Shown one piece after another: positions 1 to 51,954 of a DNA stretch of 51,954 nucleotides. A program made the translations under genes and the position numbers. The stretch covers positions 1-51,954 of the forward strand of contig JAJYUP010000009.1 in NCBI GenBank assembly GCA_021792455.1, written 5' to 3'. The stretch comes from Actinomycetes bacterium (GTDB lineage: Bacteria > Actinomycetota > Thermoleophilia > Solirubrobacterales > Solirubrobacteraceae). Below the pieces are notes generated by a model. It did no database searches. It was not told where the DNA came from and was given only the letters and a program-made list of their open reading frames with translations. The number at the start of each line of letters is the position of its first letter. Positions within the stretch are counted from its first letter, which is position 1.

Positions 1-75
1 TTGCGTGAGCGGCTGTCCGCGTTGGGTGAGCGGCTGTCCGCGTTGGGTGAGCGGCTGTCCGCGTTGGGTGAGCGC
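1..75. repeat. 21-bp tandem repeat in the LysR C-terminal coding region
   Basis: Unit gagcggctgtccgcgttggg plus t, seen at 7-27, 28-48 and 49-69 with partial copies on both sides. It keeps the reading frame of the minus-strand LysR gene and encodes a repeated LTQRGQP heptad. The array may extend left of the window. Confidence 0.95.
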
Positions 76-1032
76 CGATCGCGCCGCGGCCTGCTGCCCT
101 GAGGTGCGCAGCTCGCCGCTGCGCTGCCGATCCTCGCGGGTCCGGCTGTTGCCGTTGCGGACGTAGGCGAGGAACGCGTTCGCCGCGGGCGAGTGGTGGC
201 TGCGATCGCGCCACACGAGCGCGACGCGCCTGCGGAGGGTGGGGCGCAGCGGCACCGGAATGAGTGCGCCAGGCGCGGATTCGGCGAACGTGAGCGAGAC
301 CGCAGACACCCCAAGGCCCTCCGCTACGAGGGCGAGCACCCTGGAGAGCTCGTTGGTCTCGAAGCTGACATGGGGCTGGAAACCGGCGGCCTTGGCGGCG
401 CTGTCGAGCAGCCGGCGCAGCCCGCTGCCCTCGCGAAGGAACACGAACGACTCGTCGCTGAGCTCTGATATGTGCACCTGAGAGGCGCGCGCAAGACGAT
501 GGGAGGGCGAGACGATGAGCACGAGCTCGTCTTCGAAGAGCAGCTGAGAGCTGAGGCCCTCTGGCATGCCCGCCTCGAGTGGAACGAACGCGACGTCGAG
601 CACGCCGGCGAGTACGTCTTCCATCATCGACTTCGCGGCCTCCTCGACGACCCGGATGTCGATGCCTGGGTGCAGCCTGTGGAACCCTGCGAGCGTCGCT
701 GGCAGGTCGTATGGCTGAAGCCACTGCATCGCGCCGATCCTGAGGTGCCCCTGCAGCAGACCCCTGAGCTCGAGCAGCTCCTCGAGGCCGGCTTGAAGCT
801 CGCGAAGTGCACGCTCCGTGCGCTGAAGCAGGACGGCCCCGGCCTCAGTCGTCTGCACTGTCCTCGTGGTACGGCTGAGCAGCTGCACGCCAAGCTCCAT
901 CTCGAGCCGGCGAACGTGCTGAGAGACGGCGGGTTGCCCGATGTGCAGCTCAGCAGAGGCTCTGGTGAAGCTTTTGTGCCTGGCGACGGCGGCAAACGAT
1001 CGGAGCTGTTGGAGGTCCACGACTTTCATCAT
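1..1032 (-). CDS. LysR-family transcriptional regulator (3' end beyond window)
   Basis: Reading leftward from an ATG at 1032 (a second in-frame ATG follows at 1029) the frame stays open to base 1, about 344 codons, so the stop lies outside the window. The N-terminus is a typical LysR winged helix: DLQQLRSFAAVARHKSFTRA followed by LHIGQPAVSQHVRRLE. A LysR substrate-binding domain follows, with LRIGAMQWL, DVAFVPLEAGMPEGL and LVAEGLGVSAVS. The domain should end near codon 300; beyond it is a low-complexity tail made of the heptad LTQRGQP repeated at least three times, encoded by a 21-bp tandem repeat. Its effector and targets cannot be told. No divergently transcribed gene is next to its start, which is unusual for LysR regulators. 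Confidence 0.9.
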   Translation of the reverse strand, partial: MMKVVDLQQLRSFAAVARHKSFTRASAELHIGQPAVSQHVRRLEMELGVQLLSRTTRTVQTTEAGAVLLQRTERALRELQAGLEELLELRGLLQGHLRIGAMQWLQPYDLPATLAGFHRLHPGIDIRVVEEAAKSMMEDVLAGVLDVAFVPLEAGMPEGLSSQLLFEDELVLIVSPSHRLARASQVHISELSDESFVFLREGSGLRRLLDSAAKAAGFQPHVSFETNELSRVLALVAEGLGVSAVSLTFAESAPGALIPVPLRPTLRRRVALVWRDRSHHSPAANAFLAYVRNGNSRTREDRQRSGELRTSGQQAAARSALTQRGQPLTQRGQPLTQRGQPLTQ

Positions 1033-1437
1033 CGCAGCTGATAAGTGTCATGCAAACTCCGACTTTGGCTCATGGGGCGTTGGGTGCGATACTGAAGCTC
1101 CCCAACAGCAGTACCCCCTCCTCCCCACAACAGCGGCCCGCCGAACGCGGGTCGTTGTTGTTGTTGGGCCTGGCACCCTCGGGCCCCCTTGGCCCCGCTG
1201 GAGCCCCCTTGGCCCCGCTGGGCATTCGGCGCCGGTGCGTGCGGACGGCGGGTGACCGCGCTCGCCGCTCCTGCAAGGACCCGAGCGAGTGCGCAAGCAG
1301 ATCCCCTCCGATCGCTGGAGGCGACGTGGCGGTGGGCAACGCCTGGCGAGTGCACCTGCGAGCACGCAAGCAGAGCATCTCGCGCCACTGGAAGCGGCAG
1401 CCTCCACGCCGGGAAGTAAACTAGCTCGAAACCTCGA
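1033..1437. other. Intergenic region without a recognisable gene
   Basis: About 400 bp between the LysR start and tRNA-Ser. I see no credible protein gene: the short open frames have no family resemblance and no good ribosome site. It holds a ttg microsatellite around 1153-1166 and a 20-bp direct repeat (1181-1200 and 1201-1220, one mismatch, core ccccttggccccgctg). It should contain the LysR promoter on the minus strand and the tRNA promoter on the plus strand, but no clear -35/-10 pair was found. Confidence 0.6.
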
Positions 1438-1526
1438 GGAGAGGTGGCCGAGCGGCTGAAGGCACTCGCCTGCTAAGCGAGTATGGGGATAAAACTCCAT
1501 CGCGGGTTCGAATCCCGCCCTCTCCG
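1438..1526 (+). tRNA. tRNA-Ser (anticodon GCT)
   Basis: An 89-nt class II tRNA. The acceptor stem pairs GGAGAGG (1438-1444) with CCTCTCC (1519-1525), with discriminator G at 1526. The anticodon arm is CTCGC-CTGCTAA-GCGAG, giving anticodon GCT, which reads AGC/AGU serine codons. A long variable arm, diagnostic of Ser/Leu tRNAs, follows. The T arm is GCGGG-TTCGAAT-CCCGC (1502-1518). The CCA end is not encoded; the next bases are TAGC. Confidence 0.98.
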
Positions 1527-1586
1527 TAGCTTTTCTTCGCCAGCGGCCGAGCGGCCTGGACTCGCTGCATCGCGACGGCGGCGCCT

Positions 1587-2006
1587 TCAGTCCTCGTCGA
1601 TGACGACCGCGAACACGATGTGGGCGCGGCCGACTGCGAGGAAGCGATAGGTCTCGCGAGGTCCACCGGCAAGCGGATCGACAACGACGTCTGTGAGGAT
1701 GAGGAAGTCGCGCTCAGAGGCGTTGAGCACGTCGGAGACGCGGCTCCTGAAGCCGTCTCTCGCGAGCGTGATGCAGCCATCGATCCGGTGGCGCTGGGTC
1801 TCGACCCTTATCCGCTGTCTGCGGTGCTCGATCGAGACGCCAAGCTCCCGCTCGACGCCGAGCGCCTCCCGCTCCGAGCCGAGCACCTCCCGCTCCGAGC
1901 CGAGCACCTCCCGCTCCGAGCCGAGCACCTCTCGCTCCGAGTCGAGCACCTCTCGCTCCGAGTCGAGCAGCTCCCCCTCTGCGCTGGGCTCACCCTCATC
2001 GCTCAC
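1587..2006 (-). CDS. Small uncharacterised protein with N-terminal heptad repeats
   Basis: 139 aa, 72 bp downstream of the glycosyltransferase on the same strand, so probably co-transcribed. Residues 14-50 are an acidic low-complexity run of the heptad SEREVLG/D, encoded by a 21-bp tandem repeat. The C-terminal part (about residues 55-139) is globular: IRVETQRHRIDGCITL, then ERDFLILTDVVVDPL, then FLAVGRAHIVFAVV. This resembles small uncharacterised proteins that share an F-L-x-L-T-D-x-x-V core (I think of the DUF6812 type, unverified). No catalytic motif is visible. The start is uncertain because the repeat tract gives no homology anchor. Confidence 0.7.
   Translation of the reverse strand: MSDEGEPSAEGELLDSEREVLDSEREVLGSEREVLGSEREVLGSEREALGVERELGVSIEHRRQRIRVETQRHRIDGCITLARDGFRSRVSDVLNASERDFLILTDVVVDPLAGGPRETYRFLAVGRAHIVFAVVIDED
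1864..1974. repeat. 21-bp tandem repeat, about five copies
   Basis: Unit ctccgagccgagcacctccc plus g, repeated about five times with the last copies diverging to gagtcgag. It encodes the SEREVLG heptads of the minus-strand small protein and preserves its frame. Confidence 0.95.
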
Positions 2007-2078
2007 GACTTCAGAACCCGCATCGTCAGGCCAGCCGCACGGTCAGGTCGTCTTCAGCGGCTCTGTGAGGGACGGCGT

Positions 2079-3389
2079 TCATCCGACGTGCTCATGCAGA
2101 CGCTCCTCATCTGGCAAGCGAGGGCGCTCCGCGCTGGCCCCTCGTGAGCCTTCCCCTGGGGTCGGCTCTCCTCGCAGGACCTGTTCGGAGTCCGCCTCTG
2201 CTTGCGGGCCCGGATCGGCGGCGCGCTCGTGTGCGGCGCTTCCCTGCGCCTCATGCTCGCGCGGCCGGCGTCCCTGCGCCTCACGTTCGCGCGCTCGACT
2301 CTCGTTCACGGGGCGCGTTCGGGCTTCATCGTCCTCGCTTCGAGGTCCGTGCACTCTCGCTGCGGCCGGCAGGGCGAGCGGTGGCGCTGCTGAGAGCCCT
2401 GCGCGCACGACTGGACCTCTGCCCTCGAGACTGTCGAGCGGACGATTCCGCTCGTCTCTCACGATGTAGAGCGGGCGGTGCTTCACCTCGTCGTATATCC
2501 GCCCCACGTACTCCCCTATCACGCCGAGGGCGATCAGCTGGATGCCGCCAAGCAAAAGGATTGCGATCGTCAGCGAGCCGAATCCAGGCAGGTATGACCC
2601 TGCGAAGTGCAGCCCGACGACGACCGGTATGCCGATGAACGCCAGCCCCGCGGACAGCAGGCCGACATAGGTCGCGAGCTGCAGCGGCAGGTGGGAGAAG
2701 GAGGCGATCGCGTCGAGCGAGAACCGCAGCATCTTTCGCAGCGTGTACTTCGTCTCTCCAGCGCTGCGGGCGTCTCGCTCATAGGAGACGGCTGTCTGGG
2801 AGAACCCGACCCACACCGTCATCCCGCGGAGGAAGCGTGAGCGCTCGGTCATCGACAGAAGCGCGTCGAGCGCCCTGCGATCGAGCAGCCTGAAGTCGCC
2901 GGAGTTCGGCTCCAGGTCGACTTGGGCGAGTGAGCGGAACAGCCTGTAGAAGAGGCTCGCAGTCGCGAGCTTGAAAGTCGTCTCGCCCTCCCGCTGCCTC
3001 CGCACGGCGTAGACGACGTCTGCGCCCTCCTGCCAGCGTTCGACCATCTCTGGTATCAGCTCTGGTGGATCCTGGAGGTCGGCATCGATCATCGCGACGA
3101 CATCCCCGATCGCGTGCTCGAGGCCCGCGGTGAGCGCCGCCTGGTGGCCAAAATTGCGCGAGAGGTGGATGACGCGCACGCGCATGTCCTCGGCGGCGAT
3201 CGCGTCGAGCAGCTCTGGAGTCGCGTCTTTGCTTCCGTCATCGACGACAAGCAGCTCGAATTCGTACTGGGACACCGCTGTGATCGTGCGCCGAACGAAC
3301 TCCTCGACGAGCTCCTCCTCGTCGTAGACAGGCGCGACGACGCTCAGAAGCGCAGGCGCAGGCTGTCGGCGTGTGGTCTCTGCTTTCAT
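2079..3389 (-). CDS. Family 2 glycosyltransferase (polyprenyl-phosphate hexosyltransferase, GtrB/DPM1-like)
   Basis: Predicted to transfer a sugar from a nucleotide donor to undecaprenyl phosphate at the inner face of the membrane, for later cell-envelope glycosylation. The GT-A domain shows SVVAPVYDEEELVEEFV, the DDG donor motif (VVDDGSKD), and MIDADLQDPPELIPEMV carrying the metal-binding DxD region. An RFLRGMTVWVGF segment follows, then two C-terminal membrane helices (LATYVGLLSAGLAFIGIPVV and LTIAILLLGGIQLIALGVIG), as in GtrB/YfdH. The last 110 residues are a hydrophilic Arg/Glu-rich tail with imperfect repeats (REREAQG, REHEAQG), absent from most relatives. The chosen ATG (3389) lies just before the domain; a longer start at 3479 is possible but adds non-conserved sequence. 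Confidence 0.9.
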   Translation of the reverse strand: MKAETTRRQPAPALLSVVAPVYDEEELVEEFVRRTITAVSQYEFELLVVDDGSKDATPELLDAIAAEDMRVRVIHLSRNFGHQAALTAGLEHAIGDVVAMIDADLQDPPELIPEMVERWQEGADVVYAVRRQREGETTFKLATASLFYRLFRSLAQVDLEPNSGDFRLLDRRALDALLSMTERSRFLRGMTVWVGFSQTAVSYERDARSAGETKYTLRKMLRFSLDAIASFSHLPLQLATYVGLLSAGLAFIGIPVVVGLHFAGSYLPGFGSLTIAILLLGGIQLIALGVIGEYVGRIYDEVKHRPLYIVRDERNRPLDSLEGRGPVVRAGLSAAPPLALPAAARVHGPRSEDDEARTRPVNESRAREREAQGRRPREHEAQGSAAHERAADPGPQAEADSEQVLRGEPTPGEGSRGASAERPRLPDEERLHEHVG

Positions 3390-3745
3390 GCGGATTGGGG
3401 GAGATCGCTCTGGATCGCTGTGAACGAGTTGCGCTCCCAGGCGAAGACTAGGGGACTGGGCTGCGCCTGCGGTGCGCATCCCGACTGCGACGGAGCTCGT
3501 GAGCCTCGCGCTGTCGGTCTGCTCAATACGCTACCGACCCTCGCGCCCTGCAGCTCGCCCTCCGCGAGCTGTTCGTGGGGCGGTCGGACCTGTACCGCGC
3601 CGCAGAGCCGGCCGCGACCCGCCTTCGGCGGCCTCGCCTGCCGATGCGTGGCTGCGCTCGCCTCCTCAGGCTGAGGAGGGCTCATCACGCTCGCTGCGCT
3701 CTCGCACAGAGCGCATCAAGCGCCGCTTCCTGACAGTCTTCGGGT
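3390..3745. other. Divergent intergenic region between glycosyltransferase and MarR gene
   Basis: About 355 bp separating two divergent genes. It is GC-rich with no recognisable gene, repeat or strong hairpin. It presumably holds both promoters, but no confident -35/-10 boxes were found. Part may be coding if the glycosyltransferase starts at 3479. Confidence 0.5.
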
Positions 3746-4264
3746 ATGGCTGGCAAGACGCTGTCCTTCGATCCGATTGCTGAGGCCTCCCGTCAGTGGG
3801 AGTCCCATTGGGGCTCTGCGCCTGTGAACGCGATGGCTGCGGCGACCTCGATCATGCGGTGCGAGCAGATCCTGATGAGCGGCCTCAACGAGCTCCTGAA
3901 GCCGTTCGACCTCACTTTCCCGCGGTATGAGGTCCTCATGCTTCTCTATCTCAGCCGGCGCGGCTCGCTGCCGCTTGGCAAGATCGGCGACCGCCTCCAA
4001 GTGCACCGCACCAGCGTGACGGGGCTCGTCGACCGGCTCGAGCAGCAGGGCCTCGTGCACAGGGTCGCCCATCAGCGTGACCGCCGCACGACGCTTGCGA
4101 GCATCACCGAGTCGGGCAGACGCGTCGCAGAGCAGGCGACGAGGATCTTGAACGAGGCCCACTTCGCGATGCCGCGCATCTCTGAGTCGGCGCTCGCCGA
4201 TCTCGTCACCCTGCTGAGCGAGCTGCGTCTCGCCGCTGGCGACTTCGAGCGCGCTGACACGTAG
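3746..4264 (+). CDS. MarR-family transcriptional regulator
   Basis: 172 aa. The winged-helix core is PRYEVLMLLYLSRRG, then IGDRLQVHRTSVTGLVDRLE (recognition helix) and GLVHRVAHQRDRRTTLASIT (wing with the conserved DRR). This matches MarR proteins, dimeric regulators released from DNA by small ligands. The gene is divergent from the glycosyltransferase and converges on the acyl-CoA mutase gene, whose end lies only 66 bp away. The FDLTFPRYEVL pattern resembles MarR proteins linked to acyl-CoA or aromatic degradation, so control of the neighbouring acyl-CoA genes is possible but not shown. Confidence 0.92.
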   Translation: MAGKTLSFDPIAEASRQWESHWGSAPVNAMAAATSIMRCEQILMSGLNELLKPFDLTFPRYEVLMLLYLSRRGSLPLGKIGDRLQVHRTSVTGLVDRLEQQGLVHRVAHQRDRRTTLASITESGRRVAEQATRILNEAHFAMPRISESALADLVTLLSELRLAAGDFERADT

Positions 4265-4330
4265 CCTTTGCAGGTGAAAAAGGGCGGGGGTGGCTCAGAA
4301 GAAGGCCTCAGAGAAAGGCGCCGCGACGGT

Positions 4331-6106
4331 TCAGAAGACGGGCGTCTCTTTGAAGTCGCCGAAGACGCTCTGCAGCGCCTCGACGATCTCGCCCTCGGAT
4401 GCGCCGCTGCGAGCGCAGTCCAGGAGCGGGTCCATCAGGTTCACGCCGTCCTTTGCCGCGGCCTCCCTCAGCTGCGCAAGCGTCCGCTCGACGGCGACAG
4501 CGTCTCTGTGGGCGCGCGCGCTCTGCAGCCGATCGAGCTGCTTGCGTTCGAGTGCAGGGTCGATCTTCAGTATCGGGGTCTCTGAGGTGTCTCCCTCGGT
4601 GAACGCGTTCACGCCGACTACTATCCGCTCTCGAGAGTCGATCTCGCGCTGAAGCTCGAAGGCGGCGTCGGCGATCTCCCGCTGGGGGTAGCTGCGCTTC
4701 ACCGCCTCGACCATCCCGCCGAGCTCGTCGATCTTGCGGAAGTACTCGTAGCAGCGCTCTTCCATCACGTCCGTCAGCGCCTCGACGTGGTAGCTGCCTC
4801 CGAGCGGATCGACGGTGTTCGTCACGCCAGTCTCATGCGCGATGATCTGCTGCGTGCGGAGCGCGACTCTCACTGCATCCTCTGTCGGCAGCGCGAGCGC
4901 CTCGTCGTAGCTGTTCGTGTGCAGCGACTGGGTGCCGCCAAGCACTCCCGCGAGCGCCTCTATCGCCGTGCGCACGATGTTGTTCAGCGGCTGCTGGGCG
5001 GTGAGCGAGACCCCTGCTGTCTGGGTGTGGAAGCGCATCAGCCAGGACCGTGGGTTCTTCGCGCCGAAGGTGCAGCGCATCTCTTTCGCCCAGATCCGTC
5101 TCGCCGCGCGGTACTTCGCGATCTCCTCGAAGAAGTCGATCTGGGCGTTGAAGAAGAAGGAGAGCCTCGGCGCGAAGGAGTCGACGTCGAGACCCCGCTG
5201 CACCGCCTGCTCTACGTAGGTCAGCCCGTCCTTCAGCGTGAAGGCGAGCTCCTGCTGCGCCGTCGCGCCCGCCTCCCTTATGTGGTAGCCGGAGATCGAG
5301 ATCGGGTGCCAACGGGGCATGTGCTTCGCGCACCACTCGATCATGTCCCCGCACAGCCGCATCGCGGGATCGATCGGGAAGCACCACTCCTTCTGCGCGA
5401 TGTACTCCTTCAGGATGTCCGCCTGGATCGTGCCTGACAGCTGATCTGGTGGTACAGGTCCGCCCTCTGAGCGCTCCGCTGCGATCACGTAGAAGGCGAG
5501 CATGATCGCCGCAGGCGCGTTGATCGTCATCGACACTGACACCTCGCCGAGGTCGATGCCTGAGAAGAGCGTCTGCATGTCCTCAACGGTGTCGACGGCG
5601 ACACCCTCGCGACCGACCTCCCCAAGTGAGCGGGGGTGGTCGGAGTCGTGTCCCATCAGGCTTGGCATGTCGAACGCGGTGGAGAGCCCCGTCTGGCCGT
5701 GCTCGAGCAGGTAGCGGAAGCGGGCGTTCGTCTCCTCGCTCGTGCCAAACCCGGCGAACTGCCGCATGGTCCACAGCCGTCCCCTGTACATCGACGGGTA
5801 GACGCCCCTCGTGAACGGATACTCACCTGGGTATCCGATCGGGTCGTTCGGGCCGCCTATGCCCTCTGGCAGGTCCTGCTGGGTGTAGAGCTCCTTTATC
5901 GGCTCGCCGGACAGCGTCTTGAACACGCGCGCCGCCCCTTTCTCTGCGCTTCCTGCGCCTGAGACCTCCCGGTCGGCAGCGCCTGAGAGCGGCTCTGCCT
6001 CCGCGCTCTCCATGCGCCGCTCAGCAGGGGCCTCGTCTCGTTCGAGCGGTTGCTTCTCAGGCTCGACAGCTGTCTCAGCCGTCGTGGGGGCGGCGTTGGG
6101 CGTCAT
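4331..6106 (-). CDS. B12-dependent acyl-CoA mutase catalytic subunit, isobutyryl-CoA-mutase-like
   Basis: 591 aa from the chosen ATG (6106; a start at 6178 would add 24 unconserved residues). This is the TIM-barrel large subunit of the methylmalonyl-CoA mutase family: [20 protein letters not shown], then [32 protein letters not shown] and [15 protein letters not shown] with the catalytic His. There is no C-terminal cobalamin-binding domain (no DxHxxG), so a separate small subunit is needed; none is in the window. By recalled alignment, the positions that are Tyr89 and Arg207 in methylmalonyl-CoA mutase are Phe117 and Gln238 here. That is the Phe/Gln pair of isobutyryl-CoA mutase IcmA. The position that is Asp in 2-hydroxyisobutyryl-CoA mutase is Ala144. 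So 1,2-rearrangement of isobutyryl/butyryl-CoA is more likely than methylmalonyl-CoA isomerisation. The N-terminal 60 residues are low-complexity. Confidence 0.9.
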
Positions 6107-6394
6107 GCCAAAAACAATAGCGCGCGGGCGATAGTCGGGCGCCCACGCACTTGCTACAGTGTTCATGGATCTGCGCATCGGCGCTTCACACTCTCAGGGC
6201 AGGTCGCCCAGATCACGCTCGGGTGCGTCGGCTGTGCGCTTTGGTGGTCAGTTGTGAACGCGGTAAGGTCTTTCAGCTCAACGTATGGCGTCGCGCCAGC
6301 TCAATCACTCCTGTCTGCGTCGAGCGGCTTCCGCTCCGGCTCGCCTGCTCGCTCGCGCCAGCTCAGCGCCGTCATCTGAAACGGAGGTGCTTCT
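6107..6394. other. Divergent promoter region between mutase and 3-hydroxyacyl-CoA dehydrogenase genes
   Basis: 288 bp between divergent genes; no gene seen. A Shine-Dalgarno GGAGG (about 6381-6385) precedes the dehydrogenase ATG. Promoter boxes for either gene could not be assigned with confidence. Confidence 0.5.
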
Positions 6395-7312
6395 ATGAAC
6401 GAGACTGCGCTCCATCCGATCTCGGTTGGAGTTCTTGGTGGAGGGTTCATGGGCAGCGGGATCGCGGAGGCGGTAGCCCGCGCAGGTCACTCGGTCGTCG
6501 TGTATGAGCCGATACCTGACGCCCGCCCCGCCTCGCAGAAGCGCCTTCGCGCCTCAGTCGCCAAGGCCGTCCAGGGCGGAAAGCTCAGCGACGAGCAGGC
6601 GGAGGCGCTCGTTGCGCGCATCGCCTACCCAGATGCCCCAGAGGAGCTTGCAGGCTGTCAGCTCGTCATCGAGGCGGTCGTCGAGGACCTTCAGGTGAAG
6701 GTCGATTGGTTCCGCAGGCTCGACCAGATCGTCCCCCAGAGCACGCTGCTCGCCTCGAACACCTCGAGCATCCCGATCGCGGGCCTCGCCTCCGCCGTCA
6801 GCAGTCCTCAGCGCGTGCTTGGACTCCACTTCTTCTCGCCCGTGCCTGTCATGCGCCTCGTCGAGGTCGTGCGGGCGCTCGACACCTCCTCTGAGACGAT
6901 TGCGCTCGCGGGCGAGTTCGTCGAAAGCATCGGCAAGCGGCCGATCTGGACGAAGGACCGCTCAGGCTTCATCGTCAACATGCTGCTCGTGCCCTACCTG
7001 ATGGCGGGGGTGCGGATGCATGAACAGGGGTTTGCGAGCAGGGAGGACATCGACGCGGGCATGACCCTCGGCTGCGGGCACCCAATGGGCCCTCTCACCC
7101 TCTGCGACTTCATAGGGCTCGACGTGCTCTACGCCGTCTGCCAGTCGCTCTATGAGGAGTTCAAGCAGGCGGAGTATGCGCCGCCGCCGCTGCTCAAGCG
7201 GATGATCGCCGCTGGCCGGCTTGGGCGAAAGTCTGGCCGTGGCTTCTATGAGTATCAGCAGCAGCCCGAGTCCGCCTCGGCCCACTCCTCTGTCGCCGCG
7301 CCAGCCGCCTGA
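6395..7312 (+). CDS. 3-hydroxyacyl-CoA (3-hydroxybutyryl-CoA) dehydrogenase
   Basis: 305 aa, normal for the short monofunctional family (Hbd/PaaH/FadB2). It oxidises or forms 3-hydroxyacyl-CoA with NAD(H). The N-terminal Rossmann motif is GVLGGGFMGSGIAEAVARAG. ASNTSSIPI and LHFFSPVPVMRLVEVV carry the catalytic His and substrate Ser/Asn region. The C-terminal helical domain has DRSGFIVNMLLVPYL, MTLGCGHPMGPLTLCDFIGL and the terminal GRKSGRGFYEY. GGAGG lies about 8 nt before the ATG. The last 20 residues are Ala/Ser-rich. It sits opposite an acyl-CoA mutase, fitting short-chain or branched acyl-CoA catabolism. Confidence 0.95.
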   Translation: MNETALHPISVGVLGGGFMGSGIAEAVARAGHSVVVYEPIPDARPASQKRLRASVAKAVQGGKLSDEQAEALVARIAYPDAPEELAGCQLVIEAVVEDLQVKVDWFRRLDQIVPQSTLLASNTSSIPIAGLASAVSSPQRVLGLHFFSPVPVMRLVEVVRALDTSSETIALAGEFVESIGKRPIWTKDRSGFIVNMLLVPYLMAGVRMHEQGFASREDIDAGMTLGCGHPMGPLTLCDFIGLDVLYAVCQSLYEEFKQAEYAPPPLLKRMIAAGRLGRKSGRGFYEYQQQPESASAHSSVAAPAA

Positions 7313-7329
7313 GAGCGCCTGTCAGCGCC

Positions 7330-8649
7330 GTGATCGCACGCGCAGATCGTCTGATGCCCGCTCGAGCTCACGCTCCAAGCAGCAGTGCGCCGGAGCGCGC
7401 GGCGGCGCCGGAGCGCGCGGCGGCGCCGGAGACCGCGGCGGCGCTTGAGAGCGGGTTGGGGCTTGAGAGCGGGTTGGGGCTCGAGAGCGGGGCGGGGTCG
7501 GCGATCGGCGCGCGCAGGCGGGGCAGAGACCACATCCAGGCGCTCGACGTCATCTCTGACCTGCTGCTTGGGATTGGGGAGGGCTCGCCGCCTGACGCGT
7601 TCTTCAGCAGTCTCTGCGAGGCGATCTGCAGGCTGTCCTCCATGAAGCGCGCGATCCTCTTCCGCTACGACAGCGTCAGGCGCAGGGTGCGGGCCGTTGG
7701 AGCCCACAACATCGAGCTCGACCCGTTCACTGATCTGTTCGTCACGATCGACTCCGTGCCGATCGCACGCAAGGCGCTCGTCGAGGACAGGGTCCTCGAG
7801 GTCGTCGGCGCGGAGGACTTCGACATTCCCCAGTCGCTTCGTCAGCTGCTCGATGGTGTCCTCATCGTCTGCACGCCGATGGCTGCCGCAGGCCGCTACG
7901 TGGGCGTAGTGCTCTCTGAGCGCGATCGCGCCTCCCAGCCCATGAGCGACGAGGAGCGACAGCTGCTCTGGACGATCGGCAAGGCGATCGCGATGGCCTC
8001 TGTCGCAAGAGGCGCCGCGGTCCACAGTGAACGCTCACGCCAGCTGCAGCAGCGGATCGATCTTGCCCGCGAGATCCACGAGGGGGTGATCCAGCGGCTC
8101 TTTGGCGTCTCTCTTGCGCTCTCACAGGAGGAACTCCTCGACGCTGCCGCTCAGAGGCGATGCGCAGAGGAGGTCCGGGCCGCGCTTCGCGAGCTGCGCG
8201 CCGCGCTTCAGAGGCCGCTCAGCCGCTCCTCGCCGCCGACATCCGTCACGTTCGATGAGGAGCTCGATCGGCTGAGAGGTCTCTATCCAGACAGAGAGAT
8301 CCTGCTCGCAGCAGGGGATCGTCCGGAGGTGCCGCGCCAGCTCGAGGCGCTGTCGCAGTCGATCCTTGCCGAGGCTGTTCGCAACGCGGTGAAGCACTCT
8401 GACGCACGGAGAATCGACGTCGCGATGAAGCGCGACGACGGCGATGGCGCCTTCACTCTCGAGGTCCGAAACGAGGGCATTCGCGCCCAAGCGGTGAGTG
8501 GGGGAGTGCGCTCCGGCGCAGGGGCGCCGGAGCGTGCGGGGATAGGTCTGCGCCTTGCGACGCTCGAGGCGCTCCAGCATGGCGCCGTGCTCGAGTATGG
8601 CGAGTGCGAGCCTGGTGTCTGGCAGGTGCGGATGGTCGCGTCGGTGTGA
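7330..8649 (+). CDS. Soluble GAF-domain sensor histidine kinase (HisKA_3 / NarL type)
   Basis: 439 aa, 17 bp after the dehydrogenase. No membrane helix is visible, so it should sense a cytoplasmic signal. Order: low-complexity N-terminus (about residues 15-58: three APERAA-like and three LESGLG hexads from 18-bp repeats); GAF-like domain (about 65-230); HisKA_3 phosphoacceptor LAREIHEGVIQRLFGVSLAL with the His; then a HATPase with N-box ILAEAVRNAVKHSDARRIDV and G-box GIGLRLATLEALQHGAVLEY. Its stop codon overlaps the start of the response regulator (TGATG), so kinase and regulator are a translationally coupled two-component pair. The pair lies directly upstream of the fatty acid operon leader. 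Confidence 0.93.
   Translation: MIARADRLMPARAHAPSSSAPERAAAPERAAAPETAAALESGLGLESGLGLESGAGSAIGARRRGRDHIQALDVISDLLLGIGEGSPPDAFFSSLCEAICRLSSMKRAILFRYDSVRRRVRAVGAHNIELDPFTDLFVTIDSVPIARKALVEDRVLEVVGAEDFDIPQSLRQLLDGVLIVCTPMAAAGRYVGVVLSERDRASQPMSDEERQLLWTIGKAIAMASVARGAAVHSERSRQLQQRIDLAREIHEGVIQRLFGVSLALSQEELLDAAAQRRCAEEVRAALRELRAALQRPLSRSSPPTSVTFDEELDRLRGLYPDREILLAAGDRPEVPRQLEALSQSILAEAVRNAVKHSDARRIDVAMKRDDGDGAFTLEVRNEGIRAQAVSGGVRSGAGAPERAGIGLRLATLEALQHGAVLEYGECEPGVWQVRMVASV
7387..7497. repeat. Two adjacent 18-bp tandem repeats in the kinase N-terminus
   Basis: Unit A, gcgccggagcgcgcggcg, occupies 7387-7440 (three copies, the last diverged). Unit B, cttgagagcgggttgggg, occupies 7444-7497 (three copies, the last diverged). 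Both preserve frame and encode hexapeptide repeats. Confidence 0.95.
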
Positions 8650-9386
8650 TGAGCCCCACGCCTGACAGCGTTGTGAGGAGCACGCGCGGCGGTGTGCCCC
8701 GCCCCTTGCGACCCGAGGGAGCCGGCGCCTCGCGCGTCGGCCCACCACCTCGCGTGGCAGAGACCGCCCCTGAAGACGATGTCCTTGCGAACCGCCGTCT
8801 CAGGGTTCTCGTCGTCGACGATCACGAGGTCGTGCAGTGGGGCTTCAGGCTCATGCTTGGGCAGCTGCGATGGGTGGAGCGCTGTCTCTCTGCGCGCAAC
8901 GGCGCCGAGGCGATCGCGCTCTGCCGCCGATATGAGCCCCATGTCGCGATCGTCGACCTTCTCCTCGACGGGGAATCTGGCCCAGAGGTGTGTGAGCGGC
9001 TGCGTGCGGAGGCTCCTGCGCCGAGGGTTCTGCTCATCTCCGGAGCGGGCGGCATCTCGCCGCGAGCCGCTCGCGCCGCCGGCGCCGCTGGATTCATCTC
9101 GAAGGACTCACCTGCGAGCGAGATCGCGAGGATGGTGCGAGACGTCGGCGCTGGCAAGACCGTCTTCATGGAGAGCACGGGCCCGCAGGCGCCTGCGCTC
9201 ACGGAGAGGGAGCGCGAGATTCTCAGCCTCATAGCGGCAGGCGCGACCAACCGCGAGATAGCGGGTGCTCTCTACCTCTCACCCCACACCGTGAAGGAAC
9301 ACACGAGCTCCCTGTATCGGAAGCTCGGCGTCCGCAACAGGGCGGAGGCCGTCCAGCGAAGCCAGCGACTTGGGCTGCGCAGCTGA
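8649..9386 (+). CDS. NarL/LuxR-family response regulator
   Basis: 245 aa from the ATG overlapping the kinase stop (TGATG at 8647-8651). A variable 40-residue leader precedes the receiver domain: RVLVVDDHEVVQWGFRLML with the acidic pair, VAIVDLLLDGESGPEV with the phosphoacceptor Asp, and GFISKDSP with the conserved Lys. The C-terminal LuxR helix-turn-helix is LTEREREILSLIAAGATNRE followed by LYLSPHTVKEHTSSLYRKLG. It is the cognate partner of the upstream GAF kinase. Targets are unknown, but the next transcription unit downstream is the fatty acid operon with its palindrome-bearing leader, an obvious candidate. Confidence 0.95.
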   Translation: MSPTPDSVVRSTRGGVPRPLRPEGAGASRVGPPPRVAETAPEDDVLANRRLRVLVVDDHEVVQWGFRLMLGQLRWVERCLSARNGAEAIALCRRYEPHVAIVDLLLDGESGPEVCERLRAEAPAPRVLLISGAGGISPRAARAAGAAGFISKDSPASEIARMVRDVGAGKTVFMESTGPQAPALTEREREILSLIAAGATNREIAGALYLSPHTVKEHTSSLYRKLGVRNRAEAVQRSQRLGLRS

Positions 9387-9584
9387 GATGGCGAGGGGTC
9401 CTTCCGCAGCGGCGATCGAGTCGGCCTCCGCTCGCCGCACCCTTGTGAGCAGCGCATCGGGCGGGAACGCATCCTTGCCTCACGGCGATCTGAGCTGTCG
9501 GGGTTCGGCGCGTGCGCTTGCGGTTGCGACGTCTCGCGGGAACGTATCCCTACATAGACCAGGCGGCGAGAAGCGGTTTCAGCA

Positions 9585-9604
9585 CCCCCCATTTGGGGGG
9601 CATT
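9585..9604. promoter_or_regulatory. G-tract palindrome, copy 1 (candidate operator)
   Basis: CACCCCCCATTTGGGGGGCA: six C and six G around a 4-bp ATTT centre. It is 19/20 identical to copy 2, 375 bp downstream. Paired C/G tracts of this kind resemble CsoR/RcnR-family operators, but the regulator is unknown; the adjacent NarL-type regulator is another candidate. As RNA it would also form a short hairpin. Confidence 0.6.
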
Positions 9605-9754
9605 TCTCGCTTTCGACTTGCCTTTCCGTGCCCGATCGGAGATGCTCTGCTCATCAATCTTCAGCAACTTGGGCGCGCGGCGAGGGGTCGGCTGCCGATT
9701 GTCGGGTCCGTCACGCAGCCGTGTCTCTTGCGGTCGCGCTCGGTTGCAACCAAG

Positions 9755-9782
9755 TCTGCCGGTCCCGGACCCCACCGGCAGA
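9755..9782 (+). ncRNA. Leader hairpin 1 of 3 (candidate structured RNA)
   Basis: Perfect 9-bp inverted repeat TCTGCCGGT (9755-9763) / ACCGGCAGA (9774-9782) with a 10-nt loop. It abuts hairpin 2 with no spacer. No known riboswitch family was recognised. Confidence 0.5.
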
Positions 9783-9802
9783 GAGAGACCCCCCGGTCTC
9801 TC
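9783..9802 (+). ncRNA. Leader hairpin 2 of 3
   Basis: Perfect 8-bp inverted repeat GAGAGACC (9783-9790) / GGTCTCTC (9795-9802) closing a CCCC tetraloop; starts on the base after hairpin 1 ends. Confidence 0.5.
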
Positions 9803-9810
9803 CTCCTCGG

Positions 9811-9842
9811 GGTGGTGGGGCGGCTCAGGCCGTCCCACCACC
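9811..9842 (+). ncRNA. Leader hairpin 3 of 3, 13-bp stem
   Basis: GGTGGTGGGGCGG (9811-9823) pairs with CCGTCCCACCACC (9830-9842), including one G-U pair, around a 6-nt loop CTCAGG. This is the strongest hairpin I saw in the window. A short T run (9858-9861, GGTTTT) lies 16 nt downstream, too far for a standard intrinsic terminator. Plus strand is assumed from the fabD direction. Confidence 0.5.
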
Positions 9843-9959
9843 TGCTTAACGGGACGGTTTTGGCGCCTCTCATCACGTGATCCTCGCGGGGGGCAGCCGC
9901 GCCAGCGGCTTCAACAGACCCCGGAACCAGGCCTCAGCCGTCCCCCGAAGGCGCCTGAT

Positions 9960-9979
9960 CACCCCCCATTCGGGGGGCA
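9960..9979. promoter_or_regulatory. G-tract palindrome, copy 2 (candidate operator)
   Basis: CACCCCCCATTCGGGGGGCA, differing from copy 1 by one base in the centre. It lies about 250 bp upstream of fabD, a sensible position for an operator or promoter-proximal element of the fatty acid operon. Confidence 0.6.
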
Positions 9980-10177
9980 GTGCGCAGGCGTGGCGCGATG
10001 CACTGCCGACTCGGCGCGAACCTGGAGGGTGTGACTTTCGGTTCGCGACGGCTACGTCTGAACGTCGGCTCCAGCCTGCTGCCGATGCGCCTTTGCAGAT
10101 CACAGCAGGTCCGCGGCTCGCGCGGCGGCAGGGGCGCGCTTCGCGGTGCGCCCGTCGCCGAGTCGACTGCGGGCGGG

Positions 10178-10243
10178 ATGCGGGACGAGAGGGCATGGAT
10201 GCGGGACGAGAGGGCATGGATGCGGGACGAGAGGGCATGGATG
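10178..10243. repeat. 21-bp tandem repeat spanning the fabD start
   Basis: Three units of atgcgggacgagagggcatg plus g (10178-10198, 10199-10219, 10220-10240) and the beginning of a fourth. In the fabD frame each unit contains an ATG (10195, 10216, 10237) preceded by a GAGAGG-like purine run, so the translation start is itself repeated. Confidence 0.95.
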
Positions 10244-11196
10244 CCGTGATCGCAGGACTCTTCCCAGGGCAGGGCAGCCACACCAAAGAGATGCGGGCGC
10301 AGACCGAGACCTACGCGCCCCATCTGCTCTGCGCCTGCATCGAGCTCGTCGGCGAGGATCCCTTCCTTCGCGTCACAGAGAGCACGAGGTTCGCCCAGCC
10401 TGCGATCTTCTGCGCGAGCATCGCTTCGCTTGCGGCACACCGCCTCGCCACAGGATCTCCATCGCCGGGGGCCTACGCGGGTCACTCGCTTGGAGAGCTC
10501 GCTGCGCTCGTCGCCGCGGACGCGCTCGACTGCGAGGTTGCGCTGCGCCTCGCGGTGCTCCGTGGCGCGCTCATGGCGGAGGCGGGTGAGCGGGACGGCA
10601 GAGGCGGCATGCTCGCGCTCATCGGCGCCAGCACAGAGCAGTGCGAGCGCCTCGCCGCTGCGCACGATGTCCACGTTGCGAACGAAAACGCGCCCGGCCA
10701 GACGGTGCTCGCGGGGCAGCTCGCAGATCTCGAACGGGTGGTGAAGCCGGCGAGGGAAGAGGGGTGCAGGGCGATCATGCTCGACGTCGCTGGCGCATTC
10801 CATTCCCCTGAGATGGCGAGCGCGCTCGAGCCGTTCAGGGTCGCGCTTCGGAAGGAGACGGTACGCACGCCGAAGGTGCCTGTGATCTCAGGGGCGACTG
10901 CGTCTCCGTTCGTCGATGTGAGGGAGCAGCTGCTCGAGGCGATCGTCAAGCCTGTTCGCTGGAGCGCGACGATGAAGGCGCTTGCGGCGCTTGGCGCCAA
11001 CCGCTTCATCGACTTCGGGCCGGGAAGGGTGCTCGCGCGGCTTCTGGTCCGCAACGTGCCGGACGCGGAGGCGATCGCGCCGTCGGTGCCTGCCGAGATG
11101 GAGCGCAGCAGAGGCGATCACGTGAGCGCCGACTCGCAGGCGGGCAGCCTCGCCGCTCGGCAGGCGCAGGAGGTGCTCGCCCGTGATGCCTGCTGA
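10237..11196 (+). CDS. fabD: Malonyl-CoA:ACP transacylase
   Basis: Loads malonyl groups from CoA onto acyl carrier protein for fatty acid elongation. 319 aa from ATG 10237, matching the family N-terminus (AVIAGLFPGQGSHTKEM). The catalytic serine is S84 in AGHSLGELAALVAA and the active-site His is in AGAFHSPEMASAL; the malonate-binding Arg region is LRLAVLRGALM. In-frame ATGs at 10195 and 10216 within a 21-bp repeat would add 14 or 7 residues (DAGREGM units), so the true N-terminus is ambiguous. It is the first gene of a nine-gene operon and overlaps fabH. Confidence 0.95.
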   Translation: MDAVIAGLFPGQGSHTKEMRAQTETYAPHLLCACIELVGEDPFLRVTESTRFAQPAIFCASIASLAAHRLATGSPSPGAYAGHSLGELAALVAADALDCEVALRLAVLRGALMAEAGERDGRGGMLALIGASTEQCERLAAAHDVHVANENAPGQTVLAGQLADLERVVKPAREEGCRAIMLDVAGAFHSPEMASALEPFRVALRKETVRTPKVPVISGATASPFVDVREQLLEAIVKPVRWSATMKALAALGANRFIDFGPGRVLARLLVRNVPDAEAIAPSVPAEMERSRGDHVSADSQAGSLAARQAQEVLARDAC

Positions 11197-12217
11197 GCGC
11201 GCGGCGCTGCAGGACGCGCCCCCTCATCGCGGCGCGCTGCCGATCAGCGCGCCTCAGCTGCGAGGCGCGGCGAAGGTTCGCACCGCCGGCATCGCGGGCG
11301 TCGGCGCTGCACTTCCTCCGGAAAGGATCACCAGTGGGCAGATCGCACAGCGTCTTCAGCTCTCTGACGGATGGATAGAGCGGCGCACCGGAATCTCTGA
11401 GCGCCGCCGTGTGAGCGCTGAGGAAGGTGTTGCCGAGCTTGCAATCAGAGCGGGGGCGGCGGCCCTCGAGGACGCCCGCCTCGAGGCGTCGAAGGTCGAC
11501 CTCGTCCTGGTCGCGACGCTCGCCGCCGATGATGTGACGCCAGGGTGCGCGCCGCTTGTCGCAGAGGCTCTTCGATGCACGTCCGCAGCCGCGGTCGACA
11601 TCGGCGCTGCGTGCACCGGCTCGCTCGCTGCGATCGCGCTTGGCAGCGCGTGGATCGAGTCAGGAAGAGCACACAACGTGCTCGTCATAGGCTCTGAGGT
11701 GCTCTCGCGGTTCACCAACCACGATGACCGTCGCACTGCGCCCCTCTTCGGCGATGGCGCAGGCGCGCTTGTGATCTCCTCCTCGGCGAAGGGCGCAATC
11801 GGCCCCATCCTTCTCTACAGCGACGGCAGCGCCGCCTCGATGATACGGGCGCGAAAGGAGTCGGGGCTGCTCGAAGTTGAAGGCCATGAGACCTTCCTGC
11901 GCGCGATCGCTGAGCTGCACAGCGCGACGAACGCAGTTCTCTCGCAGGCGGGACTCAGCCTTTCGGAGGTCGACCTGTTTGTCTATCACCAGGCGAACGG
12001 CCGCATCCTCAAGGCGCTTGCCGACCGCCTTGGGCTCGCCCGCGACCGCGTCTTCGACTGCATCGCCGACACCGGCAACACGAGCGCGGCGAGTCTGCCG
12101 ATCGCCCTCGAGAGGGCACGCAGGCTCCGCGTGCTCAGGCCTGGGATGCTCGTCGTGCTTGGCGCGCTTGGTGCTGGGCTCACCTGGGGCGCCGCGATCG
12201 TGCAGTGGGAGCTGTGA
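11186..12217 (+). CDS. fabH: 3-oxoacyl-ACP synthase III (KAS III)
   Basis: Condenses a starter acyl-CoA with malonyl-ACP to begin fatty acid synthesis. 343 aa from ATG 11186, overlapping the fabD stop by 11 bp (a GTG at 11183 is also in frame). The catalytic Cys is in DIGAACTGSLAAIALG, His in VYHQANGRILKAL and Asn in ADTGNTSAASLPIAL. The FabH dimer motif WIERRTGISERRR is present. The first 30 residues precede the conserved start of the domain (VRTAGIAGVGAALPPERIT). Starter specificity (acetyl versus branched) cannot be read from the sequence. Confidence 0.95.
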   Translation: MPAERAALQDAPPHRGALPISAPQLRGAAKVRTAGIAGVGAALPPERITSGQIAQRLQLSDGWIERRTGISERRRVSAEEGVAELAIRAGAAALEDARLEASKVDLVLVATLAADDVTPGCAPLVAEALRCTSAAAVDIGAACTGSLAAIALGSAWIESGRAHNVLVIGSEVLSRFTNHDDRRTAPLFGDGAGALVISSSAKGAIGPILLYSDGSAASMIRARKESGLLEVEGHETFLRAIAELHSATNAVLSQAGLSLSEVDLFVYHQANGRILKALADRLGLARDRVFDCIADTGNTSAASLPIALERARRLRVLRPGMLVVLGALGAGLTWGAAIVQWEL

Positions 12218-12957
12218 GGGCGGTGCCGGGCAGACCTGAAGGATTCGCTCTGGTAACGGGCGCCTCGAGGGGCATCGGCGCTGCGATCGCCCTCGCCCTC
12301 GCATCTGACGGGTGGCCGGTCGCCATCAACTACCGCAGCGACGCGACAGGCGCAGAACGCGTTCTCAGCGAGATCGAGCAGCGCGGCGGCAGGGCGATCT
12401 GCCTGCAGGCCGATGTGACGGAGCGCGGGCGCGCTCAGGAGTTGATCCGCGAAGCTGAAGGGCAGCTCGGCCCGCTGCTCGTGCTCGTCAACAACGCCGG
12501 CGTGCGCGCAGACGAGCTCGCCCTCAACATCTCCGACGAGCAGTGGGACACCGTTCTTGCGACGAACCTCAGCGCCGCCTTCGAGCTGACGCGGCAGGCT
12601 CTGCGCCCGATGATCAGGGCCCGCTTCGGGCGCGTCATCAACATCGCCTCTGTTGTCGGCCCCCGGGCGAATCCAGGCCAGGCCAACTACGCCGCCGCCA
12701 AGGCGGGCCTCATCGGCATGACGAAGACGATTGCGGTCGAGGTCGCGAGGCGGGGCGTGACCGTCAACGCGATCGCCCCAGGACTGATCGAAACAGAGAT
12801 GACTGCGGGCCTGCCAGACAGGCTTCTCGCCGCGATCCCCGCCCGCAGGGCGGGCACTCCTGAGGAGGTCGCCGCCTGTGCGCGGTTCCTCGCCTCTGAG
12901 CAGGCGTGCTACGTCACCGGCAGCACGATCTTCGTCGACGGAGGGCTGAGCGCATGA
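12214..12957 (+). CDS. fabG: 3-oxoacyl-ACP reductase
   Basis: NADPH-dependent reduction of 3-oxoacyl-ACP. 247 aa from a GTG that overlaps the fabH stop as GTGA (12214-12217); an in-frame GTG at 12205 would add three residues. It is a classical SDR: ALVTGASRGIGAAIALALAS cofactor motif, LVNNAGV, catalytic Ser in INIASVVG, YAAAKAGLIGMTK with the Tyr and Lys, and the terminal YVTGSTIFVDGG. Its position between fabH and acpP fixes the role as the FAS-II reductase. Confidence 0.94.
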   Translation: MRAVPGRPEGFALVTGASRGIGAAIALALASDGWPVAINYRSDATGAERVLSEIEQRGGRAICLQADVTERGRAQELIREAEGQLGPLLVLVNNAGVRADELALNISDEQWDTVLATNLSAAFELTRQALRPMIRARFGRVINIASVVGPRANPGQANYAAAKAGLIGMTKTIAVEVARRGVTVNAIAPGLIETEMTAGLPDRLLAAIPARRAGTPEEVAACARFLASEQACYVTGSTIFVDGGLSA

Positions 12958-13018
12958 CTGCGCGGAGCGGGCTCTGCGATCCGTCCAACTCTCAATCTCA
13001 GCGATCGAAAGGAGTCAA

Positions 13019-13267
13019 ATGAGCACAGCAGCAACGGAGGAGCAGGTAGAGCAGGTTGTCGTCGAGGCCCTTGCGAGCTTCGGCGCAGAGAGGGACTCGA
13101 TCAGCAGGGAGGCGACGCTCGAGAGCCTCGACATAGACTCACTCGACCTCGCAGAGCTCTCTCAGATCGTCGAGGAGAAGTTCGGGATCGAGCTGAAGGG
13201 ATCAGACGTCGCCGAGGTGAAGACCGTTGGGGACGCGATCTCTCTCATCCTCGAGCGCGCGGCCTAG
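13019..13267 (+). CDS. acpP: Acyl carrier protein
   Basis: 82 aa acidic four-helix carrier. The phosphopantetheine serine is in LDIDSLDLAELSQIVEEKFG, and the family ending V-G-D-A-I is present. A clear AAGGAG Shine-Dalgarno lies about 5 nt before the ATG; this and the 61-bp gap after fabG allow higher independent translation, as expected for an abundant carrier. Confidence 0.97.
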   Translation: MSTAATEEQVEQVVVEALASFGAERDSISREATLESLDIDSLDLAELSQIVEEKFGIELKGSDVAEVKTVGDAISLILERAA

Positions 13268-13288
13268 AGGCCAGCTGACGGCGAGCAG

Positions 13289-14716
13289 ATGATCGCGGAC
13301 GCACACTCCGACAGCGTCGAGCCTCCCCGAGGGCAGCCCGCTCGGGGTGCACAGGGCCATCCGAGGGGGGGTGTCTCAGAGCAGGGCAGAAATGCCGCGA
13401 GCAGAGATCCAGCGCAGGGCGCGTGGGATCCGATCGTCGTCACGGGCGTCGGCGCTGTCAGCCCCCTCGGCGTCGGCGCGAGGACGCTGCATGAGCGCTG
13501 GTGCGCCGGCACGAGCGGGATCGTCGACGGGGAGGCGCCCTGCTCAGAGTTCGATCCGACGCAGTTCTTGACTGTGAAGGAGGCACGAAGGGCCGACCGC
13601 TTCACTCAGCTCGCGATCGCGGCATGTGAGGAGGCGCTCTCGGATGCCGGCTGGCAGCACCCTTCACATGGCAGTGGCGCATCTTCCGCGGCGGAGCTTC
13701 CCTACGATCAGCGGCGCGTCGGTTGCGTGCTTGGCACGGGAATCGGCGGGATATCGACCCTTGTTGAGGGCCAGGACACGCTCCGCGAACGTGGGCCTGA
13801 GCGCGTCTCACCCCTGTCGGTGCCTCTCATGATGAGCAACGCGGGAGCAGCTGCCCTCTCCCTGCGCCACCGTCTCAGGGGGCCGACGTTCGCGGTCAGC
13901 ACCGCCTGCGCCTCTGGCGCCCACGCGATCGGCTGTGCGATGCGGATGATTCAGCTGGGCGAAGCGGACGCCGTGATCGCGGGCGGCTCAGAGGCTGGGC
14001 TCACCCCGCTCGCTCGCGCGGCGTTCGGCGCGCTCGATGCGCTGTCGAAGAGCGGGATCTCGCGCCCGTTCGACGCGCGCAGGGACGGATTCGTGATGGG
14101 TGAGGGGGCTGCAGTGCTCGTGCTCGAGCGCCGCTCGAGCGCGCAGGCGCGCGGCGCACGGATCATCGGGGTGCTGCTTGGCTATGGGGCGAGCTCGGAC
14201 GCTCACCACCTCACCGCGCCGAGGGATGACGGCGTCGGCCAGGCGGAAGCGATGCGCGCCGCGATGGTCGACGCAGGCGTTCAGCCTGAGCAGGTCGACT
14301 ACGTCAACGCCCATGGCACCTCTACGCCGTTGAACGACCGTTCCGAGACGCTCGCGATCAAGGCTGCGCTTGGCCCGCACGCGGCTGAGGTCCCGGTCTC
14401 CTCGACGAAGTCGGCGATCGGCCATCTGCTCGGCGCCGCCGGCGCCGTCGAGGCGGTCGCGACGCTGCTCGCCCTTCGCGACGGGGTCGCGCCGCCAACG
14501 CTTGGCTTCGAAGAGGCAGAGCAGGGCCTCGACCTCGACTATGTGCCAGGCAGCGCGAGGCCTCTCCGTGCGAACGGGCGGCCTCTGATCGCGCTCTCGA
14601 ACTCCTTCGGCTTCGGCGGCCACAACGCGGTGCTGTGTCTGGCGGCGCCGGCAGAGAAGGAGGGCTCGCAACAGGAGATGGACGTACCGCAACAACGGAA
14701 GGAGGCTTCCCAGTGA
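13289..14716 (+). CDS. fabF: 3-oxoacyl-ACP synthase II (KAS II)
   Basis: Chain-elongating condensing enzyme. 475 aa; the conserved fold starts near residue 49 (IVVTGVGAVSPLGVGARTL), so the first 48 Gly/Arg/Ala-rich residues are either an unusual extension or a mis-set start. Catalytic Cys in AVSTACASGAHAIGCAM, His in YVNAHGTSTPLNDRSE, His in KSAIGHLLGAAGAVEAV; glycine-rich SNSFGFGGHNAVL near the end. It starts 21 bp after acpP. Its stop overlaps the next gene (GTGA), and the 20-residue Gln/Glu tail encodes the next gene's ribosome site. Confidence 0.96.
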   Translation: MIADAHSDSVEPPRGQPARGAQGHPRGGVSEQGRNAASRDPAQGAWDPIVVTGVGAVSPLGVGARTLHERWCAGTSGIVDGEAPCSEFDPTQFLTVKEARRADRFTQLAIAACEEALSDAGWQHPSHGSGASSAAELPYDQRRVGCVLGTGIGGISTLVEGQDTLRERGPERVSPLSVPLMMSNAGAAALSLRHRLRGPTFAVSTACASGAHAIGCAMRMIQLGEADAVIAGGSEAGLTPLARAAFGALDALSKSGISRPFDARRDGFVMGEGAAVLVLERRSSAQARGARIIGVLLGYGASSDAHHLTAPRDDGVGQAEAMRAAMVDAGVQPEQVDYVNAHGTSTPLNDRSETLAIKAALGPHAAEVPVSSTKSAIGHLLGAAGAVEAVATLLALRDGVAPPTLGFEEAEQGLDLDYVPGSARPLRANGRPLIALSNSFGFGGHNAVLCLAAPAEKEGSQQEMDVPQQRKEASQ

Positions 14717-16176
14717 GCGTTGCCGTAAAGGAGTCGGCGCGGCAGTCAGCCGATCTGAGGCGGCTGCAGCCGGAGGAGCGGCTTGACGCGCTGCTCGACG
14801 ACGGATCGCTGCAGCCGTTGCGGGAAGGCGTGCGCTCACGCCGGCTTGGCGAGCGCGCGAAGGCCGGCGATGGCGTGCTGACGGCGCACGGCCGAATCGA
14901 CGGCCGTCCAGTCTGCTGCTACGCCCAGGACGCGAGCTTCGCGGGCGGCTCCCTCGGCGAGGCCCATGCCGCCTCGATCGTGCAGCTGCTCGCGCTCGCG
15001 CGCCGGGCGAGGGTTCCCGTCATAGGCTTCATCGAGTCCGCGGGGGCGAGGATGCAGGAGGGGCTCGCAGCTCTCTCCGGCTATGGTGCGATCTTCCGCG
15101 AACACGTCGCGCTCTCTGGGGAGGTGCCCCAGATATCGATCCTCTGCGGCCCGTCCGCCGGCGGCGCCTGCTACGGGCCTGCGCTCACCGACTTCGTCAT
15201 CATGGGTGCAGAGGCGGCGATGTTCCTCACAGGACCCTCCGTAGTCGCGGAGGTGACCGGCGAGCAGATCGACATGCAGATGCTTGGCGGACCCCGTGTG
15301 CATGAGCGAAACGGCGTCTGCCACCTCACCGCCCTCGATGACCTTCACGCCGCGCAGCTCGCCCGGCAGCTACTGCGCCACCTGCCCCAGCATCGGGGCG
15401 CCTCTCCACCTCAGCAGGCTCCGGTCCCGGCGCGTCGCAGCGACCCCGCGGCGACTGTGCCGGAGCAGGCGCGGAAGGTCTACGACGTGCGCGACGTGAT
15501 CGAAGCGATCGTCGACGACGGCAGCATGCTCGAGCTCTCACCGCGGTGGGCCCGTAATGTCGTCTGCGGCTTCGCCCGAATAGAGGGGCGGTCTGTCGGC
15601 GTCGTCGCCAACCAGCCAAGGCACCTCGGTGGCGTGCTCGACGTCGCCTCCGCCCAGAAGGCCGCCCGCTTCGTGCGGACCTGCAGTGCATTTGGGCTGC
15701 CCCTCGCGGTGCTCGTCGACACGCCAGGGTTCCTCCCAGGCTCTGGCCAGGAGCGTGAGGGCGTCATCAGGCACGGCGCGAAGCTCGTCCACGCCTTCGC
15801 GGAGGCGAGCGTGCCACGCGTCACGGTCGTGCTGCGGAAGGCCTTTGGTGGTGCGTTCATCGCGATGAACTCGAAGGCTCTCGGCGCTGATCAGGTCTTT
15901 GCGTGGCCAGGCGCGGAACTCGGCGTGATGGGCGCGGGGCAGGCGGTTGGGATCCTGAACCGGAGGGAGATCGCCGCCTCGCGAGAGCCTGCGCTCGCGC
16001 GCGACCGTCTGGCCGACCTCTACGCCGCTGAGCACCTGACGGTGGTGCAGGCCGAAGCGGAAGGCTTCGTCGACGCCGTGATAGCCCCAGAGAGCACCAG
16101 GGAGCGCCTTGCGAGCGCCTTCGAGCTGCTCGCAGACGCTTCACCACGACCGCCGATCCGCAACATCCCGCTGTGA
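14713..16176 (+). CDS. accD: Acyl-CoA carboxylase carboxyltransferase (beta) subunit, acetyl-CoA type
   Basis: Transfers carboxyl from carboxybiotin to an acyl-CoA; here it should make malonyl-CoA for the same operon. 487 aa of the PccB/AccD5-like fused carboxyltransferase. N-domain: FAGGSLGEAHAASIVQLLAL, AGARMQEGLAALSGYG, GPSAGGACYGPALTDF. C-domain: NQPRHLGGVLDVASAQKAAR, DTPGFLPGSGQEREGVIRHG, KAFGGAFIAMNSKALGAD. The residue equivalent to Asp422 of Streptomyces PccB, which disfavours acetyl-CoA, is Ile383 here, as in acetyl-CoA-accepting enzymes. AAGGAGG (14698-14704) lies 8 nt before the GTG, which overlaps the fabF stop. No zinc-finger domain is present and the biotin subunit is elsewhere. 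Confidence 0.93.
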   Translation: MSVAVKESARQSADLRRLQPEERLDALLDDGSLQPLREGVRSRRLGERAKAGDGVLTAHGRIDGRPVCCYAQDASFAGGSLGEAHAASIVQLLALARRARVPVIGFIESAGARMQEGLAALSGYGAIFREHVALSGEVPQISILCGPSAGGACYGPALTDFVIMGAEAAMFLTGPSVVAEVTGEQIDMQMLGGPRVHERNGVCHLTALDDLHAAQLARQLLRHLPQHRGASPPQQAPVPARRSDPAATVPEQARKVYDVRDVIEAIVDDGSMLELSPRWARNVVCGFARIEGRSVGVVANQPRHLGGVLDVASAQKAARFVRTCSAFGLPLAVLVDTPGFLPGSGQEREGVIRHGAKLVHAFAEASVPRVTVVLRKAFGGAFIAMNSKALGADQVFAWPGAELGVMGAGQAVGILNRREIAASREPALARDRLADLYAAEHLTVVQAEAEGFVDAVIAPESTRERLASAFELLADASPRPPIRNIPL

Positions 16177-16529
16177 TCGAGCACTCGAGAAGCTCTCAGC
16201 GCGAGCAGTCAGCAGGCCTGCAGCGCGGCGAGGGACGAGGCGCGCAGCTCGGCTCGGCAGGCTCAGTCGGCTCAGCAGGGCCAGTGGGCTCGGCAGGCTC
16301 AGCAGGGTCAGCGGGCTCGGCAGGCTCAGTCGGCTCGGCAGGGTCAGCGGGCTCAGTGGGATCGGCAGATTCAGTGGCCTCAGGCGGCGCTCGCCTGCCC
16401 CCTCGCGCTCAGGCGCTGCGGCGAGATCCGCAGGAGGCTCCGCCTCGTGAGGGGGAGGGCGACTGGGCAGGGTACTGGTCATCTGCGCTGCCAGAGCAGC
16501 ATGGGACGTTCACGCCGGTGCCGCTTTGA
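16173..16529 (+). CDS. Uncharacterised 118-aa low-complexity protein of the fatty acid operon
   Basis: Starts with GTG overlapping the accD stop (GTGA, 16173-16176) and ends in TGATG with the fabI ATG, so it is translationally coupled on both sides and very probably real. Residues 28-68 are a Gly-Ser-Ala-Val repeat (GSAGS/GSVGS units). Residues 75-118 are Pro/Arg/Glu-rich and end DWAGYWSSALPEQHGTFTPV. No family was recognised. In other actinobacteria the gene after the carboxyltransferase often encodes the small, poorly conserved epsilon subunit; this protein is in that position but I see no sequence match. It may be a flexible tether or complex subunit. Confidence 0.75.
   Translation: MIEHSRSSQREQSAGLQRGEGRGAQLGSAGSVGSAGPVGSAGSAGSAGSAGSVGSAGSAGSVGSADSVASGGARLPPRAQALRRDPQEAPPREGEGDWAGYWSSALPEQHGTFTPVPL
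16250..16380. repeat. Imperfect 15-bp tandem repeat encoding Gly/Ser/Ala
   Basis: Repeated variants of ggctcggcaggctca across about 130 bp, always in the frame of the 118-aa protein. Confidence 0.9.
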
Positions 16530-17341
16530 TGCTCTCAGGCGCGAAGATCCTCATCACCGGCGTGCTGAACAGGCACTCGATCGCCTTTGCGACAGCGAAG
16601 CGCGCCCAGGAGCTCGGGGCTGAGGTGATCCTCACCGGCTTCGGGCGCACGATGAGGATGACTGAGCGGGCGGCGGCGCAGCTGCCCTCGACGCCGGTCG
16701 TGCTGCATCTGAACGTCGACAGCGACGAGGACATCGCCTCCCTGCAGAGCTCGATCTCGGCGAGGTGGGGCGAGCTCGACGGCGTGCTCCACGCCATCGC
16801 CCACGCTCCAGCGGATGCTCTCGGCGGCAGGTTCCTCACCGCGCCGCGCCAGAGCGCGATTGCCGCCTTTCAGACGAGCGCCTACTCGCTGAAGGGCCTC
16901 GTCGCCGGGCTGCTGCCGCTGCTGCGGGCGGCGGAGAACGGCGCCTCGATCGTCGGGCTCGACTTCGACGCATCCGTCGCCTGGCCAGCCTACGACTGGA
17001 TGGGCGTGGCGAAGGCGGGCTTGGAGGCGGTCTGTCGCTACCTCGCAAGGGATCTCGGCCCCGATCGGATCCGCGTCAATCTCGTGTCTGCCGGCCCGAT
17101 AGAGACGCTTGCCGCAGGCGGCATCGAGGGCTTCGACGATCTCGCTGCCGCCTGGTCTGAGTCTTCGCCGCTGCGATGGGATCCGCGCGACCCGACACCG
17201 ATCGCGAATGCCGCCTGCTTTCTGCTCTCCCCGCTCGCGGCGGCGACGACAGGCGAGATTCTCCACGTCGACGGCGGCTTCCACGCGATTGGCGCCCGAC
17301 GGAGCCTGCGCATGTGCGGGCCTGAGGGGGGCGGACGATGA
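16529..17341 (+). CDS. fabI: Enoyl-ACP reductase, InhA/FabI-like
   Basis: NADH-dependent reduction of trans-2-enoyl-ACP, the last step of each elongation cycle. 270 aa. It closely follows mycobacterial InhA in its landmarks: GVLNRHSIAFATAKRAQELG, then GLDFDASVAWPAYDWMGVAK, which carries the Tyr-x-x-Met-x-x-x-Lys catalytic signature and the InhA Phe149 equivalent, and ATTGEILHVDGGFHAIGA. The substrate-loop region after GPIETLA is about 10 residues shorter than in InhA, suggesting normal C16-C18 substrates rather than very long chains. ATG at 16529 overlaps the upstream stop; the stop overlaps the next gene as ATGA. Confidence 0.94.
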   Translation: MLSGAKILITGVLNRHSIAFATAKRAQELGAEVILTGFGRTMRMTERAAAQLPSTPVVLHLNVDSDEDIASLQSSISARWGELDGVLHAIAHAPADALGGRFLTAPRQSAIAAFQTSAYSLKGLVAGLLPLLRAAENGASIVGLDFDASVAWPAYDWMGVAKAGLEAVCRYLARDLGPDRIRVNLVSAGPIETLAAGGIEGFDDLAAAWSESSPLRWDPRDPTPIANAACFLLSPLAAATTGEILHVDGGFHAIGARRSLRMCGPEGGGR

Positions 17342-18447
17342 GCGGGGCGGTGCTCTTGACTGGAGCCACTGGGTTCCTCGGCATGGACATGCTCTCCAGC
17401 CTGCTCGAGCACGGCCGGCAGGTGATCGTGCTGATGCGTGCGGCGGACGAGGGTGAGGCGAAGCTGCGGCTCGACGGGGTGATCTCGCGCCTGTACGAGC
17501 ACCGGTCCCTCCGTGACGGGGAGGTCCGCGTGATCTGCGGTGACATCGAGGCGCCTCACCTTCGGCTCTCTGAAGCAGACGAGCGGATGCTGATCTCCGA
17601 GGTCGATTCGATCGTCCACTGCGCCGGATCGATCTCCTTTGGCGCCGACCTCGCCAGCTCGAGGGCGATCAACGTGGAGGGGGTGCGGAGGGTGATCGAC
17701 CTCTCCCGGAAGATCGCCTCAGGCGGAGCTCTGCGCAGGCTGCTCCACGTCTCGACGGCGTACGTGTGCGGCCGGCAGGAGGGGGTCTTCTGCGAGCAGG
17801 ACCTGGACCTTCGACAGGAGTTTCGCAACGCCTACGAGCAGTCGAAGTATGAGGCTGAGCTCCTGCTGTCAGCCGCCTCGGACCTGCCGGTCGTCGTCGC
17901 ACGGCCAAGCATCGTCGTCGGCAACAGCGAGTCTGGATGGACCTCTGCATTCAACGTCATCTACGGCCCGATGAGAGCGTTCGCGCGGGGGATGCTCGAG
18001 GAGGTGCCGGCAAACCCAGGCTCGATCGTCGACTTCGTGCCGATCGACTACGTGACCGCTGCGCTGATGCATCTGCTCGACGATGAAGCTGCGAGCGGCA
18101 ACTACCATCTCGTCGCCGGCGACCTCGCCTTCAGCGCAGGCGAGCTTGCTTCTGCACAGGCGGAGCTGCTTGGGCGCCCGCCGATGCGTCTGCTGCCGCA
18201 GGAGGAGTGCAGGGCGCTGCCAGAGGGGATCGCGACCTACGCCCCCTATCTCGACATCCGCTGCGAGTTCGACGATGCGAGGGCGCGCGCGGCCCTCGAG
18301 CCCGCCGGCATCACTGCGCCTGCGCCAGGCGACTACCTGCACAGGCTCGTCGAGTTCGCGCTGCGGACGCGCTTCGGCAAGCAGAGGATCTCGAGGGAGG
18401 CGGCGTTTTCGGCGGCGCTTGCCGCACGCTGCGCATCAGGACGCTAG
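17338..18447 (+). CDS. Extended SDR, thioester-reductase / fatty-acyl-reductase-like
   Basis: 369 aa of the NAD-binding_4 (male-sterility / thioester reductase) group. Cofactor motif VLLTGATGFLGMDML; DSIVHCAGSISFGADL; HVSTAYVCG; catalytic NAYEQSKYEAELL with Tyr and Lys; RPSIVVGNSESGWT; FVPIDYVTAALMHLL. This group reduces acyl-ACP or acyl-CoA thioesters to aldehydes or alcohols, or reduces related lipid intermediates. It starts inside the fabI stop (ATGA), so it is the last member of the fatty acid operon, implying that a FAS product is its substrate. The chemistry is inferred; other extended SDRs are epimerases or dehydrogenases. Its TAG stop lies in the first copy of a 28-bp duplication. Confidence 0.85.
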   Translation: MSGAVLLTGATGFLGMDMLSSLLEHGRQVIVLMRAADEGEAKLRLDGVISRLYEHRSLRDGEVRVICGDIEAPHLRLSEADERMLISEVDSIVHCAGSISFGADLASSRAINVEGVRRVIDLSRKIASGGALRRLLHVSTAYVCGRQEGVFCEQDLDLRQEFRNAYEQSKYEAELLLSAASDLPVVVARPSIVVGNSESGWTSAFNVIYGPMRAFARGMLEEVPANPGSIVDFVPIDYVTAALMHLLDDEAASGNYHLVAGDLAFSAGELASAQAELLGRPPMRLLPQEECRALPEGIATYAPYLDIRCEFDDARARAALEPAGITAPAPGDYLHRLVEFALRTRFGKQRISREAAFSAALAARCASGR

Positions 18448-18498
18448 GTGCCGGTGCCGGGTTACTGGCCGCTAGGTGCCGGTGCCGGGGTACTGGCC
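18443..18498. repeat. 28-bp direct duplication at convergent gene ends
   Basis: 18443-18470 and 18471-18498 differ by one base (core gctaggtgccggtgccgggg). Each copy carries CTAG. The first provides the TAG stop of the plus-strand reductase; the second, read on the other strand, provides the TAG stop of the HtrA-like gene. Confidence 0.95.
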
Positions 18499-19575
18499 GA
18501 GGGTGACTTTCAGGCTTCGATGGGCGCCGGCGGGCGTTATGACCTGCACGGTCACTTCCTCGCCGGGCTTCATCGTCGCGAGCGCTTCCGCGACTTCTTG
18601 GGGGCTGCTGATCTTCGTCGAGCCGATTGACACGATGACATCGCCCTTTTCCATCGATGCCTTCTGAGCTGGGGTGCCGGCGAGCACGCCGGCGATGATC
18701 GCTTCATTGGAGATCCCGCTTGCGATTTCGATGCCGAGGTAGGCGCGGTGGGATTCGACGACGTGCCCATGCTTCACGATCTGGCTGGCGATTTCAAGCG
18801 CAAGGGAGCTTGGGATCGCAAAGCCGATGCCAACGGCGGCGCCCCCGATCTGTGGGTCGGTCGCGGCGAGCGTGGGGATGCCGACGACTTCGCCTTCGAG
18901 GTCGACGAGCGCCCCGCCAGAGTTGCCGGGGTTGATCGGGGCGCTGGTCTGGATGACGTTTGGCAGCACGACGCCGTTCGGCTCGTCGACCGTGCGCCCA
19001 AGCGCGCTGATGATCCCGCTCGTGACGGAGCTGCGCAGGCCGAGCGGGTTGCCGATCGCGAGTACGATGTCGCCAACCTCGAGGCTCGAGGATCTCGCGA
19101 ACTGGGCGGGCCGCAGCGAAGCCCCTTCCGCATGGACCACCGCGAGGTCGTCAGGCGTGAAGCTGCCGACGAGCTTTGCGCTGTAGACCTTCCCCTTGGA
19201 GTCGGTGACCTCGTAAGGGCCGCCGCCGGCGATGACGTGCGCATTCGTGACGATGTCGCCTCTGTCGTCGAGCGCGATGCCAGAGCCCAGTCCCTGGGGG
19301 TTCGAGATCTGAACGACGCTCGGCTCAACCCTCGCGATGACGCGAAGGTACTGTTCCTGCAGCGACTCTGGAGAGCCTGCGCTCGCGTGGTCGGCAGTGC
19401 TCGACGTCGCCCTCGCCCTGCTCGCACTTCTCGTGGTTCGAGAGGATGAGGAGACACGTTCGGAGCGTCCGCACCCTGTGATGAGCACGCTGAGAGCTGC
19501 GATGAGGCAGGGTGAGAGCGCACTGAGCAGGGCTCTGATCCGAAGATCCCTGTCGCGACGCTCGCTGGCACTCAT
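18472..19575 (-). CDS. HtrA/DegP-like trypsin-PDZ serine protease lipoprotein
   Basis: Extracytoplasmic quality-control protease. 367 aa from ATG 19575. Signal segment LLSALSPCLIAALSVLITGC with lipobox LITG-C, a Ser/Arg-rich linker, then a trypsin-like domain with His in IVTNAHVIAGGG, Asp in TPDDLAVV and Ser in INPGNSGGALVDLEG. A PDZ domain follows (about 265-360; AYLGIEIASGIS, VLAGTPAQKASMEKGDVIVS). Upstream in-frame ATGs (19596, 19677) would add residues encoded by a 33-bp repeat (LAPGTRLENRL) ahead of the signal peptide; those are unlikely to be translated. It converges with the fatty acid operon and diverges from glutathione peroxidase. Confidence 0.94.
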   Translation of the reverse strand: MSASERRDRDLRIRALLSALSPCLIAALSVLITGCGRSERVSSSSRTTRSASRARATSSTADHASAGSPESLQEQYLRVIARVEPSVVQISNPQGLGSGIALDDRGDIVTNAHVIAGGGPYEVTDSKGKVYSAKLVGSFTPDDLAVVHAEGASLRPAQFARSSSLEVGDIVLAIGNPLGLRSSVTSGIISALGRTVDEPNGVVLPNVIQTSAPINPGNSGGALVDLEGEVVGIPTLAATDPQIGGAAVGIGFAIPSSLALEIASQIVKHGHVVESHRAYLGIEIASGISNEAIIAGVLAGTPAQKASMEKGDVIVSIGSTKISSPQEVAEALATMKPGEEVTVQVITPAGAHRSLKVTLGQYPGTGT

Positions 19576-19597
19576 GTCGAGATGATCATGCCCCATG

Positions 19598-19698
19598 AGG
19601 CGGTTCTCCAATCGAGTGCCGGGGGCGAGGAGGTGGTTCTCCAATCGAGTGCCGGGGGCGAGGAGGCGGTTCTCCAATCGATTGCCGGGGGCGAGGAG
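19598..19698. repeat. 33-bp tandem repeat between divergent genes
   Basis: Three copies of a 33-bp unit (core ttctccaatcgagtgccggg; cores start at 19604, 19637, 19670) lie between the HtrA-like and glutathione peroxidase starts. The period is a multiple of three and the array is open in both directions, but most likely it is upstream regulatory DNA. Confidence 0.95.
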
Positions 19699-19762
19699 GC
19701 GGCGAGCCGGCGGGCGGGGTCCTCGGGGATGGCGAAGCTGCGGGCGGCGGGCGAAGTGTGAG

Positions 19763-20512
19763 ATGCTTCAGGTGATGGCATCAGCAAACAGCGATGAGGT
19801 CGGGCGGGGGAGGCTGTTCGGCTCCGAGACGCCGCTGAGGGCGCTTGACGGCGGTGAGATCGATCTCGCGGCGCTGCGCGCGCGCACGGTGCTCGTCGTG
19901 AACGTAGCATCCAAGTGCGGACTCACCCCCCAGTACGCTGGTCTCGAGCGGCTGCACCGCGACTACGCGGAGCGGGGCTTCACCGTGCTTGGTGTGCCCT
20001 GCAACCAGTTCGCCGGCCAGGAGCCTGGGAGCGCTGAGCAGATAAGGGAGTTCTGCTCGAGCACCTATCGGGTGAGCTTCCCCTTGACCGAGAAGCTGCA
20101 GGTGAACGGCAGCCAACGCCATCCGATGTACAGGAAGCTGTGTCTGCTCGCCGATGAGGATGGCGAGGCTGGAGAGGTCGCGTGGAACTTCGAGAAGTTT
20201 CTGCTCGCGCCCGGCGGCGTGCCTGTCCGCCGCTTTCGCCCGACTGTCGACCCAGAGTCCAAGGAGGTGCGTGAGGCGATCGAGGCGCTCCTCGACGGCT
20301 GGCGGCCGCCCGAGTGGAAATCTGCGCCTGCCGCGGAAGTGCGCGTCGGCGATCGCGTCCGCACGGAATCTGGGATCGAGCTGGCCGTCACCCGCATAGA
20401 GCGGGACTTCTTCGGGGATGCTGCGCTGCTCGCTCTGATCGAGGACTCGAGCACGAGGTGGCTGAAGGTGCCAAGCGCGGTCGACGCGACGGTGGAGATC
20501 CTGCGCGCTTGA
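19763..20512 (+). CDS. Glutathione peroxidase-family protein with C-terminal extension
   Basis: 249 aa; family proteins are usually about 160-180. The Cys-type (non-selenocysteine) thiol peroxidase core covers residues 15-180: VLVVNVASKCGLTPQYAGLE with the peroxidatic Cys, VLGVPCNQFAGQEPGSAEQI with Gln, and WNFEKFLL with the Trp-Asn pair. In bacteria such enzymes normally use thioredoxin. After residue 180 an extra 70-aa segment (VRVGDRVRTESGIELAVTRI ... LIEDSSTRWLKVPSAVD) looks like a small beta domain. An alternative ATG is at 19775. The stop overlaps the crotonase start (TTGA), so the two are coupled. Confidence 0.9.
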   Translation: MLQVMASANSDEVGRGRLFGSETPLRALDGGEIDLAALRARTVLVVNVASKCGLTPQYAGLERLHRDYAERGFTVLGVPCNQFAGQEPGSAEQIREFCSSTYRVSFPLTEKLQVNGSQRHPMYRKLCLLADEDGEAGEVAWNFEKFLLAPGGVPVRRFRPTVDPESKEVREAIEALLDGWRPPEWKSAPAAEVRVGDRVRTESGIELAVTRIERDFFGDAALLALIEDSSTRWLKVPSAVDATVEILRA

Positions 20513-21300
20513 GTGGTGAAGGCAGCAGCAGCACCGTGCGCTGTGAGCAGGACGGCGCAGTTGCGCGCCTCACGCTCGCGCGCCCTGAGCGGCTGAATGC
20601 GCTGAGCATTGCCCTGACGAGTGATCTGATCGCGGCGCTTGTGCGGCTCGAGGAAGATGAGCGGGTACGCAGCGTCGTTCTGACGGGAGAAGGCCGTGGC
20701 TTCTGCTCAGGCGCCGATCTCGCGGACGCTGCGGAGAGGGTGAGCGGTGGGGGAGCGGCGGAGAGGCTTGCCTACATGCGCACCCATGAGCGCTTGGTGA
20801 CGGCGATGAGGGAGAGCAGGCTTCCGATCGTCGCAGCGCTCTCAGGGCCCGTGTACGGCGCGGGCTGGAGCGTCGCTCTCGCGTGCGACCTCATCGTCGC
20901 GAGCGCCGACGCGCGCTTCTGTCAGGTGTTCGTGAAGCGCGGGCTCGTGCCAGATCTCGGGAGCGCCTGGCTTCTGCCGCGTGCCGTTGGCGCGCTGCGC
21001 GCGAGGGAGCTGATGCTTCTCGGCGAGGAGATCACGGCGGAGGAGGCGTTTTCGCTCGGCCTCGTCAACCGCCTGCTCGAGACGCCTCAGCAGGCTTTGG
21101 AGGTCGCAGGCGAGCTGGCGAGCCGCCTCTCAGATGCACCAGTTGCGACGATGGCGATGGCGAAGAGCCTGATGAACGGCAGCGAGCATGGCCCGCTGTC
21201 GGACTCGATCCGCGCCGAGCAGCTGATGCAGGCGATCGCGCTCGGCACCGAGGAGTCTCTGACGGCGCTGCGCGCGTTCCTCGACCGTCGCAGGTCCTGA
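20509..21300 (+). CDS. Enoyl-CoA hydratase/isomerase family protein (PaaG-like crotonase)
   Basis: 263 aa from a TTG overlapping the peroxidase stop; GTG at 20536 is an alternative. Crotonase fold: LTLARPERLNALSIALTSDL, oxyanion-hole GEGRGFCSGADLADA, AALSGPVYGAGWSVALACDL. The two glutamates of true enoyl-CoA hydratases are absent (AGWSVAL and FVKRGLV at those places), whereas the Asp of PaaG-type isomerases is present in RGLVPDLGSAWLLPRAVG. An isomerase is therefore more likely than a hydratase. The substrate is unknown, and the coupling to a thiol peroxidase is unexplained. Confidence 0.9.
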   Translation: MSGEGSSSTVRCEQDGAVARLTLARPERLNALSIALTSDLIAALVRLEEDERVRSVVLTGEGRGFCSGADLADAAERVSGGGAAERLAYMRTHERLVTAMRESRLPIVAALSGPVYGAGWSVALACDLIVASADARFCQVFVKRGLVPDLGSAWLLPRAVGALRARELMLLGEEITAEEAFSLGLVNRLLETPQQALEVAGELASRLSDAPVATMAMAKSLMNGSEHGPLSDSIRAEQLMQAIALGTEESLTALRAFLDRRRS

Positions 21301-21447
21301 CGCTGTGGCGCAGGGTCGGAACGAGGGTAGGCTGCGTGCCTTCAGGTTGCCCGCGAGCTGCGCATCGGCGGCTGCGCGGAGCAGGTCCAGCTCGAGACCA
21401 TCAGCAGGCGGATCGGACCGTGAGCAGAACAGCGGATGGAGGATCTG

Positions 21448-22317
21448 ATGAACAGCGCAGCAGCGGCGCAGGCCGGCACGTTCGAGCTCGGCGGCACGAC
21501 GACCGTCAATCGCCTCGGCTTTGGGGCGATGCAGCTGACGGGCCCTGGCGTGTGGGGGCCTCCAAGGGACCATGGCGAAGCCGTGCGCGTGCTGCGCCGG
21601 GCCGTTGAGCTCGGCGTCAACTTCATCGACACCGCTGACGCATATGGGCCGTTCGTCGCGGAGCAGCTGATCGCGGAGGCACTGCACCCCTACGAAGATG
21701 GTCTCGTGATCGCGACGAAGGCCGGGCTCACTCGGCAGGGGCCAGGTCGGTGGCTGCCCGTCGGCCGTCCTGAGTACCTGCGCCAGCAGGTGGAGCTGAG
21801 CCTCAGGCATCTCCGCCTCGACTGCATCCCGCTGATGCAGCTGCACCGGATCGATCCGAAGGTGCCGCTTGGCGAGCAGGTCGGAGAGCTCGCTGCGCTC
21901 CAGCGGGAGGGCAAGATCGAGCACATCGGTCTCTCCGAGGTGACGGTGAAGCAGCTGGAGGAGGCTTCGCGGACCGCAAGGATCGTCTCTGTACAGAACC
22001 TGTACAACCTCGCAGACAGGCACGCTGATGACCTGCTTCAGTATTCAGAGCGCAACGGAATTGCCTTCATCCCCTGGTTCCCGCTTGCGACTGGGAAGCT
22101 CGCGCGTCCTGGTGGCCCACTCCAGCGCCTCGCGGCGGAGCTGCACGCGACCCCTGCCCAGCTCGCGCTTGCGTGGCTGCTGAAGCGCTCGCCGGCGATG
22201 CTGCCGATCCCTGGCACCTCGAGCGTCGCCCACCTCGAAGAGAATCTCGCTGCCGCAGGCGTTCAGCTCAGTCGCGCGGATGCCGAGATGCTGAGCGCAG
22301 CTGGGCAGAGGGGCTGA
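21448..22317 (+). CDS. Aldo/keto reductase
   Basis: NADPH-dependent carbonyl reductase, 289 aa, (beta/alpha)8 barrel. The catalytic tetrad is visible: Asp and Tyr in NFIDTADAYGPFVAEQLIAE, Lys in VIATKAGL, His in PLMQLHRIDPKVP. The cofactor-binding end is LPIPGTSSVAHLEENLAAAG. ATG 21448 is preferred because GGAGG (21438-21442) lies 5 nt upstream; the in-frame ATG at 21436 would overlap that site. The 147-bp gap after the crotonase suggests its own promoter. The stop codon lies in the first copy of a 23-bp duplication. Confidence 0.93.
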   Translation: MNSAAAAQAGTFELGGTTTVNRLGFGAMQLTGPGVWGPPRDHGEAVRVLRRAVELGVNFIDTADAYGPFVAEQLIAEALHPYEDGLVIATKAGLTRQGPGRWLPVGRPEYLRQQVELSLRHLRLDCIPLMQLHRIDPKVPLGEQVGELAALQREGKIEHIGLSEVTVKQLEEASRTARIVSVQNLYNLADRHADDLLQYSERNGIAFIPWFPLATGKLARPGGPLQRLAAELHATPAQLALAWLLKRSPAMLPIPGTSSVAHLEENLAAAGVQLSRADAEMLSAAGQRG

Positions 22318-22357
22318 GTGAAGCTGAGCAGAGCGGCTGAGTGAAGCTGAGCGGAGA
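22312..22357. repeat. 23-bp direct duplication across the aldo/keto reductase stop
   Basis: ggctgagtgaagctgagc plus agagc at 22312-22334 is repeated from 22335 with small changes. The first copy contains the TGA stop (22315-22317); the second is non-coding. Confidence 0.9.
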
Positions 22358-22381
22358 GCGTTCGCGCTGTCTCAGTGATCC

Positions 22382-23119
22382 TCAGTAGAGGGCGGCGGCG
22401 AGCTTTCGGCGCGTCGTTCGTGCAAGCGGATGCTCGGCACCAAGTGCGTCGAGCTCACCGATGATCAGCCGCCTGATGTCCTCGCGCTGCTGACCATCCT
22501 CTGAGAGTGCGGCGAGCAGGAGGTCCAGTGCCTGCTCGAGGTCCCCGGAGTCGAGCTTCGCGAGCGCATCGGCGACCGATCCGCTCTCTTCGAGGGAGAG
22601 ACGCGCCTCGAGTGCGTCTGCCTGGAAGCTGCCATGTACAGGCTCGAGCACGGTGCGTGCCTGCTCTCGATCCCCTCGCGCGAGCAGCATCTGCGCGAGC
22701 TTCACTGCCGCGTCCGCCCGCCCTGGCTGGAGCTCGAGCGCCTTCCGGAGCGACTCCTCATCCCCCTCCGCGGCGAGGAGGTCGGCCTCTGATGGCAGCA
22801 GCGAATCGAAGAAGCTGTCCACCTCAGCTTGGGGACGGGCGCCGACGATCTGGGCGACGACCCTTCCCGCGGAGAACGCGCGGACGTCGGGTATGCCTCT
22901 CACCCCGAACGCTTGCGCAAGCATTGGGTTCGCATCCGTTTCGACCTTCGCGAGGACGACCTTGCCCTCGCGCGCGGCGGCGGCGCGCTCCAGCAGGGGC
23001 GAGAGCTGCCGGCAGGGCCCGCACCACTGCGCCCAGAAGTCGACGACGACGGGCGTCGAGTGCGATCTGTCGATCACCTCAGCCTCGAAGGTGGCTTCGC
23101 TCACATCAATGACGGTCAT
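22382..23119 (-). CDS. Thioredoxin-TPR protein (CnoX/YbbN-like)
   Basis: 245 aa from ATG 23119. Residues 1-108 are a thioredoxin domain with an intact active site (VVVDFWAQWCGPCRQLSPLL), including WCGPC and cis-Pro in FGVRGIPDVRAF. Residues 115-245 form helical tetratricopeptide-like repeats (SLRKALELQPGRADAAVKLA, ALAKLDSGDLEQALDLLLAA). This is the layout of CnoX, a holdase/oxidoreductase co-chaperone; with CxxC intact it is probably also redox active. The gene overlaps the upstream DUF1599-like gene by 14 bp, so they are coupled. Confidence 0.93.
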   Translation of the reverse strand: MTVIDVSEATFEAEVIDRSHSTPVVVDFWAQWCGPCRQLSPLLERAAAAREGKVVLAKVETDANPMLAQAFGVRGIPDVRAFSAGRVVAQIVGARPQAEVDSFFDSLLPSEADLLAAEGDEESLRKALELQPGRADAAVKLAQMLLARGDREQARTVLEPVHGSFQADALEARLSLEESGSVADALAKLDSGDLEQALDLLLAALSEDGQQREDIRRLIIGELDALGAEHPLARTTRRKLAAALY

Positions 23120-24011
23120 GGTCCTCGTCCTTTGCTGCGTTCGCTGCGTTCGCGTACCCGAGACGGATGAGCGCGAACGCGGCGTAGTTGATCGTGTCGT
23201 AGAGCTGGCTGGAGATCGCCTCTGAGCCAGCTGCCCCCTCGAGCAGACCCTTGATTCGCACACACCTGCTGAGCAGCTCATCTGTGATGCTCTCGATCGC
23301 CATCTGACGCCAGGCTTCCCCATAGTCGTGGTTCTTCGCTTCGAGCAGCGACAGGGCCTTCGTCGTGACTTCGAGGAAGCTCGCACGCGCCGCGCCCTGA
23401 TCGGTCCACTGCGGCTCGAAGACGAGCTCGCCGAGGTGCCCCGGAAGCTCGAGCTCCCCCTCTTTCAGATGGAGCAGCGCGATCACGGCGTAGTTCAGCA
23501 CCCCGACGTACTCGTCGAGCACCGGCTCTGGGACCGCTGCGTGCCCACCCGACTGCTGAAGCTGCCTGATGCGGCGCGCCTTTATGTAGATCTGGTCGAC
23601 GAGCGAGATGAGGCGCATGACTCGCCAGGCGGGCCCGTAGCCCTTCAGCTTCGAAGCGAAGACATCTGCGCAGCCGCTCGCGACCCGTTCGTGTTCGACC
23701 CTCGTGGACTCGGCGTGACTCTCCTCGCTCGCGAGTGCGGCAGCGGCGCCGCCAGCGCCTGCATGTGGGCCGCTCGCGCTGACTGGTGGGCTGCCAGCGC
23801 CTGCAGGTGGGCCGCTCGCGCTGGCTGGTGGGCCGCTGTCCGCGGGCGCGGCAGCACCTCGTCTCGTCTCAGTACTCTCGCAAGCGCTCACAGCGCTGCT
23901 CACGATAGCCGAGGACTCTGCCTGCCCGAAAGGGGGCCTCCGCCCCGCCCCGCCTTCGTCGCCGTCGCGATCGCCTCGAGGAGCGTGCGCTCGCTCGCGA
24001 TGGCGGCTCAT
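23106..24011 (-). CDS. DUF1599 (nucleotide-modification-associated domain 1)-like protein
   Basis: 301 aa. The C-terminal 200 residues match my recollection of DUF1599: two related halves, KLKGYGPAWRVMRLISLVDQ with IYIKARRIRQLQ, and NHDYGEAWRQMAIESITDEL with CVRIKGLLE. Each half is followed by a conserved NYA segment (VGVLNYAVIALLHL; YDTINYAAFALIRL). The family function is unknown; it has been linked computationally to phage-type nucleotide modification. The first 100 residues are low-complexity, with a 42-bp duplication (SASGPPAGAGSPPV units), so the start is uncertain. It overlaps the downstream thioredoxin-TPR gene by 14 bp. Confidence 0.8.
   Translation of the reverse strand: MSRHRERAHAPRGDRDGDEGGAGRRPPFGQAESSAIVSSAVSACESTETRRGAAAPADSGPPASASGPPAGAGSPPVSASGPHAGAGGAAAALASEESHAESTRVEHERVASGCADVFASKLKGYGPAWRVMRLISLVDQIYIKARRIRQLQQSGGHAAVPEPVLDEYVGVLNYAVIALLHLKEGELELPGHLGELVFEPQWTDQGAARASFLEVTTKALSLLEAKNHDYGEAWRQMAIESITDELLSRCVRIKGLLEGAAGSEAISSQLYDTINYAAFALIRLGYANAANAAKDEDHDRH
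23752..23835. repeat. 42-bp tandem duplication in the DUF1599-like gene
   Basis: Copies at 23752-23793 and 23794-23835 with a few mismatches (core gggccgctcgcgctg). The unit is a multiple of three and lies in the low-complexity N-terminal region. Confidence 0.92.
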
Positions 24012-24050
24012 CTGCGTTCGTCGTCGAAGTTCGCCTATACCATCGATGGG

Positions 24051-24890
24051 ATGCCTGCCCAGATCGACGTTCTCATCGGTCGGCCAAGCGAGGTGGATGG
24101 CGCCCCGCGCCCCACGCTCGCGCGTGGCCTCGCCTGCACTGGCGCGCTCTGCAAGCTGGCGTGCTTGCTCAGGTGCAGGCCTGTCTGCGGGATCTCGCGA
24201 TGCGTTCCCCTCCTCTGTGCGCTTGTGATCAGCTGCTTCTGCTCAGCGGCAGCCGACGGGCAGGTGATGCCTCAGGCTGCCCCTCGCGCTCTATCTGCGC
24301 CAGGGAGTGCGCGTGCGCAGGCGCGCGAGGCCGTCGGGCTTCGGGGGCGAGGGGGCGCGGAGGCCAGAGGCCCCGTCACGCCGTTCGCACGCTCAGGCGA
24401 CATCGGCTCGTCGGCTGTCGATGCGGGCTACACAGCGAGCGCTGTCAGCATTCCCATCCAGAGCGACATCGTTCTCCCTGACGGCGAGGCGGTCATCTTC
24501 ATCGGCTGCCACCTGCGCGTTCACTGCTCTGGTCTGCTCACTGTCAGGCTCGACCCTGCAGACAGCGTCGTCGAGCCGGTGTCGAACCTCGCTGGCAGTG
24601 GCGTGCACGAACGGACAGCTGCCTGGCTCAGGCGGCGGGAAGCGAGCACGAACATTCTCATCGCGCGCCGGAGGGTGCGTCTGCGTCAGCGCCGCGTCAG
24701 CCCCGTCCCGCTTCGCCTTCGGCCGAGGGCGCTCAGCCTGCTTGCATACGCGGCGGGGCCGCTCGCCTTCGATGTGCTGGTGCAGACGCGTGCAGGTGCC
24801 CGGTTCGAAGGCTCGATCGTGCTTCGGCTTGCGTCGAGCCGCGGGCGCGCAGCGTCAGCGGCTCTTCGGGCAGTCCGAAGCGGCGGTTGA
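24051..24890 (+). CDS. Possible secreted protein of unknown function
   Basis: 279 aa if ATG 24051 is used (24000 is also in frame). A hydrophobic stretch after about 48 residues (CVPLLCALVISCFCSAAADG) looks like a signal peptide, so the true start may be further in. The mature part has beta-rich segments: GEAVIFIGCHLRVHCSGLLT, DSVVEPVSNLAG, and PLAFDVLVQTRAGARFEGSI. No family was recognised and no catalytic motif seen. A CTATAC hexamer (24035-24040) just upstream could be a -10 box for a nearly leaderless message. Called on frame length and plausible composition only. Confidence 0.5.
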   Translation: MPAQIDVLIGRPSEVDGAPRPTLARGLACTGALCKLACLLRCRPVCGISRCVPLLCALVISCFCSAAADGQVMPQAAPRALSAPGSARAQAREAVGLRGRGGAEARGPVTPFARSGDIGSSAVDAGYTASAVSIPIQSDIVLPDGEAVIFIGCHLRVHCSGLLTVRLDPADSVVEPVSNLAGSGVHERTAAWLRRREASTNILIARRRVRLRQRRVSPVPLRLRPRALSLLAYAAGPLAFDVLVQTRAGARFEGSIVLRLASSRGRAASAALRAVRSGG

Positions 24891-24915
24891 GACTCTCCCA
24901 CTGAGACTCTCCCAT
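24888..24915. repeat. 14-bp direct duplication at a stop codon
   Basis: tgagactctccca plus c/t at 24888-24901 and 24902-24915. The first copy begins with the TGA stop of the possible secreted protein. Confidence 0.9.
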
Positions 24916-25117
24916 CGTGCGCTTCAGGCTCACGGGTGAAGGGGCTCCCCCGCGACCCAGAGGACTCGGCTCAGGTCTCGTCTCGGGTCTCTGCTCAGGG
25001 GCGCTCACGCAGTCAACCGTCCCCGTGCGTTCACGCCCCGCTCGCGCGCTGTAGTCTGCCCGCGTCAGCCAACGCCCTGCGCCTGCCTGTCGCCATGCAA
25101 TCCCGCACAGAAGCCTC

Positions 25118-26647
25118 ATGTCGCTGAGCGCGACCGTCGCGCCACGGCGCGCGCTGCTGCTCACAAGCGCCGTCATTCTCGCGATCGTCGCGCTCACGCT
25201 TGGCCTCGCCCCTGCGCCCGCCTCCGCCTCTGCGGGCTCCTCACTCGAGATCCTTGGGCTCCAGGGACGGCTCAGCACCGACCTCGGTCTCAACTCCGCC
25301 TGGGTCGTCATCGCTGGCCTGTTCGTCATGTTCATGCAGGCTGGGCTTGCGATGCTCGAGGTCGGCTTCGTGCGCGGCAAGAACGCCGGCTCCGTGATAG
25401 CGAAGATCATCACGAACTTCGCGATCGCCGCGATCGCCTTCTGGGCGGTTGGGTTTGCGTTCTCCTTTGGACGGGGTGGATCGATCATCGGCGTTCATGG
25501 GTTCTTCGTCGAAGGGCAGCGCGCGTTCCCGCTCGCGTTCCCGCTCAACAGCAAGGGCGTCGATCCCGATGCGCTGTGGTTCTTCGAGTTCGTCTTCTGC
25601 GCGGTCACGCTTGCGATCGTTTGGGGCACGACGCTCGAGCGCATCAAGTTTGGCGTCTACATCGCGTTCGCGCCGATATTCGCGGGGGTCATCTACCCTG
25701 TCGTCGCGCACTGGATCTTCGCCGACGGCTGGCTGCGCTCGAGCCTCCACGTCCAGGACTTCGCTGGGTCGATCGTCGTCGACGTCACGGCTGGTGCGGC
25801 GGCGCTCGCGGTGCTCCTCCAGCTCGGGCCGCGTCGCGGCAAGTATGGCCCTGACGGCAAGCCGCGAGCGATCCCTGGGCACAACATGCCGCTGTTCGGC
25901 CTCGGCATCATCATCCTCTGGCTCGGATGGTTCGGCTTCAACCCCGGCTCGACTCTCAACGCGCTCGACGGCCGTTTCGCTGAAATCGTGCTCGTCACGC
26001 AGCTCGCGGGCTCGGCAGGCGTGCTCTCCGCGATGGCCGTGATGTGGGCTGTCACGAAGACCTTCGACATCGGGATGGCGGGCAACGGCGCGATCGCTGG
26101 ACTGGTTGCGATCACGGGTCCCGCCGGCTACGTGGCGCCCTGGGCTGCCGTCGTGATCGGGGCGGTGGCAGGGGTGATCGTCGTGCTTGGTGTCGTCCGC
26201 ATCGACCGTCGGCTCGATGACCCGATCGGTGTGCTCTCTGCGCACCTGCTCGCGGGCATCTGGGGAGCCCTGTCGCTTGGCCTGTTCGCGACCCCCCTGC
26301 TCGCCTCCCACAACCTGCCTGGAAGTCATGGGGGTCTCTTCTACACGGGGTCGTTCACGCAGCTCGGATCCCAGGCGGTCGGCGTGATCGTCACCTTCGC
26401 GTTCGTGTTCTCAGCCTCTTATGCGGTCTTCTGGCTCATAGACCGTACGATTGGCTTGCGCGTCAGCGCTGAGGAAGAGAACGCGGGGCTCGACATCTCT
26501 GAGCACGGGATGTATGGATATCCAGAGCAGTTCATCCCGATCCCAGAGCTCGTAGGCTACGGAGCTGTGCCTGCGAGTCAGAGGATAGGCACTGGACCGC
26601 TGTCGGATCCGGACGTGACGGCAGGGCGAGGAAGAGGTGCGCGGTGA
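25118..26647 (+). CDS. amt: Ammonium transporter (Amt), Asp at the first pore-histidine position
   Basis: 509 aa, about 11 membrane segments after a cleavable-looking signal peptide (LTLGLAPAPASASA). Family landmarks: FMQAGLAMLEVGFVRGKNAG, PVVAHWIFADGW, LGWFGFNPGSTLNA and DDPIGVLSAHLLAGIWGALS. In most Amt proteins two pore histidines conduct the substrate. The second is present (H376), but the first (E. coli AmtB H168, in DFAGGTVVH) is Asp222 here (DFAGSIVVD, GAC at 25781-25783). The cytosolic tail is long. A PII gene follows with a GTGA overlap, the classical amt-glnK pair. Nitrogen-responsive control is likely, but no operator was identified. Confidence 0.95.
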   Translation: MSLSATVAPRRALLLTSAVILAIVALTLGLAPAPASASAGSSLEILGLQGRLSTDLGLNSAWVVIAGLFVMFMQAGLAMLEVGFVRGKNAGSVIAKIITNFAIAAIAFWAVGFAFSFGRGGSIIGVHGFFVEGQRAFPLAFPLNSKGVDPDALWFFEFVFCAVTLAIVWGTTLERIKFGVYIAFAPIFAGVIYPVVAHWIFADGWLRSSLHVQDFAGSIVVDVTAGAAALAVLLQLGPRRGKYGPDGKPRAIPGHNMPLFGLGIIILWLGWFGFNPGSTLNALDGRFAEIVLVTQLAGSAGVLSAMAVMWAVTKTFDIGMAGNGAIAGLVAITGPAGYVAPWAAVVIGAVAGVIVVLGVVRIDRRLDDPIGVLSAHLLAGIWGALSLGLFATPLLASHNLPGSHGGLFYTGSFTQLGSQAVGVIVTFAFVFSASYAVFWLIDRTIGLRVSAEEENAGLDISEHGMYGYPEQFIPIPELVGYGAVPASQRIGTGPLSDPDVTAGRGRGAR

Positions 26648-27000
26648 AGAAGGTTGAGGCATTCATCAGGCATGAGGCGTTCGAGCCGATCAGGATCGAG
26701 CTGCTCGAGCTCGGCTTCCCTTCGCTGTCCGTCACGGAGGCGAGGGGTTCTGGCCGTCAGGCGGGCATCGTCGAGCACTACCGAGGCGCGGAGCTCACGA
26801 GCCACCTGAGGCCGAAGATCAAGCTCGAGTGCGTGGTCGCAGACCAGGACGTCGAGACCGTCGTGCAGGTGATCCTCAAGCATGGGAGCACTGGCAACGT
26901 TGGGGACGGCAAGATATTCGTGATGCCAGTCGAGCAGGCGTGGCGGGTGCGCACCGGAGAGCGCGGAGAGTCGATCCTCCAGGCTCACCGAGAGCAGTAG
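26644..27000 (+). CDS. glnK: PII nitrogen signalling protein (GlnK) lacking Tyr51
   Basis: 118 aa starting with GTG inside the amt stop (GTGA). PII proteins bind ATP/ADP and 2-oxoglutarate and plug Amt channels. Landmarks: MKKVEAFIRHEAFEPIRIEL, T-loop base GSGRQ, KIKLECVV, B-loop TGNVGDGKIFVMPVEQAWRV and RTGERGE. The T-loop reads VEHYRGAELTSHLRPK: residue 51, the tyrosine that is uridylylated or adenylylated in many PII proteins, is Leu. Covalent modification there is impossible, so control must rest on ligand binding or another site. Confidence 0.96.
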   Translation: MKKVEAFIRHEAFEPIRIELLELGFPSLSVTEARGSGRQAGIVEHYRGAELTSHLRPKIKLECVVADQDVETVVQVILKHGSTGNVGDGKIFVMPVEQAWRVRTGERGESILQAHREQ

Positions 27001-27077
27001 GATCCGATGCCGATGCCTGAAGGGAGGCGCTCGAGACGTGCGTATCGGGCCGCGAGCACCGAGAGGAGCAGGACCAG

Positions 27078-27659
27078 ATGCCGATGCCTGAGGGCCCGCA
27101 TCGTGATCTGATGCTGCGCGCGCTCGAGATCGAGGCGGATGGGCATCGTGCGCTGCTCGCCGGTGATCGTCTCACCGGCGCGCGCCTCATGCTTCAGGCC
27201 TCACGCCTCTACAGGGACTCATGGGAGCTCGCGCCGCCTCACAGCTATGGGCGCTTGATCGGCATGTTGAAGGCGGCGATCATCGCGGGAGAGGGCAGGG
27301 AGGCTGCGAGCTTCGTGCGTGCTGCGATAGGCGAGCACGCTGACTCCGCACCCGCTCACTATGCGCTTGCGAGCGCTGCGCTTGCGCTCCAGGAGGACTC
27401 CGCCGCGCTGGAGGAGGCCGCAGGCATGTCAGGGGGCTCACCTGCGTTCCGCCGCGCTGCTGAGGCGATCTGCGCGCTTGCCGAGCGCGATCGCGCAGGG
27501 TACGTTGCGGCGCTCGAGGCGATCCTCGCGGACTTCGCCTCGCGCGAGGAGCATCTGACTGGTGTTCGGATCGCCGACACCGCGCTGATGCTCGAGATGC
27601 TCGCGGAGGAACGTGGTATCGCTGCGAGGCTGAGCTCGCCGCTGCTGCCTGCCGCTTAG
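27078..27659 (+). CDS. Helical-repeat protein of unknown function
   Basis: 193 aa, mostly alpha-helical and TPR-like: LRALEIEADGHRALLAGDRL, LMLQASRLYRDSWELAP, GMLKAAIIAGEGREAASFVR, APAHYALASAALALQED. The end is the most distinctive part: YVAALEAILADF, then REEHLTGVRIADTALMLEML. Similar proteins occur as conserved hypotheticals in actinobacteria, as far as I recall. It lies 77 bp after glnK, possibly in the same unit. The start context atgccgatgcctgaggg is nearly duplicated 70 bp upstream (27007-27023), inside the intergenic gap. Confidence 0.8.
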   Translation: MPMPEGPHRDLMLRALEIEADGHRALLAGDRLTGARLMLQASRLYRDSWELAPPHSYGRLIGMLKAAIIAGEGREAASFVRAAIGEHADSAPAHYALASAALALQEDSAALEEAAGMSGGSPAFRRAAEAICALAERDRAGYVAALEAILADFASREEHLTGVRIADTALMLEMLAEERGIAARLSSPLLPAA

Positions 27660-27704
27660 GTTTGGAGCGCTTTCGCCTGCCGCTCAGGGGTAGCGCGCTG
27701 CCTC

Positions 27705-29174
27705 CTACCTGTCATCCCCCGTTCTCAGCAGCGCGCGCTGGATCTTGCCGCTTGCCGTCTTTGGCAGCGCCCTGCGGAACTCGACGATCCGCGGGTACTT
27801 GTATGGCGCCGTCAGCTCGCGGACGTGCTGCTGGAGGGCGCCTGCGAGCTTCGCGTCGCCCTCGACGCCATCGCGCAAGACCACCACGGCTCTCACGACG
27901 GAGCCTCGCTCCTCATCGTCTGCGGCGACGACGGCTGCCTCTGCGACGGCTGGATGGGAGGCGAGCGCGGACTCCACCTCAAAGGGTCCGATCCTGTAGC
28001 CGGAGCTGATGATCACGTCGTCGGTGCGGCCCTCGAAGTAGAGGTACCCATCGCCGTCGATTCGCACGCGATCGCCAGTGTGCCAGCGCCTGCCGCGGTG
28101 GGGCCTCAGCTGCCCCTCCTCGATGTATCCGAGAAAGAACGTTGGCAGCGTGTCAGGGTCGAGCAGGAGCTCGTCGTTCTCGACGAACACGCTCACGCCG
28201 GGCAGTGGCAGGCCCATCGAGCCTCGGCGGGCGGGGCGGCCTGCCGGGTTCGCCGTCACCTGGCCTGTCTCGGTCTGGCCGTATCCGTCTCGTATCTGGA
28301 GCCCTGTCCCCTCATGCCAGGCCTCGAGCGCATCTGCGCCAAGCGCCTCGCCAGCTGCGACGAGTCCGCGCAGCGCTCGAAAGGGCCGCAGATTCTCTCG
28401 CTTCGCGATCATCCTGTACTCCGTTGGGGCCATGCACAGGACGTTCACCGACTCCTGCTCGAGGAGCGCGAGTCGCTCGGCGGGGTCGAAGCGTGCGTCG
28501 TGCAGCATTCCTGCCGCCCCCGCAAGCCAAGGCGCTATGAACACGTTGCGCGCCGACTTCGACCAGCCGCTCGCAGCGGTGCACCACACGAGCTCGGCAG
28601 GCAGAGGGGCGAGCCAGTGCTTCGCCTGCAGCGCCTGGCCTGTCAGGTAGCGCTGCCCATGCAGTACGGCCTTCGGCTCGCCGGCGGTGCCGCTCGTGAA
28701 GGTGATCAGGCACGGGTCCTCTGGCCGCAGATCGGCGGGTCTCGGCGTCGCGGTGGCGTACAGCGACTCGTCTGGAATCAGGATGACGACGATCGAGTCG
28801 TCTCGGTGGAGCGCCTGCCGAAGCACTCCGGCATTTCGCTCGTCGGCCAGCACGAGAGCCGGGTTCACCGCTTCGATGCGAAGCCTCAGATCTCCTGGGC
28901 GCAGCTGCTCGTTGCATGGCAGAGCGACCGCGCCGATGCGGAAGCAGGCGACCATCGCGAACACCCAGTCGGATCGGTTGCCGATCAGCGTCATCACGAC
29001 GTCTCCCTTGCGCACGCCGTGGCTTTCGAGCGTGCCTGCAAGAGCGCCGCTGCGCTGCGCGACCTCTCCGAATGTCCACTGCCGCCGCTCGCCCTCCCTG
29101 CTTATCTCGAGCAGGGCACGAGCGCTGCTGTCGGCTGCCTCCACCACATCGACTGCGAAGTTCACGACTGGCAC
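27705..29174 (-). CDS. AMP-forming acyl-CoA synthetase (medium-chain / acetyl-CoA synthetase-like)
   Basis: 489 aa ANL-superfamily ligase that activates a carboxylic acid as acyl-AMP and then acyl-CoA. Motifs in order: FTSGTAGEPKAVLHGQRY (P-loop), GYGQTETGQV (A5), WHTGDRVRIDGDGYLYFEGR with the hinge Asp, SSGYRIGPFEVESALASHPA (A8) and the catalytic Lys in LPKTASGKIQRALLR. The ASGWSKSARN segment resembles medium-chain acyl-CoA synthetases. It converges on the helical-repeat gene and is 69 bp downstream of the quinone oxidoreductase gene on the same strand. Chain-length specificity is unknown. Confidence 0.94.
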   Translation of the reverse strand: MPVVNFAVDVVEAADSSARALLEISREGERRQWTFGEVAQRSGALAGTLESHGVRKGDVVMTLIGNRSDWVFAMVACFRIGAVALPCNEQLRPGDLRLRIEAVNPALVLADERNAGVLRQALHRDDSIVVILIPDESLYATATPRPADLRPEDPCLITFTSGTAGEPKAVLHGQRYLTGQALQAKHWLAPLPAELVWCTAASGWSKSARNVFIAPWLAGAAGMLHDARFDPAERLALLEQESVNVLCMAPTEYRMIAKRENLRPFRALRGLVAAGEALGADALEAWHEGTGLQIRDGYGQTETGQVTANPAGRPARRGSMGLPLPGVSVFVENDELLLDPDTLPTFFLGYIEEGQLRPHRGRRWHTGDRVRIDGDGYLYFEGRTDDVIISSGYRIGPFEVESALASHPAVAEAAVVAADDEERGSVVRAVVVLRDGVEGDAKLAGALQQHVRELTAPYKYPRIVEFRRALPKTASGKIQRALLRTGDDR

Positions 29175-29243
29175 CTGCCCTCTCGTAGCCGTTGACGCTG
29201 AGTCCAGAAGATAGTGTGATCGCGATGCGCCCTCAGATCGTGC

Positions 29244-30242
29244 TCACGCCCTGACTCGCAGCACGAGCTTGCCCAGCGCTTCGCGGCGCTCGAGGATGGC
29301 GAGCGCTGTTGAGGCCTGCTCCAGCGGGAACTCGCCCCCGATCAGCGGCTTCACATCTCCCGCGTCGATCAGCTCATCGAGCGCCGTCGCTGTCTGTCTT
29401 GCGAGCGCCTGCCTGCGCGCGATGTAGGCGCCCCAGCCCACGCCCACCACCTCGATGTTGTTCAGCAGCAGCCTGTTCACCTTCACCTCCGGGATCGATC
29501 CTGCCGTGAAGCCCACCACGAGCGCACGGCCATCCTCCCTCAGGCAGCGGAGGTTGTCGGTGAAGCGGTCTCCGCCGACTGGGTCGAACACGACGTCGAG
29601 GCCTCCCTGCGCGAGGCGCTGGACATCCTGCCTCCAGGCATCGCTCAGCAGCACGACGTCATGCGCGCCGGCTCGCTGCGCCACCTCCATCTTCGCCTCG
29701 CTCGAGACGAGCGCGATCGTGTGCGCGCCGAGGGCCCTGCCGACCTGCAGGGCGGCGGTGCCGAGACCGCCTGCGGCGCCCTGGACGAGCAGCCGCTCGC
29801 CTGCTTTCAGGCGGCCCCTGTGCGCAAGCGCGAAGTGGGCTGTGTGGTAGTTCAGCATCAGCGCGGCGCCCTCCGTGAAGCTCAGGCGCTCGTGCAGCGG
29901 GAAGGTCAGGGCTGCGGGCGCAAGCGCAAGCTCCGCCCAGCCGCCGAGCTTGCAGAAGGCGACGGCGCGATCCCCCGCCCTCACGAACGCGCTCTCGGGC
30001 GCGCTCACCACGATCCCTGACACCTCGCAGCCAGGGACGAACGGCAGCTGCGGGCGCAGCTGGTAGAGGCCTCGAGTCTGCAGCAGCTCCGGAAAGGAGG
30101 CACCTGTCGCTGCGACCTCGATCAGGACCGCCTCCTCGCTCTCTGAGCCGTCGGTTGCCCTCAGGACCGTTGGCGGCTCGATCTCGACGGCTCGCAGCGC
30201 GCTCTCGGGCCCGGTCTCCTGCATGATCTCGATCGCTCTCAT
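29244..30242 (-). CDS. Zinc-independent quinone oxidoreductase / MDR-family reductase
   Basis: 332 aa, NADPH-dependent reductase of the medium-chain dehydrogenase/reductase quinone oxidoreductase branch. FVPGCEVSGIVVSAPESAF and HTAHFALAHRGRLKAGERLL are family segments; the cofactor motif is VQGAAGGLGTAALQVGRALG. FDPVGGDRFTDNLRCLREDG and the end VLRVRA fit. No zinc ligands of alcohol dehydrogenases are seen. Some relatives are acyl-CoA or enoyl reductases, and its adjacency to an acyl-CoA synthetase would suit that, but this is unproven. Confidence 0.93.
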   Translation of the reverse strand: MRAIEIMQETGPESALRAVEIEPPTVLRATDGSESEEAVLIEVAATGASFPELLQTRGLYQLRPQLPFVPGCEVSGIVVSAPESAFVRAGDRAVAFCKLGGWAELALAPAALTFPLHERLSFTEGAALMLNYHTAHFALAHRGRLKAGERLLVQGAAGGLGTAALQVGRALGAHTIALVSSEAKMEVAQRAGAHDVVLLSDAWRQDVQRLAQGGLDVVFDPVGGDRFTDNLRCLREDGRALVVGFTAGSIPEVKVNRLLLNNIEVVGVGWGAYIARRQALARQTATALDELIDAGDVKPLIGGEFPLEQASTALAILERREALGKLVLRVRA

Positions 30243-30293
30243 CCTCGCTCCTTCGCGTCGCCTCGCATTGCACCTCCTGGGATACTTTCGCTG

Positions 30294-31376
30294 ATGGGCT
30301 CTCCAGGCTCCGCAACCAGCCCGCCAGGCTCCTCAACCCGACCTTCAGGCTCCCCAACCAGCCCTCCAGAGTCTGCGCCTCAGAGCGCCCTGCGCCGGTT
30401 GCTGCCTGTTCCCGCCATCGCTGTCGGCGTGCTCGCGCTCGGAGGCGGGCTCGTTGCGGTCTCCTACGCCGGCCCGACGGCGCCGCATCTCGCCGAGATG
30501 CTGCCGCCTGTCATCGCGCTCATCGCGTACGTCCTCCTCTATTCGAAGCGCGCCGTGACGCTCGCCACCCAGCGCAGGCCCGTCGAGCGCTGGCGGATCG
30601 GCTGCTTCGTAGGCGGAGTCGTGCTCATGAGCGTCGTGCAGGTTGGGCCGTTCGACGCGCTTGCGGATGAACTGCTCGTCTATCACATGACACAGCACAT
30701 CATCATCGGCGAAGTCGCCTCGTTCTTCGTCGTCGTCGGCCTCACCGGGCCGCTGCTTCAGCCCCTGCTCAGCATGCGCATCTCGCGGATCCTGCGCCCT
30801 GCGATCAACCCTGCGGTTGCGCTCGTGCTCTGGGCCGCGGACCTCTATCTCTGGCACACGCCGTTCTTCTATCAGCTCGCGATCAGGCACGACCTCATCC
30901 ACGCGCTCGAGCATGCCTGCTTCTTCTGGTTTGGGCTCTGCTTCTGGCTCGGGCTCATCGGCCCGTTGCCGAAGCCGCGCTGGTTCGGCAACTGGGCGCG
31001 CCTCTGGTACGTCATCGGGGCGCGGCTCGCTGGATCGGGGATCGCGAACGCGCTCATCTGGATACCCGTCGTCTTCTATCCCTACTATCGCGCCGCTGAC
31101 CTGCGAAATGGGCTCACTCCGCTCGAAGATCAAAAGCTCGCCGGTGGCGTCATGATGCTCGAGCAGATCCTCCTTGGGGTTGCACTGCTCACCTGGTTGA
31201 TGCTTCGGGCGTTCCGCCAGGACGACGAGCGCCAGGCCCTTCTCGACCTCGCTGAGGATCATGGGCTCGAGATCACGGATGCGCGCGCCGCGCGCGCGGT
31301 TGCCAGCGGCGAGGTCGCTACGACTCGTCTGCGGCGCCTCATCGAGTCGGCGCCGGTCGAGAGCTCAGCCGACTGA
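30294..31376 (+). CDS. ctaG: Cytochrome c oxidase assembly protein CtaG (caa3 type)
   Basis: 360 aa polytopic membrane protein of the caa3_CtaG family, involved in maturation of heme-copper oxidases. About seven hydrophobic segments are present. Conserved histidine-rich stretches: LLVYHMTQHIIIGEVASFFV, LYLWHTPFFYQLAIRHDLIH and ALEHACFFWFGLCFWLG. The first 30 residues are Ser/Pro/Gly-rich and encoded by a 21-bp tandem repeat; the conserved part starts near RRLLPVPAIAVGVLALGGG. The 60-residue cytosolic tail is charged. It diverges from the quinone oxidoreductase gene with only 51 bp between the starts, so the promoters must overlap. Confidence 0.93.
   Translation: MGSPGSATSPPGSSTRPSGSPTSPPESAPQSALRRLLPVPAIAVGVLALGGGLVAVSYAGPTAPHLAEMLPPVIALIAYVLLYSKRAVTLATQRRPVERWRIGCFVGGVVLMSVVQVGPFDALADELLVYHMTQHIIIGEVASFFVVVGLTGPLLQPLLSMRISRILRPAINPAVALVLWAADLYLWHTPFFYQLAIRHDLIHALEHACFFWFGLCFWLGLIGPLPKPRWFGNWARLWYVIGARLAGSGIANALIWIPVVFYPYYRAADLRNGLTPLEDQKLAGGVMMLEQILLGVALLTWLMLRAFRQDDERQALLDLAEDHGLEITDARAARAVASGEVATTRLRRLIESAPVESSAD
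30303..30373. repeat. 21-bp tandem repeat in the ctaG N-terminus
   Basis: Imperfect units starting at 30303, 30324 and 30345 with a fading fourth at 30366 (core ccaggctccgcaaccagccc). In frame, encoding Ser/Pro/Gly/Thr-rich sequence. Confidence 0.88.
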
Positions 31377-31469
31377 CCCGCTCTCCCTGTGCGCCGCCGC
31401 CCACTCCTCAGATAGCATGGCGCCTGCTTGCGGCAGTCACGCCCCTTCGCACTGTCCTCGCCTCCCAAC

Positions 31470-32843
31470 ATGAGCCCTGAGCAGGGCCTCACCTCCCATC
31501 TTCGTCCAGTCTCTCAGGGCAGATCTCCGATCTTGTCAACGCGCATCCACATCTCAGAGCTCACAGAGCACATCGCCCAGAGTGTCACCGTCTGCGGCTG
31601 GGTGCACGCAGTTCGCGACCAGAAGCGGATGCAGTTCCTCATCCTCAGGGATGCGACGGGCCTGCTCCAGGTCGTGCTCGAGAAGAGCGACCCGCCAAGC
31701 GAGCTCAACCTCGCCCTCTCGGCGCTCACCGTCGAGTCGGCGGTCACAGTCAAAGGGCTCCTCGTCGCCGATCAGCGTGTCAAGCTTCGCGGGATCGAGC
31801 TGCGGCTGCAGGAGCTTCGCGTCGAGTCGGCTGCCGAGCCGGAGCTGCCGGTCAGCCTGGACTCTTCGCTCGAGAAGCGGATCGACTGGCGCTACCTCGA
31901 TCTCAGAAGGCCAGATCGCAGGCTCATCTTCGAAGTGCAGAGCACGGTTGAGCACGCGATGCGAGAGCACTGGCGCAGGGAGGGCTTCATAGAGCTGCAC
32001 ACGCCGAAGCTCATGGGCTCGGCGAGCGAGTCGGGTGCGGAGCTGTTCGAGGTTCGGTACTTCGACAGGACCGCCTATCTCGCCCAGTCCCCCCAGTTCT
32101 ACAAGCAGATGGCGATGGCCGCCGGCTTCGAGAAGGTCTTCGAGATTGGGCCCGTATTCCGGGCCAATCCATCCTTCACCTCTCGCCATGACACCGAGTT
32201 CACGAGCGTTGACGTCGAGATCTCCTGGATCGACTCACACCAGGACGTCATGGAGTTCGAGGAGCGCTGGCTGAGGGACGTCCTGCAGGCCGTCTTCGAT
32301 GCGCACTCCCAGGAGATAGAGCGCAGCTTCGGCGTTCAGGTGATCGTGCCGGCCCTTCCCTTCCCCAGGCTCACCCTCGCGCAGGCGAAGGATCTGCTGC
32401 GTCAGCATCACCATCAGCCACCAGGCGCTGATGACGACCTCGATCCTCCGAGCGAGCGTGCGCTCTCTCAGCTCGTCGAGCGCGAGCAGGGCCACGAGTT
32501 CGTCTTCCTCACCGACTACCCAACGTCGGTCAGGCCCTTCTACCACATGCGCCACCCGCACCAGCAGGAGCTCACGAGGAGCTTCGATCTGCTCTGGCGC
32601 GGCGTTGAGCTCACGACTGGCGCTCAGCGTGAGCACCGACTCGACGTGCTGCGCGCCCAGGCTCTTCAGAAGGGGGTCGACGTTGGGCCGATCTCCTACT
32701 ATCTCGACTTCTTTCGCTACGGTGCGCCGCCTCATGGAGGCTTCGGGTTCGGCCTCACCAGGCTGCTCATGAAGCTGCTCGGCCAGGAGAACGTCCGCGA
32801 GGTCACCTTCCTTTACCGCGGCCCGAACAGGCTGCATCCGTAG
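31470..32843 (+). CDS. aspS: Aspartyl-tRNA synthetase, archaeal / non-discriminating type
   Basis: 457 aa from ATG 31470 (31428 is possible; conserved sequence begins at TRIHISELTEHIAQSVTVCG). N-terminal OB fold (GWVHAVRDQKRMQFLILRDA), then the class II core: YLDLRRPDR, AQSPQFYKQMAMAAGFEKVF, motif 2 FRANPSFTSRHDTEFTSVDV, and motif 3 GGFGFGLTRLLMKLL near the C-terminus. It lacks the large GAD insertion of normal bacterial AspRS, so it belongs to the short archaeal-type group. Such enzymes often also charge tRNA-Asn with Asp, which needs GatCAB. Substrate breadth here is inference. Confidence 0.93.
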   Translation: MSPEQGLTSHLRPVSQGRSPILSTRIHISELTEHIAQSVTVCGWVHAVRDQKRMQFLILRDATGLLQVVLEKSDPPSELNLALSALTVESAVTVKGLLVADQRVKLRGIELRLQELRVESAAEPELPVSLDSSLEKRIDWRYLDLRRPDRRLIFEVQSTVEHAMREHWRREGFIELHTPKLMGSASESGAELFEVRYFDRTAYLAQSPQFYKQMAMAAGFEKVFEIGPVFRANPSFTSRHDTEFTSVDVEISWIDSHQDVMEFEERWLRDVLQAVFDAHSQEIERSFGVQVIVPALPFPRLTLAQAKDLLRQHHHQPPGADDDLDPPSERALSQLVEREQGHEFVFLTDYPTSVRPFYHMRHPHQQELTRSFDLLWRGVELTTGAQREHRLDVLRAQALQKGVDVGPISYYLDFFRYGAPPHGGFGFGLTRLLMKLLGQENVREVTFLYRGPNRLHP

Positions 32844-32921
32844 CTGCTTCAGGCCGCAAATAGCGAGGCGTTTGCACAGTCTGCCCAGCAGGCTGCCGCC
32901 GCAGCTCTATCTTGTCCGCAG

Positions 32922-35063
32922 ATGGCCAAGGACACGGAGAAGCTCATCAGGCAGCTGTCGCTCATCTCCTACCTCATGGCGGAGCGCAGGCCGGTCACCG
33001 CGCATGAGATCAGGCGCGACGTCGAGGGGTACAGCGGCATGAATGAGGACGCGTTCGCCAGGCGCTTCTATGCCGACAGGTCGGAGCTCGAGTCGCTCAA
33101 CATCCACCTCACCGTTGAGCGCCCTGCTGATGGGGGCGCTGAGCAGGAGAACTACTCGCTGCGCTCTCAGAACTTCCATCTTCAGCCCATCGAGTTCACT
33201 GACCAGGAGCTCGCTGCGCTGCAGACCGCGCTCCATCTGCTCGACGGCGAGTTCGCCTACGCCGAGCCGCTCCGCCTCGCCTTGCAGCAGATCACCTGGG
33301 GCAGGCCATCTCCGCTCCGTGCGCCGGAGCAGCTGTCTGTCGCGCTTGGGATCACCGCCTCTGCGGGGGGGCACGAGCTCTCCCACAGGCTCGCCAAGAT
33401 CGAGACGGCGATCTTCAGGAAGAAGAGGATCAGCTTCGACTACTACACGATGGGGCGCGATGAAGTCAGCCACCGCGAAGTCGACCCATATCACCTCCTC
33501 TTCCAAGGGGGGGAGTTCTACCTGCTTGGGTTCTCTCACGAGAGGGGCGCCATCAGGGTCTTCAAGCTCTCCAGGATCCAGGGCAAGGTCTCCTACTCGA
33601 CCAAGTCTGAGCACGACTTCAAGCGCCCTTCTGACTTCGACCCGCGTCAGTACGCCAGCAGGGCTGAGTGGCAGCTTGGCGAGCACAAAGGGGTGGCGGA
33701 GATCCTCATCTCCTCCAGGATCGCCTGGCAGATACAGCGGCACTTCGGGCGATATGGCGACATACGCCCTGCGAGCCCAACGGAGGGCGGGCCTGAAGAC
33801 ATCGTCTTTCTCACCCCCTACGCGTCTGAGAGGAGCATCATCGCGTGGGTGCTTGGCCTCGGAGAGCAGGCCAGGGTGCTCTCCCCGCGCTCGCTTGCTC
33901 GACAGCTTCAAGACAGGCTTCTCTCCCTCCGCGAAGCCCATGCTTCGATGCCCACGCTCGCTTGCCGCGCGCAGGGGCCGCCGTCCCCGCCGAAGGCCCG
34001 CAGACGCGGGGGCGCCCGCGTTTCGGGCGAGAGGGAGGGGCGCCCTGACGCGGTCATCAGGCCTGAGCGATTTGCGAGGCTCGTCACGCTCGCGACCATC
34101 CTCATCGACTCTGGCAGGAAGGGCAGGAGGCTGCCGATCGACGAGGTCTGCCAGGCGCTCCAGCTCACCGTCGAGGAGCTCAAGGAGGACATCGCAGTGC
34201 TCAACGTCGTCAACTTTGGCGGCGGCTCCTACGTCCTCTATGCAGAGATCGACGAGGATGCGCGGGAGATAGAGGTCGACCCTGAGCCGTACAGCGACAA
34301 CTTCGAGCGGCCGGCGAGGCTTCTGCCCGTCGAGGCCAAGGCGCTCATAGCCGCCATCGATCTCATCGGCGAGCACATACCTCAGGGCTCGCTCACCTCC
34401 GCACGCAAGCGCATCGTTCAAGCCCTTGGCGAGGATCCGATGGAGCAGGGACTGCAGGTTGCGCAGCCACCCAGCGACGATTCTCAGATCGCGCCTCAGA
34501 TCTCTGAAGCCATCCTTCACAAGCGCCTCATCCAGCTCGAGTACTACAAGCAGAGCGAGGATCAGATCACGCTCAGGACGGTTGAGCCATATGCGCTCGT
34601 CAACGGCAGGGAGGGCTGGTATGTCGCCTCGTTCGACCCTGGCAAGGGCGCTATGCGCCACTTCAGGCTCGACAGGGTCAAGCGCGTTCAGGTCACGGAT
34701 CAGAGCTTCCAGCCGCGGCGGGAGGTCCACCCCGCCGCGGAGGTGGACGGGTGGATGCGCACTGGTGAGGTTCCCGCCTCTGCCAGCGCGCGCGTGTGGA
34801 TCTCGCCGGAGCGTGCGCGATGGGCGAGGGAGTCGCGGCGGGTGGCAGAAGAGCTGAGCGATGGCTCGCTCGTCGTTGAGCTCAGCTTTGCGGGGATCGA
34901 CTGGCTCGTGAAAGAGATACTCAAGGAAGCGGGGGACGCCGTCGTGCTCGAGCCCCAGCGTGCGCGCCAGGCAGTCCTTCGCGCCACTCAACGACTCCTT
35001 CCCACAGCCGATGCCCCGCCCTCGCATCGCTCTGCGCGGCAGGCTGCATGTGCGAAGGGGTAG
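32922..35063 (+). CDS. Fused PafB-PafC-like WYL-domain transcriptional regulator
   Basis: 713 aa with a duplicated architecture. First half: winged helix (LISYLMAERRPVTAHEIRRD), WYL domain (RISFDYYTMGRDEVSHREVD, PYHLLFQGGEFYLLGF) and WCX region. A Pro/Arg/Gly-rich linker follows (about residues 345-375). Second half: helix-turn-helix (LATILIDSGRKGRRLPIDEV), WYL domain (IQLEYYKQSEDQITLRTVEP, YALVNGREGWYVASF) and WCX region. PafB and PafC are separate proteins in mycobacteria, where they activate a RecA-independent DNA damage response; natural fusions are known in other actinobacteria. A UDG and the Lhr repair helicase lie 8-10 kb downstream. Confidence 0.9.
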   Translation: MAKDTEKLIRQLSLISYLMAERRPVTAHEIRRDVEGYSGMNEDAFARRFYADRSELESLNIHLTVERPADGGAEQENYSLRSQNFHLQPIEFTDQELAALQTALHLLDGEFAYAEPLRLALQQITWGRPSPLRAPEQLSVALGITASAGGHELSHRLAKIETAIFRKKRISFDYYTMGRDEVSHREVDPYHLLFQGGEFYLLGFSHERGAIRVFKLSRIQGKVSYSTKSEHDFKRPSDFDPRQYASRAEWQLGEHKGVAEILISSRIAWQIQRHFGRYGDIRPASPTEGGPEDIVFLTPYASERSIIAWVLGLGEQARVLSPRSLARQLQDRLLSLREAHASMPTLACRAQGPPSPPKARRRGGARVSGEREGRPDAVIRPERFARLVTLATILIDSGRKGRRLPIDEVCQALQLTVEELKEDIAVLNVVNFGGGSYVLYAEIDEDAREIEVDPEPYSDNFERPARLLPVEAKALIAAIDLIGEHIPQGSLTSARKRIVQALGEDPMEQGLQVAQPPSDDSQIAPQISEAILHKRLIQLEYYKQSEDQITLRTVEPYALVNGREGWYVASFDPGKGAMRHFRLDRVKRVQVTDQSFQPRREVHPAAEVDGWMRTGEVPASASARVWISPERARWARESRRVAEELSDGSLVVELSFAGIDWLVKEILKEAGDAVVLEPQRARQAVLRATQRLLPTADAPPSHRSARQAACAKG

Positions 35064-35122
35064 AGCCCGCGGCTTGCGCCGTCTGCCCCCTGCCTGTGCC
35101 GCTAGGCTAGGCTGCTCGGCTC

Positions 35123-36262
35123 ATGGAGCAGCTCAAGGGGCTCATTCTCTCTGGCGGCAAGGGCACGCGCCTCCGCCCGATCACTCACACCAGCGCCAAG
35201 CAGCTCGTGCCTGTCGCCAACAAGCCTGTCCTCTTCTACGGGATAGAGGCGCTCGCCCAGGCGGGGATCGACCAGATCGGGGTCATCATCGCCCCTGAGA
35301 CGGGGGATGAGATCAGAAGTGCCGCTGGCGATGGCTCAGCTTTTCACGTCCATCTCCACTACATAGTCCAGGAGCAGCCGCTTGGCCTCGCCCACGCCGT
35401 GCTCACCGCACAGGAGTTCCTATCGGACAGCCCGTTCGTCATGTACCTTGGCGACAACCTGCTGCAGGGCGGGATCGTCGAGCTCGTCAACTCCTTCAGG
35501 GCGCAGCAGCCCCATGCGCTCATCCTGCTCACGCCTGTCTCAGACCCGAGCAGCTATGGGATTGCGGAGATCGACAGCGGCTCTCCCAGCGATGCTCGCG
35601 ATGTTGGGGGTGGGGCCGACCTGCCGGCCGGCCCTTGCGTGTCTCGCCGTGTCGTCAGGCTCGTCGAGAAGCCACAGGACCCGCAGAGCGACCTCGCGCT
35701 CGTCGGCGTCTACATGTTCTCCAGTGCCATCCATCACGCTGCCCGCGCGATCCGGCCCTCTCGCAGGGGGGAGCTCGAGATCACTGACGCGATCCAGCAC
35801 ATGGTCGACTCCCGCCTCGACGTGCGTGCGCAGATCGTCGAGGGCTGGTGGAAGGACACTGGCCGAGTTCAGGACATGCTCGAAGCGAACCGGCTCGTAC
35901 TCGACAACCTCAGCGCGCGTGTCGAAGGCCAGCTCGTCGACTCCACCGTCGAAGGGCGGGTCGTCATCGAGGAGCACGCCAGCCTTCATCACGTCACCGT
36001 CAGGGGGCCTGCGATCATCGGTGCTCACGCTGTGCTCCGCGACTGCTACATAGGCCCATACACCGCGGTTGGCGAGCGCTGCACCGTCGTTCGCGCTGAG
36101 GTCGAGCATTCGATCCTGCTTCAAGGGGCGTCTGTGTGCGAGCTCGACGGCCGCATCGAGTCGTCTCTGCTTGGTCGCAACGTCACCGTCGGCAGGGGCG
36201 CCCAGCAGCCCAAGGCGTACAGGCTGCTCGTCGGCGACAACTCTCAGATATCCATCCCCTAG
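35123..36262 (+). CDS. rmlA: Glucose-1-phosphate thymidylyltransferase, long RmlA type
   Basis: Makes dTDP-glucose from dTTP and glucose 1-phosphate, the first step to dTDP-rhamnose. 379 aa. The nucleotidyltransferase domain begins LKGLILSGGKGTRLRPITHT with KQLVPVANKPVLFYGIEAL; metal site FVMYLGDNLLQGGI; VEGWWKDTGRVQDMLEANRL. A left-handed beta-helix-like C-terminus (VEGRVVIEEHASLHHVTVRG, AVLRDCYIGPYTAVGERC) marks the long form. About 20 extra residues (near SPSDARDVGGGADLPAGP) lie in a loop before VVRLVEKPQDPQSD. It is followed 6 bp later by rmlD. Confidence 0.95.
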   Translation: MEQLKGLILSGGKGTRLRPITHTSAKQLVPVANKPVLFYGIEALAQAGIDQIGVIIAPETGDEIRSAAGDGSAFHVHLHYIVQEQPLGLAHAVLTAQEFLSDSPFVMYLGDNLLQGGIVELVNSFRAQQPHALILLTPVSDPSSYGIAEIDSGSPSDARDVGGGADLPAGPCVSRRVVRLVEKPQDPQSDLALVGVYMFSSAIHHAARAIRPSRRGELEITDAIQHMVDSRLDVRAQIVEGWWKDTGRVQDMLEANRLVLDNLSARVEGQLVDSTVEGRVVIEEHASLHHVTVRGPAIIGAHAVLRDCYIGPYTAVGERCTVVRAEVEHSILLQGASVCELDGRIESSLLGRNVTVGRGAQQPKAYRLLVGDNSQISIP

Positions 36263-36268
36263 ATTCAG

Positions 36269-37138
36269 ATGAAGCTGCTGATCACTGGAGCCTCTGGGAT
36301 GCTCGCGCGTGACGTTCTCAGCGCAGCCTCTGCTGCCCGGCATCTGCCCGTCTGCTTCTCCCACCGTCAGCTCGACATCACTGATGCCAACCTCGTCCAG
36401 GAGTGCCTCTCACAGCAGCGGCCAGACGCGATCGTCAACTGTGCAGCCTTCACTGACGTCGACGGGGCGCAGAGCCACCCCGACCGGGCCTTTGCCGTCA
36501 ACGCCGCCGGCGCTGCCAACCTCGCCTCTGCCGCCGCCAGCCTCTCCATCCCCATGCTCCACGTCTCCACGGACTACGTCTTTGGCGGCGATCCGCGCAC
36601 TTGCCTCGCTGACTGCCAGCGTCCCTACGTCGAGTCTGACGAGCCTGCCCCTCTCAACGTCTATGGCGAGAGCAAGCTTCGGGGGGAGCGCCTCGTGCTC
36701 GCCGCCTCTGACGAGCATCTCGTCGTTCGCACCTCCTGGCTGTTCGGCGCAGGCGGTGTCAGCTTCGTCTCCAGGATGCTCCAGCTCGCCTCTCAGCGCC
36801 GCGAGCTCCAGGTCGTCGACGACCAGGTTGGCTGCCCAACCTGGACGGGTCACCTCGCGCCTGCACTCATCGACCTGCTGCAGCGCCGCCTCAGCGGGCT
36901 TGTGCATCTCTGCGGGAGCGGCCACGTCTCCTGGCATCGCTTTGCGCAGGAGATCTTCGAGCAGGCCAACTGCCCGTGCCGCCTGCATGCGATCCGCAGC
37001 GATGCGCTTCCCCGCCCTGCGAGGCGGCCTGCATTCTCTGCGCTTCAGTCTGAGCGCGCTGATGTCGTTGCACTGCCCGACTGGCGGGAGGGCCTTGCGT
37101 GCCACCTCGCCGCCGCAGCTGAGATCATCGAGGCATGA
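36269..37138 (+). CDS. rmlD: dTDP-4-dehydrorhamnose reductase
   Basis: Final reduction to dTDP-L-rhamnose. 289 aa extended SDR: KLLITGASGMLARDVLSAAS, AIVNCAAFTDVDGAQSHPDR, AVNAAGAANLA, STDYVFGGD, NVYGESKLRGERLVL with Tyr and Lys, VRTSWLFGAGGVSFVSRML. GHVSWHRFAQEIFEQA is the substrate-side segment. Its stop overlaps a 52-aa ORF (ATGA). The epimerase RmlC is not in the window, so it must be encoded elsewhere for the pathway to work. Confidence 0.95.
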   Translation: MKLLITGASGMLARDVLSAASAARHLPVCFSHRQLDITDANLVQECLSQQRPDAIVNCAAFTDVDGAQSHPDRAFAVNAAGAANLASAAASLSIPMLHVSTDYVFGGDPRTCLADCQRPYVESDEPAPLNVYGESKLRGERLVLAASDEHLVVRTSWLFGAGGVSFVSRMLQLASQRRELQVVDDQVGCPTWTGHLAPALIDLLQRRLSGLVHLCGSGHVSWHRFAQEIFEQANCPCRLHAIRSDALPRPARRPAFSALQSERADVVALPDWREGLACHLAAAAEIIEA

Positions 37139-37293
37139 GCGTTCCTCTCGTCTATCGCGTCGAGATGTCGTGCCTCGCCCATGCCCTCGCCGCGGCCACC
37201 GTCATCGCGGGCGCGGCTGTGATTGCCTGCCCTGCAGCGCGGAGGGCGCGCCTGCACCCTGCCCTCGCCACCTCCACCCTCATCCTCAGATGA
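37135..37293 (+). CDS. Candidate 52-aa membrane peptide between rmlD and rmlB
   Basis: ATG at 37135 overlaps the rmlD stop (ATGA) and the TGA at 37291-37293 overlaps the rmlB ATG (ATGA), giving 4-bp overlaps at both ends. The peptide has one probable membrane helix (LAHALAAATVIAGAAVIACP) followed by a basic stretch (AARRARLHP), predicting N-out/C-in insertion. No family was recognised. It may be a functional small protein, or a bridge whose only role is translational coupling of rmlB. Confidence 0.55.
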   Translation: MSVPLVYRVEMSCLAHALAAATVIAGAAVIACPAARRARLHPALATSTLILR

Positions 37294-38336
37294 AGATTCT
37301 TCTCTGTGGTGGCGCCGGCTTCATCGGCTCGCACTTCGCGACGATCAGGCTGCTTCAGCACAACGACAGCATCGTCGTGCTCGACAAGCTCACCTACGCT
37401 GGGAGACGGCAGAACCTCGCTCACCTCGAGGGCCACCCTTCATTTGCGTTCGTGCACGGAGCGATCGAGTCCCCGAAGGACGTGCAGAGGGCGCTGTCGG
37501 CTCCTGCGAGAGCAGGGGAGCCCCCATTCGATGCGATCGTCAACTTCGCCGCGGAGACGCATGTCGACCGCTCCATCGCCGCTGCCCACGATTTCATCCA
37601 GACCAACCTGCTTGGCACCAACGTGCTTCTCGAAGCTGCCATCCAGCATCGCCTGCGCTATGTCCAGGTCTCCACTGACGAGGTCTATGGATCGATCGAG
37701 GAGGGCACCTTCACAGAGCTCAGCCCGCTGGCCCCCTCCTCGCCCTATGCCGCGAGCAAGGCGGGTGCCGATCTGCTCGTGCTCAGCTGCTGTCACACCC
37801 ACGGGCTTCATGGCAGCATCTGCAGGGGGTCCAACAACTACGGCCCGAGGCAGTACCCGGAGAAGCTCATCCCGCTCATCATCCTCAATGCGCTGCACAA
37901 CGACCCGCTGCCCGTCTATGGGGATGGCCGGCAGGTGCGCAACTGGATTCACGTCACCGATTTTGCCTCTGCGGTTGGGATCGTGCTCGAAGAGGGGGCC
38001 CCTGGAGAGGTCTACAACGCTGGTGGTCCTGACGAGTGCGCCAACATCGATGTCGTCGAGCGCATCGTTGCGCTCACCTCTGCCTCGCCGGACTCCATCG
38101 AACACATCGCTGACAGACCTGGTCACGACCGCCGGTACTCGCTCTCCTCGGAGAAGGTCAGGGCACTTGGCTGGCGGCCTCGGGTTCGCTTCAATCAGGG
38201 TCTTGCGGACACTGTCGCCTGGTATAGGGACAACGTGTCCTGGTGGGAGCCGATCCGCTCTGGGGAGTACCGCGCCTACTATGAGCGGCAGTACGACAAG
38301 CCGCTTCGCTCGGGCCCAGCTCACTCGACTCAGTGA
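37290..38336 (+). CDS. rmlB: dTDP-glucose 4,6-dehydratase
   Basis: Second enzyme of dTDP-rhamnose synthesis, forming dTDP-4-keto-6-deoxyglucose. 348 aa from ATG 37290, exactly at the conserved N-terminus (KILLCGGAGFIGSHFATIRL). Extended SDR landmarks: NFAAETHVDRSIAAAHDFIQ, QVSTDEVYGSIEEGTF with the Thr-Asp-Glu dehydratase triad, SPYAASKAGADLLV with Tyr and Lys, GSNNYGPRQYPEKLIPLIIL, VYGDGRQVRNWIHVTD and YNAGG. The last 15 residues are unconserved. Confidence 0.96.
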   Translation: MKILLCGGAGFIGSHFATIRLLQHNDSIVVLDKLTYAGRRQNLAHLEGHPSFAFVHGAIESPKDVQRALSAPARAGEPPFDAIVNFAAETHVDRSIAAAHDFIQTNLLGTNVLLEAAIQHRLRYVQVSTDEVYGSIEEGTFTELSPLAPSSPYAASKAGADLLVLSCCHTHGLHGSICRGSNNYGPRQYPEKLIPLIILNALHNDPLPVYGDGRQVRNWIHVTDFASAVGIVLEEGAPGEVYNAGGPDECANIDVVERIVALTSASPDSIEHIADRPGHDRRYSLSSEKVRALGWRPRVRFNQGLADTVAWYRDNVSWWEPIRSGEYRAYYERQYDKPLRSGPAHSTQ

Positions 38337-38396
38337 CGCTGGCGCCTCGAGCCCACTGCCGCGCTCAGTCTCGCCAGCCGCCCAGCGTGAGCTCGC

Positions 38397-39017
38397 TCAG
38401 CTCAGTGACGCCAGCTTCCAGTGGCCATCTTCCTTCACCAGGGACAGCGTGCTGTCGCGTTCCTTGCCGGACCAGGTGCTCTTCACCTCAGCGCTCGCGC
38501 TCTTGCCTGCCTTCGAGATGGAGATCGATTCCACCGTCATCGTGAAGGTGTCGACCTGTCGCAGCTGTGTGGTCATCGCCTTCAGGCAGGTGCTGCCGTC
38601 GCGTTCCAAGCGCCTGCTCACAGAGGCGGCGATGTCTTCATCGCAGAGCTTCGCTGGGCTGTTTGCTGTTGCGTTGCTCTCCAGGTTCGAGATCGCCCTC
38701 GCCACTTCGCCCTTTTCGCCTGTGTAGCCGCCGCTGCTCGAGCCTGTGGTGCCGCAGGCGCTCACGCCTGAGGCGATCGCCAGGGCGCCGAGCAGGGCTG
38801 CTGCGCGCCTCCTGCGCAGCGCGCGGCCTGCCCGCCCCACCTCTGACGCTGCTGACTGCGCACCTCTAGACCGCCTCCTGCGCAGCGCGCGGCCTGCCCG
38901 CCCCACGTTCAGGGCTGCTGATCCCGCCGCTGTCGCCCGCCGCAGCCACGGCCGCCTCCCAGCCGCGGTTGCGCTCGCCTCCACGCTTCTCGTCTCGGAT
39001 CCTCTGCTTCGCTTCAT
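38397..39017 (-). CDS. Putative lipoprotein with duplicated basic N-terminus
   Basis: Up to 206 aa. A lipobox-like signal (AAALLGALAIASGVSACGTT; ASGVSA-C) appears only after about 70 residues, so the true start is probably internal. The upstream part contains a 66-bp duplication encoding VGRAGRALRRRR twice. The mature region is a small NTF2/DUF4878-like domain: VARAISNLESNATANSPAKL, LCDEDIAASVSRRLE, VDTFTMTVESISISKAGKSA and the closing DGHWKLASLS. Such lipoproteins are common and uncharacterised in actinobacteria. It converges on rmlB. Confidence 0.75.
   Translation of the reverse strand: MKRSRGSETRSVEASATAAGRRPWLRRATAAGSAALNVGRAGRALRRRRSRGAQSAASEVGRAGRALRRRRAAALLGALAIASGVSACGTTGSSSGGYTGEKGEVARAISNLESNATANSPAKLCDEDIAASVSRRLERDGSTCLKAMTTQLRQVDTFTMTVESISISKAGKSASAEVKSTWSGKERDSTLSLVKEDGHWKLASLS
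38806..38906. repeat. 66-bp-period duplication in the lipoprotein N-terminal region
   Basis: A 35-bp identical block (core ctcctgcgcagcgcgcggcc) at 38806-38840 and 38872-38906, 66 bp apart, in the minus-strand reading frame. Confidence 0.92.
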
Positions 39018-39099
39018 CGCTGTCAGGTTATGCCAGATCGCGCCCTCGGGCGCAGGCGGTTCGTCGCTGCCGTGCGATCTCGGCGGGTCCGCATACGCC

Positions 39100-39131
39100 G
39101 CTCAATCCTTGTCTACAATAATCGTTAGCCT
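39100..39131 (+). promoter_or_regulatory. AT-rich promoter/operator region of the MarR-ClC unit
   Basis: An unusually AT-rich patch for this genome, with nested inverted repeats: TTGTCTACAA (TTGT/ACAA arms), TAATCGTTA, and an ATGCATGCAT palindrome overlapping the start codon. TTGTCT and a TATGCA or TAGCCT could be -35/-10 boxes. Position and symmetry suit autoregulation by the MarR protein just downstream. Confidence 0.5.
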
Positions 39132-39701
39132 ATGCATGCATCATGCCAAGGTCCAAGCGGTCAAGCCCAACCAGCTTCGGATCGTCTGGAGGCTGACTCC
39201 AATTGCGCGCCCCCCGACGGTTCGGAGCATCCTCTCGACTCCCGCGCTCAGGAGGTCATAGAGGCGGCTGTCACCGCCAGCAGGGCTCTCGTCGCACTCG
39301 CGGCCCGCTCGCTTGCGGACTGCGAGCAGGACGTCACGTTGCCGCAGTACCGGCTGCTCGTCGTCCTCGCGACCAGGGGACCGCAGCCTCTCACCTCGAT
39401 TGCCGCTGCGCTTTCGGTCTCGCCGCCGACGGCAAGCCGTATGTGCGACCGTCTCGTCCGCAAGCGTCTCATCAGCCGGCGAGTCCACGCACGTGATCGC
39501 AGGCAGGTTCAGCTCAGGCTCACGCCGCTTGGCAGCGACCTCGTCGACACCGTCACCGCTCACAGGAGGCGGGAGATGGCGATCCTGCTCGAACGCCTGC
39601 CGAGCGAGCGCTACCCGGCGCTCATCGAGGCCTTCCTTCTCTTCGCCGAGGCCGCTGGCGAGCTCGCGCAGACCGACTGGGCGGCTGGGTGGGAGCTCTG
39701 A
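39132..39701 (+). CDS. MarR-family transcriptional regulator
   Basis: 189 aa. The first 40 residues (MHASCQGPS..) are unconserved, so an internal start is possible. Core: TLPQYRLLVVLATRGPQPLT, IAAALSVSPPTASRMCDRLV (recognition helix), KRLISRRVHARDRRQVQLRL with the wing DRR, then the C-terminal dimer helix. The downstream chloride channel gene starts 64 bp later on the same strand, so this regulator probably controls itself and the channel. Confidence 0.9.
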   Translation: MHASCQGPSGQAQPASDRLEADSNCAPPDGSEHPLDSRAQEVIEAAVTASRALVALAARSLADCEQDVTLPQYRLLVVLATRGPQPLTSIAAALSVSPPTASRMCDRLVRKRLISRRVHARDRRQVQLRLTPLGSDLVDTVTAHRRREMAILLERLPSERYPALIEAFLLFAEAAGELAQTDWAAGWEL

Positions 39702-39765
39702 GCGCGCACTCACGCTCGCCCCTCAGGACTCGCCGGCGGCGCGAGAGCTCCGCCCCCAGCCGCTG

Positions 39766-41193
39766 ATGAGCGCCCCCGAGAAACCGCTTGTCGCTGCTCG
39801 CGTGGCGCTCCGCTGTCTTGGGAGATCGCTCTCCCAGCGCGTCGCGGCGATGAGCTTCCTGCGCAAGTGGCTGCTGCTCGGCGCACTGCTTGGCGTCGTT
39901 GCGGGGCTTGGGGCCGTCCTCTTCCACCTCGCGCTCACCTTTGCGACCCACGTCTTTCTCGGCCTCATCCTCGGCTACAGGGTGCCCACCCCGTTCGCCG
40001 AAGGAAACAGCCCCGGCTCGCTTCATCTGCCGAGCAGGGGTTGGCTTCTGCCACTCGTCGTCGCTTCGGGCGGTCTGCTCGCAGGCATCCTCGTCTTCAC
40101 GTTTGCACCTGAGGCGGAGGGCCATGGCACTGACGCCGCGATCTCTGCGGTGCATCACAACCCGCGCGGCGTCCGCGCGAGGGCGGTGCTCGTCAAGATC
40201 GTCGCCTCCGCGCTCACGATAGGCTCCGGCGGTTCGGGCGGCCGCGAGGGTCCCACGGCGCAGATCAGTGCAGGCTTCGGCTCGCTGCTCGCGCGTGCCC
40301 TCGATCTCTCGCCGACTGATGGGCGGATCGCCGTCTCGGTTGGCATCGGCTCCGGCATCGGGTCGATCTTCGGCGCCCCGCTTGGCGGCGCGATCCTCTC
40401 AGCGGAGATCCTCTACAGGGAAGACATCGGGGTGTCTGCCCTCATACCGGGGATCATCGCGTCGATCATCGGCTACACCGTCTTCTCCGCCTTCTTCGGC
40501 TTTACGCCGCTGTTCGGATCTGCGGCGGCCGGCTACCACTTCCAGCATCCGCTGCAGCTGCTCTGGTTCGCAATCCTCGGGGTCGTCTGTGGATTCGTCG
40601 GGCTGCTCTACTCGAAGTCTTTTCATGGGGGGGTTGCCGCGTTCGCAAAGCTGCCTGGCAGTCGCGTGCTCGAGCCGGCGCTTGGCGGACTGCTCGTCGG
40701 GCTCATTGGCCTCGCGATCCCTGAGGTGCTTGGCACCGGATATGGGTGGATCCAGCAGGGACTTGGCCCTCAGCTGCTGCGCATTCCGCTGTGGATCGTG
40801 CTGCTGCTGCCGCTTGCGAAGATCGTTGCAACCACCCTTTCGATCGGCTCTGGCGGGTCGGGAGGTGTCTTCGGGCCGGGCATGGTCATCGGCGCGTTCG
40901 TCGGCGCTGCAGCCTGGCGTCTGCTTCAGCCGATCGCGCCGGGCGTCACACACGATCCAGGGCCGTTTGTCGCCGTCGCGATGATGGCCTGCTTCGGGTC
41001 GATCGCGAGAGCTCCGCTTGCGGTCATGCTCATGGTCAGCGAGATGACGGGCAGCTTCCAGGTGCTCGCCCCTGCGATGGTCGCCGTTGGGATTGCCTCG
41101 ATGATCGTCAGCCACTTCGACGACACCATCTACCGCAGCCAGCCGCGCAGCCGGCGCGAGCTGCTCCGGCGCGGCCCCCTCGTCCAGCGCTGA
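39766..41193 (+). CDS. ClC-family chloride channel / Cl-H antiporter
   Basis: 475 aa, about ten membrane segments. ClC signatures: TIGSGGSGGREGPTAQISAG (the GREGP motif with the external gating Glu), GIGSIFGAPLGGAILSAEIL, and SIGSGGSGGVFGPGMVIGAF (the GxFxP motif). The end, IARAPLAVMLMVSEMTGSFQ, is typical of bacterial ClC. Selectivity segments read GSGGSGG rather than GSGIP, a variant seen in several prokaryotic subgroups with altered anion preference. No CBS domains follow. Alternative start at 39850. Confidence 0.94.
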   Translation: MSAPEKPLVAARVALRCLGRSLSQRVAAMSFLRKWLLLGALLGVVAGLGAVLFHLALTFATHVFLGLILGYRVPTPFAEGNSPGSLHLPSRGWLLPLVVASGGLLAGILVFTFAPEAEGHGTDAAISAVHHNPRGVRARAVLVKIVASALTIGSGGSGGREGPTAQISAGFGSLLARALDLSPTDGRIAVSVGIGSGIGSIFGAPLGGAILSAEILYREDIGVSALIPGIIASIIGYTVFSAFFGFTPLFGSAAAGYHFQHPLQLLWFAILGVVCGFVGLLYSKSFHGGVAAFAKLPGSRVLEPALGGLLVGLIGLAIPEVLGTGYGWIQQGLGPQLLRIPLWIVLLLPLAKIVATTLSIGSGGSGGVFGPGMVIGAFVGAAAWRLLQPIAPGVTHDPGPFVAVAMMACFGSIARAPLAVMLMVSEMTGSFQVLAPAMVAVGIASMIVSHFDDTIYRSQPRSRRELLRRGPLVQR

Positions 41194-41261
41194 GCCGCTG
41201 CGTCATCTCGATGTGCACCCGCCGCTCACCCGATCGACGGCAGCCGGGCGCCCCAGGAGCC

Positions 41262-42149
41262 TCAGGGCATCGGCTTCAACAAACGGTCGCGCGCATAGCG
41301 TCGTCGGTGGCCGAAGCGGCTCGAGAGTCGGTCTGCAGCCGCCAGCAGGTGGGGTCCAAGCTCGCTCTGCAGCTCCTGCATCGAGATCATCCCGCTGTCG
41401 GCGGATATGCCCATCGCCGCGAGTGGTTGACCGCCCTCGGAGCGCACGGGGCAAGCGATCGCGATCAGGCCTCTCGCAAGCTCTTCGTCGCTCACCGCAA
41501 ACCCCTCCTCACGCACCTCATCGAGCGCCGCACGCAGTCCCTTCTTCGTCGTGATCGTGTTTGGGCCGCGCTTGATCAGCTGCGTTTCGGACAGCGCGCT
41601 GCGCAGGTCATCCTCCGCCAGCGCCGCGAGCAGCACCTTGCCCATCGCGGTGCAGTAGGCGGGCAGGCGCGTGCCGCGCGTCAGGTCCGAGCCGGCTCTC
41701 ATCGGAGGGCGCCTCGGACTCTCGATCCGGTCGATGCAGAGGATGTCTGCGCCGTCGAGGATCGCGAGGCTCACTGTGCTCGAGCTCTCCTCGCGCAGCG
41801 CCTGCAGGTGTGGACGGGCATGCTCTGCCAGATCCGTGGAGCTCAGCGCCGACATGCCGAGGTCGGCGACCTTCAGGCTCAGTCGGTACTTTCGCGAGAT
41901 CCCCTGCTCGAGATAGCCGAGGGCGAGCAGAGTCGTCGCATACCGGTGCGTCGTGCTCCGACTCATCCCCAGCTCGTCGGCGATGTCGGCTATCCCCAGC
42001 ACCGGGCGCTGCTGCGTGAAGCAGCCGAGGATCGCAAGACCACGCTCCAACGACTGTGAGTACCGCGGCTCTCGCAGGCTTGGCAGCGCCCACGCCTCTG
42101 CTTCGCCTGTGCCGCGATGATCCTGCGGTCCAGAAGTCGTTCTTCGCAT
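41262..42149 (-). CDS. IclR-family transcriptional regulator
   Basis: 295 aa. N-terminal winged helix: SLERGLAILGCFTQQRPVLG, IADELGMSRSTTHRYATTLL, LGYLEQGISRKYRLSLKVAD. C-terminal ligand domain: LDGADILCIDRIE, RLPAYCTAMGKVLLAALAED, VSDEELARGLIAIACPVRSE. This is the standard IclR layout; such proteins sense small organic acids or aromatic metabolites. Its 3' end converges on the ClC gene (69 bp gap). No obvious target operon adjoins it. Confidence 0.94.
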   Translation of the reverse strand: MRRTTSGPQDHRGTGEAEAWALPSLREPRYSQSLERGLAILGCFTQQRPVLGIADIADELGMSRSTTHRYATTLLALGYLEQGISRKYRLSLKVADLGMSALSSTDLAEHARPHLQALREESSSTVSLAILDGADILCIDRIESPRRPPMRAGSDLTRGTRLPAYCTAMGKVLLAALAEDDLRSALSETQLIKRGPNTITTKKGLRAALDEVREEGFAVSDEELARGLIAIACPVRSEGGQPLAAMGISADSGMISMQELQSELGPHLLAAADRLSSRFGHRRRYARDRLLKPMP

Positions 42150-42356
42150 CGTTGCGGCCTCGCAGTCGGGTGGTTTTTTTGCCTCAGCTTCGCGAGCTCG
42201 CCCTTCGCGTCACGCGCAAAGCTGTTCGTGCCTCACGTCAGATCAGCTGCCCTGCCTCGCACTCGGATTGCCTGCCATCCCTCGCACTCAGATCGCATCG
42301 GGTGCCACGCGGCGAGGCCGCGCCGTGCCTCACACTCCGTTTGCCTGCGTATCTGC
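42150..42356. other. Intergenic region with degenerate direct repeats
   Basis: About 207 bp upstream of the IclR gene, without a recognised gene. It holds an 8-T run (near 42173-42180) and about four degenerate copies of a unit beginning cctcgcactcggattgcctg (near 42231, 42256, 42281 and 42330). Confidence 0.55.
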
Positions 42357-42581
42357 TCACCGGATCCCCTCCACGAGCTCAGCAACCGAAGACAGTCCCA
42401 GACCGGCGGCGAGAACCAGCATCGTGTCGAGCCTTGGCGAGCGCATGCAGCGCTCGAGCAGGCTCAGCTCGGTCCGGTGCAGGTCACATGTTCGGGCAAG
42501 CGACTCCTGGGAGATTCCTTCGCGGGCCCTCAGCCGCCGCAGATTCTCTCCGAACAGCGTCCGGATCTGCTCCCTCGACAT
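42357..42581 (-). CDS. Small XRE-family helix-turn-helix protein
   Basis: 74 aa from ATG 42581 (ATG 42626 would add 15 residues). Essentially a single Cro/CI-type domain: LFGENLRRLRAREGISQESL, ARTCDLHRTELSLLERCMRS, PRLDTMLVLAAGLGL. Such minimal regulators bind DNA as dimers. It is divergent from the UDG gene and upstream of, and co-directional with, the IclR gene, so its target could be either. Confidence 0.88.
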   Translation of the reverse strand: MSREQIRTLFGENLRRLRAREGISQESLARTCDLHRTELSLLERCMRSPRLDTMLVLAAGLGLSSVAELVEGIR

Positions 42582-42710
42582 CGGCTCGTCTCGCGGCTCT
42601 CGCTGCACGGCGGCAATGTCGCACATCGCGGGCCATCTGTCCACTGCCGCACCCTCTCGCGGTGTTGCCGCAGCCGTCGCACGATCCTTCACCTCCGGTA
42701 GGTTCAAGCT

Positions 42711-43427
42711 GTGGTGCGCGCGCTTCATCAGCTCGAGGCCGAGATCACACGCTGCAGGCGATGCCCGCGTCTCGTGCGCTGGCGCGAGGAGGTTGCCGCT
42801 CAGCGCAAGCCTGCGTTTCGGGATCAGCGCTACTGGGGCAGGCCTGTTCCTGGGTTTGGGGACCCCACCGCCTCGCTCGTCGTGCTTGGGCTCGCACCTG
42901 CGGCGCATGGCGCCAATCGCACGGGGCGCATGTTCACTGGCGACAGATCGGGGGACTTTCTTTACGCGGCGCTGTGGCGGGCCCATCTCGCGAACATGCC
43001 CACTTCGACGGGCGCTCACGATGGGCTCCGGCTGCGCGGCGTGTGGGTCACGGCGGCCGTCAGGTGCGCACCTCCAGCCAACAAGCCCACGAGTGAAGAG
43101 CGGGAGAACTGCCTGCCGTGGACTCTCAGCGAGCTCGCGCTGCTCCGAAATGCGCGCGTTCTGCTCTGCCTTGGGGCGTTCGCCTGGGATGCTGGCCTGC
43201 GCCTGCGCAGAGGCGTCGAATCGCACGCCCAGAGCGCGCGGTTTTCGCATGGAGCCATCAGCCCTGGGACAGACCTCACGCTCGTCGGCTGTTATCACCC
43301 AAGCCAGCAGAACACGTTCACTCGCAGGTTGACTGAGGAGATGATCGACATGGCGCTTGCAACAGCGCTTCAGCTTGCCGCAGACCTTCCCTCAGCGGCC
43401 TCTCCTCCGCGCCGAGCGCCGCGCTAG
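42711..43427 (+). CDS. Uracil-DNA glycosylase, family 5 (UDGb) type
   Basis: 238 aa, GTG start. Removes uracil and related deaminated bases from DNA. Motif 1 is VLGLAPAAHGANRTGRMFTG, followed by DRSGDFLYAALW. Motif 2 is GCYHPSQQNTFTRRLTEEM. This combination is family 5 (Thermus UDGb), which lacks the polar catalytic residue of other families. Cysteines for the 4Fe-4S cluster appear in ITRCRRCPRL and, later, VRCAPPANKP and ENCLPW. The Lhr helicase starts about 10 bp downstream, giving a repair pair. Confidence 0.92.
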   Translation: MVRALHQLEAEITRCRRCPRLVRWREEVAAQRKPAFRDQRYWGRPVPGFGDPTASLVVLGLAPAAHGANRTGRMFTGDRSGDFLYAALWRAHLANMPTSTGAHDGLRLRGVWVTAAVRCAPPANKPTSEERENCLPWTLSELALLRNARVLLCLGAFAWDAGLRLRRGVESHAQSARFSHGAISPGTDLTLVGCYHPSQQNTFTRRLTEEMIDMALATALQLAADLPSAASPPRRAPR

Positions 43428-43437
43428 CCTCGGCACC

Positions 43438-46400
43438 GTGAGTGGCCACGGCCTCGATGTGCTCTCGCTGTTCAGCGAGCCTGTGCGCGCCTGGTTCGAA
43501 GCGGCGTTCGAGTCGCCCACGGAGGCACAGCGGCGCGCTTGGCCTGCGATCGCGCGGGGAGAGCACGTCCTTCTCTGCGCACCAACTGGGTCAGGCAAGA
43601 CGCTTGCGGCGTTCCTGTCGGCGATCGACCGTCTTTGCCGCTCAGATCGAGAGGCGGGTCCGCCGCATCCGGCCTCTGACAGCGTCGAACGCCTGCCTCA
43701 GCGTCTGCCGGATCGCAGCTCCCGCGAGCAGAAGCGGCGCGTCGCTCAGCGACGTGCGCAGCACGAGGAGCGCTTCGCTGAGGCGCCCGCCTCGCCTCAG
43801 CCGGCTCGCGCCGACAGCTTGGGGCCGAGGCTGCTCTACATTTCGCCGTTGAAGGCGCTCTCCTACGACATAGAGCGCAACCTCAGGTTGCCGCTTCAGG
43901 GCATCGGCGCGAACATCTCCGTCGCCATCAGGACAGGTGACACCTCTCAGCGGGAGCGGGCATCGATAGCGCGTCGCCCGCCAGACATCCTCATCACCAC
44001 CCCTGAGTCGCTGTATCTGCTGCTCACCTCGAAGGCGGCGGGGATTCTCGGTTCTGTGCAGACGGTCATCGTTGATGAGATCCATGCGCTTGCGCCTACG
44101 AAGCGGGGAGCTCATCTCGCGCTCAGCCTCGAGCGGCTTCAGGCACTCGTCGACTCAGCCTCAGGGCAGGGCTCACCCTCGGAAGAGGTCCTGCCTCGCG
44201 AGCACCCCTCATCTGCGCATCACCTGTCGCCCCCAGAGCGGCTGTCGCCCCCAGAGCGGCTGTCGCCTCCAGAGCAGGTCTCGCCTCCAGAGCAGGTCTC
44301 GCCCACGGTGCAGGCGTCTCCCAGATCGCGCGCGATCCAGAGGATAGGTCTATCCGCAACCCAGAGGCCGCTCGAGGAGGTTGCAGCGTTTCTCGTTGGC
44401 CCGAGCAGATCATGCACGATCGTCGACGTGGGCGTGCGCAAGGAGCTCGACCTTCGCGTCGAGGTTCCAGTGGAGTCGATGCTCGACCCAGACGCTGCAC
44501 CTGCCGGCTTTCCGGCCGACCTTGCCGACCCGTTCACCGGCTTTCCGGCCGACCTTGCCGACCCGTTCGCCGGCTCGCCACGCCAACCGGACGCTCTTTC
44601 AAATGGCTCCCCGTTCGACGCCGAAGCCCGCTTGACGCTTCACACCGATGTGCCGTCGTCCCCAGACCTTCGGTCAGCAGGCAGGCGACCGCCGCCTGCC
44701 CGAGCTCTTCAGCCCGTTCAGGGAGGTGAGTCGCTCACTCGGTCGATCTGGCCTGCGATCTATCCGCGCCTGCTCCAACTCGTGCAGGAGCACAACTCGA
44801 CGATCATCTTTGTCAACAGCCGCAGGACGGCGGAGCGGGTCGCATTGCGTCTCAACGAGCTTGCTCGCCCAGCGAGCGAGGGCGAGCGCCAGCGGGACTG
44901 GGTGCAGGAGACAGCTCGCGCCCACCATGGCTCGCTTTCGAGCGAGGAGCGAGCTGCCGCTGAGGAGCTGCTCAAGAGCGGGCGGCTGCCCTGTCTCGTC
45001 GCCACTTCCAGCCTAGAGCTTGGGATCGACATGGGTGCGGTCGACCTCGTCGTCCAGGTCTCCTCGCCGAAGTCTGTCGCCTCTGGACTGCAGCGCATCG
45101 GCAGGGCTGGCCATTCCGTCGGTCAGCCCTCGAAGGGCAGGATCTTCCCTCGCTACCGCGGCGACCTGCTCGAGTGCGCTGTGCTCGCAGGGAGGATGCG
45201 GGAGGGGGAGATCGAGGCCACCGTCGTGCCGAGGAATCCGCTTGATGTGCTTGCGCAGCAGATAGTCGCGAGCGTTGCGATCGAGGGAGAGGTCTCCGTA
45301 GACGAGCTGCACCGGCGGGCGCGGCTCACGTACACCTACTCGGAGCTCAGCATCCAGCAGCTCGAGAACGTGCTCGAGATGCTCGATGGCCGATATCCCT
45401 CCAGTGAGATCGCAGAGCTCTCGCCCCGGATCGTGTGGGACCGCCTCACCGGCCGCCTCACGCCGCGCAAGGGCGCTCAGCGCCTCGCCGTGCTCAACGC
45501 TGGCACGATCCCTGACAGAGGCCTGTATCTCGTCACCCTGCCTGATGGCAAGCGGGTTGGTGAGCTCGACGAGGAGATGGTCTATGAGGCCAGGCCGGGC
45601 CAGACGTTCCTGCTTGGCGCCTCCACCTGGCGCATCGAGGAGATCGGACGCGATCGTGTGATCGTAACCCCGGCGCCGGGGGCTCCAGGTGCGGTGCCGT
45701 TCTGGAGGGGCGATGGAGTCGGGCGCTCGAGGGAGCTTGGGGAAGCGATGGGCGCGTTTGCGCGCTGGGCCGTCGATCAGAGCGCTGATGCGCTCACCGA
45801 CAACTGTCATCTCGACAGCAGCGCCGCAGAGAACCTGTTGCAGCTGCTGCGCGAGCAGCGCCAGGCGACGGGGGTGCTGCCGAGCGACCAGACGATCGTC
45901 GTCGAGCGCTTCAGGGATGAGATCGGGGACTGGCGCCTGTGCGTGCTCTGTCCGCTCGGCGCTGCGATCAACCGCGCTTGGGCTCTTGCGCTCTCGGCTT
46001 CGATCAGGTCGAAGCTCGGCGTAGAGGCGGATGCGATCGCCTCTGACGACGGCATCGTCGTCCGACTGCCTGACGCAGATCAGGCGCCGGAGGCTGATCT
46101 CGCGCTCATAGATGTGGATCAGCTCGAGGAGCTCATCGTCGGCGAGCTTGGCGACTCCGCGCTGTTTGGAGCGCGCTTCAGGGAGTGTGCTGCGCGATCG
46201 CTGCTCATCCCCAGGGCGGTGCCATCCAGGCGCACGCCGCTGTGGCAGCAGCGGCTCAAGGCGCAATCGCTGCTTCGAGTGGCGCGCAGGTACGCGGAGT
46301 TCCCGATCGTGCTCGAGGCCTACAGGGAGTGCCTCGCGGACGTGCTCGACGTCGCGGGGCTCCGTCGCCTGCTCACTGCGGTTCAGCGGCGCGAGGTTGC

Positions 46401-48549
46401 CTTCGTCGAGGCTCAGACCACACACGCCTCACCGTTCGCATCGAGCCTGCTGTTCGACTTTCTCGCCACCTATATGTATGAGGGAGATGCGCCCAGCTCG
46501 GAGCGGAGGGCCGCTGCGCTCTCGCTCGACAGGGACCTGCTTGCGGAGCTCCTCGGTCAAGAGGAGCTGCGTGACCTCATCGATCCTCGTGCGCTTGCTG
46601 AGGTTGAGGCCCATCTCCAGGCTCTATCGCCGGCTGTCCAGGCGCGCGATCAGGATGAGCTGCATCAGCTGCTGCGGCGGATCGGCGACCTCAGCCAGCA
46701 GGAGCTTCAGCGTCGCTGCGCGCCTGAGCTCGATCTCGCGCATGCGCTGATCTCACTGCAGCGCTCGCGCCGCGCAGTTGCTGTGAGGGTTGCCGGCGAG
46801 CGGCGCTTCATCGACGCTGCTGACGCAGGCCTCTACCGTGACGCGCTTGGCGTCGTTCCGCCAGCGGGCCTGCCGAGTGCGTTCCTTGGCGAGCGGCCGG
46901 ACGCACTCATCCAGCTCATGCGCCGATACAGCACGAGCAACGGGCCGTTCACCACGGAGAGCGTCACGGCGCGCTACCGCCTTGGCAAGGCGGTTGTCGA
47001 GGATGCGCTTCGAGCGCTCCACGCCGCCGGCGAGATCGTGCGCGGCGAGCTGCGCCCCGGAGGCACCCCAGGGGAGCGGGAATGGTGCGGCGCCGAGGTG
47101 CTCCGCCGTTTGCGCAGAGCGTCGCTTGCGGTGCTCAGGAACGAGATTCAGCCGGTTGAGCAGCGTGCCTTCGCCGCATTCCACGTCTCCTGGCAGGGAC
47201 TCGACCGTCACCTCGCCGCAGGAGCAGGGACAGAGCGGCTGCGTCAGCTGCTCATCCCTCTGCAGGGTCTCGCGCTCACGCCGCAGACCTGGGAGAGCGA
47301 CGTGCTTCCGCGACGCCTCGGCTGCTACTCCCCCGCCTGGATCGACGCACTGTGCGCAAGCGGCGAGGTCGTGTGGGTAGGCGCTGGCAGCTTCAGGCGC
47401 GCCAGTGGGAGGGTTGCGCTCTATTTCAGGGAGGATGCTGCTGCAATCGGGCCGCCACAGGGCAGGAACGAGGTGCCGAGTGGTGAGCTTCATCAGGCGG
47501 TCATCGAACGTCTTGCGCGTGGCGCGTCGTTTCTGCCTGAGCTCGAGGCGGGCCTCTCCGTGCACAACCGTGCGCAGTTGGAGGAGGCGATCTGGGATCT
47601 CGTCTGGGCCGGCCTCATCACCAACGACTCGTTTGCGCCACTTCGCGTCGACGGAAGGCGGCTCTCTGCGCTGCCAAGTCCGTCGCAGCGCTCGCTGCGC
47701 TTCAGCGGTCGGTTCTCCGCCAGGCGCAGAGGGTCGAGCTCACAGCATCTCGCCGGCAGGTGGTCGCTCACCGCACCGCTGTTCGGCGCGCCCGATCCCG
47801 TCTGCCTCGATGTCTGCCGATCGGCAGCCGACGCGAGGGGTCGGCGCAGGGTGATATCTGAGCTGCTCTTGGAGCGCTATGGCGTGCTCACCAGAGAGCA
47901 TGTGCTTGCTGAGGGCATCGAGGGTGGGTTTGCTGCACTCTACGAAGAGCTCAACGCGCTCGAGACCATTGGGGTCGCGAGGAAGGGTTACTTCGTCGAG
48001 GGACTTGGCGGCGCACAGTTCGCGTTGCCGTCCGCCGTCGAGCGCCTGCGTCGACTGCCCTCTGATGAGGGGGGGCATCAAGCTGGCCGCCGCGACATTC
48101 GCGCGCCGCTCCCCGAGCAGCGTCGTTCGATTGTGCTTGCCGCGACTGATCCAGCGCAGCCATATGGAGCGGCGCTCCGATGGCCTGCCTCCGCCCGTCG
48201 GCATGGCCGCTCGCCGTCACGCGTGCCGGGCGCACATGTCGTGCTCGTAGACTGGATCCCTGTGCTCTACGTCGAGCGTGGCGGGCGCAGCCTCCTCACC
48301 CTCATCTCCACAGAGGACGTCCACCACAGCCACTCGCGCGAGGCTCCGAAGCCTTCTGCGGATCTGCCCGCACCCCTGCTCGAGGGGCTTGCCGCGCTCG
48401 CTGACGCGGTGCGTCTTCGCCAGGTCGGCAGGCTTGCGATCGAGCGCGTCGACGGGGAGCCTGTGCTTCGCTCTCGCTTCGAGCAGCCGCTGCTCAGCCG
48501 GGGCTTCAGCGCTGGCCCGAGACGGCTCACGCTGCGCGCAAGCGCCTGA
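43438..48549 (+). CDS. lhr: Lhr-type large DEAD/DEAH-box helicase
   Basis: 1703 aa from a GTG at 43438, about 10 bp after the UDG gene. Superfamily 2 helicase core: Q-motif region ESPTEAQRRAWPAIARGEHV, motif I APTGSGKTLAAFL, TPESLYLLL, motif II VDEIHAL, motif III IGLSATQRPLEEVAAFL, motif IV IIFVNSRRTAERVALRL, LVATSSLELGIDMGAVDLVV and motif VI LQRIGRAGHSVG. Lhr winged-helix and C-terminal domains follow. It is longer than typical actinobacterial Lhr (about 1500 aa) owing to low-complexity inserts: LSPPERLSPPEQ repeats between motifs II and III and a PFTGFPADLAD duplication after motif III. Lhr proteins act in DNA repair. Confidence 0.95.
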   Translation: MSGHGLDVLSLFSEPVRAWFEAAFESPTEAQRRAWPAIARGEHVLLCAPTGSGKTLAAFLSAIDRLCRSDREAGPPHPASDSVERLPQRLPDRSSREQKRRVAQRRAQHEERFAEAPASPQPARADSLGPRLLYISPLKALSYDIERNLRLPLQGIGANISVAIRTGDTSQRERASIARRPPDILITTPESLYLLLTSKAAGILGSVQTVIVDEIHALAPTKRGAHLALSLERLQALVDSASGQGSPSEEVLPREHPSSAHHLSPPERLSPPERLSPPEQVSPPEQVSPTVQASPRSRAIQRIGLSATQRPLEEVAAFLVGPSRSCTIVDVGVRKELDLRVEVPVESMLDPDAAPAGFPADLADPFTGFPADLADPFAGSPRQPDALSNGSPFDAEARLTLHTDVPSSPDLRSAGRRPPPARALQPVQGGESLTRSIWPAIYPRLLQLVQEHNSTIIFVNSRRTAERVALRLNELARPASEGERQRDWVQETARAHHGSLSSEERAAAEELLKSGRLPCLVATSSLELGIDMGAVDLVVQVSSPKSVASGLQRIGRAGHSVGQPSKGRIFPRYRGDLLECAVLAGRMREGEIEATVVPRNPLDVLAQQIVASVAIEGEVSVDELHRRARLTYTYSELSIQQLENVLEMLDGRYPSSEIAELSPRIVWDRLTGRLTPRKGAQRLAVLNAGTIPDRGLYLVTLPDGKRVGELDEEMVYEARPGQTFLLGASTWRIEEIGRDRVIVTPAPGAPGAVPFWRGDGVGRSRELGEAMGAFARWAVDQSADALTDNCHLDSSAAENLLQLLREQRQATGVLPSDQTIVVERFRDEIGDWRLCVLCPLGAAINRAWALALSASIRSKLGVEADAIASDDGIVVRLPDADQAPEADLALIDVDQLEELIVGELGDSALFGARFRECAARSLLIPRAVPSRRTPLWQQRLKAQSLLRVARRYAEFPIVLEAYRECLADVLDVAGLRRLLTAVQRREVAFVEAQTTHASPFASSLLFDFLATYMYEGDAPSSERRAAALSLDRDLLAELLGQEELRDLIDPRALAEVEAHLQALSPAVQARDQDELHQLLRRIGDLSQQELQRRCAPELDLAHALISLQRSRRAVAVRVAGERRFIDAADAGLYRDALGVVPPAGLPSAFLGERPDALIQLMRRYSTSNGPFTTESVTARYRLGKAVVEDALRALHAAGEIVRGELRPGGTPGEREWCGAEVLRRLRRASLAVLRNEIQPVEQRAFAAFHVSWQGLDRHLAAGAGTERLRQLLIPLQGLALTPQTWESDVLPRRLGCYSPAWIDALCASGEVVWVGAGSFRRASGRVALYFREDAAAIGPPQGRNEVPSGELHQAVIERLARGASFLPELEAGLSVHNRAQLEEAIWDLVWAGLITNDSFAPLRVDGRRLSALPSPSQRSLRFSGRFSARRRGSSSQHLAGRWSLTAPLFGAPDPVCLDVCRSAADARGRRRVISELLLERYGVLTREHVLAEGIEGGFAALYEELNALETIGVARKGYFVEGLGGAQFALPSAVERLRRLPSDEGGHQAGRRDIRAPLPEQRRSIVLAATDPAQPYGAALRWPASARRHGRSPSRVPGAHVVLVDWIPVLYVERGGRSLLTLISTEDVHHSHSREAPKPSADLPAPLLEGLAALADAVRLRQVGRLAIERVDGEPVLRSRFEQPLLSRGFSAGPRRLTLRASA
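44224..44313. repeat. 18-bp tandem repeat in lhr
   Basis: Five units of ctgtcgcccccagagcgg drifting to gtctcgcctccagagcag (44224, 44242, 44260, 44278, 44296). They encode LSPPER/VSPPEQ hexads between helicase motifs II and III. Confidence 0.95.
44506..44571. repeat. 33-bp tandem duplication in lhr
   Basis: Two nearly identical 33-bp units starting at 44506 and 44539 (core ttccggccgaccttgccgac), encoding an 11-residue GFPADLADPFT/A unit after motif III. Confidence 0.95.
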
Positions 48550-48588
48550 GCAGCGCAGACGGGCACTCACTGTGTCATCGTCAGTCAC

Positions 48589-49341
48589 GTGATCAGCGCC
48601 GGCGGGCAGAGCGGAACCCCCGCGCGGACGAGGCGCGTCGGGCACATGGGGGCGGCGCATCTCGCTCCGGCGAACACGCTGGAGGCGTTCGACGCTGCGC
48701 TTGCGGCTGGGGTTGACATGATCGAGTTCGACGTGCTCAGCGAGCGGGTCGACGGCATGGGCCCACTGTTTCTCGCACACGATTACGAGGCGCTGCGTGC
48801 CTCCGCGCGGGTTCCACTCGAGCTTGCGCTTCAGCACCTCTCAGGCCCGGAGTTCGGCGATGTCGAGTTCGATGTCGACCTCAAGCTGCCTGGGTACGGA
48901 CTGCGTGTCATCTCAGCGCTGATGGATGCTGGCCTGCTGCATCGCACGCTTCTCAGCACGACGTTCCACGAGGAGCTGCGCACGATCAGGGCGCAGTCGC
49001 CAGGGGTGCGCCTCGGGTGGTCTGTGCCCCGCGTTCGGAGGGACTACACCAAGCACGCGCTCACCTTCCTGCCTGCGGTTGCCCTGCTCCAAGTCGCCAG
49101 ACGAGCACTGCCGCGCCGGGCAGCGGCCGCGATAGGCACGGGCCGCGTCGACGCGATCATGGCTCACTGGCGCCTCGTCACGCCCGCTCTCCTCAGAGCC
49201 GTGCGGGGGTCTTGCGGGCAGCTGTATGTTTGGACCGTCGATGAGCCTTCCATCATCGAGAAGCTGCTTTCGATGAGCGTCGATGGGATCATCACGAACG
49301 ACCCACGCCTCTTTCGAGCGTCCCAGCCGACTGTTGCATGA
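48589..49341 (+). CDS. Glycerophosphodiester phosphodiesterase-family protein (divergent)
   Basis: 250 aa, GTG start, 39 bp after lhr. TIM barrel of the GDPD family, which hydrolyses deacylated phospholipids to glycerol 3-phosphate. Landmarks: RVGHMGAAHLAPANTLEAFD, AGVDMIEFDVLSE, FLAHDYEAL, VEFDVDLKLPG, LYVWTVDEPSIIEKLLSMSV and DGIITNDPRLF. The usual first motif is HRG..PENT; here it is HMG..PANT, so Arg and the first Glu are replaced. The usual ExK is DLK. The E-x-D and second His are kept. It belongs to a divergent actinobacterial-like subgroup, as far as I recall, so activity should not be assumed. Confidence 0.88.
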   Translation: MISAGGQSGTPARTRRVGHMGAAHLAPANTLEAFDAALAAGVDMIEFDVLSERVDGMGPLFLAHDYEALRASARVPLELALQHLSGPEFGDVEFDVDLKLPGYGLRVISALMDAGLLHRTLLSTTFHEELRTIRAQSPGVRLGWSVPRVRRDYTKHALTFLPAVALLQVARRALPRRAAAAIGTGRVDAIMAHWRLVTPALLRAVRGSCGQLYVWTVDEPSIIEKLLSMSVDGIITNDPRLFRASQPTVA

Positions 49342-49343
49342 TT

Positions 49344-49394
49344 CGACCGCCAGGAGGCTGCGACCGCCAGGAGGCTGCGACCGCCAAGAGGCGA
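49344..49394. repeat. 17-bp tandem repeat upstream of the Crp-family gene
   Basis: cgaccgccaggaggctg at 49344-49360 and 49361-49377 (identical), and a diverged third at 49378-49394. The unit is not a multiple of three and lies outside coding sequence. Confidence 0.95.
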
Positions 49395-49461
49395 CAGGCA
49401 CTGCTGCGGTCAGCGCACAGTCGCTGCGCCAACTCCCCTGCTGTGATGATATTCGCTCGCG

Positions 49462-50178
49462 ATGGCCAACGCAGCGATCGCAGGCATGCCCTCATCGACC
49501 GACGTCGTCGAACTGCTCCGCCGTGTGCCCGTCTTCTCCACGCTTCAGGGCGAGGATCTCGAGCGGATTGCGCAGGTCGCGGTGCCGCGCCGATTTGCTG
49601 CAGGCCAGGTCGTCTTCCGCAAGGGTGACGCAAGCGACACCTGCTACATCGTGCATTCGGGGAGCGCGCGGGCGGTCAGGGAGCATCCCGGGGGGCGGAC
49701 GATCACGCTTGCGACGTTCGCGCGCGGGGACATCTTCGGTGAGCTTGCGATGTTTGAGGACGAGCGACGCTCTGCGACGGTTGAGGCGATCGAGGAGATG
49801 GTCGCCGTCGCGGTGCTTGGGCCTGACATGCGCCGGCTCATGGGGAGGCATCCGGACATCTGCATGCGCCTCGTCATCGCTCTTGGCAGGCGCCTTCGGG
49901 AGACGAACGAGCGGCTCGCGAGGCAGTCCTTCCAGACCGTTCAGAGCCGTGTCGCGCTCGCCCTCGCGGAGCTCGCTCAGAGAGCGATCGCGGAAGGGGC
50001 ACCTGCAGCCGACGTTCCAGTGCTCATCACCCAGGCTGCGGTCGCCCAGCTCGCTGGATCATCGAGGGAGTCTGCCAGCCGCTTCCTCGCTGTGCTCGAG
50101 CGGGCCGGCGTCATAACCCAGAGGAGGGCCAAGATCATCGTCCACGATCCTGCTTCCCTCGAGGCCTACGTCTACTGA
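49462..50178 (+). CDS. Crp/Fnr-family transcriptional regulator
   Basis: 238 aa. N-terminal cyclic-nucleotide-binding fold: LLRRVPVFSTLQGEDLERIA, FRKGDASDTCYIVHSGSARA, and the phosphate-binding cassette GDIFGELAMFEDERRSATVE, which keeps the Gly-Glu-Leu and Arg-Ser residues of cAMP binders. Long dimer helix, then a C-terminal helix-turn-helix AQLAGSSRESASRFLAVLER. No cysteine cluster for an Fe-S centre is present, so a Crp/GlxR-like cAMP receptor is more likely than an Fnr oxygen sensor. Whether it is the global Crp cannot be told. Confidence 0.93.
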   Translation: MANAAIAGMPSSTDVVELLRRVPVFSTLQGEDLERIAQVAVPRRFAAGQVVFRKGDASDTCYIVHSGSARAVREHPGGRTITLATFARGDIFGELAMFEDERRSATVEAIEEMVAVAVLGPDMRRLMGRHPDICMRLVIALGRRLRETNERLARQSFQTVQSRVALALAELAQRAIAEGAPAADVPVLITQAAVAQLAGSSRESASRFLAVLERAGVITQRRAKIIVHDPASLEAYVY

Positions 50179-50268
50179 CGGTCACCATGCCTCTGTTCAG
50201 AGCAGTCCCGATGTCGTTCTCCCGGCTTCGCTGTCACCCCCATTCAACGCCGTTGCGCATCGGCTGAT

Positions 50269-50802
50269 ATGGATCGCACAGATCGTCGAAGCGAAGGGGA
50301 GGCGGGCATTCATCCTCGCTGCACAGAGATCGAGCGCTCGGCGGGCGGGGTCGTCATCGACCGGAACGAGGTCGTCGTTGTCGTGCCGAGACGGCGAGCG
50401 GCTGACGGCTCCAAGGTGCTTGGACTGCCGAAGGGACACGTCGATCCCTGCGAGACTGCGTTGGCGGCGGCGATCAGGGAGGTGCGGGAGGAGGCTGGCG
50501 TCGAGGTGCAGCACGTCGCGCCGCTTGGCGAGGTGCGCTACTGCTATCGGAGCGACCGCCGCGAGGTCGCGAAGATCGTGGTCTTCCACCTGTTCCGCTA
50601 TCTCGAAGGCGATCCGGCCAATCACGACGAAGAGATCGAGGAGGCCTTCTGGATGCCGCTTCAGGAGGCGGCGCATGCGCTCACCTACGACGGCGAACGG
50701 CAGATCCTCGAGCGGGCGATGATGCTCGTCGGCGCTTCGCCCGGTGCACCCCCTGCTTCACCGATGTGCCATCGGCTGCCAGATCAGACCGAAGACCGAT
50801 AG
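50269..50802 (+). CDS. NUDIX hydrolase
   Basis: 177 aa. The Nudix box is intact: GHVDPCETALAAAIREVREE followed by AGV, matching G-x5-E-x7-R-E-U-x-E-E-x-G-U. It is preceded by SAGGVVIDRNEVVVVVPRRR and GLPKGH. Typical substrates are nucleoside diphosphate derivatives or diadenosine polyphosphates; RSDRREVAKIVVFHLFRYLE suggests the Ap4A/MutT-like general group. No C-terminal phosphatase domain is fused. The last 25 residues are unconserved. The ASCH gene starts 10 bp later. Confidence 0.93.
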   Translation: MDRTDRRSEGEAGIHPRCTEIERSAGGVVIDRNEVVVVVPRRRAADGSKVLGLPKGHVDPCETALAAAIREVREEAGVEVQHVAPLGEVRYCYRSDRREVAKIVVFHLFRYLEGDPANHDEEIEEAFWMPLQEAAHALTYDGERQILERAMMLVGASPGAPPASPMCHRLPDQTEDR

Positions 50803-50812
50803 CCTGCATGCT

Positions 50813-51211
50813 GTGCAGGTCCTCAATTTCTACTCGACGATCTTTGCCGACGAGCTCAAGCGCGGCCGAAAGACCGCGACTATCAGGCTTGGGGACAAGT
50901 CGAGCAAGTACCGCAAGAACCAGCTCGTGCTCGTCACGATCGGCTACCAGTATTCGCCGCGGGAACGCATCTTCGAGGCGGTCATAGATCAGGTCGAGGT
51001 GATGAAGGTCGCGGACCTCTCGCCCAGGGACATAAAGCATGACAACCCTGAGTTTCGCCGCCACGAGGAGCTCATCAACTTCCTCGAGCAGATCTATGGG
51101 CGCAACGTCTCGATGGATGACACCGTCACCGTCGTGCGCTTCTCGCGGATCGTCGATCACCCTGCGGGGATGACGGAGGCTATGAAGGGCTTCGGCGGCG
51201 CTCAGAACTGA
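50813..51211 (+). CDS. ASCH/PUA-like domain protein
   Basis: 132 aa from GTG 50813. The core matches ASCH-type (PUA-like) RNA/nucleotide-binding domains: LNFYSTIFADELKRGRKTAT with the G-x-K-x-x-x-x-R pattern (GRKTATIR), GDKSSKYRKNQLVLVTIGYQ, and VRFSRIVDHPAG. It is in tandem with the NUDIX gene and probably co-transcribed. ASCH proteins are proposed translation or RNA-modification factors, and some hydrolyse modified cytidines; the specific role here is unknown. Confidence 0.85.
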   Translation: MQVLNFYSTIFADELKRGRKTATIRLGDKSSKYRKNQLVLVTIGYQYSPRERIFEAVIDQVEVMKVADLSPRDIKHDNPEFRRHEELINFLEQIYGRNVSMDDTVTVVRFSRIVDHPAGMTEAMKGFGGAQN

Positions 51212-51369
51212 GCGGTCGCCGTCTCGGAAGCCCTCCCCTCTCGAAAGCCGGTCGTTCGCGCACTCTCATCCGCTTCGACTCTCGCCATCCTGATCCCGGC
51301 TTTGCGGGTGCCGCGGGCTCACGCTCTCACGTGCTGCTGCACGGACTCTGCGCGCGCAGACACGCGCCC

Positions 51370-51396
51370 TTGGCACTCTGACGGTCAGAGTGCCAG
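51370..51396. promoter_or_regulatory. CIRCE element 1 (HrcA operator)
   Basis: TTGGCACTC, 9-bp spacer TGACGGTCA, GAGTGCCAG. It matches the CIRCE consensus TTAGCACTC-N9-GAGTGCTAA in arm sequence and spacing; the spacer is itself symmetric (TGAC/GTCA). It lies upstream of the -10 box. Confidence 0.93.
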
Positions 51397-51424
51397 CGTG
51401 CCGCCGATCATGCTCGCGCTCGGC

Positions 51425-51430
51425 TATATT
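51425..51430 (+). promoter_or_regulatory. Probable -10 box of groESL
   Basis: TATATT, strikingly AT-rich in this GC-rich context, between the two CIRCE elements and just upstream of CIRCE 2, so HrcA bound there would cover the transcription start. No good -35 match is visible 17 bp upstream. Confidence 0.6.
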
Positions 51431-51438
51431 GATCGGCG

Positions 51439-51465
51439 TTGGCACTCTCACACGACGAGTGCCGA
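51439..51465. promoter_or_regulatory. CIRCE element 2 (HrcA operator)
   Basis: TTGGCACTC, 9-bp spacer TCACACGAC, GAGTGCCGA. It is 69 bp downstream of element 1 and about 70 bp before the groES start, expected to lie in the 5' untranslated region. Confidence 0.93.
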
Positions 51466-51535
51466 CGGCACGGAGGCGCCCCGCGGTGAGGGGCGCCCAG
51501 CGCCAACTTCGACCTTGAGACATCGGAGGTATCAC

Positions 51536-51823
51536 ATGAATCTAAAGCCCCTGGGCGATCGCCTCATCGTGCGGGCCGTCGAGGAGGAGGAGACGACGGC
51601 AAGCGGCATCGTTCTCCCAGATACCGCGAAGGAGAAGCCGCAGAAGGGCAAGGTCCTCGCGGTTGGCGATGGCAAGATCGACGACTCGGGCAAGCGCATC
51701 CCGCTCGATGTCGCGGAGGGCGACGAAGTCATCTACAGCAAGTACGGCGGCACCGAGATCAAGGTCGACGGCGAGGAGCTGCTTGTGCTCCGCGAGTCTG
51801 ACGTTCTCGCGAAGGTCGCCTAG
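51536..51823 (+). CDS. groES: Co-chaperonin GroES
   Basis: 95 aa, the usual length. Starts [20 protein letters not shown] with GGAGGT 5 nt upstream. The mobile loop [20 protein letters not shown], which contacts GroEL, is intact, and the roof region [20 protein letters not shown] follows. Heptameric lid of the GroEL chamber. First gene of the heat-shock operon, repressed by HrcA through the two CIRCE sites. Confidence 0.98.
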
Positions 51824-51874
51824 GCGGGCGCAGCTGCTCGTCCAAATCGAGATTGCAAGGAGAACGAGAGAGAA

Positions 51875-51954
51875 ATGGCACACAAGGAGCTCAAGTACGA
51901 TGCCGAGGCGCGCAAGGCGCTCGAGGCTGGCGTTGACGCTGTCGCAAATGCGGT
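51875..51954 (+). CDS. groEL: Chaperonin GroEL (5' fragment; continues beyond window)
   Basis: Starts at ATG 51875, 51 bp after groES, with AGGAGAACGAG upstream. The 26 codons present (MAHKELKYDAEARKALEAGV then DAVANAV) match the GroEL N-terminus; the rest is outside the window. Confidence 0.95.
   Translation, partial: MAHKELKYDAEARKALEAGVDAVANA

What the first reader, a model, noticed from the sequence alone, without database searches (positions are those of the whole stretch)
25775..25790. Ammonium transporter with Asp in place of the first pore histidine
The normally near-invariant H of DFAGxxVVH is Asp222 (GAC, 25781-25783), while the second pore His (H376) is kept. Acidic replacements occur naturally (Glu in some fungal Mep proteins), and engineered AmtB His-to-Asp forms have been reported to remain active with altered selectivity. 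A native bacterial Asp version may conduct differently.
Basis: partly seen in the sequence, partly recalled or inferred. Interest (0 to 1): 0.6.

Follow-up and report, generated by a model that had tools for sequence, protein, structure and literature searches.

The report
Ammonium transporters with aspartate pore residue
An actinobacterium, and at least eleven related genomes, carry an ammonium transporter whose usual first pore histidine is a conserved aspartate; laboratory mutants of this kind move ammonium faster but less selectively, so this looks like a natural version of that altered pore, still to be tested.

Summary
The gene at 25118-26647 is a full-length Amt (PF00909; NCBIfam amt above cut-off). 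Residue 222, which aligns with AmtB His168, is Asp (GAC, 25781-25783). The second pore His (H376 = H318), Phe gate and S1 serine are kept. It is not a base error: the same Asp is found in 12 separately assembled genomes from 6 genera of one family, written GAC or GAT. These form one clade (bootstrap 86 with the motif columns masked) nested inside His-type transporters of the order. Fixed or nearly fixed companion changes (T219I, L223V, A334G, T384A) mark the clade, and most of these genomes also hold a His-type paralogue. Asp was not seen outside that family in my scans. Glu at the same site is common in Actinomycetota, against published statements that it is a fungal trait. Here the gene overlaps a PII gene by 4 bases, so it is probably a PII-controlled ammonium importer. 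AmtB H168D experiments predict higher flux, lower affinity and some K+ leak, but no native Asp protein has been measured to my knowledge. New variant of a known kind, not a new system.

The parts
25118..26647 (+). amt gene, 509 aa, Asp-type ammonium transporter
   Evidence: PF00909 358 bits, TIGR00836 384 bits (cut-off 343); predicted model matches Amt structures, TM-score by target 0.87-0.89
25757..25783 (+). DFAGSIVVD motif (residues 214-222)
   Evidence: aligned to AmtB DFAGGTVV-168
25781..25783 (+). codon GAC, Asp222, at the position of AmtB His168
25772..25774 (+). Ile219 (AmtB T165 position): Thr or Ser in His-type relatives, Ile in all 12 Asp-type sequences
26117..26119 (+). Gly334 (AmtB P274 position): Ala in all 50 His-type relatives, Gly in all 12 Asp-type sequences
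26243..26245 (+). His376, second pore histidine (AmtB H318), kept
26644..27000 (+). PII (glnK-type) gene, GTG start overlapping the amt stop by 4 bases (GTGA)
   Evidence: PF00543 86 bits; sequence

Best explanation
A PII-regulated Amt trimer subunit of ordinary fold in which the pore dyad His-His has become Asp-His. Shown: the residue, its conservation in a clade, the retained second His, Phe gate and S1 serine, and the overlap with a PII gene. Inferred: NH4+ is gathered at the outer S1 site (Phe201, Phe160, Ser278), passes the Phe gate, and the Asp222 carboxylate with His376 raises pore hydration and offers a stronger cation/proton site than His. The result would be electrogenic ammonium uptake of higher capacity and lower affinity than the His-type paralogues, with part of the flux as intact NH4+ and possibly a small K+ leak. 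In this genome transport would be shut by the coupled PII protein when nitrogen is sufficient.
For: Full-length Amt with all other pore landmarks. Asp conserved in 12 genomes of 6 genera with synonymous codon variation, as expected under purifying selection. Monophyletic within His-types. AmtB H168D: current 14.2 vs 3.4 nA, Km 14 vs 0.8 mM, current only partly lost in D2O, weak K+ complementation in yeast; Hall and Kustu, as cited in PMC3647058, found that H168D supports growth on low ammonium. A His-type paralogue is kept in most of the same genomes, consistent with division of labour. PII gene overlap.
Against: No native Asp-type Amt has been assayed. AmtB H168D lacks the clade's companion changes (T219I, L223V, T227A, A334G, T384A), which may restore His-like behaviour. 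Earlier work summarised in PMC3647058 found that of 14 engineered variants only H168E kept methylamine transport. Several Asp-type genes have no PII gene beside them. The own genome, G021 and G134 show no close His-type paralogue, though these assemblies are incomplete.
Confidence: 0.55

Rival explanations
1. Functionally neutral swap: the companion substitutions compensate, and the protein is a normal selective, high-affinity Amt transporter.
For: Neighbouring changes T219I, L223V, T227A, A334G, T384A accompany Asp, several removing side-chain hydroxyls; fungal Mep1 works with Glu in its own context (PMC7048316). In the own genome it is the only member of this Amt clade found.
Against: All tested acidic substitutions in AmtB and Mep2 changed kinetics or selectivity; the companion changes have not been shown to be compensatory and may be simple lineage markers.
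Confidence: 0.3
2. The Asp-type has left nutrient uptake and serves mainly as a sensor or as a K+/cation channel.
For: Acidic dyads hydrate the pore and let K+ through; His-type paralogues are available for uptake in most genomes.
Against: No C-terminal signalling domain (509 aa, low-confidence tail); single acidic variants of AmtB remain ammonium-preferring with no K+ current in vitro; overlap with PII is the usual transport arrangement.
Confidence: 0.12
3. Base error, assembly artefact or decaying gene.
For: The window comes from a fragmented 83%-complete assembly; one relative copy (G208) is broken near this site.
Against: Asp in 12 separate genomes with GAC and GAT, full-length frames, all other pore residues kept.
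Confidence: 0.01

Closest known systems
E. coli AmtB and its H168D variant
   Same: Fold, Phe gate, S1 serine, second pore His; the engineered variant has the same acidic residue at the same site; amt-PII pairing
   Different: 28-30% identity in the structural alignment; wild type has His168; Phe replaces Trp148; clade-specific companion changes absent from the engineered variant
Fungal Mep1/Mep3 (Glu at the first pore His)
   Same: Natural acidic replacement of the first His with the second His kept
   Different: Glu not Asp; fungal; coexists with the Mep2 transceptor
Actinobacterial Glu-type Amt (DFAGG..VE[IM])
   Same: Natural acidic first position; present in the same class and order, often beside His-types
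   Different: Glu; a different sequence clade (about 35% identity to the window protein); Pro at the position of Gly334
His-type Amt of the same order (DFAGS[TS].VHL)
   Same: Nearest relatives, 51-67% identity, often followed by a PII gene
   Different: His at the first pore position; Thr/Ser219, Leu223, Ala334, Thr384

Membership tests
Amt/Mep/Rh ammonium transporter family (PF00909, TIGR00836) | Profile match over full length above curated cut-off | tested here: met
   PF00909 358 bits over 1-399/399; TIGR00836 384.4 bits vs 343.3
Amt/Mep/Rh ammonium transporter family (PF00909, TIGR00836) | 11-helix Amt fold | tested here: met
   Predicted model, core pLDDT mostly above 90, TM-score by target 0.87-0.89 to bacterial/archaeal Amt structures
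Amt/Mep/Rh ammonium transporter family (PF00909, TIGR00836) | Phe gate, S1 serine, D160 equivalent | tested here: met
   F160, F274, S278, D214 aligned to AmtB and conserved in the clade; W148 is Phe201, as in most of the order
Amt/Mep/Rh ammonium transporter family (PF00909, TIGR00836) | Twin-His motif | tested here: not met
   First His is Asp222, second His376 kept. The family has known natural exceptions (fungal Mep1), so family membership stands; membership of the twin-His subgroup does not
Amt/Mep/Rh ammonium transporter family (PF00909, TIGR00836) | Ammonium transport activity | not testable with these tools
   Needs expression and assay
Asp-type Amt clade (defined here) | Monophyly independent of the motif | tested here: met
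   UFBoot 86 with residues 218-227 and 334-336 masked, sister to 3 His-types with 100; in the unmasked FastTree of all sequences also one clade but local support only 0.27

The most novel reading that the evidence does not exclude
A bacterial lineage has fixed, by duplication and a coordinated set of pore changes, a native Asp-His Amt that works as a high-flux mixed transporter/NH4+ channel beside a selective His-His paralogue: a natural counterpart of engineered AmtB H168D and a bacterial parallel to the fungal Mep1/Mep2 split.
Probability: 0.35. Interest if true: 0.65.

Novelty: new variant of a known kind. Interest (0 to 1): 0.45.

Why it matters
Whether the twin-His dyad enforces selectivity in ammonium transporters is an open question argued mostly from engineered mutants. 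A clade that evolved Asp there, next to close His-type paralogues in the same genomes, gives a natural experiment with defined partner substitutions. It also shows, with the widespread bacterial Glu-types, that published statements confining acidic first-position residues to fungal Mep1-like proteins are too narrow.

Tried and rejected
Base error: rejected. Degenerate gene: rejected, frame and pore landmarks intact. Asp as a scattered polymorphism: rejected, it forms one clade. The first two iqtree2 runs failed (thread setting; time limit); a 40-sequence masked run worked. Acidic residue in viral Amt genes: no match to the pattern in viral contigs. One alignment call failed on wrong coordinates. 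Literature searches for a described bacterial Asp- or Glu-type Amt found none in the open library; subscription papers are not covered. Side-chain geometry of the dyad was not measured because the model coordinates were not readable by scripts.

Full report
Check of the observation. The ORF at 25118-26647 encodes 509 aa and reads QDFAGSIVVDVTAG around residue 222, with codon GAC at 25781-25783. It is a full-length member of PF00909 and of the NCBIfam subfamily amt, above its cut-off. A profile of the Asp-type proteins aligned to AmtB structure 2now places D222 on residue 168 (Glu in that engineered structure), H376 on H318, F160 and F274 on the Phe gate F107 and F215, S278 on S219, W271 on W212, D214 on D160, and F201 on W148. 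Phe at the W148 site is normal for the order. The predicted model (core pLDDT mostly above 90) matches Amt structures with target-normalised TM-scores of 0.87-0.89.

Not an error. A search of 232 genomes of the order, with motifs read from the fetched loci, found the same Asp in G000, G021, G027, G110, G133, G134, G183, G186, G188, G207, G209 and G210; G208 has a related copy broken by an indel at this site. A named public record, a Solirubrobacterales bacterium from Lac Pavin (L106), also has it. The genomes belong to six genera of one family (g1, g5, g8, g9, g14, g42). Within the window's own genus only 2 of the 24 genomes searched show it. The codon is GAC in 8 and GAT in 4 of 12 sequences, which is what purifying selection on Asp would leave.

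Origin. In a maximum-likelihood tree with the motif columns masked, the Asp-types form one clade (bootstrap 86) sister to three His-types (100) inside the order's His-type radiation. In the larger FastTree the clade is also recovered but with local support of only 0.27. So His to Asp most likely happened once, in a duplicated copy: most Asp-carrying genomes also keep a close His-type gene. The clade is marked by positions that are fixed or nearly fixed and differ from 50 His-types: I219 (12/12; Thr or Ser in His-types), D222, V223 (Leu in 50/50), A227, G334 (Ala in 50/50), A384 (Thr in 50/50) and A391. Several lie on the same two helices as the pore dyad. Whether they compensate for the Asp is inference.

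How rare. In an even sample of 396 genomes of the phylum, 24 had an acidic match: 22 Glu and 2 Asp, both Asp in the window's family. In 399 genomes of the class there were 78 matches: 70 Glu and 8 Asp, again Asp only in that family. The His form dominates: 240 of 396 genomes match the version of the pattern that also admits His. The pattern demands GAC-T at its start and so undercounts; for example it missed G210. Glu-types occur in Mycolicibacterium, Rhodococcus, Nocardia, Streptomyces, Arthrobacter, Cyanobium, Clostridium magnum and Methanobrevibacter. [quoted passage not shown]

Surroundings. The amt stop codon overlaps by 4 bases (GTGA) the GTG start of a PII gene at 26644-27000, as in the known amt-glnK pairing. 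PII adjacency is also present for G021, G208, G209 and G210, but no PII gene was found within the fetched flanks for G027, G110, G133, G134, G183, G186 and G188; for G207 the contig ends. Other flanking genes have no evident link to nitrogen: thioredoxin-TPR protein, DUF1599 protein, AMP-binding enzyme, zinc dehydrogenase.

Mechanism. AmtB H168D gives larger ammonium currents (14.2 vs 3.4 nA), a Km of 14 instead of 0.8 mM, no K+ current in liposomes but weak K+ rescue in yeast, and a current reduced about fourfold but not abolished in D2O, read as coexistence of deprotonation-dependent transport and passage of hydrated NH4+ (PMC9040831). I take the native Asp-type to work in the same direction: ammonium uptake of higher capacity and lower affinity, controlled by PII where linked. 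This is inference by analogy; the native proteins carry companion changes the mutant lacks, and fungal work shows that context matters (a Mep1 given back its His is inactive, PMC7048316).

Verdict. Real, conserved, not described in the open literature I could search, and testable, but a point variant within a well-known family whose engineered equivalent has been studied. New variant of a known kind, interest 0.45.

Noticed in passing
L063-L177; genomes: Glu at the first pore-His site is widespread in Actinomycetota (70 of 78 acidic matches in the class sample, 22 of 24 in the phylum sample) and occurs in some Clostridium, Cyanobium and Methanobrevibacter, against published statements that it is a fungal trait.
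   Followed up: partly
L003 (own genome, contig C234), protein P0002: A third Amt-family gene in the same genome lacks the pore histidines (HDYIGNFSFYIF at the first site; second site also lost) and scores far below the amt cut-off (124 vs 343 bits).
   Followed up: partly
window 26644-27000: The PII protein has RGAELTSHLRP in the T-loop, with Leu where enterobacterial PII has the uridylylated Tyr51 (position judged by eye); relatives have Leu or Val there, so control by uridylylation is unlikely.
   Followed up: partly
window 25724-25726 (Asp203): A second acidic residue, Asp203 (Gly in nearly all His-types; AmtB G150 position, two residues from the W148 site), occurs in six of twelve Asp-types including the window.
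   Followed up: no
window 25586-25588 (Glu157): Glu157 replaces the usual Gln (AmtB Q104) beside the Phe gate in 4 of 11 Asp-types; nearly always Gln in His-types.
   Followed up: no
L196 (G208:C40): The Asp-type copy of genome G208 is split by an indel around residues 218-236; assembly fault or decay not resolved.
   Followed up: no
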